In this document: positions 1 through 64,000 of the stretch, in pieces
How positions within the stretch are numbered: position 1 is the stretch's first letter
Layout: every line of letters starts with the position of its first letter
From: Bradyrhizobium sp. CCBAU 53340
GTDB lineage: Bacteria; Pseudomonadota; Alphaproteobacteria; Rhizobiales; Xanthobacteraceae
NCBI RefSeq assembly: GCF_015291645.1
Contig: NZ_CP030055.1
Location: 310,001 to 374,000, forward strand
Length of the DNA stretch: 64,000 nt
Direction: 5' to 3'
Notes under the pieces: model-generated
What the model was told of the DNA's origin: nothing
Seen by the model: the letters and a program-made list of their open reading frames with translations, nothing else
The model's database searches: none
Position numbers and translations under genes: made by a program

Positions 1-112
1 CCTTGAAGGGGGAGAGGATTCCGACGAATCCTTATTAATCCCAAAAACGGCCGTCTGACACCACCTTGAAAGGTCCCGAATCAGTCCAGCGGTAGCAAAA
101 TCCGGTGCAAAA

Positions 113-1459
113 TCAGGATTTAACGAGCCGGGCCGCGAAAAACCCGTCGAGCCCGCCGAGCTTCGGGTCGGCGTGCGGCAGATGGCTCGGCAAAGTCCGG
201 AGATCGCCCTCTTTGGTGATGATCTCGCTGAGCCCGGAGACCTCGCTGGCCTCGATCGGCACGCGGCGAAGCGCCGGCTCTGCGGCCAGCAAGGTGGCGA
301 TGGCCTGCTCGCCCTCTTCCGGTTCCAACGAGCAGGTGCAGTAGACCAGCGTCCCGCCCGGCTTGAGCAGTGAGACGGATTTCTTCAGCAGCCGCTGCTG
401 GAGCACGGTCATCGCGGCGACGTCCGACTCCTGCCGCAACCATGCGACGTCGGGGTGCCGGCGGATCGTCCCGGTCGAGGTGCAGGGTGCGTCGATCAGG
501 ACTCCATCGAAGCCCTCTGCCGGCCCCGCCCATTCCACGGCGTCGGCAACGACGGTCTCGGCCTGGAGCGACAGCCGGCTCAGGTTTTCGCGCAGGCGCG
601 CCACCCGGGCGGGCGAGCGGTCGAGCGCGGTGACGCGCGCGCCTGCTAGCACCAGCTGTGCGGTCTTGCCGCCGGGCGCGGCACAGAGATCGGCGATGGA
701 TTTGCCCTTGATGTCGCCGAACAGCCGGACCGGCAGCGCGGCAGCGGCGTCCTGCACCCACCATTGTCCTTCGGCGAAACCGGGCAGCATGGTCACCGAG
801 CCGTGCAGCAGCGTGCGGACCGAGCCGGTCGGCAGCACCTCGCCATGCAGCCGGCTCGCCCATTGCGCAGCGTCGGACTTCACGGTCAGGTCGAGCGAAG
901 GTTCGTGGCCGAGCGCGAGCGCTATCTCCCGCGCGGTCGCCTCGCCGTAATGCACGCTCCAGCGCGCCAGCAGCCAGGGCGGCAGGTCGAGCGATTGCGT
1001 CGCGACCTCCTCGACCAGCGCCTGGCCCTCGCGCGCGCAGCGGCGCAGCACGGCGTTGACGAGGCCGGCATAGCGTGCGGCGCGCCGGTCGGATTGCACC
1101 AGGCGAACCGAGAGATCGACTGCGGCGTGATCGGGCACGTCCATCCAGAGGATCTGGGCGGCGCCGATCAAGAGCGCGCTCTGCGCGCGCGGCGCGTCGG
1201 ATGGGATGCCCTTGTCGAGAAGGCGCGACAGCAAATGGCCGAGCGTGCCGAGCCGGCGCAGGATGGTTGCGACCAGGCGCCGCATCAGCGCGCGGTCGCG
1301 GTCGGCCAGCGTCTTCAGTCCGGGATGGGCGCCGGAGCCGTCGAGCTGGTCGTCGAGCGTGCGGTGCTTGTGCAAGACGCCGTCGACGATGTCGGCAGCG
1401 ATCCGCCGCGCCGCGAGACCGGGCACTTCGGACGGAGGGGCAAAACGTTGAGACGGCAT
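113..1459 (-). CDS. rsmB: 16S rRNA (cytosine-C5) methyltransferase RsmB/Sun
   Basis: A 448-residue SAM-dependent RNA methyltransferase of the RsmB/Sun (NOL1/NOP2) family, which methylates a cytosine of 16S rRNA in the cytoplasm. The N-terminal ~150 residues have the helical NusB-like character of this family. The catalytic domain shows the SAM-binding motif CAAPGGKTAQL (residues 259-269), the motif IV DAPC (323-326) and the nucleophile motif CTCS (374-377), so both conserved cysteines are present. An in-frame upstream extension of 16 residues exists, but the ATG at 1459 (MPSQRFAPP) fits the family better. It is divergent from the small gene at 1647 and stands alone here. The family is certain; the exact modified base is inferred from the family. 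Confidence 0.93.
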   Translation of the reverse strand: MPSQRFAPPSEVPGLAARRIAADIVDGVLHKHRTLDDQLDGSGAHPGLKTLADRDRALMRRLVATILRRLGTLGHLLSRLLDKGIPSDAPRAQSALLIGAAQILWMDVPDHAAVDLSVRLVQSDRRAARYAGLVNAVLRRCAREGQALVEEVATQSLDLPPWLLARWSVHYGEATAREIALALGHEPSLDLTVKSDAAQWASRLHGEVLPTGSVRTLLHGSVTMLPGFAEGQWWVQDAAAALPVRLFGDIKGKSIADLCAAPGGKTAQLVLAGARVTALDRSPARVARLRENLSRLSLQAETVVADAVEWAGPAEGFDGVLIDAPCTSTGTIRRHPDVAWLRQESDVAAMTVLQQRLLKKSVSLLKPGGTLVYCTCSLEPEEGEQAIATLLAAEPALRRVPIEASEVSGLSEIITKEGDLRTLPSHLPHADPKLGGLDGFFAARLVKS

Positions 1460-1646
1460 GCGAAAGTAAGGTTCTGAGCGGGCGGCAGTTCCGCCGCGAT
1501 GGCGCATGCCTTAACAGGCGCATCTGTGGCATGCGAATATGCCAAATGTAAGAATGGCCTCTGGCGATTTCAGCCCTTGGCTGCCATTTCAGCAATGCGT
1601 TATTGGACGTCGCGCAGCCCTCGATCCTGCGCTAGGACACGCGTCG

Positions 1647-1844
1647 ATGAGTAGCCAGCCTCCTGTTCCCGATCGCAAACCCTTGCCGCCCGCCGCCCAG
1701 CGCGCGCTGGCTGAAGCCGAGGCACGCCGGCAAGCCGCCGCGGCTCAGGCCGAGGCGGCTCCAAAGGAATTGCAGGGGCCGAAGGGGCCTGAGCCCACGC
1801 GCTACGGCGATTGGGAGCGCAAGGGCATCGCCTCCGATTTTTAA
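1647..1844 (+). CDS. DUF1674 / SDHAF4-like succinate dehydrogenase assembly factor
   Basis: A 65-residue protein ending in GPEPTRYGDWERKGIASDF, the conserved tail of the DUF1674 family, whose mitochondrial member SDHAF4/Sdh8 helps assemble flavinylated succinate dehydrogenase. The first part is a low-complexity Pro/Ala/Gln helix (residues 5-40). The ATG at 1647 is preferred; an in-frame extension back to 1539 encodes 36 residues without family character. It lies divergent from rsmB and convergent with cysNC, with only about 40 bp to the cysNC stop and no clear terminator. No sdh genes are nearby, so the role rests on family membership alone. Confidence 0.8.
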   Translation: MSSQPPVPDRKPLPPAAQRALAEAEARRQAAAAQAEAAPKELQGPKGPEPTRYGDWERKGIASDF

Positions 1845-1883
1845 GGTTGGACGGCCTGTCTCCGGCGGCTCGACCACCAGCCT

Positions 1884-3779
1884 CTACAGATAATGGTGCT
1901 CCTGCAAATAGCGGATGATGCGCTCGCATCCCTCCTCGGTGGTCATTTCCGAGGTGTCGATCGTGATCTCGGGTGCTTGCGGCGCCTCGTAGGGATGATC
2001 GATGCCGGTGAAGGCCGGCAGCTCGCCCGCACGCGCCTTGCGATAGAGCCCTTTGGGATCGCGCCGCTCGCATTCGGCGAGCGGGGTTGCGACATGGATC
2101 TCGATGAACTCCCCCGCCTCGACGCGGTGCCGCGCCATCTCGCGTTCGTTGCGGAAGGGCGAGATCAGCGCGACCAGCGCGATCATGCCGGCATCGACGA
2201 ACAGCGCCGCGATCTCGGCGACGCGCCGGACATTCTCCGTCCTCTCCGCGCTGGAAAAGCCGAGGTCACGGTTGATGCCGTGGCGGAGATTGTCGCCGTC
2301 AAGCAACGCCGCGTGACGTCCGAACTCGGCCAACCTGCGGTCGACGAGATCGGCGATCGTCGACTTGCCGGCACCGCTCAGCCCCGTGAACCAGAGCACG
2401 CAGGGCCGCTGCTGCTTGAGCCGTGCGCGCAGGGATTTGTCGATGGCGAGCTGTTGCCAGTGAATGTTGGTGGCGCGGCGCAGTGACAGGTCGATCATTC
2501 CCGCGGCAGCCGTGCGATGGCTGATCGGGTCGACGAGAATGAAGCTGCCCATCTCGCGGTTGTCGCGATAGGCCTCGAACACCAGGGCGCGGTCGAGGCT
2601 GACATGGGCGTAGCCGATCTGGTTGGCATCGAGCGTGGTCGCGCTCTCCTGCGCCATGGTGTCGATGGCAATGCGATACTTGAGCGTCGTGATCACCGCG
2701 CCCGATGAGGCGGTGCCGCATTTGAGCACGTAGCGCCGGCCCGGCGCCATGGCCTCGTCGTCGAACCAGACCAGATGCGCCGCCAGCTGATCCGAGACGA
2801 GCGGCGCTGCTCCCGACGTCAGCACGTCACCGCGGCTGACGTCGATCTCGTCGGTCAATGTGAGCGTCACCGATTCGCCGGCTGCAGCCCGATCGCGCTC
2901 GCCGTCAGGCGTGAGAATGCGCGCGATGTGCGCGCGACGGCCCGACGGCTGCACGGTGACAGCCTCGCCGGTTGCAATCGCCCCGCTGGCGATCCGTCCG
3001 CAGAAACCGCGAAAATCCGCATGCGGGCGGTTGACCCATTGCACCGGCAACCGGAACGGCCGTCCCGAGATTCCGCCGGTAACGTCGACCGATTCCAGGT
3101 AGGTCGTGACCGTCGGCCCGGTGTACCAGGGCATTCGCGTGCTCGCGACGGCGATGTTGTCGCCGTCTGGCGCCACGACCGGAATGCATTGGACCTGGGA
3201 GATACCGAGCTGGCCGGCCAGGGTCAGATATTCGGCCGTGATGGCCGCGAATCTGTCGTCGTCGAAGCCGATCAGATCCATCTTGTTGACGGCGAGCACG
3301 ACGTGGCAGACGCCGAGCCGCGACAGGATGTGGCAGTGGCGCCGGGTCTGCGTGATCACGCCCTTGCGGGCGTCGACCAGGACCACGGCGAGGTCGGCGT
3401 TGGAGGCGCCGGTCGCCATGTTGCGGGTATACTGCGTGTGTCCCGGCGTGTCGGCGACGATGAAGCGGCGCAACTTCGTTGCGAAGAACCGGTAGGCGAC
3501 GTCGATGGTGATGCCCTGCTCGCGCTCGGCCTGCAAGCCGTCGACCAGCAGCGCGAAATCGAGATCGCCGCCGGTGGTGCCAACCGTCTTGCTCTCCGAC
3601 GCCAGCGTGTCGAGCTGGTCGTCGAGCAGCGTCTTGGAATCGTAGAGCAGGCGACCGACCAGCGTGCTCTTGCCGTCGTCGACGCTGCCGCAAGTGACGA
3701 AACGCAACGTCGGGCGATCGTCCTGGTCGAGCCGTGGCGCATCGGGCGCGGCGATCGTGGGAGCCTCGTGATAGGACAT
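1884..3779 (-). CDS. cysNC: Bifunctional sulfate adenylyltransferase subunit 1 / adenylylsulfate kinase (CysN-CysC fusion)
   Basis: A 631-residue fusion that, with CysD, converts sulfate and ATP to APS (GTPase-driven) and then phosphorylates APS to PAPS. The CysN part is an EF-Tu-like GTPase: G1 GSVDDGKST (31-39), G3 DTPGH (110-114), G4 NKMD (165-168), followed by beta-barrel domains to about 440. The CysC part carries Walker A GLSGAGKST (466-474) and the ISPFR serine motif (539-543). This is the NodQ/CysNC architecture. The start codon overlaps the cysD stop by one base (TGATG), indicating translational coupling. It is the last gene of a three-gene minus-strand operon that begins with the FAD/sulfotransferase fusion. 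No cysH or sulfite reductase gene is in the window, so PAPS may serve sulfation rather than, or as well as, assimilation. Confidence 0.95.
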   Translation of the reverse strand: MSYHEAPTIAAPDAPRLDQDDRPTLRFVTCGSVDDGKSTLVGRLLYDSKTLLDDQLDTLASESKTVGTTGGDLDFALLVDGLQAEREQGITIDVAYRFFATKLRRFIVADTPGHTQYTRNMATGASNADLAVVLVDARKGVITQTRRHCHILSRLGVCHVVLAVNKMDLIGFDDDRFAAITAEYLTLAGQLGISQVQCIPVVAPDGDNIAVASTRMPWYTGPTVTTYLESVDVTGGISGRPFRLPVQWVNRPHADFRGFCGRIASGAIATGEAVTVQPSGRRAHIARILTPDGERDRAAAGESVTLTLTDEIDVSRGDVLTSGAAPLVSDQLAAHLVWFDDEAMAPGRRYVLKCGTASSGAVITTLKYRIAIDTMAQESATTLDANQIGYAHVSLDRALVFEAYRDNREMGSFILVDPISHRTAAAGMIDLSLRRATNIHWQQLAIDKSLRARLKQQRPCVLWFTGLSGAGKSTIADLVDRRLAEFGRHAALLDGDNLRHGINRDLGFSSAERTENVRRVAEIAALFVDAGMIALVALISPFRNEREMARHRVEAGEFIEIHVATPLAECERRDPKGLYRKARAGELPAFTGIDHPYEAPQAPEITIDTSEMTTEEGCERIIRYLQEHHYL

Positions 3780-4753
3780 CAGAAGTATCCTTCCGCTTTC
3801 TTGCGCTCCATCGACGCGGGGCTGTCGCGGTCGATCATGCGTCCTTGCCGCTCGGAGGTGCGCGAGGCCATCATCTCCCGGACGATCTCCGGCAGCGTTG
3901 CCGCCGTCGAGACCGTCGCACCGCTGAGCGGGTAACAGCCGAGGGTACGAAACCTGACGGAGCGCCATCGCGGCTCTTCACCCGCATGCAGCGGCATGCG
4001 CTCGTCGTCGACCATGATCAGCGTGCCATCGCGCTCGACCACCGGGCGTCTTGCAGCCAGATAGAGCGGGACGATCGGGATGTTCTCGAGCAGGATGTAG
4101 TCCCAGACGTCGAGCTCGGTCCAGTTCGACAGCGGAAACACCCGCATGCTTTCGCCCGGCGCGAGCATCGTGTTGTACAGGCTCCATAGCTCCGGCCGCT
4201 GGTTTTTCGGATCCCAGCGATGTGCCGCGCTCCGGTGCGAGAACACGCGCTCCTTGGCGCGCGACTTCTCCTCGTCGCGGCGCGCGCCTCCGATCGCGGC
4301 GTCGAAGCCGTGCAGATCCAGCGCCTGCCGCAGGGCCTGTGTCTTCATCACGTCGGTGTAGCGGGCGGAGCCGTGGCAGAACGGCGTGATGCCCTGGCTC
4401 AATCCATCGCGGTTGGTGTGGACGATCAGATCGAGACCGAGCTCGCGGGCCCGGCGGTCGCGAAAGGCGATCATATCGCGAAACTTCCAGGTCGTGTCGA
4501 CATGCAGCAGCGGAAACGGCGGCCTGCCGGGATGAAACGCCTTCATCGCCAGATGCAGCAGCACCGAGGAATCCTTGCCGATCGAGTAGAGCATGACCGG
4601 CTTGCGGAACTCGGCCGCCGTCTCGCGCAGGATATGAATGCTTTCTGCTTCGAGGCGGCGGAGATGGCTGGTGGCGCTGCGGCGCATGGTGGCCGCGTCG
4701 GGCACATCGTGCGCCGGCGCCGCCTCCATCGTGGGAGCGAGCTGGCCGCTCAT
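3779..4753 (-). CDS. cysD: Sulfate adenylyltransferase subunit 2 (CysD/NodP)
   Basis: A 324-residue PP-loop ATP pyrophosphatase that forms the catalytic subunit of ATP sulfurylase with CysN. The PP-loop SIGKDSS lies at residues 57-63, and the C-terminus ends with the usual ERKKAEGYF. The first ~22 residues look like a variable extension; an internal ATG (MRRSATSH) could be used instead. Its ATG overlaps the stop of the upstream FAD/sulfotransferase gene by four bases (ATGA), and its own stop overlaps the cysNC start by one base, so the three genes are translationally coupled. Assignment is by family; the physiological role follows from its partners. Confidence 0.95.
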
Positions 4754-7221
4754 GCGGCAGTACCCAGGCAGTCGCCGAACAGGCGCGCGGCGGTGTCGGT
4801 GTCCAGCGCGAGATCACGGATGCAGGCCGCGACCGAGGCGCGATACATGTCGTCGATGCCGTAGCGTCCGATGACCTGGAGCTGGGCGTCGCTCAGCGAG
4901 GCCGTCTTGCGGCTGCGGTAACGATAGGCCGTGTCGGATCCGTGAAGGCCGACCACGGTGTAGATCTTCGGCTCGCTCAGGAAGGTGACGCCGGACCCCT
5001 TCGTTTCAATCTGCCCGCGCTCCTTCCAGTCGGTGACGGCGCCTTCGGTGAAGCGTGCGCCAAGGCCGAGCCGGTCGAACAGCTTTCGCACCGAGCCGGT
5101 CGCGTCCTTGCTGGCCTCATAAACATAGTGCGTCACGGGCACGCCGTGCCGTCTTGCATAGCTTTCGACGCGAAGCGCGTTCAGCGACGAGATCACGTAG
5201 TTCTGGATCAGGCGATCCTCGGGAACGCGGTCCGACCATTTCTCGTGCCACGAAGCGAGCGAGCTCGCGGGATCGCGATCGAGCATGATCATGTGGAGCT
5301 TGTCGGCCGGCCAGCCGGCCTCGATCAGCGGTTGGAGCGGCAGGAACAGGCTTTCGGCGAGCACATAGGGTCCCGCCATTTCCTTGCTGAAGATATGTGG
5401 CTGCTCCGCGGCCGTCGGTGCGGCCCAGGGCTCGCCCGCATTTCCAAGCAGCCGATGGCGCAGCACGACCTTTACCGGCTGGAAATAGGAGGGCATGCCG
5501 GCGACGCCGAACAGATTGGTGAGCGCGGTCGAGCCCACGCGGCAGCGTCCCCATGCACAGTAGAGCATGGGGAAGTCTTCGGGAGCCCAGTGACGGAGCG
5601 TCTCGCCAAGGCAGTCCCTCACCTCCCACATCAATTCGTCCAGCGCGGCAGGCCGGTTCTGGTACTTGCCATCAGGTACAAGCACCATCGTCTCGAGCGA
5701 GGGATGGTCGCGGCGCACGAGATCGGCGAGGCGGTCGGTTTCTTCGACTGACGTCAGGATGGTGCTCATCTCAGGACCTTTCGGGTTGAGGATCGAATCG
5801 ACCACGGACTGGGCGCGGCGCAGGTTGATGTCGACTGCGGCGGCATAGAAGTGCGTGCCCTTGGTGGGGCCGCCGACCGCGTAGACGTTGGGATAGGGAT
5901 TGCCGTGGCGGTCGCGAACCCGGCTGTCGTCATAGCCGCAGCGAATTCCGCCGAGCGGGTCTAGTGAGATGAGTCCCTGGCGCTGCATGTCCTGGTAGAG
6001 CGGGCTGGTGTCCAGTCGGTAGGACGGACCCGTCGCGTCGACGAGATAGTCGACCTCGCGATGGCTGCCGTCGGCGAAGGTCGCGCGAAACCGGCCGCCG
6101 ATGTCGGTCACATCGCGCAAGCGCGCGTGGGCCGAGAGCCTGCCTGACCGCATCAGGTCGCGGATGCGGATGCCATTCTCCAGCGGCATCGCCGAGCGGT
6201 TGCGAAGCCAGCCGGAATTGTAGGCGTCCATGAAGCGCATCTTCTCGGCATCGCTCATTCGGGTCCAGGCCTCGCACATCACGTCGATGATGCTGACGAG
6301 GTAGGCGTAGACGCTGGGCTCGCCGGTCTCGGCGCGCGCGACGTTGTGCTCGAGATCATCAAGCGCATCGCCATCGATATTCCGGCAGGACAGATCGCAG
6401 CGGATTCCGGTCGTCTCCAGCAGCAGCTCGGAAAGGCGGGCAGCAAAGGCGTCGGCTTCGATGCGCGCGCGGCTGGTCACATAACGATGCAGGGCGTCGC
6501 GGAAGTCGTTCGCGATTGCCGGAAACGCCGCCGGCTGCACCGTGGGAAACAGGCCGCTTCTGGAGAAGCAGGCCACCTTGACGGCCTCGTGAGACTTGGC
6601 CAGCGCCGCCGCGGTGTCGACCGCGCTGAGGCCGCTTCCGAGGATGCCGACCTCGATGCCGTCGCGATCGGCGAAGGTGAATTGGGCGTAGGGATCGCGG
6701 ATGTAGTTCGGGCTGGCAGTCAGACCGTAGTGGTCGTCGGGCGCGTTGTGACCGGTGCAGAGGATCAGCACGGACGAGATGTGCGTGATGTTGCGGTCGG
6801 TCGTCAGCAAGACATCGCGATCGGGCGAGAATCGCATGCGGACCACTTCGGCATGTTCGACATGGACCGGCAGGCCGACGCTCCGGCATTGCGCGATTGC
6901 AGCGAGACGCACGGAATCGAGATAATCCTTGTAGACCATCCGCGGCAGATGCTTGTTGCCGTGGCTGCTGAGGCCGTGGACGCGAAGCCAGCGTAGAAAT
7001 TCCTCCGCGTCGTTCGGACGGATCGACATCGTTGACGGCTTCATGTTGAGCAGATGGCGGTCGCTCTGGGTGCGATAGGCGACTCCGCCATCGAATCCGG
7101 ACTTGTCGAACAGCTGGATTCCGCTGATCGCGCCGTTGTCGCACCCCGATGCGGCGAGCTCCGCCAGATGGCGCAAGATCGTGATGCCGGTTGCGCCGCC
7201 GCCGACGATGCTGATGATCAT
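4750..7221 (-). CDS. Fused FAD/NAD(P)-binding oxidoreductase (YdhS-like) and sulfotransferase-like protein
   Basis: An 823-residue two-domain protein. Residues 1-480 are a FAD/NAD(P)-binding enzyme of the YdhS-like type: dinucleotide-binding GGGATG at 7-12, a second Rossmann motif GILGSGLSA at 192-200, and a C-terminal DATGPSY (395-401). Residues 485-823 resemble a PAPS-dependent sulfotransferase: a 5'-phosphosulfate-loop-like segment [14 protein letters not shown] (558-571) and a 3'-phosphate-loop-like segment [11 protein letters not shown] (648-658). It heads an operon with cysD and cysNC (ATGA overlap with cysD), so PAPS would be made by its neighbours. An in-frame ATG at 5769 with AAAGG seven bases upstream sits exactly at the domain junction, so the sulfotransferase half might also be made separately. 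Substrate unknown. The oxidoreductase class is fairly sure; the sulfotransferase call is from motif shape plus context. Confidence 0.82.
5767..5781 (-). promoter_or_regulatory. Possible internal ribosome binding site and start at the FAD/sulfotransferase junction
   Basis: On the minus strand AAAGG (5781-5777) precedes an in-frame ATG (5769-5767) by seven bases, exactly where the FAD domain ends and the sulfotransferase-like domain begins (residue 485). The overlapping other-frame TGA in the sequence GAGATGA would be what is left of a former stop/start overlap if two genes had been joined. That is inference from spacing only. Confidence 0.4.
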
Positions 7222-7363
7222 CGCTCAATTCTCCCCAGTCTGTCGTGTTTGACCCAGGCGCGAGCGGGGGCTCGGCGTGGGGGCCTCCCAAAGCCGTTGT
7301 TGTTCGACGCGTCAGAAAGGTAATTTGCAGCCGGCCTCGTGTCGGCCGCAGGGGATGCGGGCG

Positions 7364-9391
7364 TCAGGCCGCCCGCACCGTATCGAGGAATTTCGCAACT
7401 TCGTTCTTGAGACGACTGCTCTCCGTCGAGAGTGAGCGTGCGGATGCTAGAACCTGGGTCGACGCCGAACCGGTGGCGCTGGCGCCGTGACTGACCTGGG
7501 CGATCTTGTCAGCGACTTCGACTGTTCCCTTGGCGGCTTCGCTGACGTTGCGTGCGATTTCCGCCGTCGCGGCGCCCTGCTCTTCGATGGTCGCTGCGAT
7601 CGTCGTCGAGATGTCCGAGATCTTGGAGATGGTCGCGCCGATCTCCTTGATGGCGCCGACGGAGTCTTCCGTGGCCGACTGCATGCCGGCGATCTGCGCG
7701 CTGATTTCGTCGGTCGCTTTCGCGGTCTGGGCCGCCAGCGCCTTGACTTCGCTGGCCACCACCGCGAAGCCGCGGCCGGATTCGCCGGCCCGTGCAGCCT
7801 CGATGGTCGCGTTCAGCGCCAGGAGGTTGGTCTGCTCGGCGATCGCTGTGATCAGCTTCACGACGTCGCCGATCCGTCCGGCGGCCTTGAGCAATTCGTT
7901 GATGCGCGCATCGGTGCGCTCGGCCTGCGTCACCGCGTCACGCGCGATCCGGCTGGAGTCATGGACTTGCCGGCCGATCTCGACCACCGATGCGCTCATC
8001 TCCTCGGCGGCGGACGCCACGGCTCCGACATTGGAAGAAGCTTCCTCGGAAGCCGCGGCCACCATGCCGGAGAGCTGCTCGGTCTCCTCCGCCGTTCCCG
8101 ACAGCGTGCCGGCGGCGGATTCGAGCTGATGTGAGGCTGAAGAAACCGAGTTGATGATGCCGCCGACCGCATCCTCGAACGCGCCAGCCAGCCGGACCAT
8201 CTCCTGCTTGCGCCGCGTGGCGGCTGCGGCCTCCTGATCCTTCTGCTCCGCCTCCATCTGCTCGATGCGGATCAGATTGTCCCTGAACGTGCGGGCGGCG
8301 CGGGCGTTGTCGCCGACTTCGTCGCCGCGGGCGGTATAGGGAATCTCGACGGCCTTGTTTCCGCCGGCCAGCTGCAGCAGCACCTCGCCGATGCGACGGA
8401 TCGGCCGGGCGATGCTCAGCACCGAGAACAGCGCCGAGCCGGCCAGCACCAGAATCACGAGGACGCCGACGGCCAGACTGACCCAAGTCGCCTGTTCCAA
8501 CGCAGTCATCAGTTGGCTCTGCCGCAGGGCCGTGTATTCGTTGTTGGCGGCAACCAGCTTGTCGACGCGCGTTGTGATTTCCCTGGCGGCCGGACGCAGC
8601 CGCTCCTCAAGGATGCGTGTCTTGGTCTCCTCTGCCTTCACGGCGGCGCCGGTCGCGGCCTTGTAACGTCCCGCAAGCGCCGCCAGCGCGTCGATCCCCT
8701 CCGCCATTTCCTTGTCGGCGGATTGACGCGCCTGCTTCAGGTCGCGGATCAAGGCATCGACACGTGCGACGATACGATCCTTCTGGTCGGCATCGCTCGT
8801 TGCCGCGAAGTGCCAATCGGCGGCGCTGACCGCCTTGAAGGCTGCGTCGGCCTCGCGCAACTGGACCTCGATGCCGAGACGGTTCGGAGACGCGGCAAGG
8901 GCGGGCGATGCCAGCAACTTTTCGAGTGCCTTGTTCCAGGCATCCTCGATCTGAGTTGCCGCGGCGAATTCGGTGATGGCGATGCCACGGGCTTCGCCGA
9001 GATCGTTGCCGGCCTTGAGCGAGGCGTCGAGCTGGACCTTGACCTCGCGACAAAGCTCTTTGGCTTCGGCGCGCTTGGACCTGACCAATGCGGCGTCTAT
9101 TTCGGTCGTGGCATTGGCAATGGAGTTGTGCAGCACCTGGAGCTGTTGGGCGAGAGCCTCGGCGCTGAAGGCAGATCCGATCTCCCCCACTGCGAGGCGC
9201 GCGCGGGTCACTGCGAGTTCGGCGCCCTGGGCATTGGCCTTGTTGGCGGTGTTGATGACCACCAATTCGCTCAGTCCCGCGATTTGCCCGTTTCTGATGA
9301 GCTGGTTGCCGAGCATGCCACCGACGAGGAGGACCCCAGCACTTGCCGTCAGTCCGAGCTTTGTACCGATGCGAAACTTGAACGATGGCAT
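7364..9391 (-). CDS. Methyl-accepting chemotaxis protein
   Basis: A chemoreceptor of about 675 residues from the ATG at 9391 (MPSFKFRIG), which has GGGGAG upstream; the frame could open 22 residues earlier but without a better site. It has an N-terminal membrane segment (about residues 13-30), a long periplasmic helical sensor region, a second membrane segment ([20 protein letters not shown]), a HAMP domain (after [12 protein letters not shown]) and a cytoplasmic signalling domain. The hairpin-tip motif [19 protein letters not shown], which binds CheA/CheW, is intact. No che genes adjoin it, so it presumably feeds a chemotaxis cluster elsewhere. Ligand unknown. Followed downstream on the same strand by the sulfation operon after a 142-bp gap. 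Confidence 0.93.
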
Positions 9392-9636
9392 ATTTACCGC
9401 TCCCCCACACGCATACCGAGTACTCCCTTCTAATACTAAACAAGAGCTGAAGATCAAACTCCGTACAACTACAGGAGGTATCGAATGGAGAGCGTTTGGA
9501 ACAGCGCTCTCCGCATAGGTGCGGTTTTACGGTCAGTCCGGGCCAGGCGAGACGCGGCGCTCGCGCAATCGCCGGTACAGGCCGAAGGGTGGGCCGTGCC
9601 TTGCGAGGTTCCCCGACTCAGCCCTAGCGTGAGCTG

Positions 9637-10227
9637 ATGCGTTTCCAGGACCGCCCCAATGTCCATCGGCCGCGATTCGGCGGCTCGCCGTTCCGCCGTC
9701 GCTTCTCCGGATTGTTGCCGTGGATTTTCGTGGTCGGGATCGCTGCGGCGATCGTGCTCACCTTCCGGCATGGGGCGAATTGGTCGCTTCGGCATCCGGC
9801 CGACGAGCGCACGCAGGATGCCGAGATTATCCTTCAGCAGTCAGGCAATCCCGACGACCGCCTGTCGGTCGATGTCATCCGCACCGTCGACGGCGATACC
9901 TTCGTGGCGCGCGTGCATCGGCGCGGTGGGCGCGATCTCGTCGCGCGCGTTCGCCTGCGCGGCATCGATGCACCCGAGATGAAGGCGTCCTGCCAGGACG
10001 AACTGGACAAGGCCGAAGCCGCCACCGAGGCGCTGCGCAACCTGCTCGGCCAGGGTGGCGTCACGATCTACAATCTCGGCACGGAAAAATACGGGCGCGT
10101 TCTCGCCGATGTCGCCACGAAACGGACCGCCAACGTTTCGGCGGCCATGCTCGCGGGTGGTTACGCGCGCAGCTACAATGGCGGCCATCGCGACGGCTGG
10201 TGCACGCGCGGCTGGCGCTTCTGGTAA
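9637..10227 (+). CDS. Membrane-anchored thermonuclease-family (SNase-like) protein
   Basis: A 196-residue protein with a basic N-terminus, one membrane segment (about 27-43, LPWIFVVGIAAAIVLTF) and a staphylococcal-nuclease fold. It shows VDGDTF (87-92), VRLRGIDAPE (Arg and acidic residues matching the active site) and EKYGRVLA (the catalytic Glu and second Arg). It therefore looks catalytically competent and would act outside the cytoplasmic membrane. It converges on the L,D-transpeptidase gene, sharing a bidirectional terminator hairpin. The substrate (DNA or RNA) cannot be told from sequence; homologues in this group are often annotated only as thermonuclease family. Confidence 0.85.
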   Translation: MRFQDRPNVHRPRFGGSPFRRRFSGLLPWIFVVGIAAAIVLTFRHGANWSLRHPADERTQDAEIILQQSGNPDDRLSVDVIRTVDGDTFVARVHRRGGRDLVARVRLRGIDAPEMKASCQDELDKAEAATEALRNLLGQGGVTIYNLGTEKYGRVLADVATKRTANVSAAMLAGGYARSYNGGHRDGWCTRGWRFW

Positions 10228-10234
10228 CAAAAAA

Positions 10235-10254
10235 GCCGCGTCTGATGACGCGGC
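10235..10254. terminator. Bidirectional intrinsic terminator between the nuclease and L,D-transpeptidase genes
   Basis: A perfect 8-bp stem (GCCGCGTC/GACGCGGC) with a TGAT loop, flanked by an A-run on the left and CTTTC on the right, lies between the two convergent genes and can serve both strands. Confidence 0.8.
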
Positions 10255-10283
10255 TCTTTCAATCTCTGCCTTGGTCGCGACGA

Positions 10284-10799
10284 TCAGCGCGTCACGACGA
10301 CCTTCGTTCCGACCGAGACGCGGCTGTAGAGGTCGGTGATGTCGTCGTTGAGCATGCGGATGCAGCCATAGGAGACGAAGCCGCCGACCGAGCCCGGAAC
10401 ATTGGTGCCATGGATGGCATATTCGCCGCCGGCCAGCGTCATCGCTGCAACGCCCATCGGATTGCGCGGCGAGCCGCCGGGGATGACGTCGGGAAGCTGC
10501 GGCTTGTCGCGCTTCACCTCGGCGGGCGGCGACCAGGCCGGATTGCGATACTTGCCGTCGATGCGGGTGGTGCCGGCCCACTGCTTGCCGGACTTGCCGA
10601 CGCCGACCGGATAGCGGACGGCATGGCCGTCATCGAGGATGAGATAAAGTCGCCGCTCGTTGGTTTTGACCACGATGGTGCCCGGCGAATAGTCGGCCAT
10701 GTGGGTACCCACCATCTCCGGCCGCGCCTCGGCCGCGGTCGACATCAAGGCGCCTGCCCCGATGGTGGCAGCCAGCGCCAGTGCAATCTTCCTCGACAT
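10284..10799 (-). CDS. L,D-transpeptidase (ErfK/YbiS/YnhG family)
   Basis: A 171-residue secreted L,D-transpeptidase, acting on peptidoglycan or outer-membrane anchoring in the periplasm. The signal peptide is MSRKIALALAATIGAGALMS through about AEA. The catalytic signature is intact: HGTN (near 126), then SVGGFVSYGCIRM, giving the His and Cys of the HxxxxxxxxxSHGCxR-type motif with SYGC in place of SHGC. The ATG at 10799 is chosen over a TTG one codon upstream because it has GGGGG nearby. Monocistronic, terminated by the hairpin shared with the nuclease gene. A stretch of about 440 bp separates it from acs. Confidence 0.9.
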   Translation of the reverse strand: MSRKIALALAATIGAGALMSTAAEARPEMVGTHMADYSPGTIVVKTNERRLYLILDDGHAVRYPVGVGKSGKQWAGTTRIDGKYRNPAWSPPAEVKRDKPQLPDVIPGGSPRNPMGVAAMTLAGGEYAIHGTNVPGSVGGFVSYGCIRMLNDDITDLYSRVSVGTKVVVTR

Positions 10800-11080
10800 C
10801 AATTTCCCCCAGCCCGAACGGATCGTCCAAATTCATGCAAAAAACCGGCAATCGCCTGCTCGCCCGGACATTCTAACCGCGCCTGTTAACCGGCTGGTTT
10901 CCACGCGCGACTGCCAGGGCGAGCCAGCAGGGGGAACAAAGGAAATGTTCAAACCAAAGTAAATGACCTGAAAACAACACTCGGCGGGAAAGATACCGTC
11001 GCGCCCGTGCACGCCCTGACAAATGTGTGAGGGGGTGAACGGCGGTTGTCTTAGGCGACGTTGGCGCGAAAAGCAGTCTT
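10800..11080. other. Gene-free stretch upstream of the L,D-transpeptidase
   Basis: No open frame with coding character or ribosome binding site is visible here. It should hold the promoter of the L,D-transpeptidase gene. It is less GC-rich than the genes (for example the segment around 10930-10980). I see no recognisable riboswitch or RNA fold. The rest of the gap to acs (11081-11236) is a palindromic repeat listed separately. Confidence 0.5.
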
Positions 11081-11236
11081 GTGTCCCGGACGCGCTGCAG
11101 CGTGCAACGCTGCTGCGCGTCCGGGACCCAGCTCTTTCTGCCGCGTGGATCGATGGGCCCCGGCTCTGCAGCGCACCGCTGACTGGACGATGCTTCGCAT
11201 CGCCAAGGAAGCGCCGCGCTGCGTCCGGGGCACGAG
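11081..11236. repeat. Palindromic intergenic repeat, family A (copy 1 of 4)
   Basis: Begins GTGTCCCGGACGCG, passes through CAGCTC and GGGCCCCGGCTCTGC, and ends GCGTCCGGGGCACGAG, so its ends are imperfect inverted repeats. The same arrangement recurs at 37335, 43450 and 58446. Here it lies between the acs stop and the L,D-transpeptidase promoter region. No protein is encoded. Confidence 0.85.
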
Positions 11237-11243
11237 GGCGGCC

Positions 11244-13190
<1,947 letters not shown>

Positions 13191-13601
13191 ATTTTCCCTC
13201 CACATACGGCAAGCCAAACGTTGGCGACGCGCAAGCCGACTTCGATCGTTGAACGATTATGCGTCGGGCTAACCGGCCCCGACAAGGATCACAAGCTGGA
13301 CCTTCGGTGAGCGGCCGACCATGCGGAAAATCAAGCTTCGCGGGCCGGTGTCGCAAATCTGAAACACGCCCGGAAACATCTTTCGGCTCTTTACCGAGAT
13401 CCTCGGAACAGGCGGGCGCAGGGCGCCCATGCGGTCAAAGAGGTATTTAGAAACCTCTTTTTACTGATTCGGGACTCGCAATGCGGTTCGGAACACCCTA
13501 AGTGGCTAAACCGGGTCCCAAGAGACCTTCCGGGCGAGGCTCGGAACAAAAATCAGAACAGCGGCATTGAACGGTAACAGACAGGGCTAAGGCTTAAGAC
13601 T
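13191..13601. other. Gene-free 411-bp stretch between acs and topoisomerase, with two hairpins
   Basis: No credible protein gene is seen. It must carry the acs promoter (minus) and that of the topoisomerase (plus). Two stem-loops stand out near the middle: GGGCGC-AGG-GCGCCC around 13414-13428 and an AT-rich one at 13437-13460 followed by T residues. A small plus-strand RNA ending at the second hairpin is possible but unproven. Confidence 0.45.
13437..13462 (+). terminator. Orphan terminator-like hairpin
   Basis: Stem AAAGAGGT / ACCTCTTT with an 8-nt loop, followed by TT and A, in plus orientation. No plus-strand gene ends upstream of it: the nearest upstream gene (acs) is on the minus strand and starts at 13190. 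It could end a small RNA or a leader transcript. Confidence 0.45.
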
Positions 13602-14771
13602 ATGATGGATCAGCAGAATCTCGGGACGATATCGCCCGCTTCGGCCGATCCCGCCGCCATCGCGCTGGCCAAGGCCCTCGGACAATGGCCGAAACCATCA
13701 GGTTCCATCCGTCCCAGCCCGAAAAAGGTGTTCGATACCGCGCCTGCGGCGACGGTCGAAGCGCTCGCCAAGGAGCTTGGCCTGCGGCTCGGTGACCAGA
13801 ACGAGCTGACCATCCGCCGTGTCAGGCGCGGCAAAGGCTATTCCTTCGTTCGTCCCAACGGCGCGCATATCCGCGACGCCCGGACCATCCGCCGGCTGCA
13901 CGCGATGGCAGTGCCGCCGGCCTATCGCGAGGTGCGCTACTCCGCCGATCCGAGCTCGCATCTGCAGGCGGTGGGCCGCGATGCCGCGGGCCGGCTGCAA
14001 TATCGCTATCATGCCGATTGGGAGAAGGTCCGCGAGCACCGCAAGGCACATCGCCTGGAAAAGCTCGTCGGCGCGCTGCCCAAGATCCGGCGCAAGGTCT
14101 CGGCGTTCCTGTCGGGCGACGAGCCGACGCGCGAGTTTGCGCTCTCGGCGGTGATCGAGCTGATCGCGCGCACCGCGATCCGTCCCGGCAATGAATCCTA
14201 TGCCCGCCTCAACGGCACCCGCGGCGCGACCACGCTGTTGAAGTCGAACGTGACGCTGGAAGACGATTGCTTCGTGCTGACCTTCAAGGCGAAGGGCGGC
14301 AAGGCGGTGCGCAAGGAGTGCGACGCGGCCAAGCTGGTGCGCGCCATCGGCATTTTGCAGAGCGTCCCCGGCAAGCGCATGTTCCAGTACCGCGATGCCT
14401 ACGGCATCGTGCGCGCCGTCAGCACCACACAGGTGAATGCATTCCTGCGCGAGATCGCCGGCATCAAGATTTCGCTGAAGGATTTCCGCACGCTGATGGC
14501 CTCCGCCGTCGTCGTCGAATCGCTGTCGCGGATCACGCCGGCGACCAGCCAGCGCGGCCGCAAGAAGCAGGTGCTGGACGCCATCCGCGCCGCCGCCGAC
14601 AAGCTCTCCAACACGCCGGCGATCTGCCGCAAGAGCTATGTCCACGACACCATCGTCACGGCCTTCGAAGAAGGCATCCTCGAGCGCTTCGCGGCGACCA
14701 TGAAGGGCCAGCGCTCGCAGGCAAGGCGCGAGCAGCTGCTGGCGCAGGTGGTGGCGACCGCAGCCGTTTAA
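13602..14771 (+). CDS. DNA topoisomerase IB (eukaryote/poxvirus-like)
   Basis: A 389-residue type IB topoisomerase, which relaxes supercoils through a 3'-phosphotyrosyl intermediate. The N-terminal DNA-binding domain contains RRVRRGKGYSF and GAHIRDARTIRRLHAMAVPP. The catalytic domain has IARTAIRPGNESY (first catalytic Arg) and CRKSYVHDTI, with the nucleophile Tyr at about residue 346. Length and motifs fit bacterial TopIB. The gene starts at 13602 (ATGATG; the second ATG is equally possible). It is a single gene converging on an SRPBCC gene 12 bp away. Confidence 0.93.
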   Translation: MMDQQNLGTISPASADPAAIALAKALGQWPKPSGSIRPSPKKVFDTAPAATVEALAKELGLRLGDQNELTIRRVRRGKGYSFVRPNGAHIRDARTIRRLHAMAVPPAYREVRYSADPSSHLQAVGRDAAGRLQYRYHADWEKVREHRKAHRLEKLVGALPKIRRKVSAFLSGDEPTREFALSAVIELIARTAIRPGNESYARLNGTRGATTLLKSNVTLEDDCFVLTFKAKGGKAVRKECDAAKLVRAIGILQSVPGKRMFQYRDAYGIVRAVSTTQVNAFLREIAGIKISLKDFRTLMASAVVVESLSRITPATSQRGRKKQVLDAIRAAADKLSNTPAICRKSYVHDTIVTAFEEGILERFAATMKGQRSQARREQLLAQVVATAAV

Positions 14772-14783
14772 CCCGCCACATCG

Positions 14784-15239
14784 CTACATATTGTCGGAAA
14801 CGCCCTTGTCGGGGCCGGGATCGCGGCCCGCGGCGACATTCGTGAGCCGGCTCAGATAGTGTGCCCAGCCCTTCGCGTGCGCCGCCACCTGTTCCTCGGT
14901 CGGCAGCCCGCTATGCGTCATACGCAGCAACGTGCCGCCGTCGCGCTCGATCAGGTCGATCTCGATCAGGCTCGAGCCGGGCGGCACTTCCTGACCGCCC
15001 TCCCAGCCGAACGTGTAGGCCAGGCGATGCACCGGCACCACCTCGCGGAAGGCGCCGCGGGCGACGCTGCCACGGGGACCGATACCCTTGAGCAGATAGA
15101 GCCCACCGGGATGCGGCTCTGTGGTCGCATCCGAGCCCATCCAGCTCAGGATTTTCTCAGGATCGGTCAAATAGGCGAAGACAGTGGCGCGCGGGGCGGC
15201 GATCTGGGTCTCGCGTCGCAATACGAACGGCTCGGTCAT
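14784..15239 (-). CDS. SRPBCC-family protein (AHSA1/CalC-like)
   Basis: A 151-residue START/Bet v1-like domain protein. The opening TEPFVLRRETQIAAPRATVFAYLTDPEKILSWMG and the later LIEIDLIERDGGTLLRMTHSGLP follow the Aha1-homology/CalC pattern, with the small hydrophobic-ligand cavity fold expected. Such proteins in bacteria have unknown ligands and often sit beside ArsR regulators; none is here. The start ATG at 15239 is only ~100 bp from the divergently oriented adenylate cyclase start at 15341, so both promoters lie between them. Confidence 0.85.
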   Translation of the reverse strand: MTEPFVLRRETQIAAPRATVFAYLTDPEKILSWMGSDATTEPHPGGLYLLKGIGPRGSVARGAFREVVPVHRLAYTFGWEGGQEVPPGSSLIEIDLIERDGGTLLRMTHSGLPTEEQVAAHAKGWAHYLSRLTNVAAGRDPGPDKGVSDNM

Positions 15240-15340
15240 TTGCGATCATCCCTCAGGTGATCCTGGGACATGGCGGCGCCAAAGCGGCCCGTCAAGGATT
15301 GCTCGTGACAAGAACGGTCCTCCTTCGCCATCATCGGATC

Positions 15341-16432
15341 ATGCAACTCTCCCCGACCCTCGCCTGGCTCGTCGATGCCGCCTCGGAAAGCTCGGGGGCT
15401 GATCGCCTGCTTGCGGAACTCGGTGCGCATCTGGTTGCGGACGGCGTGCCGCTTGCGGCAGGTGCCCTGACGCTGGAGGTGCCACACCCGCTGATCGCGA
15501 AGCGGACCTGGTTGTGGCGCGCGGACAACGGCCGGGTGATCGAGGCCCTCGGCTTTGCACCTGGCGGGCTGGCGCCCGATCTGCCCGACGATGCCGGCCG
15601 CGGCTGGCTGCGCGGCATCGCGGGCGGCGACGTGCATGAAGATGTTGTCGGACGCGATGGGCCGCTGCTCGGCTGGATAGGGCCGCGTCCATTCACGTCA
15701 GATGAAATCGAGCAATTGCGCCAGGCCGCGCGCTTTGCAGCGACGCCGCTTGCCGCGCTCGCTGCCCGCGCCACCTTGCGGGCGACGCTGGAGGCCTATC
15801 TCGGCAAGCGCAGCGCGGAGCGGGTGCTCGCGGCACCTCTGCGGCGGGACTTAGGTGAGACCATCCAGGCTGCGCTGCTCTATGCCGATCTGCGCGGCTT
15901 CACCACCTTGTCGGAAACCAGTCCGCCGGCTGAAATCATCGCCGCACTCGACGCCTGGTTCGATCGCATCGCCGGTGCCGTCCACGCGTTTGGCGGCGAG
16001 GTGCTTAAATTCATCGGCGACGGCGTGCTGGCGATCTTTCCGGTGGTCGAGGCGTCGCCACGTCGTGCCTGCGAAGCCGCCCTGCGTGCCGCCGGTGCCG
16101 CCGAGGCCGGGATGGCGTATCTCAACGCCGAGCGCGACGCGCAAGGTTTGCCGCCACTGGCGTTCGGCGCTGCTCTTCATCTCGGCGAGATGCTCTGGGG
16201 CAATATCGGCGCCGCCAACAGGCTCGATTTCACGGCGATCGGTCCCGCCGTCAATCTCGCCAGCCGGCTCGAAGGCCTGTGCAAGCCGCTCGGCAGGACC
16301 GTGCTGGTTTCCGGCGCACTCGCTGCCGAGACGGACATGCCCCTGATCGCGCTCGGCCTGCACAAGCTGCGCGGCATTGCCTCGCCATGCGAGGTCCTCA
16401 CGCTGCCGGAAACGCCGGGACGAGCGCCTTAG
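15341..16432 (+). CDS. Class III adenylate cyclase with N-terminal uncharacterised domain
   Basis: A 363-residue soluble protein. Residues 1-165 form a domain I do not recognise (possibly sensory). Residues 175-355 are a class III nucleotidyl cyclase: both metal-binding aspartates are present in YADLRGFTTLSE and FIGDGVLAIFP, the adenine-selecting Lys and Asp appear in EVLKFIGD and LDFTAIG, and the transition-state Asn and Arg in VNLASRLE. It is thus predicted to make cAMP. The ATG at 15341 is preferred over an in-frame start 28 residues upstream, which overlaps the divergent SRPBCC promoter region. One of two class III cyclases in the window. Confidence 0.9.
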   Translation: MQLSPTLAWLVDAASESSGADRLLAELGAHLVADGVPLAAGALTLEVPHPLIAKRTWLWRADNGRVIEALGFAPGGLAPDLPDDAGRGWLRGIAGGDVHEDVVGRDGPLLGWIGPRPFTSDEIEQLRQAARFAATPLAALAARATLRATLEAYLGKRSAERVLAAPLRRDLGETIQAALLYADLRGFTTLSETSPPAEIIAALDAWFDRIAGAVHAFGGEVLKFIGDGVLAIFPVVEASPRRACEAALRAAGAAEAGMAYLNAERDAQGLPPLAFGAALHLGEMLWGNIGAANRLDFTAIGPAVNLASRLEGLCKPLGRTVLVSGALAAETDMPLIALGLHKLRGIASPCEVLTLPETPGRAP

Positions 16433-16435
16433 CTC

Positions 16436-16849
16436 CTACATCCCGCCCATCTTGCAGACGAGCTTCCATTCCTCGGCCGTGACCGGCTGCACCGACAGGC
16501 GCGAATATTTTACCAGTGCCATCTCGGCGAGCTTCTTCTCGGCCTTGATCGCGGCCATCGTCACCGGCGTCTTCAGGGGCTTGTCGGCCTTGATGTCGAC
16601 GCAGACGAATTTTTCGGTCTTGTCGGTCGGATCGAGGTAGGCCTCCTTGATAACCTCCGCGATGCCGACGATCTCCTTGCCCTCATTGGAATGATAGAAG
16701 AACGCCTTGTCGCCCTTCTTCATGTTCACGAGGTTCTGGCGCGCAGTGTAATTGCGCACGCCGGTCCAGGCTTCGCCCTTGGCACCCTTCGCGACCTGCT
16801 GGTCCCAGGACCACACCGATGGTTCGGATTTCACCAGCCAGTACGCCAT
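16436..16849 (-). CDS. EVE domain-containing protein
   Basis: A 137-residue EVE-domain (PUA-like) protein; the opening MAYWLVKSEPSVWSWDQ is diagnostic, and GVRNYTARQNL and KKGDKAFFYHS are the other conserved segments. EVE domains bind modified bases in RNA or DNA. It follows gpsA on the minus strand. A start at 16855 would overlap the gpsA stop (ATGA), but the ATG at 16849 has GAGGA at proper spacing and is favoured. The gene converges on the cyclase with 3 bp between stops. Ligand unknown. Confidence 0.88.
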   Translation of the reverse strand: MAYWLVKSEPSVWSWDQQVAKGAKGEAWTGVRNYTARQNLVNMKKGDKAFFYHSNEGKEIVGIAEVIKEAYLDPTDKTEKFVCVDIKADKPLKTPVTMAAIKAEKKLAEMALVKYSRLSVQPVTAEEWKLVCKMGGM

Positions 16850-16851
16850 GT

Positions 16852-17832
16852 TCATTCCTCTGCCTTGAAGGGCCGCGTCAAAAGCCCGGAGATCGCCGCG
16901 TCGATCGTGCTTCGGCCGCTCAGGATCGAAGCGACCGCCGTTGATACCGGCATCTCGATGTTTTGCGAAGCTGCGAGTTCGATCAGCACCGGCGCGGTGA
17001 ATTCGCCTTCGGCAAGCTTGCCGGCGGGTGGCTGCTCGCCACGGCCCAATGCGAGCCCCAGCGCGAAATTGCGCGATTGCGGGCTTGCGCAAGTCAGGAT
17101 CAGGTCGCCAAGACCGGACAGGCCGGCGAGCGTCTCGCTGCGCGCGCCGAGTGTGCGGCCGAGGCGCGTCAGCTCGGCGAAACCGCGCGTCGTCAGCGCA
17201 GCCTGAGCGGAGGCGCCGAGCTTGCGTCCGACCGCGATGCCGACTGCGATCGCCAGCACGTTCTTGGCCGCGCCGCCGATCTCGACGCCACGAATATCGG
17301 TGGTGTGATAGGGACGGAACGTCGCCGAGCCCAGCGCCTGCACCAGGTCGCTTGCCAAAGCCTCGTCCTTTGCTGCCAAGGTCACTGCCGTCGGCAAGCC
17401 GCGCGCGACGTCGTCGGCAAAACTCGGGCCCGACAGGATCGCGGGCTGCGCATGGGGCGCGGCTTCAATGATCACGTCGGTCATGAATTTGTGGGTGCCG
17501 TGCTCGATGCCCTTGGCGCAGGCGATGATCGGCACGGGCTTCGTCGCATGCGTGGCCAGCATGTTGACGGCGCCGCGCAGATGCTGCGCCGGAGTTGCGA
17601 TCAGCAGCATCTCCGCGCGCGACGCCTCCGCAAGATCGCTCGTCACCACGATGTCGGGCGCAAGGCGCACGTCCGGCAGCCGCGGATTGTCACGGGTCGA
17701 TGCGATCCGCGCCGCATGCTCGGCGTTGCGCGCCCACAGCGTCACGTTCCGTCCCGCTCGCGCGGCCACCATCGCCAGCGCCGTGCCCCAGGCACCCGCG
17801 CCGATCACCGCGACGGAGTCGAACGCGGCCAT
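16852..17832 (-). CDS. gpsA: Glycerol-3-phosphate dehydrogenase [NAD(P)+]
   Basis: A 326-residue cytosolic enzyme making sn-glycerol-3-phosphate from dihydroxyacetone phosphate for phospholipid synthesis. The N-terminal [14 protein letters not shown] binds NAD(P); [16 protein letters not shown] and [15 protein letters not shown] (catalytic Lys) are the family signatures. Length is typical. It begins 2 bp downstream of the tsaD stop, forming the operon tsaD-gpsA-EVE, an order common in Rhizobiales. Confidence 0.96.
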
Positions 17833-17834
17833 TG

Positions 17835-18908
17835 TCAGTACCCCGCCCGGGTCTTGCTGTAACCGGCCGGCGCGGTCGCATTCGCGTCGAGCAGCCAGCG
17901 CGCACGCGGCTGCGCCTCCATCGTGTCGGTGATGCCGAGCGCGAGGCGTTCGGCACCGGCCCAGGCGATCATCGCGCCGTTGTCGGTGCAGAGCGCGGGC
18001 GGCGGCATGATCAGCTGCGTCCCCGCTTGGCTCGCAACATCATATAATGCGCCGCGGATCGCCAGATTGGCGGCGACACCGCCGGCCGCGACCAACGCGC
18101 GCGGCGCGCCGAATTGTTCGCGGAACAGTTTCAGGCCGACGCTCAAGCGGTCGGCCGTCGAGTCCAGCACGGCGGCCTGAAAGCTCGCGCAGAGATCGCT
18201 GACGTCCTGCGGAGTGATCTCGGCGAGCCGGCTCGCTTCGGTGCGGACTGCCGTCTTCAATCCTGATAGCGAGAAATTGGCGTCGGGACGTCCCTGCATC
18301 GGCCGCGGGAACGCAAAGCGCGTGGCATCGCCATTGACCGCCGCGCGCTCGACCTGCGGCCCGCCCGGATAGGGCAACCCCAGCATCTTCGCGACCTTGT
18401 CAAAAGCCTCGCCGATCGCGTCGTCGACGGTGGTGCCGAGCCGTACATATTGGCCGACGCCGGTCACCGCGACGATCTGGGTGTGGCCGCCGGAGGCGAG
18501 GAACAGACAATAGGGAAATTCGATTCGGTCCGTCAGGCGCGGCGTCAGCGCATGTGCCTCGAGATGGTTGACCGCAACCAGCGGCGTGTCATGCACCATC
18601 GCGATCGCCTTTGCGGTGGTGAGCCCAACGATGACGCCGCCGATCAGTCCCGGCCCCGCGGCCGCCGCGACACCGTCGAGCTGGGCGAAGCCGATGCCGG
18701 CCTCGCTCATGGCGTGCTCGATGATGCCGTCGAGCAGGTCGACATGGGCGCGCGCGGCGATCTCCGGCACGACGCCGCCGAAGCGGGCGTGCTCCTCCAC
18801 TTGCGAGCGCACGATATTGGACAGGATCTTGCCGCTGCCGTCAGGCGCGCGCTCGATCACGGCCGCCGCGGTCTCGTCGCAGGTGGTCTCGATGCCCAAT
18901 ACCAGCAT
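17835..18908 (-). CDS. tsaD: tRNA N6-adenosine threonylcarbamoyltransferase TsaD
   Basis: A 357-residue member of the Kae1/TsaD family that transfers the threonylcarbamoyl group to A37 of ANN-decoding tRNAs. The ATG at 18908 ([16 protein letters not shown]) is the family start; the frame extends 30 residues further without homology. Metal-ligand motif HLEAH lies at 115-119, and the glycine-rich ASGGHTQI and [13 protein letters not shown] segments that bind the nucleotide are intact. First gene of the tsaD-gpsA-EVE operon, divergent from hemD across about 150 bp. Confidence 0.96.
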
Positions 18909-19056
18909 TGGCGAATTGTTATCCAATTTGCGCCCTTGCGCACATCCGTAAAGCAGAGTTCTGGTAACGCGGTAGCATTCCAGGGTCGGCTTGCGCAATC
19001 GTCACGCGGCGCCTTCCTCGAATGAGTCTCCGCCACGTCGTCCGGGAACACAAGCG

Positions 19057-19803
19057 ATGTCCATTCTTGTCACACGGCCGCATCCCGACAACGAGGCGAC
19101 GGCGGAAAATCTGCGTGCGCGCGGACATGTGGTGCTGCTTGCGCCGATGCTCAAGTTCGAGCCTGTCCCTTTCCAGGGCGAGAGCGAGACGGGTTATGGC
19201 GCCATCATCGTCACGTCGGCCAATGCGATCCGCGCCGTCGTGCCGCAATTGCGCGATCTCGGCTTGCTGGGGTTGCCGTTGTTCGCGGTCGGCGAGCACA
19301 CGGCGGCGGTGGCGCGCGATGTCGGTTTCACGGACGTGATCGTCGCCGGTGGCGATGCCGCTTCCTTGCGCGACAGGGTGATGCAGGGCGCGCGCGACAA
19401 GGTTCTGAAGAAGAAAAGCACCCTGCTTTATCTTGCAGGCGCGGACCTGTCGCGGGATCTCGGTGGCGAGCTTGGCGCGGAAGGCTTCAACGTGGTCACG
19501 CAGACCACTTATCGGATGGTCCCGGTCAAGATTCTTCCACGCGAGGTCTGCGAAGGCTTTGCCGCTCATGGCATCGAGGCGGTGTTGCACTACTCCCGGC
19601 GCAGCGCGCGAGCCTTCCTGGATGCGGCGCGCGGCGAAGGCGTCGAAATCTCGGCGCTGGCGATTCCGCAATGTTGCCTGTCCGAGACGGTCGCTTCCGT
19701 GCTGCGCGATGCCGGAGCGTCGCAGGTTCTGGTGGCCGCGAGCCCGGACGAAAATGCCTTATTCGACGCCTTGGAGCGTGCTTTGCGGACCCGTTTGGCG
19801 TAA
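19057..19803 (+). CDS. hemD: Uroporphyrinogen-III synthase
   Basis: A 248-residue HemD protein, closing hydroxymethylbilane to uroporphyrinogen III in haem and cobalamin synthesis. Conserved landmarks are ILVTRPHPDNEATAENL at the N-terminus, IIVTSANAIRAV (55-67), TTYRMVP, and LHYSRRSARAFL in the second subdomain. The ATG at 19057 is chosen; a longer frame overlaps the tsaD promoter. hemC, found next to hemD in several alphaproteobacteria, is not between tsaD and hemD here. Followed by the Mic60 homologue after 65 bp and then hemY. Confidence 0.92.
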   Translation: MSILVTRPHPDNEATAENLRARGHVVLLAPMLKFEPVPFQGESETGYGAIIVTSANAIRAVVPQLRDLGLLGLPLFAVGEHTAAVARDVGFTDVIVAGGDAASLRDRVMQGARDKVLKKKSTLLYLAGADLSRDLGGELGAEGFNVVTQTTYRMVPVKILPREVCEGFAAHGIEAVLHYSRRSARAFLDAARGEGVEISALAIPQCCLSETVASVLRDAGASQVLVAASPDENALFDALERALRTRLA

Positions 19804-19868
19804 GAGGACGGGCCGAATCCGACCCGATCGGGCTCGTCTCTGGTATGCAAGTGTGAGGAACCGTCACG

Positions 19869-21122
19869 ATGGCCGACGTCAAGCCTGAAGACGCAGGCAA
19901 ACCTGAAGACGCTGGAATGCCCCCCGAGCCCGGTCGTGCCAGGCGCACCCCGCCGACCATCGACCTCGAGGCAACCGAAGTCTCCACCCAACCGCAGGAT
20001 TTGGCGGGCGAGCCGGCCATGCAGGCTTCCACCGGGCAGGCCGCCACCGGGCAGGCCAGTGCTGATGAGGCCACGGACGAGACGGCCAAGGACGAGACGG
20101 CAAAGGCCGAGGCGGAGCGCAGCGAGACGCAGGCCGCTGCTGCATCGGCTCCCATTTCCCCCTGGGTCATTGCGCCATTTTCCGGCGCCGTTGCGGCTGC
20201 GATCGTGATCGCGGTCGGCTGGGCGCTCGGCTGGCCCGCGGTGCAGGCGCCGCCCGCCGCGCCGCAAGTCAAGAGTGCGGCCGTCGATGCGCTCAGCGGA
20301 CGCGTCGCTGCGGTCGAAGCCAAAACGGCCAGGCCCGCCGCCGATGCAGCGATGGTCGCGCGGCTCGATGCGCTGGAGAAATCTGTCGGTACCCTGCGCA
20401 GCGACATCGCCAATTTGCGCGCACAGTCCGACAAGACCGCGAGCGCATTGAACGATGCGAAATCCACGCCGCGCGATGCGACGGCCTTGCCCGGCCTTGC
20501 CGCCCTCAACGACCGCATCTCCCAGCTCGAGCGCGCCAGCACCACCGCCCGCGCCGAACTTGCGCAGCAGGGCGAGAAGATTGCCGACGCCAAGGTGATG
20601 GACGACAAGCCGTTGCGCTTTGTGGTCGCCGCCACCCTGCTCGACGTCGCCGTCCGCCATAACGATCCCTATGAGGCGCAGCTCACCGCTGCGCGGTCAT
20701 TCGCAGCCAAGCCCGAAGCGCTGAAGCCACTCGATGCGTTTGCCTCGTCAGGCATTCCGACCCCGGTTGCGCTATCCCGCGAGCTTCTCAACATCGTGCC
20801 AAAGCTATCGCCGCCGCCGGAGGCTCCAGCCGCTGGCGCCGGCATTGTCGAGCGCCTCCAGGCGGGCGCGTCGAAGCTTGTCCGCATCGAGCGCACCGAC
20901 GGGGTCGGCAATGACCGCGGCGCCATCGTCGCCCGAATCACGGCTGCGGCGCTGCGCAATGATTTCGTCGAGGCGCGGCGCGAGCTGAAGACGCTGCCCG
21001 AAGCTGAACGAGCGCCGGCGCAGGCGTGGTTGGACAAGGCGGATGCGAGAGACGCCGCGCTCGCGGCCTCCCGCAAATTCGCCGATGATGCCATGGCGAA
21101 CCTCGCCAAGCCTGCTCAGTAA
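19869..21122 (+). CDS. Alphaproteobacterial Mic60/mitofilin-family protein (COG4223)
   Basis: A 417-residue membrane protein. Residues 1-97 are an acidic, Pro/Ala/Glu-rich cytoplasmic tail, 99-122 a single membrane helix (VIAPFSGAVAAAIVIAVGWA), 135-265 a coiled-coil-prone stretch, and the C-terminus a helical mitofilin-like domain ending near DAMANLAKPAQ. This architecture and its place between hemD and hemY match the bacterial Mic60 homologues linked to shaping of intracytoplasmic membranes and cristae. Identification rests on architecture and synteny more than on residue motifs. Spacing: 65 bp after hemD, 45 bp before hemY. The TGQA segment near residue 55 is repeated in tandem. Confidence 0.8.
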   Translation: MADVKPEDAGKPEDAGMPPEPGRARRTPPTIDLEATEVSTQPQDLAGEPAMQASTGQAATGQASADEATDETAKDETAKAEAERSETQAAAASAPISPWVIAPFSGAVAAAIVIAVGWALGWPAVQAPPAAPQVKSAAVDALSGRVAAVEAKTARPAADAAMVARLDALEKSVGTLRSDIANLRAQSDKTASALNDAKSTPRDATALPGLAALNDRISQLERASTTARAELAQQGEKIADAKVMDDKPLRFVVAATLLDVAVRHNDPYEAQLTAARSFAAKPEALKPLDAFASSGIPTPVALSRELLNIVPKLSPPPEAPAAGAGIVERLQAGASKLVRIERTDGVGNDRGAIVARITAAALRNDFVEARRELKTLPEAERAPAQAWLDKADARDAALAASRKFADDAMANLAKPAQ

Positions 21123-21167
21123 GCCTCAATAAGATTCGCGCAACAATCCGCGCGTATAGGGATCGCC

Positions 21168-22904
21168 ATGCTTCGCATCGTCCTCTTCCTCGTTCTGATT
21201 GCGCTGGCAGGCGCCGGCGCGGCCTGGGTTGCCGATCAGCCCGGCAATGTCGTGCTGACCTGGGGTGGCTGGCGAGCCTCACCGAGCATTCCGGTGTTCG
21301 TGCTTTGCCTCGGCATCTTCGCGGTCCTGATCGTGTTGCTTTGGAGCATCCTGACCGCGATCTGGCGCACGCCGGGGCGGATCCGTCGTCGCCGTCGCGA
21401 GAAGCGCCATGCGCGCGGCCGCCACGCCATCACCCACGGCCTGCTCGCGATCGGCCATGGCGACACGGCGCTTGCCCGCCGTCACGCCGAAGCGGCGCGG
21501 CGGCATGCTGCCGATGATCCGCTCGCGCTGCTGCTGCATGCCCAATCGGCCCAGCTCGACGGTAATCGCGACGAGGCGCAGCGCGTCTTCCGCGCCATGG
21601 CCGAACGCGAGGATACGCGGCTGCTCGGCCTGCGCGGCCTGTTCATCGAGGCCCAGCGCGCCGACGATGCGGTCGGTGCCGTGATGATTGCGGAGGAAGC
21701 GATCAAGCTGTCGCCGTCCTCGACCTGGGCCTCGCATGCGGTGCTCGGCTTCCGCTGCGCGCGCGGCGACTGGAGCGGCGCGCTCGCGATCCTCGACTCG
21801 AACCTGTCCGCGGGGCTGATCGACAAGCAAGCCTATCGCCGGCAGCGCGGCGTGCTGCTGACGGCGCGTGCGCTGGAGTTGGAGACGATGGACCGCGACG
21901 TCGCGCGCGAGAGCGTGATGGAAGCGGTCAAGTTGGCGCCGACGCTGGTGCCGGCCGCCGTGCTTGCCGCGAAATTCGAGAGCGAGGCGCATCAGGTGCG
22001 CCGCGCGATGAAGCTGGTGGAAGCCGCCTGGCTCGCCAATCCGCATCCTGATCTTGCCGACGCCTATGCGCATGTGAAGCTCGGCGATGCCGCGCGGCAG
22101 CGCCTGCAGCGGGTCGAGACCCTCGCCGCGAAAACGCCGGCGGACAAGCCTGGCCATGTCGAGGGACAGCTCGCGATCGCGCGCGCGGCCATCGATGCCT
22201 CCGAGTTCGCCCGCGCGCGCGAGGTGCTCGCGCCTTACGTCAACGATCCGACCCAGCGCGTGGCGCTGCTGATGGCCGAGCTCGAGCGCGCCGAGCATGG
22301 CGACGGCGGTCGCGCCCGCGCCTGGACCTTGCGTGCGGTACGCGCCCGTCATGACCCGGCCTGGACCGCGGACGGCTATGTCAGCGACCGCTGGCGTCCG
22401 GTCTCCCCAGTCACTGGCCGGCTTGATGCCTTCCAGTGGCAGACGCCGGTGGCGAGCCTGCCCTCCGACAAGGGCACCACGATCGAATCCTCGGCCTTCG
22501 AGGAAGCCATGCTCGCCGCCCCGCGGCCGAAGCGGGTGACGGTGGCCAGCGAAGCTCCGGAGGAACCGGTCGTGATCGCGCCTGCGCCCGCGCCCGCTCC
22601 GGCCGCGCAGGACAACGTGCCCCCGGCGGCCAAGCAAGAGCCGGTGGCGCCCGCTGAGCCGGCCCCGCCGGCTCCTGAACCCGCCGAATCATCGGCGATG
22701 GCGGAAACTCCGGTGTTCCGGACCCGCGCCGACCTCGGCAAGCCTGCCCAGGCGCCGATCCAGGCCGTCATCCCGATCATCCGCGCGCCTGACGATCCCG
22801 GCATCGACGACGATGGTCCGAGCGATGAATTTACGGAACAAATCGGCACGCCAAAGGCCCAGGCCGGTGGCTGGCGGGGATTCTGGTCCCGCTGGGGCGC
22901 GTGA
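21168..22904 (+). CDS. hemY: HemY N-terminal-domain membrane protein with TPR-like repeats
   Basis: A 578-residue inner-membrane protein. Two membrane segments lie near the start (about 2-19 and 42-64, VFVLCLGIFAVLIVLLWSIL), followed by an Arg-rich stretch typical of HemY_N (RIRRRRREKRHARGRHAITHGLLAIGHGD), then TPR-like helical repeats (about 80-390), and an Ala/Pro-rich tail (about 455-560) ending GWRGFWSRWGA. HemY of this kind (not the Bacillus oxidase) is encoded with haem genes but has no proven enzymatic step. It ends the hemD-Mic60-hemY operon, and a tRNA-Thr gene lies 99 bp downstream. Confidence 0.9.
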   Translation: MLRIVLFLVLIALAGAGAAWVADQPGNVVLTWGGWRASPSIPVFVLCLGIFAVLIVLLWSILTAIWRTPGRIRRRRREKRHARGRHAITHGLLAIGHGDTALARRHAEAARRHAADDPLALLLHAQSAQLDGNRDEAQRVFRAMAEREDTRLLGLRGLFIEAQRADDAVGAVMIAEEAIKLSPSSTWASHAVLGFRCARGDWSGALAILDSNLSAGLIDKQAYRRQRGVLLTARALELETMDRDVARESVMEAVKLAPTLVPAAVLAAKFESEAHQVRRAMKLVEAAWLANPHPDLADAYAHVKLGDAARQRLQRVETLAAKTPADKPGHVEGQLAIARAAIDASEFARAREVLAPYVNDPTQRVALLMAELERAEHGDGGRARAWTLRAVRARHDPAWTADGYVSDRWRPVSPVTGRLDAFQWQTPVASLPSDKGTTIESSAFEEAMLAAPRPKRVTVASEAPEEPVVIAPAPAPAPAAQDNVPPAAKQEPVAPAEPAPPAPEPAESSAMAETPVFRTRADLGKPAQAPIQAVIPIIRAPDDPGIDDDGPSDEFTEQIGTPKAQAGGWRGFWSRWGA

Positions 22905-23003
22905 GGCGCATTTCGCCTGCCGCTTGTCCTTGCCAATTCGGGCCATGCCCGATATCAGGAGCGCGCGTATCGGGGCCGGCATCGCCGGGTCCCGGCAGGG
23001 TTC

Positions 23004-23079
23004 GCCGCAATAGCTCAGTCGGTAGAGCACGTCATTCGTAATGACGGGGTCGGGGGTTCGAATCCCTCTTGCGGCACCA
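23004..23079 (+). tRNA. tRNA-Thr (anticodon CGT)
   Basis: A full cloverleaf can be drawn: acceptor GCCGCAA/TTGCGGC, D-stem GCTC/GAGC, anticodon stem CGTCA/TGACG with loop TTCGTAA (anticodon CGT at 23037-23039), T-loop TTCGAAT, and an encoded ACCA end. It reads ACG. It lies downstream of hemY on the same strand and is directly followed by an inverted repeat. Confidence 0.95.
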
Positions 23080-23134
23080 GCCTTCGCAGGCTGCGCCTGC
23101 TTCGGCTCGGCAAGCCGCTTCGTAGCGAAGGCTG
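23078..23134. repeat. Inverted repeat starting inside the CCA end of tRNA-Thr
   Basis: Arms CAGCCTTCGC (23078-23087) and GCGAAGGCTG (23125-23134) are perfect inverted repeats; the left arm uses the last two bases of the tRNA CCA. The spacer holds further short palindromes (CGGCTCGGCAAGCCG). No T-run follows, so it is more a processing or repeat element than a classical terminator. A comparable element trails tRNA-Ala at 35476-35541. Confidence 0.75.
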
Positions 23135-23291
23135 CCACGCCATAGCCTGAAGGGCGATGGCGGGCTCCCCCATTTTCTCGACTAGTACCGGCCAGCTTCA
23201 AGCCTTGTGCCTGCGCTTGCGTGACTTTTCTCACATCATCTCGCGCATCTCCCCCGTAATGTCCCGGTCACGCAACACGGGGAGATTTCAC

Positions 23292-23651
23292 ATGCGCAAG
23301 ATCGTTCTGGTTGCCGCCATGGTTCTGGTCTCGGCCTCTGCACAGGCAGGCGGCGCGCGCAGCCTCTCGCTGGCCACGGCCAATGAAGCGGCCCCGGCTG
23401 CGCAAATGGCCGCGCCGACGACTGCAGCTGTGCAAGTAAGCGAAGTTGCCCCTGTCGCTGATGCGCCGAAATATGTCGATCGGCCGCCGGCGGTTTCGAC
23501 CACAGCGCCCGCCGCGGCAACCACGACCACGTCCGCGCCTGCCGCGACCAGGCCTGCACCGAAGACGGCGAAGGCCGAAAAGCCCCGGCACAAGAAGTGG
23601 ACCGAAGGTCGCATCATCGCCGAGCTGCACCGCCACGGCATTTACTGGTAA
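23292..23651 (+). CDS. Secreted Ala/Thr/Pro-rich hypothetical protein
   Basis: A 119-residue protein with a clear signal peptide (MRKIVLVAAMVLVSASAQAG), a low-complexity Ala/Pro/Thr middle, and a basic C-terminus KPRHKKWTEGRIIAELHRHG, which is the only segment that looks conserved or structured. The ATG at 23292 has GGGGAG upstream; the longer frame starting at 23157 is unlikely. A strong terminator hairpin follows. I do not recognise a function; a small periplasmic protein is the limit of what can be said. Confidence 0.7.
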   Translation: MRKIVLVAAMVLVSASAQAGGARSLSLATANEAAPAAQMAAPTTAAVQVSEVAPVADAPKYVDRPPAVSTTAPAAATTTTSAPAATRPAPKTAKAEKPRHKKWTEGRIIAELHRHGIYW

Positions 23652-23672
23652 GGGGCGCACAATCTCAAAATG

Positions 23673-23701
23673 AAAATGGCCGGGCAGAGCCCGGCCATTT
23701 T
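23673..23701. terminator. Bidirectional intrinsic terminator
   Basis: A perfect 13-bp stem (AAAATGGCCGGGC / GCCCGGCCATTTT) with an AGA loop, giving A-runs and T-runs on both sides. It lies between the small secreted-protein gene and the convergent deacetylase gene. Almost the same stem is found at 58580-58609. Confidence 0.9.
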
Positions 23702-23722
23702 GCTTTTCGAGACCTTCCGCGC

Positions 23723-24793
23723 TTAGCGCTGAGAGACCGTCTGCACCACGCTGGAGACCGGGCGCGCGTTGGTCGCACTGCTGGACGCCGGCACCTTCAA
23801 CTCCTTGAGGATGGCTTCGTCATACTCGGGCAGCGAGTCGAACGTGGTCTTGGCCTTGATCTGCACCACCTTGTAGCCGCCGGCCTTGAGGCGCGCGAGC
23901 AGCGTCGGCAGCGCTTCGCCGGTGCGCTTCTGGAAGTCGTGCATCAGGATGATGCCCTTGCCGAGCTTGTCGAGCTTGGTCATCACGTTGCTGACGATCT
24001 TGTCCGGAGTGTTCTCCTTGCGGAAATCGAAGGAGTCGATGTCGGTCGAGAAGATTCCGAGGTTGCGGCTGCCGAGATAGCTTACGAGTGCCGGGCTCTG
24101 CGACAGCTGGGGGAAGCGGAAGAACGGTGACGGATTGGTGCCGAGCGCCCATTTCACCGCGCTGAAACCCTTCTCGATCTCGTCCCTGGCCTGCTGCTCC
24201 GTCATCTTCTTGCCGGCAAGATTGACGTGCGACCAGGTGTGCGTGCCCACGGTGTGGCCCTGAGCCAGAACCTGGCGCAAGATTTCAGGATGCCAGCTGG
24301 CATGCTTGCCGACCGAGAAGAACAGGCCCTTGGTGCATTCGTCGGCCAATGCCTTCAGCACAGCCGGTGTGTTGTGCGGCCAAGGGCTGTCGTCGAAGGT
24401 CAGCACGACCTCCTTGTCGGCGAGGAAATCAAACTGCTTGAACTGCTCGAATCCGAAGCCCGGACCGCCGGTGGTGTCGATCTCGACGACGCGCGAGACG
24501 CCCAACGCATCCGGATTGGTGCAGGTCGTGGTCTGCTGAACCGGAACCGGCGCGGGCACTGGGGCCGGAGCGGGCGCGGCGGCTACCGCGGCGGGCTTGG
24601 CGGCGATCGTCGCCGTGGTCTCGACGTCATCCCTGGCGGCGAGCTTGGCCGGTGCCGGCAGAGGATCGGCAGCACGGGCGGCTGTTGTCTTGGGGGCGCC
24701 CTGATCGGCGCGGGAAGAATAAAAGTACCAACCTCCGGCGATCACGACCGCCGCGAGGACACTGGCCAGCATCAGGCCTAACGCATTACGCAT
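23723..24793 (-). CDS. Polysaccharide deacetylase (NodB homology domain), membrane-anchored
   Basis: A 356-residue protein from the ATG at 24793 (MRNALGLMLASVLAAVV, a membrane anchor or signal), followed by an Ala/Pro-rich linker (about 30-100) and a NodB-homology domain. The domain shows LTFDDSPW (catalytic and metal Asp pair), TVGTHTWSHVN (His-x3-His metal ligands), FRFPQLS and ILMHDFQ. It probably removes N-acetyl groups from a cell-wall or exported polysaccharide; the substrate cannot be read off. The start has GAAAGAG upstream. Its upstream region, shared with the Cys-rich gene at 25048, contains two CRP-like palindromes. Confidence 0.9.
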   Translation of the reverse strand: MRNALGLMLASVLAAVVIAGGWYFYSSRADQGAPKTTAARAADPLPAPAKLAARDDVETTATIAAKPAAVAAAPAPAPVPAPVPVQQTTTCTNPDALGVSRVVEIDTTGGPGFGFEQFKQFDFLADKEVVLTFDDSPWPHNTPAVLKALADECTKGLFFSVGKHASWHPEILRQVLAQGHTVGTHTWSHVNLAGKKMTEQQARDEIEKGFSAVKWALGTNPSPFFRFPQLSQSPALVSYLGSRNLGIFSTDIDSFDFRKENTPDKIVSNVMTKLDKLGKGIILMHDFQKRTGEALPTLLARLKAGGYKVVQIKAKTTFDSLPEYDEAILKELKVPASSSATNARPVSSVVQTVSQR

Positions 24794-24923
24794 CGCTACT
24801 CTTTCCAAATACGCAACCAAACCAGCGGAATTTCCCGCGCGACGAGCCATTAATGCGAAGGAACAGTTAACGTGACACCAACGCGACAGCGGATGCGGAG
24901 GAATTTCAGATAGGTGCGCCAAA

Positions 24924-24937
24924 GTGACCGATGTCAC
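24924..24937. promoter_or_regulatory. CRP-like palindrome, site 1
   Basis: The sequence GTGA-CCGATG-TCAC is a perfect match to the symmetric core GTGA-N6-TCAC recognised by cAMP-receptor-type regulators. It lies 110 bp before the Cys-rich gene and 131 bp before the divergent deacetylase start. Which regulator binds is unknown. Confidence 0.6.
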
Positions 24938-24953
24938 AGAGGGGCGGTCGCAC

Positions 24954-24967
24954 GTGACCATCATCAC
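24954..24967. promoter_or_regulatory. CRP-like palindrome, site 2
   Basis: A second GTGA-CCATCA-TCAC core, its centre exactly 30 bp from that of site 1, so both would sit on the same face of the helix. It is 81 bp upstream of the Cys-rich gene start. Confidence 0.6.
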
Positions 24968-25047
24968 AGTGGAAACGACCGTGCTGGAGCATCGTAGCTC
25001 CCATCAACAACGGGCCCGCGCACCCGCGGTGCCAATGGGAGCTTCAA

Positions 25048-25341
25048 ATGACGAAGTCGGTTTCCGCCAAAATCCGCGACACCAGTCTGGCTCTGGGTTT
25101 CGCCGCCATCGTTTCGATCGTCTCGACGACCTCGAGCTTCGCCTTCTCGGCCGAAGCGCAGCAGATGTGCACTGGTGATGCGTTCCGCCTGTGCTCCTCG
25201 GAAATTCCCAACATCCCGAAGATCACCGCCTGCATGATGAAGCATCGCTCGGATCTGAGCGCCGGCTGCCGCGCGGTGATGGACAAGGACCTCGCCAAGG
25301 GCGCCTCACGCAAGGTCGCTGACGCCCAGGACGGTCAATAA
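25048..25341 (+). CDS. Secreted Cys-rich repeat protein (paralogue 1)
   Basis: A 97-residue protein with a signal-like N-terminus (to about FAFSAEA) and a mature part with four cysteines in the pattern C-x6-LC-x14-CMMKHRSDLS-x2-C. This matches the small Cys-rich repeat family (Cys_rich_FGFR/GLG1-like) and the second gene at 25534. It probably forms two disulfides in the periplasm. Function unknown. A 14-bp tandem repeat spans its stop codon. Two CRP-like palindromes lie upstream. Confidence 0.75.
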   Translation: MTKSVSAKIRDTSLALGFAAIVSIVSTTSSFAFSAEAQQMCTGDAFRLCSSEIPNIPKITACMMKHRSDLSAGCRAVMDKDLAKGASRKVADAQDGQ

Positions 25342-25374
25342 GAGACGGTCAATAAGAGACGGCCAGTAAGAGCG
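25333..25374. repeat. 14-bp tandem repeat across a stop codon
   Basis: The unit GGTCAATAAGAGAC occurs twice in succession (25333-25346, 25347-25360) and is followed by a diverged third copy (GGCCAGTAAGAGCG). The first copy contains the TAA stop of the Cys-rich gene; the following copies repeat a TAA/TAAG. Confidence 0.9.
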
Positions 25375-25533
25375 CAGCGATCGCGTTGTTGCCGAACTCC
25401 CCTCGCGACGTGCCCCGGCATCAGGCTGGGGCCTCGCAGCGCCACGAGGCCGGCTGTAAACAAAAGCCGTTGCGGCTAAGGGATCGTCGCACTAGCTTCG
25501 CCCGCACATCTCAAGGGTACGAGGCATTACGCG

Positions 25534-25749
25534 ATGACCAGATTTCTTTTCATTGTTTCGTTGGTTCTGTGCGCATCGGGCGCGTCCGCGCAGCAGCAGC
25601 CTGGCCACGACGCTTGCGCGCGTGACGTCACGCGCTTCTGTCGCGCGGTGATGAACAATGGCGATAGTGCCGTGCTCGCCTGCCTGAAGGAGCACCGCGC
25701 TCGTCTCAGCAAGGCCTGCGAAAAGGTGCTGACCGAGCACGGGCAGTAA
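25534..25749 (+). CDS. Secreted Cys-rich repeat protein (paralogue 2)
   Basis: A 71-residue protein with a signal peptide (MTRFLFIVSLVLCASGASAQ) and mature segment C-x3-VTRFC-x13-CLKEHRARLS-x2-C. The four-cysteine spacing and the C(L/M)KxHRxxLSxxC motif are shared with the protein at 25048, so the two are paralogues. Periplasmic and disulfide-bonded is the likely state. It converges on an MFS gene with 9 bp between stops. Function unknown. Confidence 0.75.
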   Translation: MTRFLFIVSLVLCASGASAQQQPGHDACARDVTRFCRAVMNNGDSAVLACLKEHRARLSKACEKVLTEHGQ

Positions 25750-25758
25750 CGTCAACTG

Positions 25759-27453
25759 CTAGCGGCTGATGGTGCTCCCCGCCGCGGTCGCGACAACAGG
25801 CAGCACCTCGGCGCTGGCGCGGTCCGGCGTCTCTTCCTTCCAGCGCACCGAGCCGAACGGCCGCTCCAGCATGCGGCGGATCCGCACTGGCTCGGGGCCG
25901 AGATGGAAATCGATCGCCTGCTGATGCAGCGCGCGTTCGGACTGGGTCGAACGGTTGCGCTGGCGCAAGTAATCGAACCAGGTCGGACAGTGATAGCGTT
26001 CGGTCCACAATTCCGGATCGGCGATATCGCGCGCGATCGACCAGCCATAGGCGCCGTTGCGCTGGCGGGAGAGCTGCACGTCCTGCATCACATTATGGAA
26101 GGCGCGCGCATTGTCTTGGCTGACGCGATATTCGATCTCGACCACCAGCGGTCCGCTGCGCCCCGTCAGCGACAGCTTGACTTCAGGGTCGGCCAGCACC
26201 GCGGCATCCTCGTTGCGGGCGCCGACGCGCGGCATCGTGAGCCAGAATCCCAGCAGCGGCGAGACCAGCATCAGGCCGGCGGCCGTCAACAGCGCGACCT
26301 CGACGCCGGCATAGTCGGTGAGATGGCCCCAGCCCCAGGCGCCGATCGCGATGCCGCCGGAAATCGAAGCCTGGAATGCGGCGAGCGAGCGTCCGGCGAC
26401 CCAGCGCGGCGCGGAAAGCTGCACGCCGATATTGAACAGCGCGACCGAGGCCATCCAGACCGCGCCGGCCAGCACCAGCGCGACCGCCGTCAGCACCGGT
26501 TCGGTCGAGAGCGCAAGCGCCGCCATCGCGAAGGCCATCGTGATCGTGCAGGCGCGGATCGCCGCCTCGCCGCTCATGCGCTTGCGCAACTCGTGAATGT
26601 TGAGCGCGCCGACCACCGCGCCCATGCCGAAGGCGCCGAGCATGATGCCGTAGGTCTGCGCGCCGCCATGCAGCAGATCGCGCGCGACCAGCGGCATCAG
26701 CGCCATCACGGCGCCGCCGATCAGGCCCATCACCAGCGTCCGCAGCAGCACGATCTTGATTGGCGGCGAATTGGTGATGTAGCGGAAGCCGGAGACCATG
26801 GCGCGGTTGAGCTTTTCCCGCGGCAGGCGCGACGGTTCGGTGGTCCGCCGCCAGAGCAGCAGCACCACCAGCAGCGGCAAATAGAGGATCGCGTTGCAGG
26901 CGAATGCCGCGACCGCGCCGGCTGCGGCAACGATGACGCCGCCGACCGCGGGACCGAAGCTGCGCGCGATGTTGTAGCTGATGCCGTTCAGCGCCACCGC
27001 CGACGGCAGTGCGTCCGGCGGCACCTGCTCGCTGACCGAGGACTGCCAGGCCGGTCCGAACAGCGCATTGCCGCTGCCGACGACGAAGCAGAAGGCCAGC
27101 AAGGATTCCGGAGCGATCAGCTTGAGCCCGGCGAGGATCGTGAGCGCGGACGCGCCGGTCAGCGCGATCATGAGCGCGACGAGCGTCACGATGCGGCGGT
27201 CGTACATGTCGGCGATGGCACCGGCCGGCATCGAGATCAGCATGATCGGCAGCATCAGGGCGGTCTGTACCAGTGCCACCTTGTCGGCCGAGGCCGCCAT
27301 CTGCGTCATCGCCCAGGCCGCGCCCACGCCCTGGATCAGGAGGCCGAGATTGGAGAGCAGGCTGGCGAGCCAGATGCGCCGGAATACGGTGTACCGCAGG
27401 GGCGCCGTGATGGCGTCGGCGGAACGTCTCTGGCGGTTGGTCTGCTCGGTCAT
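25759..27453 (-). CDS. MFS transporter of the EntS/DUF894 (MFS_3) type with C-terminal soluble domain
   Basis: A 564-residue protein. Residues 15-410 carry about 12 membrane helices of the MFS_3 exporter family (motif A-like DMYDRRIVTLV after helix 2). From about 430 onward comes a soluble extension with EIEYRVSQDNARAFHNVMQDVQL and ERYHCPTWFDYLRQRNR, resembling an antibiotic-biosynthesis-monooxygenase-like ferredoxin fold. Such fusions are common among proteobacterial MFS_3 members. The ATG at 27453 has GGAAG upstream; a TTG 12 codons earlier is the alternative. Substrate unknown. Divergent from the Tat hydrolase gene. Confidence 0.85.
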   Translation of the reverse strand: MTEQTNRQRRSADAITAPLRYTVFRRIWLASLLSNLGLLIQGVGAAWAMTQMAASADKVALVQTALMLPIMLISMPAGAIADMYDRRIVTLVALMIALTGASALTILAGLKLIAPESLLAFCFVVGSGNALFGPAWQSSVSEQVPPDALPSAVALNGISYNIARSFGPAVGGVIVAAAGAVAAFACNAILYLPLLVVLLLWRRTTEPSRLPREKLNRAMVSGFRYITNSPPIKIVLLRTLVMGLIGGAVMALMPLVARDLLHGGAQTYGIMLGAFGMGAVVGALNIHELRKRMSGEAAIRACTITMAFAMAALALSTEPVLTAVALVLAGAVWMASVALFNIGVQLSAPRWVAGRSLAAFQASISGGIAIGAWGWGHLTDYAGVEVALLTAAGLMLVSPLLGFWLTMPRVGARNEDAAVLADPEVKLSLTGRSGPLVVEIEYRVSQDNARAFHNVMQDVQLSRQRNGAYGWSIARDIADPELWTERYHCPTWFDYLRQRNRSTQSERALHQQAIDFHLGPEPVRIRRMLERPFGSVRWKEETPDRASAEVLPVVATAAGSTISR

Positions 27454-27590
27454 ATCCTCTTCCAAGTCGTCTGGCAGAAATGGCTTCAATGATTCCGGCC
27501 TCTTCAGTGATGCCTGCGAAAGTCCTTCGCTGTCCAGTGGTTAGGCCGCTATAAGCGGTGCAAAGACGTGGTTTCATCGGGGAGGAACAG

Positions 27591-28973
27591 ATGACGCTGT
27601 CACGACGGACGATCCTGCAAGGTGCGGGTGGCCTGGCTTTCGCGGCTGCGAACTTCCGGATGGAAGCGCTGGCGCAAACGCAGCCTGCAGCCCAGGGCAC
27701 GGACAAGGGCTCCGAGGTGCCGCCGATCCTGTTCGTCCACGGCAACGGCGATTACGACGCACTCTGGATGACCACGCTGTGGCGGATGGAATCCAACGAC
27801 ATCGCGCACGACCGGATGATGGCGATCAATTTCACCAATCCGACGGCGCGCGCCGACGACACGGTCGAGCAGGCCAACCGCTCCTCGACCGAGGATCAGC
27901 GGCGCGAGCTTGCCGCCGCCATCGCCGAACTGAAGCGCCGCACCGGAGCGGCGCGCGTGGCGCTGGTCGGCAATTCGCGCGGCGGCAATTCCATCCGCAA
28001 CGTCATCAAGAATGGCGGCGCCGGTGATGTCAGTCACGCCGTCCTGTGCGGCACGCCCAATCACGGCGTATTCGCGCTGGATGATATGCTCGGCAGCGAA
28101 TTCAATGGACGCGGGACCTTCCTGCGCGGCTTGAACGATGGTGACAGCGAGGTGACGCCGGGCGTCGCATTCCTCACATTGCGCAGCGACGGCATGGACA
28201 AATATGCGCAGCCCGATGGCCGCTTCATCGGCAGACCGGGCGTGCCGACCAATGTCACCGCTGAAGGACCGGAGCTGAAGGGCGCGACCAATCTCGTGCT
28301 CGGCACCATCGATCATCGCGAAACGGCGTATCACCCGCGCGCCTTCCGCGAGATCTACAAGTTCATCGCCGGTGGCGAGCCCGCGCGCATCGCGATCACG
28401 CCGGAGCGGACCGTCCGCATCGGCGGATTGGTCACGGGCGCGGTCGACGGCGTGCCGACCAACCGTCCGGTCGCCGGGGCGACAGTTGAAGTTCACCATG
28501 TCGACCGCGAGAGCGGTGAGCGCAGGGGCGATGTCGTGCACCGTGCGACGACGGGTGCGGACGGGCGCTGGGGGCCGGCCGAGGTCGATCCCACCTCGGC
28601 GCTCGAGATCGTCCTGACCTCGCCCGATGCCCCGACCACGCACTTCTACCGTTCGCCCTTCCCGCGCTCCTCCGACGTGGTGCATTTGCGCGCCGCCCGG
28701 CCGTTCATCCCAGCGGACAAGGACGCCGGCGCGGTGCTGATCATGTCGCGCCCGCGCGGCTATTTCGGCCTGCCGCGCGACATCGTTCTATTCGACGGCC
28801 GGGAGCCCGCCGACGTTCACCCGGGGGTGCCCACGGATGCGGCAGCAACCCTGCGCCTTTCGGCCAGTGAGGTCGGGCGTAACGTCGTGGCCCAATTCAA
28901 CGAAGAACGAATTGTGGCACGCGCCTGGCCGGCCTCCGAGAACAGGATTGCGGTTGCCGAACTGACTTACTAG
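27591..28973 (+). CDS. Tat-exported alpha/beta hydrolase (lipase/esterase-like)
   Basis: A 460-residue protein starting with a twin-arginine signal (MTLSRRTILQGAGGLAFAAA). The alpha/beta-hydrolase core shows ILFVHGNGDYDALW (oxyanion-side HGN motif) and VALVGNSRGGNSIRN, in which the Ser of GNSRGG is the predicted nucleophile; LGTIDHRETAYHPR may hold the His. The last ~180 residues form beta-rich domains (from about TVRIGGLVTGAVDG). GGAGG lies just before the ATG. The cytochrome P450 gene starts 34 bp downstream, so they probably form an operon. Substrate not evident; polyester, lipid or other ester are all possible. Confidence 0.8.
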   Translation: MTLSRRTILQGAGGLAFAAANFRMEALAQTQPAAQGTDKGSEVPPILFVHGNGDYDALWMTTLWRMESNDIAHDRMMAINFTNPTARADDTVEQANRSSTEDQRRELAAAIAELKRRTGAARVALVGNSRGGNSIRNVIKNGGAGDVSHAVLCGTPNHGVFALDDMLGSEFNGRGTFLRGLNDGDSEVTPGVAFLTLRSDGMDKYAQPDGRFIGRPGVPTNVTAEGPELKGATNLVLGTIDHRETAYHPRAFREIYKFIAGGEPARIAITPERTVRIGGLVTGAVDGVPTNRPVAGATVEVHHVDRESGERRGDVVHRATTGADGRWGPAEVDPTSALEIVLTSPDAPTTHFYRSPFPRSSDVVHLRAARPFIPADKDAGAVLIMSRPRGYFGLPRDIVLFDGREPADVHPGVPTDAAATLRLSASEVGRNVVAQFNEERIVARAWPASENRIAVAELTY

Positions 28974-29007
28974 CTATTTGCCTGAGCCAGATCTGCGGGA
29001 GAGAGCC

Positions 29008-30375
29008 ATGAACATCGCCGGCGTGCGACGGCCCATCATCCCTCTGACCCCGCCGCGCGCGCCGGACAATCTGTCGTTCTTCGGCCGACTTGCGGTGATC
29101 AGGCAGAACATGATCGCCACCTGGGGGCAGCGCGCCTATGAGGAAGAGATCATCCAGGGCCGCTTCCTCCTGCACAAGAGCTTCATCCTGAACCGGCCGG
29201 ACGCGATCCGGCATGTCCTGCTCAACAATTACGAAAACTACACGCGGACGCCGGCCGGCATCCGCATGCTGCGTCCGGTGCTCGGCGAAGGTCTCCTGCT
29301 TGCAGAGGGCCACTCCTGGACATTTCAACGCCGCACGCTGTCGCCCGCGTTCACGCCGCGCGCCACCGCCAACCTCGTCCCTCACATGACCGCGGTGCTC
29401 GACGAGACCATCGCGAAACTGGACGCGCGCACTAACGAGCCGGTCGATCTGCGTGAGGTCATGCAGCGGATGACGCTGGAAATCGCCGGGCGCACGATGT
29501 TTTCGTTTGGCATGGACCGGCACGGCCCGACCCTGCGCAACTTCGTCATGGAATATGGCGAGCGGCTCGGCCGGGCCTACTTCCTCGACATGGTGCTGCC
29601 GGTGTCCTGGCCGACGCCGATGGATCGGGCCCGCGCCCGCTTCCGCACGCGCTGGACCGAATTCGTCGGGATGCTGATTGCCGAGCGGCGCGCGGCGGGC
29701 AAGAAGAATGGCGCGCCGCCGCGCGATCTGTTCGACCTCATGGACGAGGCGCGCGATCCCGAAACGGGCAAGGGGTTTTCGGACGAACAGCTCGTCGACG
29801 AGGTCGCGACCATGATCCTGGCCGGCCATGAGACCACCGCAACCGCGCTGTTCTGGGCGCTCTACCTGCTTGCGCTCGATCCTGATACCCAGGAGGAGGT
29901 CGCCTCCGAGACTCGCGGCGAGCATCTCGACAGCATCGCCGATATCGATCGGCAAAAATTCACACGCGCCGTGATCGACGAGGCCATGCGGCTCTATCCG
30001 CCGGCCTTCCTGATTGCACGGGCCGCACGCGACAAGGACATCGTGGCCGGCGCTGCGGTCAGCAAGGGCGACATCATCATGATCGCGCCCTGGCTGCTGC
30101 ACCGGCACGAGAAGCTGTGGGACCAGCCGAACGCCTTCATCCCAAAACGCTTCATGTCGAAAGAGCCGCCTGACCGTTTCGCTTATCTACCATTCGGCGC
30201 CGGCCCGCGTGTCTGCATCGGCGCGCCGTTTGCACAAGCCGAGTCCGTGTTGGCGCTGGCCCGGCTCATCGGTTCGTTCCGCGTCGAGCTGGCCGATAGG
30301 ATTCCCGTGATCCCGCATGGCGTCGTCACGACCCAGCCGGATCGCTCACCCTTGTTCAGCATCACGCGTCGGTAG
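29008..30375 (+). CDS. Cytochrome P450
   Basis: A 455-residue soluble P450 monooxygenase. The I-helix oxygen-activation motif is AGHETT, the K-helix ExxR is EAMR (in VIDEAMRLYPPAFL), and the haem-binding loop is FGAGPRVCIGAPFA with the axial Cys. The sequence style (NRPDAIRHVLLNNYENYTRTP) is of the fatty-acid or terpenoid hydroxylase type rather than CYP51. No ferredoxin or reductase gene adjoins it, so electron donors must come from elsewhere. Likely co-transcribed with the upstream Tat hydrolase. Substrate unknown. Confidence 0.94.
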   Translation: MNIAGVRRPIIPLTPPRAPDNLSFFGRLAVIRQNMIATWGQRAYEEEIIQGRFLLHKSFILNRPDAIRHVLLNNYENYTRTPAGIRMLRPVLGEGLLLAEGHSWTFQRRTLSPAFTPRATANLVPHMTAVLDETIAKLDARTNEPVDLREVMQRMTLEIAGRTMFSFGMDRHGPTLRNFVMEYGERLGRAYFLDMVLPVSWPTPMDRARARFRTRWTEFVGMLIAERRAAGKKNGAPPRDLFDLMDEARDPETGKGFSDEQLVDEVATMILAGHETTATALFWALYLLALDPDTQEEVASETRGEHLDSIADIDRQKFTRAVIDEAMRLYPPAFLIARAARDKDIVAGAAVSKGDIIMIAPWLLHRHEKLWDQPNAFIPKRFMSKEPPDRFAYLPFGAGPRVCIGAPFAQAESVLALARLIGSFRVELADRIPVIPHGVVTTQPDRSPLFSITRR

Positions 30376-30424
30376 CAGGCGATTGCTGGCCGACGGCGTG
30401 GTCCAACAGAGATAGAGTTATGCC

Positions 30425-31834
30425 ATGAGCGACATCCAGGCTCAGTTTTCCGTTCTGAAGCAGACGGCCGATCCCGTCGTCGTCGAGGCCATCGCCGAGC
30501 TGATCGCCAACGGGCATGATCGCGACCTCAACCGCATCAATGCGCTGGACTTTGCCGATCGTACCGGGCTCGATCAGGAGAAGGTCATTTCCGGATTTCT
30601 GCACGCCTCGCGGCTCGGCCTGTTCGACATGAGCTGGAACGTGCTGTGCCCCGGCTGCGGCGGGGTGCTGGGCGCACATACGACGCTGAAATCGCTGAAG
30701 CACGAGGACTACAATTGCGCGCTTTGTGCCGCCGGATACGAGGCGTCGGTCGATGAGATGGTTGAAGTGGCCTTTACCGTCAGCCCGCGGGTGCGCCGCA
30801 TCGGCGCTCACGATCCCGACACACTGCCGATGTGGGAATATACGCGGCAGATGTTCTGGAGCTCCGGCGTCGACATCAACGAGGAGGCTTTTTCGCGCCT
30901 GATCAACGACGTGACGTTGGAAGCGTTGGAATTGCCATCAGGCGAGAAGGCGATCCTGTCGCTGAACCTGCCCAGCCAGTTCATCATCGTCTTCGAGCCG
31001 GTTACCCATTCCGCCCATTTCCTGGATGTCCGGGGTGATCCGACCAGCGAACGCCAACAGCTCTCGATCATGTTCAACAAGCTGGAGGCGCCGACGGGGA
31101 CCACAGTGATGCGCCCCGGGCCGTTGCGCCTCACACTGGAAAATCAATCGGGCAATCGCGTGTTGCCCTCGGTCTGGATTGCCGCCGACGCGCTGCACGA
31201 GATAATCGGCAAGCGCAAGCCGATCCTGACCGCCAAGAGAATGCTGTCGAACCAGACGTTCCGCGACGTCTTCAAGGCCGACAATCTAAACGTCGATCAG
31301 CGATTGAAGATCACGTCACTGACTTTCCTGTTCACCGACCTCAAGGGTTCGACGGCGCTGTACGAGCGGGTCGGCGACCTCAGCGCGTTTGATCTGGTAC
31401 GCGCGCATTTTCGGGCGATTCTGGAGATCATCGCCGCCGAGAAGGGCGCCGTCGTGAAGACGATCGGCGATGCCGTCATGGCGACCTTCGTCAGGCCCGA
31501 ACATGCGATTACTGCGGGGCTGCGCATGCGCGCGGCCATGGATGATCTGAACAAGCAGCGCGGCGCCAACGATCTCGTTCTCAAGATCGGCATTCACGAA
31601 GGGCCGTGCCTCGCGGTGATGCTCAACGAGCGGCAGGATTATTTCGGCCAGACCGTCAACATCGCCGCGCGCGTGCAAAGCCTGTCGACCGCGCAGGAGA
31701 TTCACATCACCGGCCCGGTGCTGGACGCGCCAGCGGTTGCCGAGATCCTGCGGGGGCGCGAGATCAGGCCGATCCAGAAGCAGGCGGCGCTCCGCGGCAT
31801 CGCCGACAAGATGGTGGTGTACGAGATACCGTGA
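30425..31834 (+). CDS. Class III adenylate/guanylate cyclase with N-terminal Zn-ribbon-like and DUF5939-type region
   Basis: A 469-residue protein. Residues 1-70 are helical; a Cys4 cluster CPGCGG (about 76-81) and CALC (about 100-103) suggests a zinc ribbon; 130-290 is a beta-rich region of the DUF5939 type. The C-terminal 300-469 is a class III cyclase with LFTDLKGSTALYE and KTIGDAVMATF (metal Asp residues and substrate Lys) and DYFGQTVNIAARVQ (substrate Asp, catalytic Asn and Arg). It is predicted to be active on ATP. It starts 49 bp after the P450 gene and may share its transcript. No membrane segment is seen, so it is cytoplasmic. Confidence 0.88.
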   Translation: MSDIQAQFSVLKQTADPVVVEAIAELIANGHDRDLNRINALDFADRTGLDQEKVISGFLHASRLGLFDMSWNVLCPGCGGVLGAHTTLKSLKHEDYNCALCAAGYEASVDEMVEVAFTVSPRVRRIGAHDPDTLPMWEYTRQMFWSSGVDINEEAFSRLINDVTLEALELPSGEKAILSLNLPSQFIIVFEPVTHSAHFLDVRGDPTSERQQLSIMFNKLEAPTGTTVMRPGPLRLTLENQSGNRVLPSVWIAADALHEIIGKRKPILTAKRMLSNQTFRDVFKADNLNVDQRLKITSLTFLFTDLKGSTALYERVGDLSAFDLVRAHFRAILEIIAAEKGAVVKTIGDAVMATFVRPEHAITAGLRMRAAMDDLNKQRGANDLVLKIGIHEGPCLAVMLNERQDYFGQTVNIAARVQSLSTAQEIHITGPVLDAPAVAEILRGREIRPIQKQAALRGIADKMVVYEIP

Positions 31835-31860
31835 GGGACGGGGGCGATCGCCACAGACTC

Positions 31861-31940
31861 CGTCATCGCGAGCGCAGCGAAGCAATCCAGGATCTTTCCG
31901 CGGTGACAGTCAGGATTGCTTCGCTGCGCTCGCAATGACG
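31861..31940. repeat. Palindromic intergenic repeat, family B (copy 1 of 4)
   Basis: CGTCATCGCGAGCGCAGCGA at the left and TCGCTGCGCTCGCAATGACG at the right form long inverted arms around AGCAATCCAG. The same element recurs at 42054, 52336 and 55430. It lies just after the cyclase gene and may end transcription or be a mobile palindromic element. Confidence 0.9.
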
Positions 31941-32092
31941 ATTTGGGGGGCCAAGCCCGGCCACGACGGAGAGATTGCCGAAACGTAATGCGGCGCGCGG
32001 AACTGACGCACGTTGCGCCGGTTGAGTTTCCCGCTCATATAATGCTGGTACCGCCGCGCTCCTTGCGGCGTCATCGATTTCGGTAGGACCTT

Positions 32093-32581
32093 ATGCTCGA
32101 CGGCCTGCGCCAATTCATCGCCGACATTGTTGCTCCCCAAGCCCAGGACCGCACCTTCGGCGACAGCGATTACCGGCTGGCGGCGACCGCGCTGCTGATC
32201 CACGTGGTCTCGCTGGACGGTCAGCCGACGCAGGCCGAGCAACGCAAGCTGCACAGCCTGATCGAAAGCCATTTCAAGCTCGATCGGGGCACGGCCGACC
32301 GGCTGATCGCGGATGCAACGCAGGTCGAGGGCGAGGCGGTCGACCTCTATCACTTCACCAGCGTCATCATGCGCTCGCTCGATGAAGAGGGCCGCAAGCG
32401 CATCGTCCAGATGATGTGGGAGCTGGTCTATGCCGATGGCCAGGTCACCGAGTTCGAGGACAATGTCGTCTGGCGTGCCTCCGATCTCCTCGGGATTTCC
32501 CAACGCGACCGCATCGATCTCAAACACGCTGTGGCGGACCGCGCCGGGGCAGAAGTCAGGGACAGCGCTGTCGGCGGCTGA
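32093..32581 (+). CDS. TerB-family protein (COG4103-like)
   Basis: A 162-residue all-helical TerB-domain protein. Typical features are DYRLAATALLIHVVSLDG (about 24-41), an acidic metal-binding-like region, and MMWELVYADGQVTEFEDNVVWRASDLLGI (about 105-133). TerB domains are linked to tellurite resistance in name, but free-standing alphaproteobacterial members have no tested role. No other ter genes are near. It is monocistronic between two non-coding gaps. Confidence 0.85.
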   Translation: MLDGLRQFIADIVAPQAQDRTFGDSDYRLAATALLIHVVSLDGQPTQAEQRKLHSLIESHFKLDRGTADRLIADATQVEGEAVDLYHFTSVIMRSLDEEGRKRIVQMMWELVYADGQVTEFEDNVVWRASDLLGISQRDRIDLKHAVADRAGAEVRDSAVGG

Positions 32582-32811
32582 ACCATCGTCACGGCGGTAT
32601 GATCGCCGGTTGTACCAACCACATGACGAAACTTTAATGTAGCGCTCACACGCGTCGGTTCCGGATTCCCCTGAGATTCCGCGGTTTTTTCCGCTTTCCT
32701 GCTGCCCGCTCAGGCCCCCATGCCGCCGGTGCCGCTTGCTTGTCGCGCGCGGCCTATGCTCAGTTCCGCTAATTACGGGGCCAAAAAACTTCGATTCAAG
32801 AGACTGCAATT

Positions 32812-33591
32812 GTGACTGAGCGGGTAACGTTGATCACCGGAGCCTCGGCGGGCATTGGCGCGGAGCTGGCGCGTGTGTTTGCCGCAAATGGACACCGTTT
32901 GGCGTTGACCGCGCGGCGTGCCGACCGGCTCAAGGCGCTCGCGAATGAGCTCGCCACGACATGCGGTAAGAAGCCGATCGTGATCGCCTGCGATCTTCAG
33001 CAGGCCGATGCCGGCGAACGGATCGCCGCCGCGCTCGCCGCCGAAGAGGTCGAGCTCGACAATCTCGTCAACAATGCCGGCTTCGGGGTGTTTGGCGACG
33101 CCATCGAGCGCGACCGCGACGAGCAGGTCGGCATCGTCGACGTCAACGTCCGGGCGCTGACCGATCTGTCGCTGCGCTTTGCCGATCAACTCATCAGGAA
33201 CAAGGGCGGCCTTCTCAATGTCGGCTCAGTCGCGGGCTTCCTGCCGGGTCCCGGCATGGCGGTCTATTACGCGTCCAAGGCCTATGTGATTTCGTTCACG
33301 GAGGCGTTGCGCGCGGAGCTCGCGCCACGTGGTGTTCGCGTCACCGTGCTGTGTCCGGGGCCGGTGCCGACCGAATTCCAGGGACGGGCTGGTGTTGGCT
33401 CCGGGCATGATACGGCCATGCTCAACGTCTCGGCCGCCGACGTTGCACGGCAGGCCTATCGTGGCCTGATGGCGAACAAACGGGCAGTGCTGCCGGGATT
33501 CGGCATCAAGATTGTGCCGTTCGCGCTGCGCTTCTTCCCGCGCGGTTTCATCCTGTCCGCCACCAGCCGGTTCCAGCGGCAGCGGCACTGA
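32812..33591 (+). CDS. Short-chain dehydrogenase/reductase
   Basis: A 259-residue classical SDR beginning at a GTG (32812). It has TGASAGIGAELA for NAD(P) binding, NNAGFG (about 84-89), the catalytic Ser in NVGSVAGFLPGPG, and the YYASKAY active-site Tyr-x3-Lys. Substrate unknown; the sequence resembles DltE/YqjQ-type SDRs. Upstream is a 230-bp non-coding stretch with no obvious element. Confidence 0.9.
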   Translation: MTERVTLITGASAGIGAELARVFAANGHRLALTARRADRLKALANELATTCGKKPIVIACDLQQADAGERIAAALAAEEVELDNLVNNAGFGVFGDAIERDRDEQVGIVDVNVRALTDLSLRFADQLIRNKGGLLNVGSVAGFLPGPGMAVYYASKAYVISFTEALRAELAPRGVRVTVLCPGPVPTEFQGRAGVGSGHDTAMLNVSAADVARQAYRGLMANKRAVLPGFGIKIVPFALRFFPRGFILSATSRFQRQRH

Positions 33592-33721
33592 AGAAAATCT
33601 GCAGCACCCGTAGTGGCCCGGAGCTTGCTTCAGTATCGGGGCTTGTGTGCGCAAACTCACACGATGTTAACCATCGCTTAGCTATGCTGGCGGCTTGAAC
33701 CGATAGCACTCGCAAAAGGCC

Positions 33722-34516
33722 ATGTCGTTTCGGACGAACAGGTTTGGTGGCGCAGAATTGGTGCCCTTCCCCAGAAGGACGCCGAGCGCGCCCGCCTCCG
33801 AATCCCTTCTGCCGGTTCTGATCATCCTGCACCAGGAATCCTCCACGCCCGGCCGTGTTGGCAATGCGCTGCGCGCGCTTGGCCATCGTCTCGACATCCG
33901 CAGGCCGCGCTTCGGCGATCTCCTGCCCGATACGCTCGACCGGCATGCCGGCGCCGTGATCTTCGGCGGTCCGATGAGCGCCAATGATCCGGACGATTAC
34001 ATCCGCCGCGAGATCGACTGGATCGAGATTCCGCTTCGCGAGCAGCGGCCGTTCCTCGGCATTTGCCTCGGGGCGCAGATGCTGGCGATGCAGCTCGGCG
34101 CGCGTGTCGCGCCGCATCGGGAGGCGCTGACCCAGATCGGCTATTATCCGATTCGCCCGACTGCGGCGGGCCACGCGCTCTGTCCGGACTGGCCGGCGCG
34201 GGTCTATCACTGGCATCGCGAAGGGTTTGAGTTGCCGCGAGGTGCCGAACTGCTGGCGGAAGGCGATGATTTTCCGAACCAGGCGTTTCGGACAGGCAAT
34301 GCCTTCGGCGTGCAGTTTCATCCTGACGTGACTTACGCGATGATGCATTGCTGGACCACGCGCGGCTATGACGGGCTGAGCGCGCCCGGTGCGCGGCAGC
34401 GGCATCATCATTTCGCGGACCGCGCCGTCTACGACGCTGCGGAACGCGCCTGGCTCGATCACTTCATCGACGGCTGGCTGGCGCGCCGGCCGGTGCTGGC
34501 GCAAGCCGCCGAATAA
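33722..34516 (+). CDS. Class I glutamine amidotransferase-like protein (GMP synthase-like)
   Basis: A 264-residue stand-alone class I glutamine amidotransferase domain. GICLGAQML carries the nucleophilic Cys and VQFHPDVTYAMM the His; FGGPMSANDPDDYI is the usual neighbour segment. Proteins of this COG0518 group are often degradative (gamma-glutamyl hydrolase-like) or lack an assigned partner. No synthetase gene is adjacent. The enoyl-CoA hydratase gene follows after 94 bp. Function beyond the hydrolase class is not inferable. Confidence 0.88.
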   Translation: MSFRTNRFGGAELVPFPRRTPSAPASESLLPVLIILHQESSTPGRVGNALRALGHRLDIRRPRFGDLLPDTLDRHAGAVIFGGPMSANDPDDYIRREIDWIEIPLREQRPFLGICLGAQMLAMQLGARVAPHREALTQIGYYPIRPTAAGHALCPDWPARVYHWHREGFELPRGAELLAEGDDFPNQAFRTGNAFGVQFHPDVTYAMMHCWTTRGYDGLSAPGARQRHHHFADRAVYDAAERAWLDHFIDGWLARRPVLAQAAE

Positions 34517-34610
34517 TCGCGTCTCCACGCAAGCCCTCATCCCTGACTATGCTAGGCTCACTGCCAACGAGCGCGCACGAACGCGTGCCGGCCGACAAAG
34601 GGAGAGCGCG

Positions 34611-35423
34611 ATGGCCTATGAACACATCCTCTATGAGGTGAGCGACAAGATCGCGACCATCACGCTTAACCGCCCCGACCGCATGAATGCGTGGACGCCG
34701 ACCATGGAGCGCGACGTGCGCCACGCGATGGAAACCTCAAACGCTGACGACAATGTTCGCGTCATCGTGCTGACCGGCGCGGGCCGGGCGTTCTGTGCCG
34801 GCGCCGACATGGACGCGCTGAAGGGGCTCGATCCCGACGACGTCAGGCGCGCCTCGAACCTGCCGCCTTTCGACATGAACCGCCGGCCGGACTGGCAGAC
34901 GCGCTACGGCTTCTATCCATCGATCGGAAAGCCGGTCATCGCCATGCTCAACGGCGCAACCGCCGGTATCGGCCTCGTCCATGCGCTTTATTGCGATCTG
35001 CGCTTTGCCGCCGACAACACCGTGTTCACGACGGCCTTCGCGCGGCGCGGCCTGATTGCCGAGCACGGCATCAGCTGGATGCTGCCGCGCATCGTCGGCC
35101 ACGCCAACGCGATGGATCTGTTGCTGTCGGCGCGGCGCGTGGGAAGCGAGGAGGCGCTGCGAATCGGGCTGGTGAACCGGCTGTGTCCGCCCGAGAGGCT
35201 GCGCGAGGAAACCTACGCCTATGCGCGCGACCTTGCAGATTTCGTCTCGCCGAGCGCGATGGCCGTGATCAAGCGGCAACTCTACGAGGTGCCGTTCCAG
35301 ACCCTGGCCGAGGCGACCATCGAGGCGAACAGGGAGATGATGGTGGCGCTGAACGGCAGCGATTTCCGCGAGGGGGTTGCGAGCTTCATGGAGAAGCGGG
35401 CGCCACGGTTTACGGGAAAGTAG
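34611..35423 (+). CDS. Enoyl-CoA hydratase/isomerase family protein
   Basis: A 270-residue crotonase-fold protein. The oxyanion-hole segments are [13 protein letters not shown] (about 59-71) and [22 protein letters not shown] (about 114-136); the C-terminal helix has [22 protein letters not shown]-type start is preceded by GGGAGAG upstream of the ATG at 34611. The first catalytic Glu of true hydratases is not obvious (GATAGIG, then [14 protein letters not shown] with a Glu), so whether it hydrates or isomerises is open. Confidence 0.88.
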
Positions 35424-35475
35424 GGGGAATTCGTGGGACGATAAGTCCGTCTTCGCCCTGCGGGCTTCGCCGGAC

Positions 35476-35537
35476 ACCACGCTTCGCCCTTCGGGCTCCG
35501 TCGTGGCTGCGCCACGCGTAGCCCGGAGGGCGAAGCG

Positions 35538-35541
<4 letters not shown>
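35476..35541. repeat. Long inverted repeat overlapping the 3' end of tRNA-Ala
   Basis: Arms 35476-35497 and 35520-35541 are complementary at 21 of 22 positions (ACCACGCTTCGCCCTTCGGG and its partner). The right arm includes the complement of the tRNA's encoded ACCA (35538-35541), so the hairpin starts in the tRNA 3' end on the minus strand. No T-run follows. Confidence 0.85.
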
Positions 35542-35613
<72 letters not shown>

Positions 35614-35798
35614 TTTGCTGGCCGCTCTGGTAAACGCGGCCGACAACCGGGCGCCATTTAAGTCCCCGCCAAGGTCAAGTCAAGGACGGGTGTAAGGGGG
35701 TTTTAGCCGTCCCCGGTACCGACTTCCCTTGTTTGGGCCGGGGGGAACCGATATCTAGCGAAGCCTGTACGCAGGTCCACGGGAGACGAGCCGAATCC

Positions 35799-36089
35799 AT
35801 GAAGCCTATCGTCTTTGTGCTGATTCAAATTATCAGCCTTTACAGATATATACTGATCGTTGCGGCGATCTTCTCGTGGTTGATTGCGTTCAACGTCGTC
35901 AATACGCGCAACCAATTTGTCGCGGCGGTAGCTGAATTTCTGTATCGCATAACCGAGCCGGTCCTGGCTCCGATCCGGCGACGCCTGCCCTCTTTTGGTG
36001 GTTTGGACATCTCGCCGATCATCGTCTTCTTCCTGCTGCTGCTGATCGAATTGTACCTGGAAGGATACGTCCTACCCTACGTTCCATAG
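35799..36089 (+). CDS. YggT family membrane protein
   Basis: A 96-residue protein with two membrane hairpins: helices at about 5-30 (VLIQIISLYRYILIVAAIFS) and 70-92 (SPIIVFFLLLLIELYL), with the conserved RITEPVLAPIRRRLPSFGGLDISPI between them. This is the YggT/YlmG family, implicated in membrane or division-related processes and osmotic tolerance. It precedes yggU and folD on the same strand with only short gaps, forming a three-gene run. Confidence 0.92.
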   Translation: MKPIVFVLIQIISLYRYILIVAAIFSWLIAFNVVNTRNQFVAAVAEFLYRITEPVLAPIRRRLPSFGGLDISPIIVFFLLLLIELYLEGYVLPYVP

Positions 36090-36095
36090 GGGCAT

Positions 36096-36431
36096 ATGGA
36101 ACCTTTGCTGGAACCTTGGCGCACCTCCACCACGGGCATCAGCATCGCGTTGCGGGTGACGCCGCGTGGCGGCCGTGACGGTGTCGACGGGATCGAGCAA
36201 CTCTCCGACGGCCGCAGCGTGCTCAAGGTGCGCGTGCGGGCCGTCGCTGATGGCGGCGAAGCCAATCGTGCGGTGCTGGCGCTGCTGGCGAAATCGCTCC
36301 GCGTACCCAAGGCCAGCGTCAGCCTGCTGTCGGGGACGACGTCGCGGCTGAAGCAGGTTGCGATCGAGGGCGATCCGGCACGGCTTATTGAGGCGTTGCG
36401 CGAGCTCGCATCAGGCAAATCGAAGGACTAG
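36096..36431 (+). CDS. DUF167/YggU family protein
   Basis: A 111-residue member of the DUF167 (YggU/UPF0235) family: VTPRGGRDGVDGI near the start, VRAVADGGEANRAVLALLAKSL in the middle, and VSLLSGTTSRLKQVAIEG. yggT-yggU pairing is a widespread gene order. Gap to yggT is 6 bp and to folD 9 bp. Function unknown. Confidence 0.92.
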   Translation: MEPLLEPWRTSTTGISIALRVTPRGGRDGVDGIEQLSDGRSVLKVRVRAVADGGEANRAVLALLAKSLRVPKASVSLLSGTTSRLKQVAIEGDPARLIEALRELASGKSKD

Positions 36432-36440
36432 GGAACTGAC

Positions 36441-37325
36441 ATGACGGCCAAGATCATCGACGGAAAAGTCATCGCCGCGGACCTGCGCGCCCGCGTTGCC
36501 GAGGAGGTCACCCGCGTCAAGCGCGACCACAATCTGGTGCCTGGCCTTGCCGTGGTTCTGGTCGGTCATGATCCCGCCAGCGAGGTCTATGTCCGCTCGA
36601 AGCATAAGCAGACCCAGGCCGCCGGCATGGCGTCGTTCGAGCACAAGCTGCCCGCGGACGTCTCGCAAGCGGATCTGCTGGCACTCGTTGCAAAGCTCAA
36701 CCGCGATCCCGCGGTGCACGGCATCCTCGTGCAACTGCCGCTACCCAAGGGCCTGGACACCGAAGCCGTGATCAATGCCATCGATCCCGCCAAGGATGTC
36801 GACGGCCTGCATCCGAACAATGCCGGGCGGCTTGCCGGCGGCTTCCAGGCGCTGTCGCCCTGCACGCCGCTCGGCTGCATCATTCTGACCAAGAGCGTGC
36901 ATGCTTCGCTCGAAGGCATGAATGCCATCGTGATCGGCCGCTCCAATCTGGTCGGCCGTCCCTTGGTGCAATTGCTGTTGAACGAGAACGCCACGGTGAC
37001 GATCGCGCATTCGCGCTCGCGCGACCTGCCCGCGCTCGTGAAGCAGGCCGACCTCGTCTATGCCGCGGTCGGCCGGCCCGAGATGGTGCGTGGCGACTGG
37101 CTGAAGCCGGGTGCGACCGTGATTGACGTCGGCATCAACCGCATTCCGCAGGACGACGGCAAGACCCGCCTCGTCGGCGATGTCGCCTATCAGGAAGCGC
37201 TTGGCGTTGCCGGTGCGGTGACGCCGGTGCCTGGTGGCGTCGGCCAGATGACCGTCGCCTGCCTGCTGGTGAACACGCTGCGTGCGGCTTGCGCGATCGC
37301 AGGCCTGCCGAAGCCGGCGGTGTAG
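36441..37325 (+). CDS. folD: Bifunctional methylenetetrahydrofolate dehydrogenase/cyclohydrolase
   Basis: A 294-residue FolD, interconverting methylene-, methenyl- and 10-formyl-tetrahydrofolate in one-carbon metabolism. Signatures are [16 protein letters not shown] (catalytic Lys), [20 protein letters not shown] for NADP binding, and [12 protein letters not shown]. Length is typical. It ends the yggT-yggU-folD run and is followed by a family A repeat. Confidence 0.97.
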
Positions 37326-37334
37326 TCAAACCCT

Positions 37335-37430
37335 CGTGCCCCGGACGCAGCGCAGCGCTTTAGCGGTGCGCAGCTGAGCCGGGGCCCAGTGGTGGCATGG
37401 GTCCCAGCTCTGCGTCGCGTCCGGGACACC
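37335..37430. repeat. Palindromic intergenic repeat, family A (copy 2 of 4)
   Basis: A shorter copy: left end CGTGCCCCGGACGCAGCGCA, centre GAGCCGGGGCCCAG, right end TGCGTCGCGTCCGGGACACC. It fills the whole gap between the convergent folD and ppa genes and may serve as a terminator for both. Confidence 0.85.
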
Positions 37431-37436
37431 GATAAC

Positions 37437-37973
37437 TCAGCCCTTCTTTTTCTTCTCGCGCTCGATGCCCTCGAGGATCAGCTTCTGCGCTTCCTCGGGG
37501 CCGCCCCAGCGCGTGATCTTCACCCACTTGCCCTTCTCGAGATCCTTGTAGTGCTCGAAGAAGTGCTGGATCTGCTGCAGCGTGATCTCAGGCAGGTCGG
37601 AATACGACTTCACCTTGTCGTAGCGCTGCGTCAGTTTCGACGACGGCACCGCCAGAATCTTCTCGTCGCCGCCGGCCTCGTCTTCCATGAACAGTACGCC
37701 GACCGGGCGCACGCTCATGACGGCGCCGGGAATGATGGCGCGGGTGTTGACGATCAGCACGTCGCAGGGATCGCCGTCATCGGACAGCGTGTGCGGGATG
37801 AAGCCGTAGTTACCGGGGTAACGCATCGGCGTGTAGAGGAAGCGGTCGACCACCAGCGTGCCGGCTTCCTTGTCCATCTCGTATTTGATCGGCTCGCCGC
37901 CCACGGGGACTTCGATGATGACGTTGACGTCGTGGGGTACGTTTTTTCCGATCGAGACCGCATCGATACGCAT
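37437..37973 (-). CDS. ppa: Inorganic pyrophosphatase
   Basis: A 178-residue family I soluble pyrophosphatase. Metal-binding and active-site segments are [40 protein letters not shown] (the signature Asp cluster) and [20 protein letters not shown]. It removes PPi formed by biosynthesis, including by the ATP sulfurylase encoded in this window. It converges on folD, with a repeat between them. Confidence 0.97.
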
Positions 37974-38170
37974 TCAGAAGGCTCCGTTGTTGCCGAGGTT
38001 AAATCGCGCCCGGCAGCGATTTTGGCGCTGTCATACGCGGGCTTGGCCCGCCGATCCATGGTGTTTTTGTGAAAAAATGAATCCAACGATCACCGGCCCA
38101 AAATGCGGGCGGTATCGACGGATGGGATTTGCTGCCGACTAAAGTTTCAGCAGCTGAATAGATCCGAACC

Positions 38171-38680
38171 CTAGTTGGTCCAGGCGAAGGCAACCTTGTC
38201 GAGCGATTTCGGTCCGAACCGCTCCGAGGAGCGCGCCACCATGCGGCCGCCGAGGGCGCGGTAGAACTCGGTCGCCGGATCGTTGTCCGAAAGCGCCCAC
38301 ACCACCATGCTCTTGAGATTGCTCTGCATGAGATCACGGCGGGCCGCGGCGAACAGGCGCCGGCCGAAGCCGAGGCCCTGAAATTCAGGGCGCAGATACA
38401 GCTCGTAGATCTCGCCGTCGAAGTGCAGGCTGCGGGCGCGGTTGCGGCCGTAATTGGCGTAGCCCGCGATCTTGTCGCCGAACACGAGCACACTGACGCG
38501 GCTGCCCTTGCGGATCGCGCTGTCCCACCATTGCGGACCGCGGCGGTTGATCAGCTTCTCCAGCTCGGCGCCGGGAATGATGCCCTGATAGGCCGAGCGC
38601 CAGGCTTCGTCATGGGTGGACGCCACCGCAGTTGCATCTGCAGCTTTGGCCGGCCGGACCTCGATCAGGGTTGTGCTCAT
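38171..38680 (-). CDS. GNAT-family N-acetyltransferase
   Basis: A 169-residue GNAT-fold protein. It begins TLIEVRPAKAADATAVASTHDEAW and carries the acetyl-CoA loop LYLRPEFQGLGFGRRLFAAA (motif A, Q/RxxGxG/A) and NDPATEFYRALGGRMV near the end. The ATG at 38680 is preferred over a start 12 codons upstream. Substrate unknown. It is monocistronic, about 200 bp upstream of ppa on the same strand. Confidence 0.9.
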   Translation of the reverse strand: MSTTLIEVRPAKAADATAVASTHDEAWRSAYQGIIPGAELEKLINRRGPQWWDSAIRKGSRVSVLVFGDKIAGYANYGRNRARSLHFDGEIYELYLRPEFQGLGFGRRLFAAARRDLMQSNLKSMVVWALSDNDPATEFYRALGGRMVARSSERFGPKSLDKVAFAWTN

Positions 38681-38946
38681 GGACGCGATCAAACCAAGTC
38701 GCCGCCCTGGCGGCAAGACCTATCGTTAATTATCGGTTAACCTGTGGACTTTCTGCATCAGTATTTTGACCATGTTGTACCGAAAGAAGACAAGTGGCCA
38801 GTTCGAACGGCACCGGCGTGCCGTACATCAGTGCAAAACTGCTTTGCGACAACCAATGAACCGCAATGGCAGCGCAGAAAGTCCGCCCCAAATGATTCGT
38901 TCCTACTAATGTGGACATCGCTGTCCGTGCACGCCTTCGGCAATTC

Positions 38947-39846
38947 ATGCGGCTCTTCAACACAGTTGCGCTCCTGCCTTTGCTGACCCTGCTAACCGCG
39001 CCGCCTCTGTGCGCACAGGTCACGTTCGGGCCATCGGGCCCGGAAGGAGAGCCGCTTCGCCGCCAGGACTGGCGCGTGCCGTCGCCGGATACCGACATTG
39101 CCGCACGCGCGCTGTTGTTTCGCCCCGCAGGCACTGGTCCCTTCCGGCTCGCCGTGATCGCACATGCGTCGACGCAGAACGTGCTCCGTCGCGCGCAAAT
39201 GCCGCAGCCCGACTATCGCGCGCTGTCCGCGTTTCTGGTCGCGCGCGGTTTTGCCGTGCTGGTGCCGGAGCGGCTCGGCCATGGCGCGACCGGCGGCCGC
39301 TATATCGAGGACCAGGGCGGCTGCGACGAAGCGGACTATGTCCGCGCGGGCCGAGCCACCGCCCAAGAGATATTGTTCGCATCAAAATATCTGCAGAAGC
39401 AGGATTTTATTCGCAAGGATGCCGCGGTCGTGATCGGCCATTCGGCCGGCGGTTGGGGCGCGCTCGCGCTCGCAAATGGTGATCCGAAAGAAATATCCGC
39501 GATCATTGCCTTTGCACCCGGGCGCGGCGGTCACGCCAATGATGAACCGAACAAGATCTGCGCGCCGCATACGCTCCTCGCCGCCGCGGCCGAATTCGGC
39601 AAGGCGGCGCGCATTCCCGTCACGTCGCTGGTCGCAGCCAATGACAGCTATTTCTCGCCGGCATTCTCGAAAACTCTGGCGGATGCGTTTCGCAGCGACG
39701 GCGGCAAGGACGATCTCCGCACGCTGCCCGCCGTGGGGACCGAGGGCCACTGGATGATCGAGACCGAGGCAGGCGTTCAGGCCGCAACCAGCGAGCTCGC
39801 GCGGGCGCTGAACCTGCCCAAGCCCGCAGCGACCAAGAAGCCATGA
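38947..39846 (+). CDS. Secreted alpha/beta hydrolase (dienelactone-hydrolase-like)
   Basis: A 299-residue protein with a signal peptide (MRLFNTVALLPLLTLLTAPP, cut near CAQ) and an alpha/beta-hydrolase domain. VIGHSAGGWGALALAN holds the nucleophile Ser, GTEGHWMI the His, and LVAANDSYFSP the Asp. The ATG at 38947 is chosen; a GTG 12 codons upstream is possible. Its stop overlaps the start of the DUF2269 gene (ATGA), opening a coupled four-gene run. Substrate unknown. Confidence 0.85.
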   Translation: MRLFNTVALLPLLTLLTAPPLCAQVTFGPSGPEGEPLRRQDWRVPSPDTDIAARALLFRPAGTGPFRLAVIAHASTQNVLRRAQMPQPDYRALSAFLVARGFAVLVPERLGHGATGGRYIEDQGGCDEADYVRAGRATAQEILFASKYLQKQDFIRKDAAVVIGHSAGGWGALALANGDPKEISAIIAFAPGRGGHANDEPNKICAPHTLLAAAAEFGKAARIPVTSLVAANDSYFSPAFSKTLADAFRSDGGKDDLRTLPAVGTEGHWMIETEAGVQAATSELARALNLPKPAATKKP

Positions 39847-40310
39847 CGCTGTATTTCCTGGTCAAATATCTGCACGTGCTCGGCGCCATCGTCATCCTCG
39901 GCACCGGAACCGGCATCGCCTTTTTCATGCTGATGGCGCATCGCACTGACAGCGCCGATTTCATCGCGCGCACGGCGTCGGTGGTGGTGATTGCGGATAC
40001 GATCTTCACGCTGTCGGCCGTGATCCTGCAACCGGTCACCGGCGGCTTGCTGATGATGCTCTCTGCCACATCGATCACTGAGCGCTGGATTCTGGCCTCG
40101 CTCGCGCTCTATGCCGTTGCGGGCATGTTCTGGATTCCCGTCGTCTTCATGCAGATCGAGATGCGCGATCTCGCGCGCAAGGCCGCCGAGCAAGGTGTCG
40201 CGCTGCCGGAGCGCTACTTCGTCCTGTTTCGCCGCTGGTTCGCGTTCGGCTTCCCCGGCTTCGGCGCCACGATGCTGATCCTGTGGTTGATGATCGCAAA
40301 GCCGTTCTGA
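39843..40310 (+). CDS. DUF2269 family integral membrane protein
   Basis: A 155-residue protein with four membrane helices (about 3-25, 45-70, 80-100, 130-150); KYLHVLGAIVILGTGTGIAFFM at the N-terminus is the DUF2269 hallmark. It starts four bases inside the stop of the upstream hydrolase and is followed after 8 bp by the SDR-DoxX gene. Function unknown; association with DoxX and DCC partners suggests a membrane redox context. Confidence 0.87.
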   Translation: MTLYFLVKYLHVLGAIVILGTGTGIAFFMLMAHRTDSADFIARTASVVVIADTIFTLSAVILQPVTGGLLMMLSATSITERWILASLALYAVAGMFWIPVVFMQIEMRDLARKAAEQGVALPERYFVLFRRWFAFGFPGFGATMLILWLMIAKPF

Positions 40311-40318
40311 GGGAAGTG

Positions 40319-41638
40319 ATGAGCCAGCGAACCATTTTGGTGCTCGGAGCCTCCGGCCTGATCGGCCGCTTCGTCACCGACGATCTGCGCACGCGTGGTT
40401 TTCGCGTGGTCGGTCTCGCGCGCAGCCTGCTGCCGGCGCAGAAGACGAGCGCGCTCGATCTTGAGCGACCGATCCTGTCACTCGATGCCGCCGCGCTGGC
40501 GCGCCTGCTCAGCGAGCACGCCGTGGATGTCGTCGTGAATTGCCTCGGCGTGCTGCAGGACGGCCCCGGCAGCGACACCAATGCCGTGCATCGCGATTTC
40601 GTCGCGCGCCTGCTTCAAGCCATTGCCGGCAGCGGTCGTGCGATCCGGCTGGTGCACATCTCAATTCCCGGCAACGCTGATGCCGATCGTACCGCCTTCG
40701 CTACCACCAAGCGCGAGGCGGAGCGGCTGATCGCGGCCTCCGGCATCCCCCACGCCATCCTGCGGCCCGGCTTCGTGGTCGCGCCGTCAGCCTATGGCGG
40801 CAGCGCCATGCTGCGCGCGCTCGCCGCCTTCCCATTGGATCTGCCGGCGAAGGAAATGGCGACGCCTTTTCAGCCTGTCGCGGTCGATGATATCTCCGCG
40901 ACCATCGCCTGGCTTGCCGCGCGCGACGTCGATGATGCCTCCGTCCGGGCCGTGAGCTGGGACCTCATGCAATCCGAACCGATCACGATGGCTGGCGTCA
41001 TCAAGCAGTTTCGCCTTGCGTTCGGCACGGCCGGATGGCCGCACATCGCAATGCCTGACTTCATGCTCGATCTGGGCGCCAAGATCGGCGATCTCGCCAA
41101 CAGGCTCGGCTGGATGCCGCCGATGCGCTCCACCGCCATCGCCGAGCTCCGCCGCGGCGTGCGAGGCGATCCCTCGGCGTGGATCGCCGCCACGGGCATC
41201 GTGCCCAGGACGCTGATGGAAGCGATCGGGCGCCATCCCGCCACCATCCAGGACGTCTGGTTCGCGCGGCTGTTCCTGATCAAGGCGCTGATCATTGCGA
41301 GCCTGGTCGCGTTCTGGCTCGTCTCCGGCTTCATCGCGCTGTTCGTGTCCTACCGCGCTGCCGCTGGTATTTTGACTGCGCACCATTTTCCGCCTTCGCT
41401 GGTCGATCCCATCACGACAGGCACCAGCCTGATGGACATGAGCATCGGCGTGCTGATTGCCTTCCGCCGCACCGCCGCGATCGGGCTCGTTGCCGGCATC
41501 GTCGCCTCGCTCGGCTACATGTTCGGCGCGGCGATCCTGACGCCAGATCTCTGGATCGAGCCGCTCGGCGCGCTCGTGAAGACAGGTCCGGCAATCGTGC
41601 TGATGCTCGTTGCGCTTCTGATGCTGGACAATCGCTGA
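40319..41638 (+). CDS. NAD(P)-binding SDR fused to a DoxX-like membrane domain
   Basis: A 439-residue fusion. Residues 1-300 form an atypical/extended SDR (NmrA/epimerase-like): LVLGASGLIGRFVTDDL for NAD(P), then KREAERLIAASGIPHAILRPGFV. Residues 315-439 carry four membrane helices of the DoxX_3 type (LIIASLVAFWLVSGFIALFV through AIVLMLVALLML). This two-domain type is known in proteobacteria but uncharacterised. Its stop overlaps the DCC gene start by one base (TGATG). In the SDR part no classical YxxxK is visible, so catalysis is unsure. Confidence 0.87.
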   Translation: MSQRTILVLGASGLIGRFVTDDLRTRGFRVVGLARSLLPAQKTSALDLERPILSLDAAALARLLSEHAVDVVVNCLGVLQDGPGSDTNAVHRDFVARLLQAIAGSGRAIRLVHISIPGNADADRTAFATTKREAERLIAASGIPHAILRPGFVVAPSAYGGSAMLRALAAFPLDLPAKEMATPFQPVAVDDISATIAWLAARDVDDASVRAVSWDLMQSEPITMAGVIKQFRLAFGTAGWPHIAMPDFMLDLGAKIGDLANRLGWMPPMRSTAIAELRRGVRGDPSAWIAATGIVPRTLMEAIGRHPATIQDVWFARLFLIKALIIASLVAFWLVSGFIALFVSYRAAAGILTAHHFPPSLVDPITTGTSLMDMSIGVLIAFRRTAAIGLVAGIVASLGYMFGAAILTPDLWIEPLGALVKTGPAIVLMLVALLMLDNR

Positions 41639-42045
41639 TGGCAAGATGGTCCGACGATGACGTGATCCTGTTCGACGGCGTCTGCATCTTCTGCTCGCGC
41701 TGGGTGCGGTTCGTCGCAAAGCGCGATACAGCGAAGCGATTCCGCTTCACGCCGATCCAGTCGGATTATGGTGCGACGCTCGCACGCACCTTCGGCATCG
41801 ACCCCGATGATCCCGACACCAACGCCGTCGTCCATGGCGGCGAGGCGTTCCTGAAATCAGACGCTGCGCTGACAGTGCTGTCGCATCTCCCCGGCTGGGG
41901 CTGGGTGCGTGCGCTGTTCGCGGTGCCGAAGCCGCTGCGAGATTTCGTCTACAGCCTCATCGCCCACAACCGCTACCGCATCTTCGGCAAGTACGATGTG
42001 TGCTTCGTGCCGGATGCGGATTTGCGGGCGCGAGTGATTGAGTAG
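41638..42045 (+). CDS. DCC-family thiol-disulfide oxidoreductase (DUF393)
   Basis: A 135-residue protein with the family-defining DGVCIFCSRWVRF (CxxC preceded by DG) and a C-terminal helix RYRIFGKYDVCFVP. DCC proteins have a thioredoxin-like redox motif but no established partner. It is last in the coupled run hydrolase-DUF2269-SDR/DoxX-DCC and overlaps its neighbour by one base. A family B repeat follows its stop. Confidence 0.9.
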   Translation: MARWSDDDVILFDGVCIFCSRWVRFVAKRDTAKRFRFTPIQSDYGATLARTFGIDPDDPDTNAVVHGGEAFLKSDAALTVLSHLPGWGWVRALFAVPKPLRDFVYSLIAHNRYRIFGKYDVCFVPDADLRARVIE

Positions 42046-42053
42046 TGCCGCCT

Positions 42054-42138
42054 CGTCATTGCGAGGGCGAAGCGACGAAGCTATCCAGACTACCGCCGCG
42101 GACAGGTTCTGGATCGCTTCGCTGCGCTCGCAATGACG
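42054..42138. repeat. Palindromic intergenic repeat, family B (copy 2 of 4)
   Basis: CGTCATTGCGAGGGCGAAGC at the left and CGCTTCGCTGCGCTCGCAATGACG-type right arm (ending 42138) flank CTATCCAG. It lies between the convergent DCC and amine oxidase genes. Confidence 0.88.
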
Positions 42139-42148
42139 GAGTGTATGG

Positions 42149-43393
42149 CTACGGCTCGCCTAGAGCCGCCAGCACTTCTCTTGCCGCTCGTTCGCCCGTG
42201 TCCCTTGCGCCATGCGCCGTCGTGAAGAAATTCGGCGAGGTCGCTTCGCCCGCGAAGAACAGCCGCCCGTCCACCGGCGCGGCCAGCACGGCGCGGTCGC
42301 CGGCACGCCCCGGAAGCGCGTGCGAATAGGAGCCTCGCGCGAACGGATCGCGCCCCCAGCGCGACTCGTAGAGCGGCTTCAGCTTGCGGCGGATGTCATT
42401 GCCGAGAAAGCCCGCGATCTCGTCGATGCTGTGCGCGGCGATGGCGCCCTCGCCGGCATCTTCCAGCGCGCGGGCGAAGCTGCCGCCGAAAAAACCTTCG
42501 ATGCAGGGCTGGCCGAACGGGCGGATGTGATAGGTGCCCATCTCGGTGCGCATCGTGGCGCCGCGCAGGTTTGCTTCCTTGGGAAAGGCTTCGGCGCCGT
42601 CGAGTGCCAGCGTCACCTTGTCGTCGATACCGAGCGGCAGGCCGGCGCAGGCATCGACCTTGGCCGGCAGTGGCGGCGAGAAGCGGATCGTCTCATCAGC
42701 GATCAGATTGGTCGGCACGGTGACGATCACCTTGTCCGCGGTCAGCGCGCCCAGCGACGTCTCGATGCGGACACGTCTGTCGGAATGGTCGATCAGCGTG
42801 ACGTTGCAGTTCAGCGCCACCGGGCAGGGCGCACCATAGGCAGCGACCAGCGCGCCATAGCCGCGGCGGACGCGCCAGTTGAGCTCGCTGTCCTCATAGG
42901 CGTCCCAGTCGAGCGTCGACATGTTCTTCAGTTCGCAGCCGTTGATATAGGTCGAGATCGCGTCGATCATGGGATTCCAGCGATTGCCTGGCTCCAGGCT
43001 TCGGCTCGCAGGCTCGTCCTTGCCCTTCTGCGCGGCCTGCCAGAGCCGCTCGTAGAAGGCGTCCATCGCGCGCATGAAATCGTCGCGCTCGCCTTGCGGA
43101 AACGCATTGCCATAGGCGCGCTCACGCCAGGGCGGCAGGTCCTTGTTGAGCTCGAAATCGAGTTTTCGCGCGATCGGAACGAAGGAATTCTTGTCGGCGG
43201 AGTGCAGCCAGCCGCAGCCGACATCGAAGATCACCGCAGGTGAGGCCTGCACGGTCCAGGCGCGGCCGCCGAGCCGGCTACGCGCCTCCAGCACGATCAT
43301 GGAGAGGCTCGAGGCCGCCAGCCCATGCGCCGCGCCGAGGCCGGCGGCACCGGCCCCGATGATGGCGACGTCGACGGAGGAGGGGAAGGACAT
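42149..43393 (-). CDS. FAD-dependent amine oxidase family protein
   Basis: A 414-residue flavoprotein of the monoamine/polyamine oxidase type. The FAD-binding segment is VAIIGAGAAGLGAAHGLA with EARSRLGGRAWT following, and the C-terminal FAD contact is RLFFAGEATSPNFFTTAHGA. It lacks a signal peptide, so it is cytoplasmic. It stands alone, convergent with the DCC gene. Substrate unknown. Confidence 0.9.
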   Translation of the reverse strand: MSFPSSVDVAIIGAGAAGLGAAHGLAASSLSMIVLEARSRLGGRAWTVQASPAVIFDVGCGWLHSADKNSFVPIARKLDFELNKDLPPWRERAYGNAFPQGERDDFMRAMDAFYERLWQAAQKGKDEPASRSLEPGNRWNPMIDAISTYINGCELKNMSTLDWDAYEDSELNWRVRRGYGALVAAYGAPCPVALNCNVTLIDHSDRRVRIETSLGALTADKVIVTVPTNLIADETIRFSPPLPAKVDACAGLPLGIDDKVTLALDGAEAFPKEANLRGATMRTEMGTYHIRPFGQPCIEGFFGGSFARALEDAGEGAIAAHSIDEIAGFLGNDIRRKLKPLYESRWGRDPFARGSYSHALPGRAGDRAVLAAPVDGRLFFAGEATSPNFFTTAHGARDTGERAAREVLAALGEP

Positions 43394-43449
43394 GGATGGG
43401 CTCTAGCACGTCCGCTGGGTGTGCTGAAGCCGGGCAGTTATGCCGTTCT

Positions 43450-43585
43450 CGTGTCCCGGACGCGGTGCGGCGTGCAACGCCGCTCCGCAGAGCCCGGACC
43501 CAAGGTGATGTGCAGGAGGTGAGAACGTCTGGGCCCCGGCTCAGCAGCGCATCACTATCTGCTGCGCTGCGTCCGGGGCACGAGA
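43450..43585. repeat. Palindromic intergenic repeat, family A (copy 3 of 4)
   Basis: Left end GTGTCCCGGACGCGGTGCGG, middle GGGCCCCGGCTCAGCAGCGC, right end GCTGCGTCCGGGGCACGAGA. It lies directly after the typA stop codon and before the amine oxidase start. Confidence 0.87.
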
Positions 43586-43596
43586 GAACGGCGGCC

Positions 43597-45423
<1,827 letters not shown>

Positions 45424-45716
45424 GAGTGAGCTTCTTTGCGGTCGGACAATGGGTTAAGCGCGATCTCGCCGGTCAAGCCGGGACCTCTTCGCAGGAACAA
45501 CGCTGGAAACGTGGAAAACGGGGCCTGCTACGCCCAAAAAGGAAACCCGGCCATATCGACCGGGTAGCCTATGCGTTTGCGCCGCAATATAGGCAAAAAA
45601 CGCCAAAAAACAATGCGTTCTTTCAGGGTTGGTTGATTGAATTTTGCCCGGGAATCCCCGGGGCTTAGGGGTGGTCCGGGCCAAACCGGCCCTGTCTCGC
45701 GAGCCGGCCGTCCCGA

Positions 45717-46487
45717 TCAGCTTGCGTGGCTCTCCGGCTCCTCGGTCGGATAGACCCCGCGCAGCACCTCCTCGAAATGCAGCTTCACGGCGTCGTTGCA
45801 GAGACAGGCGCGCAGGCGCAGGCCGTCATGATTGCGGACCAGGATCGAGCCGCGCCGCGTGTCGAGCACGCCTTCGGCCTTGAACGACTGCAGCACGCGG
45901 CTGGCATAGCTGCGCCCCACGCCGAGCAAGGTGGCGAGCTGCTCATGCGTCAGCGGCACGCTGCGCTCGTCGCCGGTTCGCTCCATCGCGGCGATGATCC
46001 ATTTGGCCGTGCGCTGCTCGATCGAATGAATCGCGTTGCAGGCGGTCGACTGGAAGATCTGCGCCAGCATGCAATCGGCGTAGCGCGCGAAGATGTTGCG
46101 CAGCGACGGCGAGCGCGCCTTGGCCGCTTCAAGCCTGCCGACGTGAATGCGTGCGAATGGTCCGCCGAACTTCACGCAGATGCGCGTGTAGGCCGGCAGA
46201 AATCCTTCGCTAACGATGCCGCCGACGGCGCCTTCGCGGCCGACCAAAATGGTCTCGACGTCGCGGCCGTCCTCATTAGGAACGAGGAACGTCGCGAGCG
46301 ACGGCCCGCACGGAAAGTGCACGACCTGGACGTCGTCTCCGGGATTGTAGAGCAGATGGCTCGCACCGACGTCGTCAACGGCGACATGGGGTGCGAGCAG
46401 CGCATAATCCGCGGCGTTCAAGCGCCGAAGCAGATTGTTGGCCGGGCGGCTCTCGATCTCGCTCGTCTTGCTGATCCGTGCATCCAT
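45717..46487 (-). CDS. Crp/Fnr family transcriptional regulator
   Basis: A 256-residue cyclic-nucleotide-binding-fold regulator. The beta-roll spans about 40-160 (CGPSLATFLVPNEDGRDVETILVGREGAVGG split by loops), and the C-terminal HTH reads LTHEQLATLLGVGRSYASRVLQ (about 195-216). No N-terminal Cys cluster for an Fe-S centre is present, so it is not an Fnr oxygen sensor; the canonical cAMP-binding RxS is not evident either. The ATG at 46487 is used. It is divergent from a response regulator (162-bp gap). Ligand and targets unknown. Confidence 0.88.
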   Translation of the reverse strand: MDARISKTSEIESRPANNLLRRLNAADYALLAPHVAVDDVGASHLLYNPGDDVQVVHFPCGPSLATFLVPNEDGRDVETILVGREGAVGGIVSEGFLPAYTRICVKFGGPFARIHVGRLEAAKARSPSLRNIFARYADCMLAQIFQSTACNAIHSIEQRTAKWIIAAMERTGDERSVPLTHEQLATLLGVGRSYASRVLQSFKAEGVLDTRRGSILVRNHDGLRLRACLCNDAVKLHFEEVLRGVYPTEEPESHAS

Positions 46488-46649
46488 CGTGAACTCCCCT
46501 GTCCTCCCTTCCACACTAGCGAGTTCCGTCCACGGCCTATGTGCACATGTGGACAGACGTCAAAACTGTTCTGTGGTGAGTTTCGTTCCGGGAACCCTCC
46601 GATGCGCTGGGCGCAGGCGTCGGCACGAGGCTGTCCTGATCGGTGAAAC

Positions 46650-47057
46650 ATGCAGCCCTCGATAGCCAGGATCATGATACCTGCCTCCCCGGACAACTCG
46701 GCCGACATCCCTGCCGATGTTCTGATCGTCGAGGACGATCCGATTATCGCGATCGATTTCGAGGATCGGTTGCTCGGATTCGGCGTGAAGAGCGTGCGCA
46801 CGGTGGGATCAGTCGCGCAGGCGCTGAGCGCGATTGCCTCGCGCGTGCCAGACTTCGCGCTGCTCGACGTCGAGCTCATCCGCGAGAAGAGCTTTGCGAT
46901 CGCCGAGCGGCTGGCGGCGCTCGACATTCCCTTTGTTTTCGTCACCGGCTATGGCGCGGAGACCGGCATTCCGCCAGAGTTTGGCACACGGCCGCGGCTG
47001 CAAAAGCCGTGCAGCAGCGATGCGCTGGAGGCGGCGTTGCAGGCGCGCTGCAGCTAG
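46650..47057 (+). CDS. Stand-alone response regulator (receiver domain only)
   Basis: A 135-residue single receiver domain. VLIVEDDPIIAIDFEDRL carries the acidic pair, LLDVEL the phospho-accepting Asp, FVTGYG the Thr and RLQKPCSSDAL the Lys. There is no output domain, as in CheY-like or FixL-type adaptors in Rhizobiales. The ATG at 46650 is used; 46674 is an alternative. It lies divergent from the Crp/Fnr gene and convergent with phoD (7 bp between stops). No histidine kinase is adjacent. Confidence 0.88.
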   Translation: MQPSIARIMIPASPDNSADIPADVLIVEDDPIIAIDFEDRLLGFGVKSVRTVGSVAQALSAIASRVPDFALLDVELIREKSFAIAERLAALDIPFVFVTGYGAETGIPPEFGTRPRLQKPCSSDALEAALQARCS

Positions 47058-47064
47058 ATCAGCC

Positions 47065-48612
47065 TCAGGCGAGCTTCGGATCGAGCGTTGTCGACCACAA
47101 CGCGACGTCGGCACGGTCGCGCAGCGTCACCGTCATCTGGCCGGAGGCGCCGTCGATCTTGACGTGACCGAAGAACTGCATGCCGGCGGACGGCGGAAGG
47201 TTCTGCTTGTCGGGGCCGGGCGCCTTGACGAAACGCACCTCGGGTCCAAACGTGTTGTCCATCTCGCCAGGCCCGAACGTTCCCGCATGCAGCGGACCCG
47301 ACACGAATTCCCAGAACGGCTCGAACTCCTGGAATTGCGCCTTGTCCGGATTGTAATAGTGCGCGGCGGCGTAATGCACGTCGGCGGTCAGCCACACCGT
47401 GTTCTTGATCGGCGCCATCTTGATGAAGCGCAGAAGGTCGGCGATCTCGAACTCTCTGCCGCGCACCGGGCCGTCGCCCTGCGCGAAGGCTTCCGACCCC
47501 TTCTTGTTCGCGGCATCGTCGTAGACGAGGATGCTGAGCGGCATGTCGGAGGCGATCACCTTCCAGGTCGCGCGCGAATTGAGCAGTTCACGCTTCAGCC
47601 AGGCCATCTGCTCCGGCCCGAGGAAGTAACTGGCCGGGCCGTACTCCGTTTCGAGGTTGGCGCCGTTCGGGCCGCGATAGCTGCGCTCGTCGAGCACGAA
47701 CACGTCGAGATGCGGGCCGTAAGCGATCTTGCGGTAGACCCGGCCCGGCTCAACGATGCTCTCGCGCATCGGATACATCTCGTGGAAGGCGCGGCCCGCT
47801 CGTGCGGCGAGCAGCGAGATGTCACGCACTTTGTAGGCAGCAGGCAGATCTTTCGACAGCGACCAGTTGTTGGTCACCTCGTGGTCGTCCCACTGCACGA
47901 AAATCGGCACCTCGGCATTGAAGGCGCGGACATTGTCGTCGGTAAAATTGTATTTGTGCGCGGCGCGAAACTCGTCCAGCGTCTCGGCGACCTTGGCCTT
48001 CTCGGGGATGGTGACGTTCTTCCAGATCTTGCCGTCGGCAAGCTTGACCTCGGACGGGATCACGCCGTCGGCGTAGATGGTGTCGCCGGAATGCAGGAAG
48101 AAGTCCGGGCGGTGCTTGTGCATCGCCGAGAAGGTGAACATGCCGCCGTCATCGGGATTGATACCCCAGCCCTGGCCGGCGACGTCGCCGCCCCAGACGA
48201 AGCTGACGTCGCGGCGATCGGCCGGCGCGGTGCGGAAGCGGCCGACCACCGGCTCGCCTTCGATCGCGGTGTGGGAAAGGTCGCGGAAGCGGACGCGATA
48301 GAAGATGTCCTGTCCGCCGGGAAGATTCTCCACCAGCATCTTCGCGGTGAAGTCGCTCTCCGGCAGCGCCGCGATCGGCGGCAGCGCGCGGGCGTCCTTG
48401 AAGGTATCAGTCGTCGCCACCTCGACCAGCATCTGCGCGGGCCGGTCGGTGCGCGCCCAGACCACGCCGCCGTCGACCGTGACGTCGCCGGACTGCACGC
48501 CGTGAGTGACCACAGGCCGGTCGGCCGCGCGCGACAGATGCGGCATCGCGATCGCGCCGAGTGCGCCGGCGCTGGTGGTGAGGAATTTGCGGCGGGAGAA
48601 TTTGATCTTCAT
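47065..48612 (-). CDS. phoD: Alkaline phosphatase D (PhoD), Tat-exported
   Basis: A 515-residue Tat substrate (MKIKFSRRKFLTTSAGALGA) belonging to the PhoD family of calcium/iron-type phosphatases or phosphodiesterases. Family landmarks are FVWGGDVAGQGWGIN (metal-binding Asp), HSGDTIYADG, WDDHEVTNNW and SDMPLSI. It acts in the periplasm to release phosphate from esters. There is no obvious Pho box upstream; the 104-bp gap to the TAXI gene on the same strand has no visible terminator. Confidence 0.93.
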   Translation of the reverse strand: MKIKFSRRKFLTTSAGALGAIAMPHLSRAADRPVVTHGVQSGDVTVDGGVVWARTDRPAQMLVEVATTDTFKDARALPPIAALPESDFTAKMLVENLPGGQDIFYRVRFRDLSHTAIEGEPVVGRFRTAPADRRDVSFVWGGDVAGQGWGINPDDGGMFTFSAMHKHRPDFFLHSGDTIYADGVIPSEVKLADGKIWKNVTIPEKAKVAETLDEFRAAHKYNFTDDNVRAFNAEVPIFVQWDDHEVTNNWSLSKDLPAAYKVRDISLLAARAGRAFHEMYPMRESIVEPGRVYRKIAYGPHLDVFVLDERSYRGPNGANLETEYGPASYFLGPEQMAWLKRELLNSRATWKVIASDMPLSILVYDDAANKKGSEAFAQGDGPVRGREFEIADLLRFIKMAPIKNTVWLTADVHYAAAHYYNPDKAQFQEFEPFWEFVSGPLHAGTFGPGEMDNTFGPEVRFVKAPGPDKQNLPPSAGMQFFGHVKIDGASGQMTVTLRDRADVALWSTTLDPKLA

Positions 48613-48716
48613 GGCGATGCTCTCGATATCGCGCGGCGCCCGCCAAGGTGGCGGTCGTCAGGATGATGTCCGACGCTATATTGAGACAATGTGACGCGGA
48701 AATTACGCGCGGCCGC

Positions 48717-50162
48717 CTATGCGTTGCCGGCGGCCCGGAATTGCACGCCGGCGCGCTGCAGGTTCTGTGGCAGGCTGGACAGCACCACCTTGCGGTCGGC
48801 GACCGCGGCGTGGAACTGGTCGAGCGCGATGTTGAACGCGGTCAGTGCGCCTTCCTCGATGGCGCCGTGATCGTAGCAGCGCAGGGTGTCGCGCAGGATC
48901 TCGTCGGCTTCGGTCTGCATCTGATCGAGCTCGTCGGTGGTCTCGCTCTTGCGGGCTGCGACCAGCATGTCGAGCAGCCGTTCCCGCTGATGATTGTTGC
49001 TGTTGCGCTCGTCCTTCTTTAGATAGCCCGCGAACCAGGCGCCGAGCGAGCCCATGGCCGAAAGCGCCATCAGGCTCCACCAGATGTAGTCGCTGTACTT
49101 GTCGAGGAAGGTCTTTTCCTCGCCGTCGACGAAGGCGGCAGCACCGGGATGCACGGGGATCACGGCATCCTTGTCGGTATCGGGCGTTTCGATCTTCGCG
49201 GCCTGCGGAAAGTCGGTCAGCAATTGCTGGCGCACGGCGAAAAGCTGCCGGGTGAAGGCCGCAACCGTGGTCTCGGACAGGCCTTTGCGCGCCACGATGT
49301 GATGCGAGAAGCTGATGGTCTTGACCTCGTCCTCGGGTCGATCGGGCGAGCCGCCGTAAGTGCCGGCGGGAATCTCGGAGGATTCATAGACCGGATGGCT
49401 CTGCGCGATCGCGTCGGCCCAATCGATCGCGAGGAAGGTCGGCGTGCCGCCATCCTTCGCGGAAGCTGCGATCGCGTCCGCCGTGATCTTGCTGTTGACC
49501 GGGCCTGCCGCGAGATAGACGTCGGCCTTCTGCGACTTGATTGCTTCGGTGGCTTCGCTCGCCGGGAATTGCACGATCTCGACCTTGGCGGGATCGACGC
49601 CGTATTGCTGGAGGATCACCTTGAGCAGATTGACGTTGGCCTGCGTCTTGCCGACCACGCCGACGCGATGGCCGGCGAGCTGCGCGATCTTGGTGATCTT
49701 CGCGCTCTTCTTCTTGCCCTTGCCGGGCGCCGACCACAGCACCACGACGTTCTTGCGCAGCGTCGCGACGGCTTGTGCGTTCTTGGGCACGTCGAGATCG
49801 CCGCGGATAATGGCGAGATCGGCCTTGCCCTCGGCGAGCTCATTGGCGCTGGCGATGGCGCCGTCGGTCTGGATCGGGCGCAGCCGCACGGAGCCTTTGC
49901 TCTGCGCAAAGGCCTGCGTCAGCGTCTGCACCACCTTGACGTCGTCGCTGTTGGCGGGACCGACCGCGATCTTCAGCACCACCGGCCGCATCGCGAAATA
50001 ATAGCCGCCCGCCAGCGCGCCGATGATGGCGAGCACCAGCGCCAGAGACACGAGTGCCGTCTTCCGCGCCGCAGATCGCGGCGAAGGCGGAGAGGGCGCT
50101 TCGGCCAGGTCGGATGCCCCGGTCATCGATCTCCCAAACAGGCGCTTCAGGCTCAGTTTCAT
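48717..50162 (-). CDS. TAXI-family TRAP transporter solute-binding protein, membrane-anchored
   Basis: A 481-residue protein. A membrane segment near residues 33-53 (VSLALVLAIIGALAGGYYF) is followed by a TAXI-type binding domain (about 60-345; KIAVGPANSDDVKVVQTLTQ at its start). A second membrane helix (about 366-386, WWSLMALSAMGSLGAWFAGYL) leads to a cytoplasmic helical tail of about 90 residues. Ordinary TAXI proteins are secreted, without the C-terminal helix and tail, and pair with a DctM permease; no permease gene is present here. It may be a receptor-like variant. Ligand unknown. Confidence 0.83.
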   Translation of the reverse strand: MKLSLKRLFGRSMTGASDLAEAPSPPSPRSAARKTALVSLALVLAIIGALAGGYYFAMRPVVLKIAVGPANSDDVKVVQTLTQAFAQSKGSVRLRPIQTDGAIASANELAEGKADLAIIRGDLDVPKNAQAVATLRKNVVVLWSAPGKGKKKSAKITKIAQLAGHRVGVVGKTQANVNLLKVILQQYGVDPAKVEIVQFPASEATEAIKSQKADVYLAAGPVNSKITADAIAASAKDGGTPTFLAIDWADAIAQSHPVYESSEIPAGTYGGSPDRPEDEVKTISFSHHIVARKGLSETTVAAFTRQLFAVRQQLLTDFPQAAKIETPDTDKDAVIPVHPGAAAFVDGEEKTFLDKYSDYIWWSLMALSAMGSLGAWFAGYLKKDERNSNNHQRERLLDMLVAARKSETTDELDQMQTEADEILRDTLRCYDHGAIEEGALTAFNIALDQFHAAVADRKVVLSSLPQNLQRAGVQFRAAGNA

Positions 50163-50311
50163 CTTGGCCGGCGATTTACGCCCACAATTGTAGCAAATTT
50201 CCTGCCCGACGGGGTTACATCTCCGTCATGGTTAGCGGATCGGCCCAATCCCGCATGAACCGAGGCGTAAGCACGGTGTTAGGGTAAAGTTCCCCTGAAC
50301 GGAGGTCCATC

Positions 50312-50614
50312 ATGGCAGAACGGCTGACGGCCGAGGCACGCAGGCAGGCGCTGGGCGGTATCCCGGGCTGGACCGAGATCCAGGGGCGCGATGCCATCGG
50401 GAAGACCTTTGTCTTCAAGGATTTCAACGAGGCCTTCGGCTTCATGACCCGCGCGGCGCTGGTCGCCGAGAAGATGGATCACCACCCCGAATGGCGCAAC
50501 GTCTACAAGACGGTGGAAGTGGTGCTGTCGACCCATGATGCCGGCGGCATCACCCGGCTCGACATCGAGCTCGCCACGGCGATGAACGCCATCGCGAAGC
50601 TGACGCCCGGCTGA
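50312..50614 (+). CDS. phhB: 4a-hydroxytetrahydrobiopterin dehydratase (pterin carbinolamine dehydratase)
   Basis: A 100-residue PCD/DCoH protein that dehydrates the pterin 4a-carbinolamine produced by aromatic-amino-acid hydroxylases. The sequence [48 protein letters not shown] holds the catalytic His residues. GGAGG precedes the ATG. It may also act as a molybdopterin- or RNA-related recycler. It is followed by a DUF1232 gene on the same strand, 91 bp on. Confidence 0.94.
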
Positions 50615-50705
50615 CATCTTGCAGGCAGGATGCGCATCCCCATGTTGTGATCAGCACGGGATGCGGCCATCCGCCACGTCCGGCGGGACGGGGAGATTGT
50701 CGAAC

Positions 50706-51098
50706 ATGGCTGCCGAACACAGCGTTGGCTTCGAGCCAGCCGATCGGCTCGCGGAAGATCGCGAAAGCTTGCGCCGCCGCTTCTGGCGCAAGCTCAAGCG
50801 CGTCGCTGCGCATCTGCCATTCACTGAGGATTTGCTCGCTGCCTATTACTGCGCGTTCGACCGGCAGACGCCGCGCCATGTCCAGGCGTCGCTATTGGGC
50901 GCGATCGCCTATTTCATCCTGCCGTTCGATTTCATTCCGGACGTGATGCCGGTGCTCGGCTTCACCGATGACGCCGCCATTCTCGCCACCGCCATCCGCA
51001 TGGTCGCCAGCCACATCACGACGGAGCATCGCGAAGCGGCGCGTGCCGCGCTGAAGCGCGGGGTGGGCGAGGCGGAGGAGAAAGCGGAAGCGGCGTAG
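50706..51098 (+). CDS. DUF1232 (YkvA) membrane protein
   Basis: A 130-residue protein with one clear hydrophobic segment (about 60-80) containing the family signature GAIAYFILPFDFIPDVMP and a second (about 85-100). YkvA/DUF1232 proteins have no known function. The ATG at 50706 is used; the frame runs upstream into the region after phhB. A family C repeat follows. Confidence 0.88.
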   Translation: MAAEHSVGFEPADRLAEDRESLRRRFWRKLKRVAAHLPFTEDLLAAYYCAFDRQTPRHVQASLLGAIAYFILPFDFIPDVMPVLGFTDDAAILATAIRMVASHITTEHREAARAALKRGVGEAEEKAEAA

Positions 51099-51120
51099 CG
51101 GGTATCGCCAAACATTCCGC

Positions 51121-51223
51121 TGTCATCCCCCGCGAAGGCGGGGAATCCAGTACGCCGCAGCTTGTCGATTGAATCACGACCGTCTCGGAGTACTGGATCG
51201 CCCGGTCGAGCCGGGCGATGACA
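51121..51223. repeat. Palindromic intergenic repeat, family C
   Basis: TGTCATCCCCCGCGAAGGCG at the left, GGGAATCCAGTACGCCGCAG, and TACTGGATCGCCCGGTCGAG then CCGGGCGATGACAATTG at the right. GTCATC and GATGAC close the element, and CCCCGC/GCGGGG and CCCGG/CCGGG are inner stems. It lies between the DUF1232 and quinone oxidoreductase stops. Only one copy is seen in this window. Confidence 0.85.
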
Positions 51224-51252
51224 ATTGAGTATGTGGCGACAGCACTACATCC

Positions 51253-52227
51253 TCACGGATGCAGGATCACCTTGCCCATGGCCTGGCGTCCCGCCAGCAC
51301 CTTCAGCGCATCCGCGGTCTGTGCGAGCGGGAAGGTGCGGTCGACATGCGATGAGATCTTGCCTTCCGCAGTCCACTTCACGAGCTTCTCGAGATTGGCG
51401 CGGTTCTTGGCGGGGTTGAGCCGGGTCCAGGCACCCCAGAACACGCCGCGGATATCGCAGCCCTTCAACAGTGCAAGGTTCAGCGGCATCTTCGGAATGT
51501 CGCCGGCGGCAAAGCCGATCACGAGGAAGCGGCCTTCCCAGGCGATCGAGCGCAGCGCCTGTTCGGCATACGCACCGCCCACTGGATCGAAGATGATGTC
51601 GACGCCCTTGCCGTCGGTGAGCTTGCGCAGGCCTTCCTTCAGATCTTCCTTGGCGTAGTTCAGCGTCAGCTCGGCGCCATGCGCCTTGGCAAAGGCGAGC
51701 TTCTCGTCCGACGAGGCGCAGGCGATCACCTTCAGGCCCATCAGCTTGCCGAGCTCGCAGGCTGCGAGACCCGTGCCGCCGGCAGCGCCGAGCACAGCGA
51801 GCGTCTCACCCGGCTTCGGGCTGGCGCGATCCTCCAGCGCATGCAGCGCCGTGCCGTAGATGATGATGATGCCGGCCGCGCGATCGTAGTCGAGATTGTC
51901 GGGGATCTTCACGATTCCTGCCGCCGGCAGCGCGATCTTCTCGCGCGCACCATTGTGGCCGCAGGAGGCGACGACGCGATCGCCGATCTTCAGATCGGTC
52001 ACGCCGGGACCGATACTCTCGATCACGCCGGCAACTTCCGCGGCCGGCGAGAACGGGAACGGCGGCTTGATCTGGTACTTGCCCTGAATCATCAGGATGT
52101 CGAAAAAATTCAGCGCCGCCGCCTTGATCGCGATCACCGCTTCGCCGGGACCAGCGACCGGATCCGGCACATCGGCGAGCACGAGATCGTCGGGCTGGCA
52201 ATATTGCGAACAGAGAATGGCTTTCAT
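51253..52227 (-). CDS. NADPH:quinone oxidoreductase-like MDR protein (zinc-independent)
   Basis: A 324-residue medium-chain dehydrogenase. It opens MKAILCSQYCQPDDLVLADV, has the NADP-binding VLGAAGGTGLAACELGKLMG (about 146-165) with SSDEKLAFAK, and lacks the structural and catalytic zinc Cys residues, fitting quinone reductases (QOR/YhdH type). The ATG at 52227 is the real start; the open frame runs far upstream through a repeat and the antisense of the next gene. Substrate unknown. Divergent from the DECR-like SDR. Confidence 0.92.
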   Translation of the reverse strand: MKAILCSQYCQPDDLVLADVPDPVAGPGEAVIAIKAAALNFFDILMIQGKYQIKPPFPFSPAAEVAGVIESIGPGVTDLKIGDRVVASCGHNGAREKIALPAAGIVKIPDNLDYDRAAGIIIIYGTALHALEDRASPKPGETLAVLGAAGGTGLAACELGKLMGLKVIACASSDEKLAFAKAHGAELTLNYAKEDLKEGLRKLTDGKGVDIIFDPVGGAYAEQALRSIAWEGRFLVIGFAAGDIPKMPLNLALLKGCDIRGVFWGAWTRLNPAKNRANLEKLVKWTAEGKISSHVDRTFPLAQTADALKVLAGRQAMGKVILHP

Positions 52228-52335
52228 GGCGGCACCTGGACGTTCGGGGTGGAATGAATGTTTGGCCGTTTCTGCCGGATTTAATGCGACCGGACAATCC
52301 AGATTCTTTGTCTGAGGAGCGCGCTGGCCTATCCT

Positions 52336-52422
52336 CGTCATTGCGAGCGCAGCGAAGCAATCCAGAGTCCGTCCCGCGGAAATAGTCTGGATTGCTTCGT
52401 CGCTTTGCTCCTCGCAATGACG
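52336..52422. repeat. Palindromic intergenic repeat, family B (copy 3 of 4)
   Basis: CGTCATTGCGAGCGCAGCGA at the left and GATTGCTTCGTCGCTTTGCT then CCTCGCAATGACG at the right. It sits in the divergent promoter region between the quinone oxidoreductase and SDR genes, and ends only 28 bp before the SDR start. Confidence 0.9.
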
Positions 52423-52449
52423 AAACCCGCGGAGAAAGGGATTCAAACG

Positions 52450-53289
52450 ATGTTTGAAACAGGTCTGCTCAAGGGAAAGCGCATCCTCGTCACCGGCGGC
52501 GGCTCCGGGCTTGGCGCTGCGATGGGACGCCGCTTCCTCGCGCTCGGCGCCGAGCTCGTGATCTGCGGGCGCAAGCTCGACCGTCTCGAAGCAACCGCGA
52601 GCGAGATGCGCGCTGCGACCAGCGGCAAGGTCACGACCGTGACGTGCGATGTTCGCGATGGTGCCGCGGTCGATGCGATGATGGACACGATCTGGCGCGA
52701 GGCGCCGCTCGACATTCTCGTCAACAACGCTGCCGCGACCTTCATCGCGCAAAGTGAGCATCTGTCGTTCCGCGCGGCCGATGCGATTCTGGCGCCGACA
52801 CTGCATGGCGCGATGTACTGCACGCTCGCCGCCGGCAAGCGCTGGATCGAAGGTGCGCACAATGGCGTCGTGCTCTCGATCCTCTCGACCTCGACCATTA
52901 CCGGGCGCGCCTTCACCGTCCCTTCCGCGATGGCCAAATCGGCGGTGCTGGCGATGACCAAGAGCCTCGCGGTGGAATGGGGCCCGAAGGGCATCCGCAC
53001 GGTCGCGATCGCACCGGGACCGTTCCCCACCGCCGGTGCGTCGGGGCAGCTCCGCCCCGAGGGCCGCGACGAAGGTTGGACCACCCACAACCCGCTCGGA
53101 CGCGTCGGCCAGCATAGCGAGCTGGCCGACCTCGCCAGCTTCCTGGTCTCGGACCGCGCCGGATACATCAACGGTGAGATGGTGGTGATCGACGGCGGCG
53201 CCCATTTGCGCAGTTCCGGCGCCGAGGACCTGTTGCAATGGACTGATGCGCAGTGGGCGGAACAGCGCGCCGCGCGGTCCAAAAGCTGA
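52450..53289 (+). CDS. SDR resembling 2,4-dienoyl-CoA reductase
   Basis: A 279-residue SDR. NAD(P) motif is ILVTGGGSGLGAAMGRRF and LVNNAAATFIAQSEHLS is very like the matching segment of mitochondrial DECR1. At the active site the usual Tyr-x3-Lys is replaced by SAMAK (in VPSAMAKSAVLAMTKSLAVEW), as in 2,4-dienoyl-CoA reductases, which use a displaced Tyr. However, the displaced Tyr of DECR1 is also not seen here (STSTITGRAFTVPS). The start at 52450 is preferred over in-frame codons inside the repeat. It probably acts in unsaturated fatty-acid beta-oxidation, but activity should not be taken as given. Confidence 0.85.
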   Translation: MFETGLLKGKRILVTGGGSGLGAAMGRRFLALGAELVICGRKLDRLEATASEMRAATSGKVTTVTCDVRDGAAVDAMMDTIWREAPLDILVNNAAATFIAQSEHLSFRAADAILAPTLHGAMYCTLAAGKRWIEGAHNGVVLSILSTSTITGRAFTVPSAMAKSAVLAMTKSLAVEWGPKGIRTVAIAPGPFPTAGASGQLRPEGRDEGWTTHNPLGRVGQHSELADLASFLVSDRAGYINGEMVVIDGGAHLRSSGAEDLLQWTDAQWAEQRAARSKS

Positions 53290-53403
53290 CCGTGGCGTCC
53301 CGCTAACTACCTTCCCAAACTGGACTTTCCCGGTTATCCCTGCCCGGGGACAAATCGCCGCCGGGCCATCTTCCAGTCACAATATTGAGGGAACCACTCC
53401 AGC

Positions 53404-54030
53404 ATGTGGCGGGCGCTCTTTTTGGCTTTGATGACTGGCGTGGCGGCGTGGGGATTGGGTGATTCCGCACGCGCCCAGACGGCGCAACCGGCGTCGAAGG
53501 CGGCGGCCAAGCCAGCGGCCAAGACGGCAGCCAAGCCCGAGAGCAAGCAGGCCGCTCCCGCTGCGGCGGTTGCGGGTGGCGCCGAGCCGACGCTGATCGG
53601 CCAGTTCGGCACCTGGGGTGCCTATGCGGCGACACCCAACGGCAAGAAGGTCTGCTTTGCGCTGGCGAAGCCCTCGTCGTCGAAGACCAATCCGCCGAAC
53701 CGGCCGCGCGATCCGGCCTATGCCTTCGTCTCGACCCGGCCGGCCGAGAAGGTGAACAACGAAGTCTCCGTCATGATCGGCTACGCGCTGAAGCCGGGCT
53801 CGGAATCGACCGTCGAGGTCGGCGGCGCCTCCTTTGCGATGTATACGCAGGGTGACGGCCTCTGGATCAAGAATGCGGCCGAGGAGGAGCGGATGGTGGA
53901 AGCCATGCGCAAATCCGCAGATCTCGTGGTCAAGGGCACCTCGGCCAAGGGCACGGAAACCACCGACACGTTTTCGCTGAAGGGCCTCGCCCAGGCGCTC
54001 GACAAGATCGCTCAGGATTGCCGGCATTAA
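53404..54030 (+). CDS. Invasion-associated locus B (IalB)-family periplasmic protein
   Basis: A 208-residue protein with a signal peptide (MWRALFLALMTGVAAWGLGD, cut near ARA), a Lys/Ala-rich linker (about 27-62), and a C-terminal IalB-like domain: IGQFGTWGAYAATPNGKKVCFALAKP, then EVSVMIGYALKPGSE, VEVGG, FAMYTQGDGLWI. Two cysteines (in KKVCFA and near the end, DCRH) could pair. IalB-family proteins are secreted in Rhizobiales and named for a Bartonella invasion locus; in a non-pathogen the role is unknown. Confidence 0.83.
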   Translation: MWRALFLALMTGVAAWGLGDSARAQTAQPASKAAAKPAAKTAAKPESKQAAPAAAVAGGAEPTLIGQFGTWGAYAATPNGKKVCFALAKPSSSKTNPPNRPRDPAYAFVSTRPAEKVNNEVSVMIGYALKPGSESTVEVGGASFAMYTQGDGLWIKNAAEEERMVEAMRKSADLVVKGTSAKGTETTDTFSLKGLAQALDKIAQDCRH

Positions 54031-54098
54031 GGCTGCGGGCGAGAAGGTCGCAATCGGCGGTCCCGGTTGCTATATAGAGCCGGTTCCAGATTTTCTTC

Positions 54099-54178
54099 CG
54101 TCATTCCGGGGCGCGCAAAGCGCGAACCCGGAATCTCGAGGTTCCGGGTTCAGCTCTTTGAGCTGCCCCGGAACGACC
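54099..54178. repeat. Palindromic intergenic repeat, family D
   Basis: CGTCATTCCGGGGCGCGCAA at the left end and GCTGCCCCGGAACGACC at the right, with CGAACCCGGAATC/GGTTCCGGGTTC as an inner inverted pair. It ends about 20 bp before the rlmN start. Only one copy is seen here. Confidence 0.85.
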
Positions 54179-54197
54179 ACAGCAATTAGGCCCATAG

Positions 54198-55400
54198 ATG
54201 CAACCGACGATCGAGCCGCGCGACGCAATCCTGGTGGAGAAGACTCCGCTCGAAACCTACGTGCCGCCGGCAAAGCCGTCGCTGATCGGTCTGTCGCGCA
54301 CCGAGCTCGCCGATCGGCTCGGTGAGATCGGCGTTGCGCCGGCACAGCGCAAGATGCGCGTGCAGCAGCTCTGGCACTGGCTCTATTTCCGCGGCGCCCA
54401 GAGTTTTGACGACATGACCTCGATCTCGAAGGGCATTCGCGCCGATCTCGCGCAGCACTTCACGGTGGATCGTCCCGAAGTCGTGGCCGAGCAGATCTCC
54501 AATGACGGCACCCGCAAATGGCTGCTGCGGCTGCCGAGCGGCGACAATGTTCAGAAGGCGCATGAAGTCGAGTGCGTCTACATCCCCGAGACCGATCGCG
54601 GCACGCTCTGCGTCTCCTCGCAGGTCGGCTGCACGCTGAACTGCTCGTTCTGTCATACCGGCACGCAACGTCTGGTGCGCAACCTTACCGCCGGCGAGAT
54701 CGTCGGTCAGATCATGGTCGCGCGCGATCGCCTGAACGATTGGGCCGATCGCGAGGACGGCACGCGCCGCGTCACCAACATCGTGATGATGGGCATGGGC
54801 GAGCCGCTCTACAATTTCGACGCGGTCCGCGATGCGCTCTTGATCGTCGGCGACAACGAGGGTATCGGCATCTCCCGCCGCCGCATCACGCTGTCGACCT
54901 CGGGCGTGGTGCCGAACATCGTGCGCGCCGGCGAGGAGATCGGCGTCATGCTCGCGATCTCGCTGCATGCGGTGCGCGACGAGCTGCGCAACGAGCTGGT
55001 GCCGCTCAACCGCAAATATCCGATCAAGGAATTGCTTCAGGCCTGCCGCGACTATCCCGGTGCTTCGAATGCCCGCCGCATCACCTTCGAATATGTGATG
55101 CTTAAGGGCGTCAACGATTCGCTCGACGATGCGAAACTGCTGGTGAAGCTGCTCAAGGGCATTCACGCCAAGATCAATCTGATCCCGTTCAATCCCTGGC
55201 CCGGCACGGCCTATGAATGCTCGGACTGGGACCAGATCGAAAAGTTCTCCGAATACATTTTCAACGCCGGCTATTCCTCGCCGGTGCGCACCCCGCGCGG
55301 CCGCGACATCCTCGCTGCCTGCGGCCAGCTCAAGTCGGAGACGGAGAAGCTGAGCGCGCGCGAACGCCAGGCGCTGCGCGCCATGGCGATGACGGATTGA
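54198..55400 (+). CDS. rlmN: Dual-specificity 23S rRNA/tRNA A2503/A37 methyltransferase RlmN
   Basis: A 400-residue radical SAM methyltransferase, methylating A2503 of 23S rRNA and A37 of some tRNAs. The 4Fe-4S motif is [11 protein letters not shown] (Cys-x3-Cys-x2-Cys), and MGMGEPLYN and FNPWPGT are further signatures. The C-terminal [21 protein letters not shown] has the methyl-carrying Cys. The start MQPTIEPRD at 54198 follows a family D repeat. Length is slightly above average because of an N-terminal extension. Confidence 0.96.
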
Positions 55401-55429
55401 GTTGATGGGTGCCCGCGCTCTCGCATCCT

Positions 55430-55508
55430 CGTCATTGCGAGCGCAGCGAAGCAATCCAGAATCTTTCCGCAGCGGCAGTCTGGATTGCTTCGCTGCGCTC
55501 GCAATGAT
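55430..55508. repeat. Palindromic intergenic repeat, family B (copy 4 of 4)
   Basis: CGTCATTGCGAGCGCAGCGA at the left and TCGCTGCGCTCGCAATGATG at the right, around AGCAATCCAG. It lies between rlmN and the membrane-protein gene and ends 21 bp before that gene's start. Confidence 0.9.
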
Positions 55509-55529
55509 GACTACGGTGGCTTTCCCCGC

Positions 55530-56024
55530 ATGTCCCTGATCGGCCGCCTCATCGTCATCTTCATCGGCTTTCTCGCCGCCTGCTTCGTCGGCGGCATGAT
55601 CGTCGTCGGTGCGCTGCTGTTTCCCGAATTTTCCGATCTTGGCGCCGGTCCGGTCGATCAGGGCACGATCGACATCCTGCTCGGCTTCGGTTTCATCTTC
55701 GTCTCGGGATTTGCGCTGGTGCCGGCGGCGGTGATCGTCGCGATCACCGAAGCGCTCTACATCCGCAGTGCGCTCGCCTATGCCGTCGGCGGCGGCCTCG
55801 GCGGGCTCGCCTGCTATCTCGGCCTCGTCCCGTTCCACCCTGACACGTTTCAGTTCGAGGGCATCGTGCGTCGGCATCTGGAGATCATGACCGGTGCGGG
55901 CATTGTCGCGGGCGTCGTTTATTGGCTGATCGCCGGCCGCAATGCCGGCGCCTGGCGCATCCCGTCGCCCCCGCGCGAACCGCCCCCGCCACTGCCGTCG
56001 AATTCGAGGCCGGATGCAAGGTGA
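55530..56024 (+). CDS. Integral membrane protein, uncharacterised
   Basis: A 164-residue protein with four hydrophobic helices (about 6-30, 48-75, 80-100, 120-140) and a short Pro-rich C-terminal tail (PPREPPPPLPSNS). No motif identifies it. The start at 55530 is used because the open frame upstream runs through a family B repeat. It follows rlmN and precedes the PAP2 phosphatase gene by 83 bp on the same strand. Confidence 0.75.
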   Translation: MSLIGRLIVIFIGFLAACFVGGMIVVGALLFPEFSDLGAGPVDQGTIDILLGFGFIFVSGFALVPAAVIVAITEALYIRSALAYAVGGGLGGLACYLGLVPFHPDTFQFEGIVRRHLEIMTGAGIVAGVVYWLIAGRNAGAWRIPSPPREPPPPLPSNSRPDAR

Positions 56025-56107
56025 CTTTCTTACCCTCCCCTGGAGGGGGAGGATGGGTACCTTCCTTGGGGTTTTCATCCCCGTCCCACTCCGCTAAACC
56101 GCGCGCC

Positions 56108-56884
56108 ATGAACCGGACTGGACTCTTCATCGCCCTGGCGCTGTGGCTCGTGATCGGCGTCGTTTTCGGCCTCTATCCCGAGCTCGATCTCAAGATCGCC
56201 GCGCTGTTCTTCGATCCTGATACCAGGACGTTTCCGCTCAAGCTGAACGGCTGGGCCGGGATCGCGCGTGATGCTGCGATGTGGGTGTCCTGGGCGTTCG
56301 TGCTGCCGTCGCTGGTTGCGCTCGTTGTCAAGATGATCAGGCCCGACCGTCCCTTGATGGTGTCGGGCCGCGCGATCGTGTTCCTGCTGGTGACGATCAT
56401 TCTGTCGGCCGGCATTCTCACCAATCTCACCTTCAAGACCTATTGGGGCCGGCCGCGGCCGGTGGTGGTGACGCAGTTTGCCGGCGATCAGCAGTTCGTG
56501 GCGTGGTGGGATCCGCGCGGCGATTGTGCGCGCAATTGCTCGTTCTTCTCGGGCGAAGGCGCGACCGCGTTCTGGACGCTGGCGCCGGCCGCGCTGGCGC
56601 CCCCGGCGTGGCGGCCGCTCGCCTATGCCGGCGCGGTGGTGTTCGGGGCCGTGACCAGCGGGCTCCGCATGGCCTTCGGCGGCCATTTCTTCACCGATGT
56701 TGCGACCGCCGGCCTCGTCACCTTCCTCGTGATCTGGCTTGCTTATGCGATGATCTACCGCTGGTCGCGGACCCGGTTCTCGGACGGGGCGGTCGATGCC
56801 GCCCTGACCCGGCTGAACATGCCTGCCTACCGGCTCCGCAAGCGCCTGTTCGGCCGCAAGACCGGTCCCGCACCCTCGATTTGA
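56108..56884 (+). CDS. PAP2-superfamily phosphatase (LpxE/LpxF-like, lipid-A type)
   Basis: A 258-residue membrane phosphatase with about six helices. The acid-phosphatase signatures are KTYWGRPRP (K-x6-RP), FFSGEGATAFW (the SGE variant of PSGH), and LRMAFGGHFFTDV (R-x5-H-x3-D). The SGE variant and the spacing suggest an LpxE/LpxF-like lipid-A phosphatase or related undecaprenyl phosphatase. The ATG at 56108 is chosen; the frame upstream is shadow of the preceding gene. The argG start follows after 93 bp. Confidence 0.87.
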   Translation: MNRTGLFIALALWLVIGVVFGLYPELDLKIAALFFDPDTRTFPLKLNGWAGIARDAAMWVSWAFVLPSLVALVVKMIRPDRPLMVSGRAIVFLLVTIILSAGILTNLTFKTYWGRPRPVVVTQFAGDQQFVAWWDPRGDCARNCSFFSGEGATAFWTLAPAALAPPAWRPLAYAGAVVFGAVTSGLRMAFGGHFFTDVATAGLVTFLVIWLAYAMIYRWSRTRFSDGAVDAALTRLNMPAYRLRKRLFGRKTGPAPSI

Positions 56885-58315
<1,431 letters not shown>

Positions 58316-58327
58316 TACCTCCGCTCT

Positions 58328-58430
58328 CGTAGGGTGGGCAAAGGCGCGTTCTTCGCGCGCCGTGCCCACGCTGTGCTTCGGGGAGAGGTGGTGGGCACGG
58401 CGCTTGCGCGCCTTTGCCCACCACCCTACG
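58328..58430. repeat. Palindromic intergenic repeat, family E
   Basis: CGTAGGGTGGGCAAAGGCGC at the left and GCGCGCCTTTGCCCACCACC then CTACG at the right form long inverted arms, with an inner CGCGCCGTGCCCAC/GTGGGCACGGCGC pair. One copy in the window. Confidence 0.9.
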
Positions 58431-58445
58431 AATGCTGAGGCTCCC

Positions 58446-58573
58446 GTGTCCCGGACGCGATGCAGCGCGCAGCGGTGCATCGCAGAGCCGGGACCCAGAC
58501 TCTCTCGACGGTTTCGCTTTTGGCTTCTGGGCCCCGGCTCTGCGGCGCTCCGCGCCGCGTCCGGGGCACGAGA
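58446..58573. repeat. Palindromic intergenic repeat, family A (copy 4 of 4)
   Basis: Left end GTGTCCCGGACGCGATGCAG, middle CTGGGCCCCGGCTCTGCGGC, right end CGCGTCCGGGGCACGAGAAA. It is placed between the family E repeat and the terminator of the OmpA-domain gene. Confidence 0.87.
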
Positions 58574-58579
58574 AAAACA

Positions 58580-58609
58580 AAAATGGCCGGGATTGCTCCC
58601 GGCCATTTT
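58580..58609. terminator. Bidirectional intrinsic terminator after the OmpA-domain gene
   Basis: A perfect 12-bp stem (AAAATGGCCGGG / CCCGGCCATTTT) with a 6-nt loop, followed by CTTTTT on the plus side and A-rich on the other. It ends the minus-strand OmpA-domain gene (stop at 58625) and is nearly identical to the terminator at 23673. Confidence 0.9.
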
Positions 58610-58624
58610 CTTTTTGCAGCAGTC

Positions 58625-60733
58625 TTACTGGCGCTGCGGCGGAGGCGGTGCCGCGTCGGCCTGGCCGCCGTTGAGCAGCGGCGTGATGCGGCGGACGGTG
58701 ACGCGCCGGTTGATCCGGCTCGGACCGTCGGTCTGCTCCTTCAGGTACTGCTTGCCGTAGCCCTGCGAGGTCAGGTTCTCGGCGGGCACACCGAACTGCT
58801 GGGTCAGCAGTTCGGCCGCGGCCTGCGCCCGGCGATCCGACAGCGACAGATTGTCGACGTCGTTGCCGACCGCATCGGTGTGGCCCTCGATCAGGAACAC
58901 TTCCTGCGGATTGGCCCGGATCGCCTGGTTGATGCCGTCGGCGATCACCTGGAGCCGCGCCGCCTGGTCCGGTGGAATGGTCCAGGATCCCGTCTCGAAG
59001 TTGATCGTGTTGACGTCAACGCTCGGCATCGCCATGCGGACGTTCGGCGAGTAGCGGATCTCGTCGAGCGAGTAGCGCCGCTCGATCCGCTGCACCGGCG
59101 GAGCCCGCATCGTCTCGTAGATCACATCGGGCGAGGCTTCCTGGGCATCGACGATGTAGCGATCATACGGGATGCTCACGACCGGCGGCGGCACGTCGAC
59201 GTAGAAGCCGCCGACCGCGCGCGGATCGCGGTAGGTGTTGTCGATGATGATGATCTCGCGCCCGCCGGGGTCCCTGCGGATACGGCGCAGCAGCGACCCA
59301 TCAGGACCGACCACGGTGATCACCTCGCTGCCGTCAGGACGGATCACGACGGTGCGGGTTTCGCCGCCGACGGTCTCGGTGCGGATGTCGCGGGCGCCGT
59401 AGCGGAAGCGATAGAGATCGTTGCCGCGAACATATTCCTGACCACTGGGGTCGCGGATGATGATGCGGTCCGGCTCGGTGTAGATGGTGCGGCCGCCTTC
59501 GACGACCTCCTGCCGCTGGTTGCGGTAGTCGGCGATGGTGGCGCCGATCACAGCACCGGCCACGATGCCCGCGCCGAACGCCAGCGGCGTCAGGTCACGC
59601 TGCGGCGGACGCGGCGGCGGCGGCAGCGGTGCTGCGACCGTCGGCGCGGCGCGGAAGGCCGGCGCAACCGTCGGCGGCGCGTACTGCGCCTTGTTCGGCG
59701 GCGGTGCGGCGGCTGGCGTGGCAGGAACGACCGTCGGTGCCGCAGCGCCGGGCGGCGGTGCCGGAGGACGCGGTGCGGCGCCGGCCTGCGGCGCCGCAGG
59801 CGGCGTTCCGCCCTGGCGTGCGGGAGGCGTCGTCACCGTGCCACCGGGCACGGGTGTTGCCCCTGGAGCCGGTGCTCCTGCGGCCGGCGGAGCGCCGGGC
59901 CGAGCGGGCGACGTGGTGCCGGGCGCGGGCGTTGCCGTCGGAGCGGGGGTTGTGCCGGGAGCTGTTGTTCCTGGGGCCGGCGGCGTGGCGGGACGACCGG
60001 GCGACGTGGTGCTCGGCGTCGGCGTTGTGAACGGCGTGGGTGTGGCTGTCGGCGCCGGACGAACGGCGGGCGCCGGCGATGCCGTCGGGGCCGGTGTTGC
60101 CGTCGGCGCTGGCCGTGCACCCGGGGCCGCTGAAGGCGGCGTGATTGCAGGAGGCGGAGGCGTCGGCGTTGCCGTCGGACGCGCCGGTGCCGTCGCGGGC
60201 GGCGTCGGCAGCGGGGTTGGTGTGCGCTGCTGCGGAGCCGGCGGTGGTGGTGGCGGAGGCGGCGTTGGTGCGTGCTGCTGCGTCGCCGCTGGCGGAGGCG
60301 GCGGGGGCGTTGGCGCATGTTGCTGCGGAGCCGCGGCCGGAGGCGGCGTCGGAGCCTTGGGCGCGGCAGGCGGCGGCGGGGGCGGCGGAGGTGCCTGACG
60401 AGTCGCGGGCGGCGGGGGCGGCGGCGTCGGTCGTGACGGCGCGGCAGCCGGCGGAGGTGCGGCGGGCGGATGCGGCGGTGCGGCTGCGGGCGGCGGGGCG
60501 GTCGGAGCCTTGGGTGCAGCAGGCGGCGGCGGAGGCGGCGTCGTCGGGCGCGCAGCGGGCGGCGGTCCCTTCGGTTGCTCCTTCGGAGGCTGCTTCGGTT
60601 TTCCGTCGTTCTCTGGTGGCTGAGCCTGGGCGACGACGAGTGATGGCGCGCTTTGCGCATGCGATGCGGAGCTTGCGAATTGCATCGCGGTCAGAGCCGT
60701 CGTGGCAAGCAGCACGAAACGAAGGTTGGTCAT
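58625..60733 (-). CDS. OmpA-domain protein with a very long Pro/Ala/Thr-rich segment
   Basis: A 702-residue envelope protein. The signal peptide is MTNLRFVLLATTALTAMQFA (cut near SHA). Residues 39-378 are almost wholly Pro, Ala, Thr with some Gln, in short repeats. Residues 381-403 (FGAGIVAGAVIGATIADY) form a glycine-zipper-like helix, 404-560 a mixed region with YRFRYGARDIRTETVGGE, and 575-682 an OmpA-type peptidoglycan-binding domain with the motif EGHTDAVGNDVDNLSLSDRR. The ATG at 60733 is used. The GC-rich repetitive stretch lies at about 59600-60620. It probably spans the periplasm or outer surface. Function otherwise unknown. Terminated by the hairpin at 58580. Confidence 0.88.
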   Translation of the reverse strand: MTNLRFVLLATTALTAMQFASSASHAQSAPSLVVAQAQPPENDGKPKQPPKEQPKGPPPAARPTTPPPPPPAAPKAPTAPPPAAAPPHPPAAPPPAAAPSRPTPPPPPPATRQAPPPPPPPPAAPKAPTPPPAAAPQQHAPTPPPPPPAATQQHAPTPPPPPPPPAPQQRTPTPLPTPPATAPARPTATPTPPPPAITPPSAAPGARPAPTATPAPTASPAPAVRPAPTATPTPFTTPTPSTTSPGRPATPPAPGTTAPGTTPAPTATPAPGTTSPARPGAPPAAGAPAPGATPVPGGTVTTPPARQGGTPPAAPQAGAAPRPPAPPPGAAAPTVVPATPAAAPPPNKAQYAPPTVAPAFRAAPTVAAPLPPPPRPPQRDLTPLAFGAGIVAGAVIGATIADYRNQRQEVVEGGRTIYTEPDRIIIRDPSGQEYVRGNDLYRFRYGARDIRTETVGGETRTVVIRPDGSEVITVVGPDGSLLRRIRRDPGGREIIIIDNTYRDPRAVGGFYVDVPPPVVSIPYDRYIVDAQEASPDVIYETMRAPPVQRIERRYSLDEIRYSPNVRMAMPSVDVNTINFETGSWTIPPDQAARLQVIADGINQAIRANPQEVFLIEGHTDAVGNDVDNLSLSDRRAQAAAELLTQQFGVPAENLTSQGYGKQYLKEQTDGPSRINRRVTVRRITPLLNGGQADAAPPPPQRQ

Positions 60734-60913
60734 GTGGTTCAACTTCCCCGGAAGGTTCTTTGGACGAAGGCTTGGGTTTATCGACGTATTGGAATGAACG
60801 GCCACGCGTTAGGCCGCATTGTGGCGGGCGAAGAGGTCGCGGCCCGATTTATTTCTGCACGCAAATCACGTCACTATGGCGACGTTCATTGCGCATTCAG
60901 ACGCTTGTTGCAA

Positions 60914-60948
60914 TCGCCTCACATGTGATCACTCGCCTCACATGTGAT
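60914..60948. repeat. Tandem 16-bp repeat containing the palindrome TCACATGTGA
   Basis: TCGCCTCACATGTGAT occurs at 60914-60929 and 60933-60948 (period 19). Each copy holds the perfect 10-bp palindrome TCACATGTGA. The second copy covers the stop codon of the small Pro-rich gene; both lie about 180-210 bp upstream of the OmpA-domain gene start, where an operator could be. Confidence 0.75.
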
Positions 60949-61180
60949 GCTGCGACGAATTGGCATCCGTCGCAGGATTGGGTGTGGTTGGTCCATCAGG
61001 TCCGCGCGATGGAATCTCTTCTGGCATGTGGCCCGGCAATTCGTCGGGCCGTGGTGATTCGCCGGGCTCGCGCACCGGCGGCGTGATCTCGGGTTGCGGA
61101 TTGCCGGGCGGGATTCCCGGCGGCGGCTCGGTGGGTGTGCCGGGCGTCGATGGTGGAATCTCGGGCGGTTCGATCGGCAT
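60938..61180 (-). CDS. Small Pro-rich hypothetical protein
   Basis: An 80-residue protein, MPIEPPEIPPSTPGTPTEPP at the N-terminus and ending near SSQHHM, composed mainly of Pro, Glu, Gly and Thr. It has no signal peptide or membrane segment. The ATG at 61180 has GAGG upstream; a TTG 12 codons further is less likely. The family appears in other Bradyrhizobiaceae in my memory, but no function is known. It lies on the same strand as, and upstream of, the OmpA-domain gene (204 bp). The opposite-strand Gly-rich frame here is judged a shadow. Confidence 0.6.
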   Translation of the reverse strand: MPIEPPEIPPSTPGTPTEPPPGIPPGNPQPEITPPVREPGESPRPDELPGHMPEEIPSRGPDGPTTPNPATDANSSQHHM

Positions 61181-61252
61181 CGGCCTCACGGAGATCAGTT
61201 GTCCGAAGAACGACAACGATCATGTCGCGCCAATGTTCCCCCTCCCGCCATT

Positions 61253-61639
61253 CTATTCCGGCGCGTGGCAGACCGCCTCGATGTTGTGGCCATCAGGGTC
61301 GAGCACGAAGGCGCCGTAATAGTTCGCGTGATAATGCGGACGAAGGCCGGGCGGCCCGTTGTCGCGGCCGCCCGCCGCGATTGCGGCCTTGTAGAACGCA
61401 TCGACGGTGGCGCGGTTCTTGGCCGTGATCGCAACATGCACCGGCTTGTTCATCGCGCCTTCGCCGCCGATCCAGAAGTCCGGCTTGCCGTCGGCGCCGA
61501 AGCCGGCTGCTGCGGCGTGGCCGGTCTGCTCCGCTGTCACTTCCATGATCAGGCTGTAATCGAGCGGCACCAGGGCCTTGGTGTAGAACGCCTTCGCGGC
61601 CTCATAATCGGAGACGGAGAAGCCCAAATGATCGATCAT
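61253..61639 (-). CDS. VOC-family (glyoxalase/bleomycin-resistance-like) protein
   Basis: A 128-residue vicinal-oxygen-chelate-fold protein. MIDHLGFSVSDYEAAKAFYT and VHVAITAKNRATVDAFYKAA are the two beta-alpha-beta-beta-beta units; metal-ligand candidates are His4, the HYHANYYGAFVLDPDGHNIEAV segment's His and Glu. Substrate unknown. The start at 61639 has a GGAGG upstream (AACCTCC on the plus strand). It follows the FkbM gene by 25 bp and is probably co-transcribed with it. Confidence 0.88.
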   Translation of the reverse strand: MIDHLGFSVSDYEAAKAFYTKALVPLDYSLIMEVTAEQTGHAAAAGFGADGKPDFWIGGEGAMNKPVHVAITAKNRATVDAFYKAAIAAGGRDNGPPGLRPHYHANYYGAFVLDPDGHNIEAVCHAPE

Positions 61640-61664
61640 CGCAAACCTCCGTTGGTCGTCTTTG

Positions 61665-62522
61665 TCAGCGTGACAGGAACGTGTTGCTCCGCGTCTTGCG
61701 CGCGATCGCAAAGCCGCGCGCAACCATGTCAGCGATACAATCTTCGCGCCATTCGTTTTGTGACAGATGCTCGATCACGACCGCGCGCGGCCACAGCGAC
61801 GGTGGCGCGTCGCGGAAGAAGCCGCTCAGCACGCGGTCCTCAAAGCCTTCGACGTCGATCTTGAGCGAATCGACCTGGCGGACGCAGGCCTCGTCGAGGA
61901 TGCGCGTCAGCCGTAGCGACGGCACCTTGATGGCTTCTGCGCTGGCCGTGCCGGTGACGACGTGGGTGGCGCCGAGATTGCCGCCGCCGCTCTCGATCAT
62001 CAGCTCGCCGTCGGCATCGCCCGCGGCAGCCTGCACCAGGCGCACCTGCGTCGCCTTCGATGCGGCATGATTGAACGACAGCCGGGCAAAGGTGAGGGGG
62101 TGCGGCTCGATCGCGACCACCTTGCCCGACGTTCCGACCTGCCGCGCCATCACCAGCGCGAAGGTGCCGACATTGGCGCCGACGTCGACGAAGGTGCCGC
62201 CGTCAGGTGTGTGCTGGCGCAGGAAGTCGAGCTCGTCGATGTTGTAGTCCGGGTTGAACAGCGCGCCGCGCTCGGTCGCGCTGCCCTGGTGATAGAGACG
62301 AAACGAGGCGCCCTGATATTGCACGTCGACCGGGCCGCCGCGCAGCAGATTGACCAGCCGCGACATCCAGGGCCGGAACGCGCCGCGCTTCAGCCCCGAT
62401 CCTTGCGTGAGGCTGATAATCGCGGCCTGCGCTGCGTTCGGCGCAAACGCGCCGAACGGCGCGGACGAAAAGGCATTGTCGGGCGTCAAGCAGGCGGTCC
62501 TCGTTGCAGGCGGCGCATGCAT
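61665..62522 (-). CDS. FkbM-family methyltransferase
   Basis: A 285-residue SAM-dependent methyltransferase of the FkbM type. The SAM-binding motif is FVDVGANVGTFALVMA (about 110-125), followed by VVAIEPHPLTFARL and DSLKIDVEGFEDRVLSGF, which holds the FkbM-defining DVEGFE. The ATG at 62522 is used; a TTG eight codons earlier is possible. FkbM enzymes methylate sugars or lipid moieties in surface glycans and secondary metabolites. It is downstream of the ABC transporter with a hairpin between them. Acceptor unknown. Confidence 0.9.
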   Translation of the reverse strand: MHAPPATRTACLTPDNAFSSAPFGAFAPNAAQAAIISLTQGSGLKRGAFRPWMSRLVNLLRGGPVDVQYQGASFRLYHQGSATERGALFNPDYNIDELDFLRQHTPDGGTFVDVGANVGTFALVMARQVGTSGKVVAIEPHPLTFARLSFNHAASKATQVRLVQAAAGDADGELMIESGGGNLGATHVVTGTASAEAIKVPSLRLTRILDEACVRQVDSLKIDVEGFEDRVLSGFFRDAPPSLWPRAVVIEHLSQNEWREDCIADMVARGFAIARKTRSNTFLSR

Positions 62523-62553
62523 AGCCGGTTTTGGTGAGGGCGCCAACGCTCGA

Positions 62554-62585
62554 TCGTCCCGGGCTCACTTCGCGCCCCGGGACGA
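62554..62585. repeat. Intergenic inverted repeat between the ABC transporter and FkbM genes
   Basis: Arms TCGTCCCGGG (62554-62563) and CCCGGGACGA (62576-62585) are perfect inverted repeats with a 12-nt loop. No T-run follows, so it is an attenuator-like or repeat element rather than a clean terminator. Confidence 0.75.
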
Positions 62586-62596
62586 CGGAGAGAATC

Positions 62597-64000
62597 CTAC
62601 GCCGCGTTCTTCGCGGCCCGCTTGCGCTGGCGCAGGAAGCGGCCGAGCAGCCTGCGCCGGCCCTTGCGCGGGATCAGGTCGATGTCGCTGACGAGCCTGG
62701 CGCCGCCCTTGCGGCGCTCCAGCACGATCTTGCGGCTGTGGAAGGCCTCGAGCTCGACCCGATGCGCGACGCTGACGATGGTGGCCTCTCGCAGCTCGTC
62801 GGTGACCATCTTCATCATCTTGTCCTGGCTCTTCTCGTCGAGTGCCGAGGTCGCCTCATCCAGCACCACGATATCAGGGCTGTGCAGCAGCAGCCGCGCG
62901 AAGGCGAGGCGCTGCTTCTCGCCGCCCGACAGCGTCTGGTCCCACGGGCCTTCTTCCTCGATCTTCCCCTTGAGATGATCGAGGCCGACCTTCTGCAGGG
63001 CCTCGCCGATCTCTTCGACCGTCCAGTCGTCCTCGGCGCCGGGATAGGCGACCGCGCGGCGCAACGATCCTGACGGCACGTAAGGCCGCTGCGGCAGCAT
63101 GAACAGCCGCCTGTCAGGATGGAAATTGACGCTGCCGCCGCCCCATGGCCAGAGGCCGGCGATGGCGCGCACCAGCGTGCTCTTGCCGGTGCCGGATTCG
63201 CCGGCGACCAAGAGCCGCTCGCCCGGCTCGATCACCACCTCGGTCTCGCCGACCACGGCGGTGCCGTCATCGAGCGTGACGGAGAGATCGTGCAGCTCCA
63301 GCATCGCTTCGTTGCCGGTCTCGCCGCGCTTGATGCGGCCGAGGCCATCGCCCTGCTCGGCGCGCTCCAGGCCATCGAGCGACATCATCAGCGAAGCGAT
63401 GCGGTGGGCGCAGGCATTCCAGTCGGCGAGCCTGGGATAATTGTCGACCAGCCAGCCAAATGCGCTCTGCACGATGGTGAAGGCGGAGGCCGCCTGCATC
63501 ACCTGTCCGAGGCTCATGCTGCCGTCGAGGAATTTTGGCGCGCAGAGCAGCAGCGGCACGACAGGCGCAACGAGGCTCGATCCCTGCGACACCAGCGTTG
63601 TGCGCATGTGCTGGCCGGCCAGCCTGGCCCATTGCCGCAGCACGCTGGTGAAATTGCGGTCGATGCCGTCGCGCTCTTCCTGCTCGCCGCCGAGCAGCGC
63701 GATGCTCTCGCCGTTCTCGCGCACCCGCGTCAGGGTGTAGCGGAAGTCGGCCTCGGCCTGGTTCTTGTCCTCGGAGACCTGCACGAAGCGTCGGCCGATC
63801 ATTACGATCGAGCCCGAGGCGATGGCCGCATAAAGCATCGCGGCGACCACGAGGAAGCCGGGAATGCTGATGATCGACCCGCCGAGCTTGATGGTGAGTG
63901 CGCCGCCGATGGTCCAGAGCACGACGATGAAGGTCGCGGCCGACAGCAGCGCCGAGGTCACGCCGGCGAGAAAGTCGACCGGCGAGTCCGTGGCGACGCG
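62597..64000 (-). CDS. ABC transporter ATP-binding/permease protein (SbmA/BacA-like, ABC_membrane_2), partial
   Basis: The frame is open to the right edge, so the N-terminus is missing; 467 codons are seen. It shows the end of a membrane domain (helices around FIVVLWTIGGALTIKLGGSII and LVVAAMLYAAIASGSIVMI) and a C-terminal ATPase with Walker A GESGTGKST, signature LSGGEKQRLA and Walker B DIVVLDEATSALDE. This is the half-transporter type with fused ATPase related to YddA and Bradyrhizobium BclA (BacA-like), which imports peptides. Peptide import is possible but not shown by this sequence. Downstream, FkbM and VOC genes may share its transcript. Confidence 0.9.
   Translation of the reverse strand, partial: RVATDSPVDFLAGVTSALLSAATFIVVLWTIGGALTIKLGGSIISIPGFLVVAAMLYAAIASGSIVMIGRRFVQVSEDKNQAEADFRYTLTRVRENGESIALLGGEQEERDGIDRNFTSVLRQWARLAGQHMRTTLVSQGSSLVAPVVPLLLCAPKFLDGSMSLGQVMQAASAFTIVQSAFGWLVDNYPRLADWNACAHRIASLMMSLDGLERAEQGDGLGRIKRGETGNEAMLELHDLSVTLDDGTAVVGETEVVIEPGERLLVAGESGTGKSTLVRAIAGLWPWGGGSVNFHPDRRLFMLPQRPYVPSGSLRRAVAYPGAEDDWTVEEIGEALQKVGLDHLKGKIEEEGPWDQTLSGGEKQRLAFARLLLHSPDIVVLDEATSALDEKSQDKMMKMVTDELREATIVSVAHRVELEAFHSRKIVLERRKGGARLVSDIDLIPRKGRRRLLGRFLRQRKRAAKNAA

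Follow-up and report, generated by a model that had tools for sequence, protein, structure and literature searches.

The described systems closest to the locus analyzed here include the RaxST system of Xanthomonas, in which raxP and raxQ encode PAPS makers of the CysD/CysNC type, and the N-hydroxylating flavoenzymes, which include FzmM, its homologue CreE, and the ornithine N-hydroxylases SidA and PvdA. In the RaxST-RaxP-RaxQ system, whose likeness to our locus was judged by description and not by the RaxST sequence, a sulfotransferase is reported to make a sulfated signal (RaxX) for a receptor (PMC6637879). PMC10932419 and PMC6192434 deal with gut sulfotransferases and gene neighborhood and with sulfur in legume nodules, respectively, and PMC11705231 describes Lys/Orn N-hydroxylases and cupin-MetRS proteins as partners in N-N bond formation.

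Here, we describe a Bradyrhizobium gene cassette that associates a chemoreceptor (MCP) with a sulfotransferase (ST), and this association is well supported. Searches of an open-access library gave no description of the cassette. Bradyrhizobium and Azospirillum swim to roots, and we know of no ligand for most of their receptors. The Bradyrhizobium receptor is encoded together with its probable ligand-making enzymes, so that its ligand should be findable by comparing the metabolites of two strains.

Gene content of the cassette

The window, which is the entire stretch of 64,000 nucleotides analyzed, contains three minus-strand genes that overlap by 4 bp and 1 bp (Table 1). Both overlaps, the second of which is a TGATG at position 3779, were read directly and are as given in a sequence-only reading of this DNA. 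That reading had called the operon self-contained, which proved too narrow: the MCP gene upstream of the fusion is part of the same unit. No separate short ORF of note was present on the minus strand of the intervening gap. The fusion of a flavoenzyme with a sulfotransferase is real and not an assembly accident, because full-length relatives with 52 to 90% identity occur in many records and 4 of 26 relative loci carry a fused FAD-ST gene, one of them with frameshifts. The full-fusion set comprised 44 sequences (43 of 84 matches and the window protein), and the homologue searches scored the 8000 candidates that shared most words. The names given to the two ORFs on the other flank are putative and based on the sequence.

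Table 1. Features of the cassette and its flanks in the window
Feature	Position	Strand	Basis or remark
MCP chemoreceptor, 675 aa	7364..9391	-	First gene of the cassette; PF00015 and HAMP
MCP-fusion gap, 142 bp	7222..7363	-	Spacer between MCP and fusion ORFs
FAD/sulfotransferase fusion, 823 aa	4750..7221	-	ORF
FAD domain, residues 1-475, N-hydroxylating-monooxygenase-like	5797..7221	-	PF13454 and 8cp2 matches
ST domain, residues 485-823	4750..5769	-	Predicted structure, PAPS motifs
Fusion stop/cysD start, 4-bp ATGA overlap	4750..4753	-	Sequence
cysD, sulfate adenylyltransferase small subunit, 324 aa	3779..4753	-	NF009214
cysNC, GTPase subunit and APS kinase, 631 aa	1884..3779	-	NF004035, PF01583
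rsmB-like flanking gene	113..1507	-	Present with or without the cassette
Other flank: presumed nuclease-like ORF and L,D-transpeptidase-like ORF	9637..10802	+ and -, respectively	

CysD and CysN-CysC, which had been read as dedicated PAPS makers, both scored above the curated NCBIfam cut-offs (545 against 413 bits for NF009214 and 932 against 715 bits for the bifunctional CysN/CysC model NF004035). Pfam recognized PAPS_reduct in CysD and an EF-Tu-type GTPase and APS_kinase (PF01583, E 1e-64) in CysNC. Only one of the four genomic matches to PF01507 (CysD/CysH) lies in the window and no second one was found there, consistent with the proposed absence of cysH; the linked cysH of an assimilatory cys operon was not detected in the window by this profile, and a cysH-like match is located at C1:1.198 Mb instead. 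At C1:1.19 Mb, a different cysD-like gene is found close to one resembling cysH (some identities assigned by eye), which agrees with the view that the cassette has no pure assimilation role. A further cysD-cysNC pair was found at C1:2.34 Mb among glycosyltransferase-like ORFs (identities by eye). The linkage to ST is kept in close relatives, with cysD-cysNC downstream of ST in 25 of 26 relative loci. The PAPS genes are nevertheless not constant in the cassette. Among 34 Bradyrhizobium loci, cysD was present in 31 and cysNC in 32; both genes are missing from L098 and from L077, a close relative that carries the fusion, and cysD is missing from L094.

The ST domain starts at Met485 of the fusion, the position at which stand-alone relatives have their start codon in the alignment. 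It is a member of a family that has the sulfotransferase fold but is matched by no Pfam or NCBIfam model, and PAPS-dependent transfer is predicted. The Pfam check of the two halves that had been proposed returned NAD_binding_9 for the first half and no model for residues 485-823; a Pfam sulfotransferase model matched none of 56 sequences at E ≤ 1 (residues 485-823 and 55 relatives), and an NCBIfam sulfotransferase match was obtained for none of 5 stand-alone relatives. This family is therefore easily missed in annotation. The ST structure set also comprised 56 sequences, namely 50 of the 120 matches listed out of 360 and 6 others. In Foldseek, the predicted structure of residues 485-823 matched sulfotransferases, the best at E 1.7e-3, with no match at or below 0.001; from rank 9 on, further kinds of P-loop protein appeared. 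This comparison gives a sulfotransferase fold, so that neither of the two findings named beforehand as refuting the operon reading (a different fold of the C-terminal half, or loss of the cysD-cysNC linkage in close relatives) was obtained. The two PAPS loops noticed in the sequence were borne out by residues invariant across 17 divergent ST members. R77, G79, S80, and T81 fit the 5'-phosphosulfate loop (R/K-x-G-[ST]-T), and R165 and S173 fit the 3'-phosphate motif (Arg, with Ser eight residues on).

In its model, the FAD domain resembles flavin monooxygenases of the N-hydroxylating type; the aspartate N-hydroxylase FzmM (8cp2, 8cp5) is its best match in both profile and structure, and N-hydroxylation is predicted. 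With the entire fusion as query, phmmer gave no PDB match at E ≤ 10. The Pfam domain NAD_binding_9 (PF13454) spans fusion residues 5-158 (E 4e-33), and profile comparison with 8cp2 gave an E value of 1.2e-20. Foldseek ranked 8cp2 first (E 1.1e-22), followed by SidA/PvdA; rows 1 to 39 were all amine N-hydroxylases, and the top 50 also contained two rows for MerA and one for DiatB. In the model, helices at residues 239-358 stand between the dinucleotide domains, as in the N-hydroxylating monooxygenase fold, and the FAD and NADP glycine motifs (G7/G9/G12 and G195/G197) are invariant or nearly so in the conserved columns. N59 aligns with Asn62 of FzmM (PMC10404684) in a residue alignment that comes from a weak profile match. 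The proposed coupling of oxidation to sulfation was ruled out as a general rule, since the FAD domain is missing altogether at 21 of 26 relative loci that have ST. The FAD-linked STs form one clade (99/93), and the flavin domain is an addition within it, encoded by a separate gene in a Rhodopseudomonas and fused in Bradyrhizobium. In genome G420, MCP and FAD are kept and ST is absent.

The MCP is composed of TM1, a helical ligand-binding region at about residues 36-300, a HAMP domain, and a signaling domain (TM and bounds by eye). PF00015 matched the signaling domain (E 3e-32), and the HAMP match was below its cut-off. The sensor domain has no Pfam match in Bradyrhizobium and is of the sCache_2 type in the other families; no convincing PDB relative of the sensor region was found by sequence (best E 0.38). 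Because the sensor domains differ between families, a single conserved ligand fold is ruled out.

MCP and ST as the core of the cassette

MCP and ST are the core of the cassette and travel together. Additions to this core, which vary with the lineage, are cysD-cysNC, a SAM methyltransferase, and the FAD domain. MCP adjoins ST, or FAD, in all 26 Bradyrhizobium/Rhodopseudomonas loci and lies upstream of ST on the same strand in all 34 Bradyrhizobium loci, two sets that share members. Since ten genomes hold between 26 and 86 MCPs each, a chance-adjacent MCP would be expected in about 0.7 to 2.6% of cases, assuming one gene per kb. After the removal of 10 duplicate loci, neighborhoods with at least 2 flanking genes in common were grouped; 61 loci gave 18 groups, and MCP was present in 14 of them. 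For L117 and L120, this grouping could draw on just 1 and 3 genes called on the flanks, respectively. Genes were called by a codon-usage script, which failed to call the ST of L057 and the majority of genes at L117 and L120; the former was found by a separate search and the latter were listed by ORF length instead.

At the ST loci of two other alphaproteobacterial families, MCP was present in 20 of 20 cases, adjoining ST in 18 and separated from it by a methyltransferase in 2. A methyltransferase occurred at 12 of these loci, and both cysD and cysNC were absent from 19, the sole exception being L163 (order ST-MCP-cysD-cysNC-MT). The L109 methyltransferase, used as a query against its own genome, gave short matches only (best E 4e-5), and a second copy was therefore rejected. 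In another set of 15 non-Bradyrhizobium loci, ST occurred without MCP at four (L115, L117, L120, and L122). The sets of 20 and 15 loci overlap in 10, and the pooled 25 loci comprise 21 with MCP and 4 with none. We also found 29 Bradyrhizobium genomes without ST, of which 26 were searched for rsmB (three less complete ones were left out) and 20 were read at the locus: MCP, ST, cysD, and cysNC were all absent between rsmB and acs in all 20.

Two forms exist at the Bradyrhizobium locus. MCP and ST differ together between them, whereas cysD, cysNC, rsmB, and acs are alike, and mixed MCP/ST forms were found in none of 35 loci. The MCP signaling domain has 88 to 90% protein identity between forms. 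Its four-fold sites, compared for nine Bradyrhizobium loci and L074, stand at 53 to 58% and are as diverged as those of ST, from which it follows that the whole MCP went with ST; the idea, prompted by the protein identity, of a signaling domain that stayed orthologous while the sensor on one side and ST on the other were swapped was rejected on the same grounds. The difference fits the replacement of one tract, essentially one exchange and not repeated covariation. A gene set that likely makes a sulfated molecule is inherited, lost, and swapped along with its neighboring sensor.

A possible sulfated signal and competing explanations

The linkage of MCP to sulfation genes hints at a chemical signal, so far undescribed, and a receptor for it. 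Our main reading, to which we assign a probability of roughly 0.45, is that the enzymes produce a small sulfated compound and the adjacent MCP senses it; we infer the molecule, the reaction, and the direction of signaling. CysD and CysNC would convert sulfate to PAPS right where it is needed, the FAD domain, with NADPH and O2, would hydroxylate a small substrate, probably at an amine nitrogen, and the ST domain would move the sulfonate from PAPS onto the same molecule, perhaps onto the new N-OH. In line with this, a Burkholderia relative stands at the head of a cluster that has its own N-monooxygenase of the Lys/Orn type. The sulfated product would then exit the cell and bind the periplasmic domain of the MCP, and the cell would swim relative to a molecule of its own or its kin's making. 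No exporter gene was seen in the Bradyrhizobium cassette. Different ST/MCP pairs at one locus may represent different signal types. Only tentatively would we extend this to matched types, in which each strain makes its own sulfated (here first N-hydroxylated) molecule and reads it with the receptor of its own cassette. Kin or self would then direct swimming, and the synthase would be exchanged along with the receptor as alleles at one chromosomal locus. If the product is a sulfated signal, sulfation and N-hydroxylation would join bacterial self-signaling, and sulfur supply would be tied to behavior.

The same linkage and joint absence would also be explained if the MCP sensed the substrate and not the product, namely an environmental, for example root-derived, starting compound that FAD-ST oxidizes and sulfates for detoxification or storage. 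Receptor genes often adjoin genes that handle the receptor's ligand, and many cassette carriers are soil and root bacteria. However, the dedicated PAPS synthesis and the methyltransferase in many cassettes look more like synthesis than clearance, and the cassette showed no gene for uptake, so that we hold this explanation to be rather unlikely. In Burkholderia WSM2232, the relative heads a biosynthetic cluster (A-PCP protein, EamA, Lys/Orn monooxygenase, DAO, and cupin-MetRS) in which no MCP was seen, as would be expected if FAD-ST and CysDNC served ordinary secondary metabolism, making a sulfated metabolite for export or defense with the MCP as a bystander; set against the MCP linkage across most neighborhood groups and the joint absence from all 20 genomes read, this is improbable.

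There is a similarly small chance that ST, along with the methyltransferase where present, modifies a protein, be it the MCP (for example by tyrosine sulfation) or a partner. In rhizobia, cysDNC/nodPQ copies beside sulfotransferases serve the sulfation of polysaccharides and Nod factors. Such a role in surface polysaccharide or Nod-factor sulfation is very improbable here, given that the cysD-cysNC pair among glycosyltransferase-like ORFs is a separate one, that no glycan gene was seen in the cassette, and that such sulfation has no obvious use for an N-hydroxylase. A defense system was rejected, as all PADLOC matches were partial (BrxP in CysD, E 4e-5; ZorA in MCP, 1.5e-7; mad2 in the methyltransferase, 8.5e-14).

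Comparison with described systems

The Burkholderia relative resembles the cupin/MetRS hydrazine-synthetase clusters in that its cluster includes a Lys/Orn N-hydroxylase as well as a cupin-MetRS protein; both genes are outside the window cassette. The ST domain has its fold and PAPS motifs in common with olefin-synthase, curacin, tyrosylprotein, and cytosolic sulfotransferases, but identities among the sulfotransferase rows of the structure matches were 7 to 16%, and no named family profile matches. SidA and PvdA belong to the same N-hydroxylase class as the FAD domain, with 13 to 16% identity and no PF13434 match in the latter at E ≤ 1. FzmM is 18% identical to the FAD domain in the Foldseek alignment and differs from it in that the latter is fused to a sulfotransferase. 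Of the arginine cluster of FzmM/CreE, Arg13 was the residue mapped; this arginine, which contacts aspartate in FzmM (PMC10404684), corresponds to Thr11 in the weak profile-match alignment. No ORF for a RaxX-like precursor peptide was seen in a short-ORF scan that covered the MCP-fusion gap. RaxX is a peptide and its receptor belongs to the plant, whereas the cassette described here contains the bacterium's own MCP and a fused flavin domain.

Operon content and the adjacent chemoreceptor gene

The sequence-only reading of a three-gene operon was right in both coordinates and content, as judged from the open reading frames (ORFs), their overlaps (4 bp between the fusion and cysD, 1 bp between cysD and cysNC) and NCBIfam matches for cysD and cysNC. 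These matches exceeded the curated cut-offs, and PAPS is therefore the output expected of CysD and CysNC by established enzymology. The window covers C1:310001-374000 of an 8.7-Mb genome, and the nearest sulfotransferase (ST) domain among the matches listed was that of Bradyrhizobium manausense SZCCT0344 (95%). Another cysD-cysNC pair of the same genome lies in a lower-GC stretch among glycosyltransferase-like ORFs (identities assigned by eye), which suggests separate polysaccharide sulfation.

Coordinates of the features discussed
Feature	Location	Coordinates	Strand	Basis or content
Chemoreceptor (MCP)	window	7364-9391	minus	
823-aa FAD/ST fusion	window	7221-4750	minus	ORF reading
cysD	window	4753-3779	minus	NCBIfam
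cysNC	window	3779-1884	minus	NCBIfam
Second cysD-cysNC	L017 (G000 C1:2338000-2352000)	~6791-9603		by eye
FAD-cysNC frame	L178 (G420)	6088-7518		
ST relative beside histidine kinase	L115	4412-6817		sCache_2
ST relative beside Cache-GGDEF-EAL protein	L117	3778-6540		
Burkholderia cluster	L120	7863-16844	that of ST relative	ST relative, A-PCP, no-Pfam-match protein, EamA transporter, Lys/Orn N-monooxygenase (PF13434), DAO flavoprotein, cupin-MetRS

The MCP gene is located 142 bp upstream of the fusion on the same strand. An MCP preceded ST, or the FAD domain, in all 26 relative loci, including L057, whose ST was missed by the gene-calling script and placed by the family-genome search; cysD-cysNC followed in 25, the exception being L075, a short contig. 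A set of 34 named Bradyrhizobium loci, which overlaps with these 26, always had the MCP upstream on the same strand, at most 160 bp away in 33 and with broken frames between in L084. In this set, cysD was present in 31 and cysNC in 32 loci; MCP and ST were kept in L077 and L098, where both genes are absent, and in L094, which lacks cysD and part of cysNC.

The 61 distinct loci formed 18 neighbourhood groups, 14 with an MCP. These groups do not represent independent events, since MCP and ST may have been inherited jointly. With 26 to 86 MCPs per genome (10 genomes) and an assumed density of about one gene per kb, chance alone would place an adjacent MCP in ~0.7 to 2.6% of cases. Gene order and flanks vary among the groups, and these data therefore show that the MCP-ST pair was kept together.

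Loss, exchange and fusion at the Bradyrhizobium locus

The strongest comparison for MCP membership of the cassette came from empty sites between the flanking genes rsmB and acs. We searched 26 ST-minus Bradyrhizobium genomes for rsmB and read 20 of these loci, and none contained MCP, ST, cysD or cysNC between rsmB and acs; small nuclease-like and L,D-transpeptidase-like genes were mostly still there. The unit gained or lost is thus MCP-(FAD-)ST-cysD-cysNC.

Two forms occupy this locus. Nine other fused loci matched the window at 89-95% in ST and 77-85% in the MCP sensor, and 25 non-FAD loci at 54-60% and 36-43%; a Rhodopseudomonas row (L074) gave 67% and 35%. The sensor region was ~103-106 columns shorter in 21 of the 25 non-FAD loci and full length in L098, L102, L107 and L108, which we take to be photosynthetic-type strains. 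Leaving these four aside, the fused and non-FAD sets were equally similar (~85-99%) in cysD, cysNC, rsmB and acs. The conserved MCP signalling domain had been read as separate replacement of sensor and ST, which four-fold sites refuted: values in five non-FAD loci were 53-58% for the signalling domain, 46-56% for ST and 63-76% for cysD/cysNC/rsmB, and in three FAD loci 62-72% for the signalling domain and 70-78% for ST. The signalling-domain sites thus indicate that MCP and ST were replaced jointly, and the lack of any mixed pair in 35 Bradyrhizobium loci corresponds to essentially a single exchange.

The FAD-ST fusion is recent, and the pairing is older. Start codons of stand-alone ST relatives align with Met485 of the fusion, and a tree of 61 rows grouped the FAD-linked STs into a single clade with 99/93 support: 10 fused rows of Bradyrhizobium, of which one is frameshift-broken, and one separate-gene row. 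In G247, taken as Rhodopseudomonas sp. P2A-2r, FAD and ST are separate neighbours in the order MCP-FAD-ST-cysD-cysN, and the CysN frame (462 aa) is apparently too short for the APS-kinase part. FAD was present in 5 of the 26 relative loci (four fused, one of them frameshifted, and one separate) and absent in 21; at E <= 1e-40, it occurred in 7 of 391 genomes of the family, six of which also had ST. The seventh (G420) kept the MCP, and its FAD frame runs in frame into the last cysNC residues, an apparent deletion scar; ST, cysD and the remaining cysNC were searched for at this locus and not found. Protein P0038 of Bradyrhizobium USDA 3311 ends in the same joint. In Bradyrhizobium sp. CCBAU 51627 (L021/L084), frameshifts break both fusion and cysD, reflecting decay or draft-assembly error.

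The sulfotransferase outside Bradyrhizobium

ST is rare, found in 29 of 391 genomes of the bacterial family that includes the window's genome and, counting that genome, in 3/385 class-sample and 4/398 phylum-sample genomes, as well as in 18/82 genomes of the family taken to hold Azospirillum and 2/39 of another. Among the 20 loci of these two families, picked by ST alone, an MCP adjoined ST in 18, and only a methyltransferase intervened in two, on the opposite strand in one (L113/L158). Two scanned MCPs carry an sCache_2 sensor, and the remaining ones resemble them. A methyltransferase was present in 12 of the 20 (L154, L158, L163-L172); L163 has the order ST-MCP-cysD-cysNC-methyltransferase, and cysD-cysNC was not found in the other 19. 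A SAM methyltransferase also accompanied ST and MCP in 7 of 34 Bradyrhizobium loci (L087, L089, L090, L091, L099, L101, L106) and was not found at FAD-clade loci.

Of 15 named non-Bradyrhizobium loci, 10 being the same records as among these 20, 11 had an MCP. The others place an ST relative beside an sCache_2 histidine kinase (L115) or a Cache-GGDEF-EAL protein (L117), so that the ST-sensor link may be wider than chemotaxis, in a methyltransferase-MFS-ST row (L122), and as the first gene of a biosynthetic cluster in Burkholderia sp. WSM2232 (L120; the ST relative at 44%). Partners like those of the latter cluster are described for the conversion of N-hydroxy amino acids to hydrazine (PMC11705231), and the product of the Burkholderia cluster is possibly a sulfated N-N-bond natural product. 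The PF13434 enzyme of this cluster is a second N-hydroxylase near the ST family, from a Pfam family other than that of the window FAD domain, which supports, although it does not prove, action of the ST family on N-hydroxylated substrates.

Proposed working and known systems

CysD and CysNC, as established families, would convert sulfate to PAPS; the FAD domain, judging from its enzyme class, would hydroxylate a small amine, which the ST domain would then sulfonate. Linkage, joint absence and joint replacement suggest that the MCP senses the sulfated product; the strongest rival is that it senses the substrate instead. We found no sulfotransferase-chemoreceptor link in the portion of the open-access literature covered. 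Receptor-with-synthase pairs are known, as are sulfated signals; a self-signalling chemotaxis system of such build, if proven, would be a new kind.
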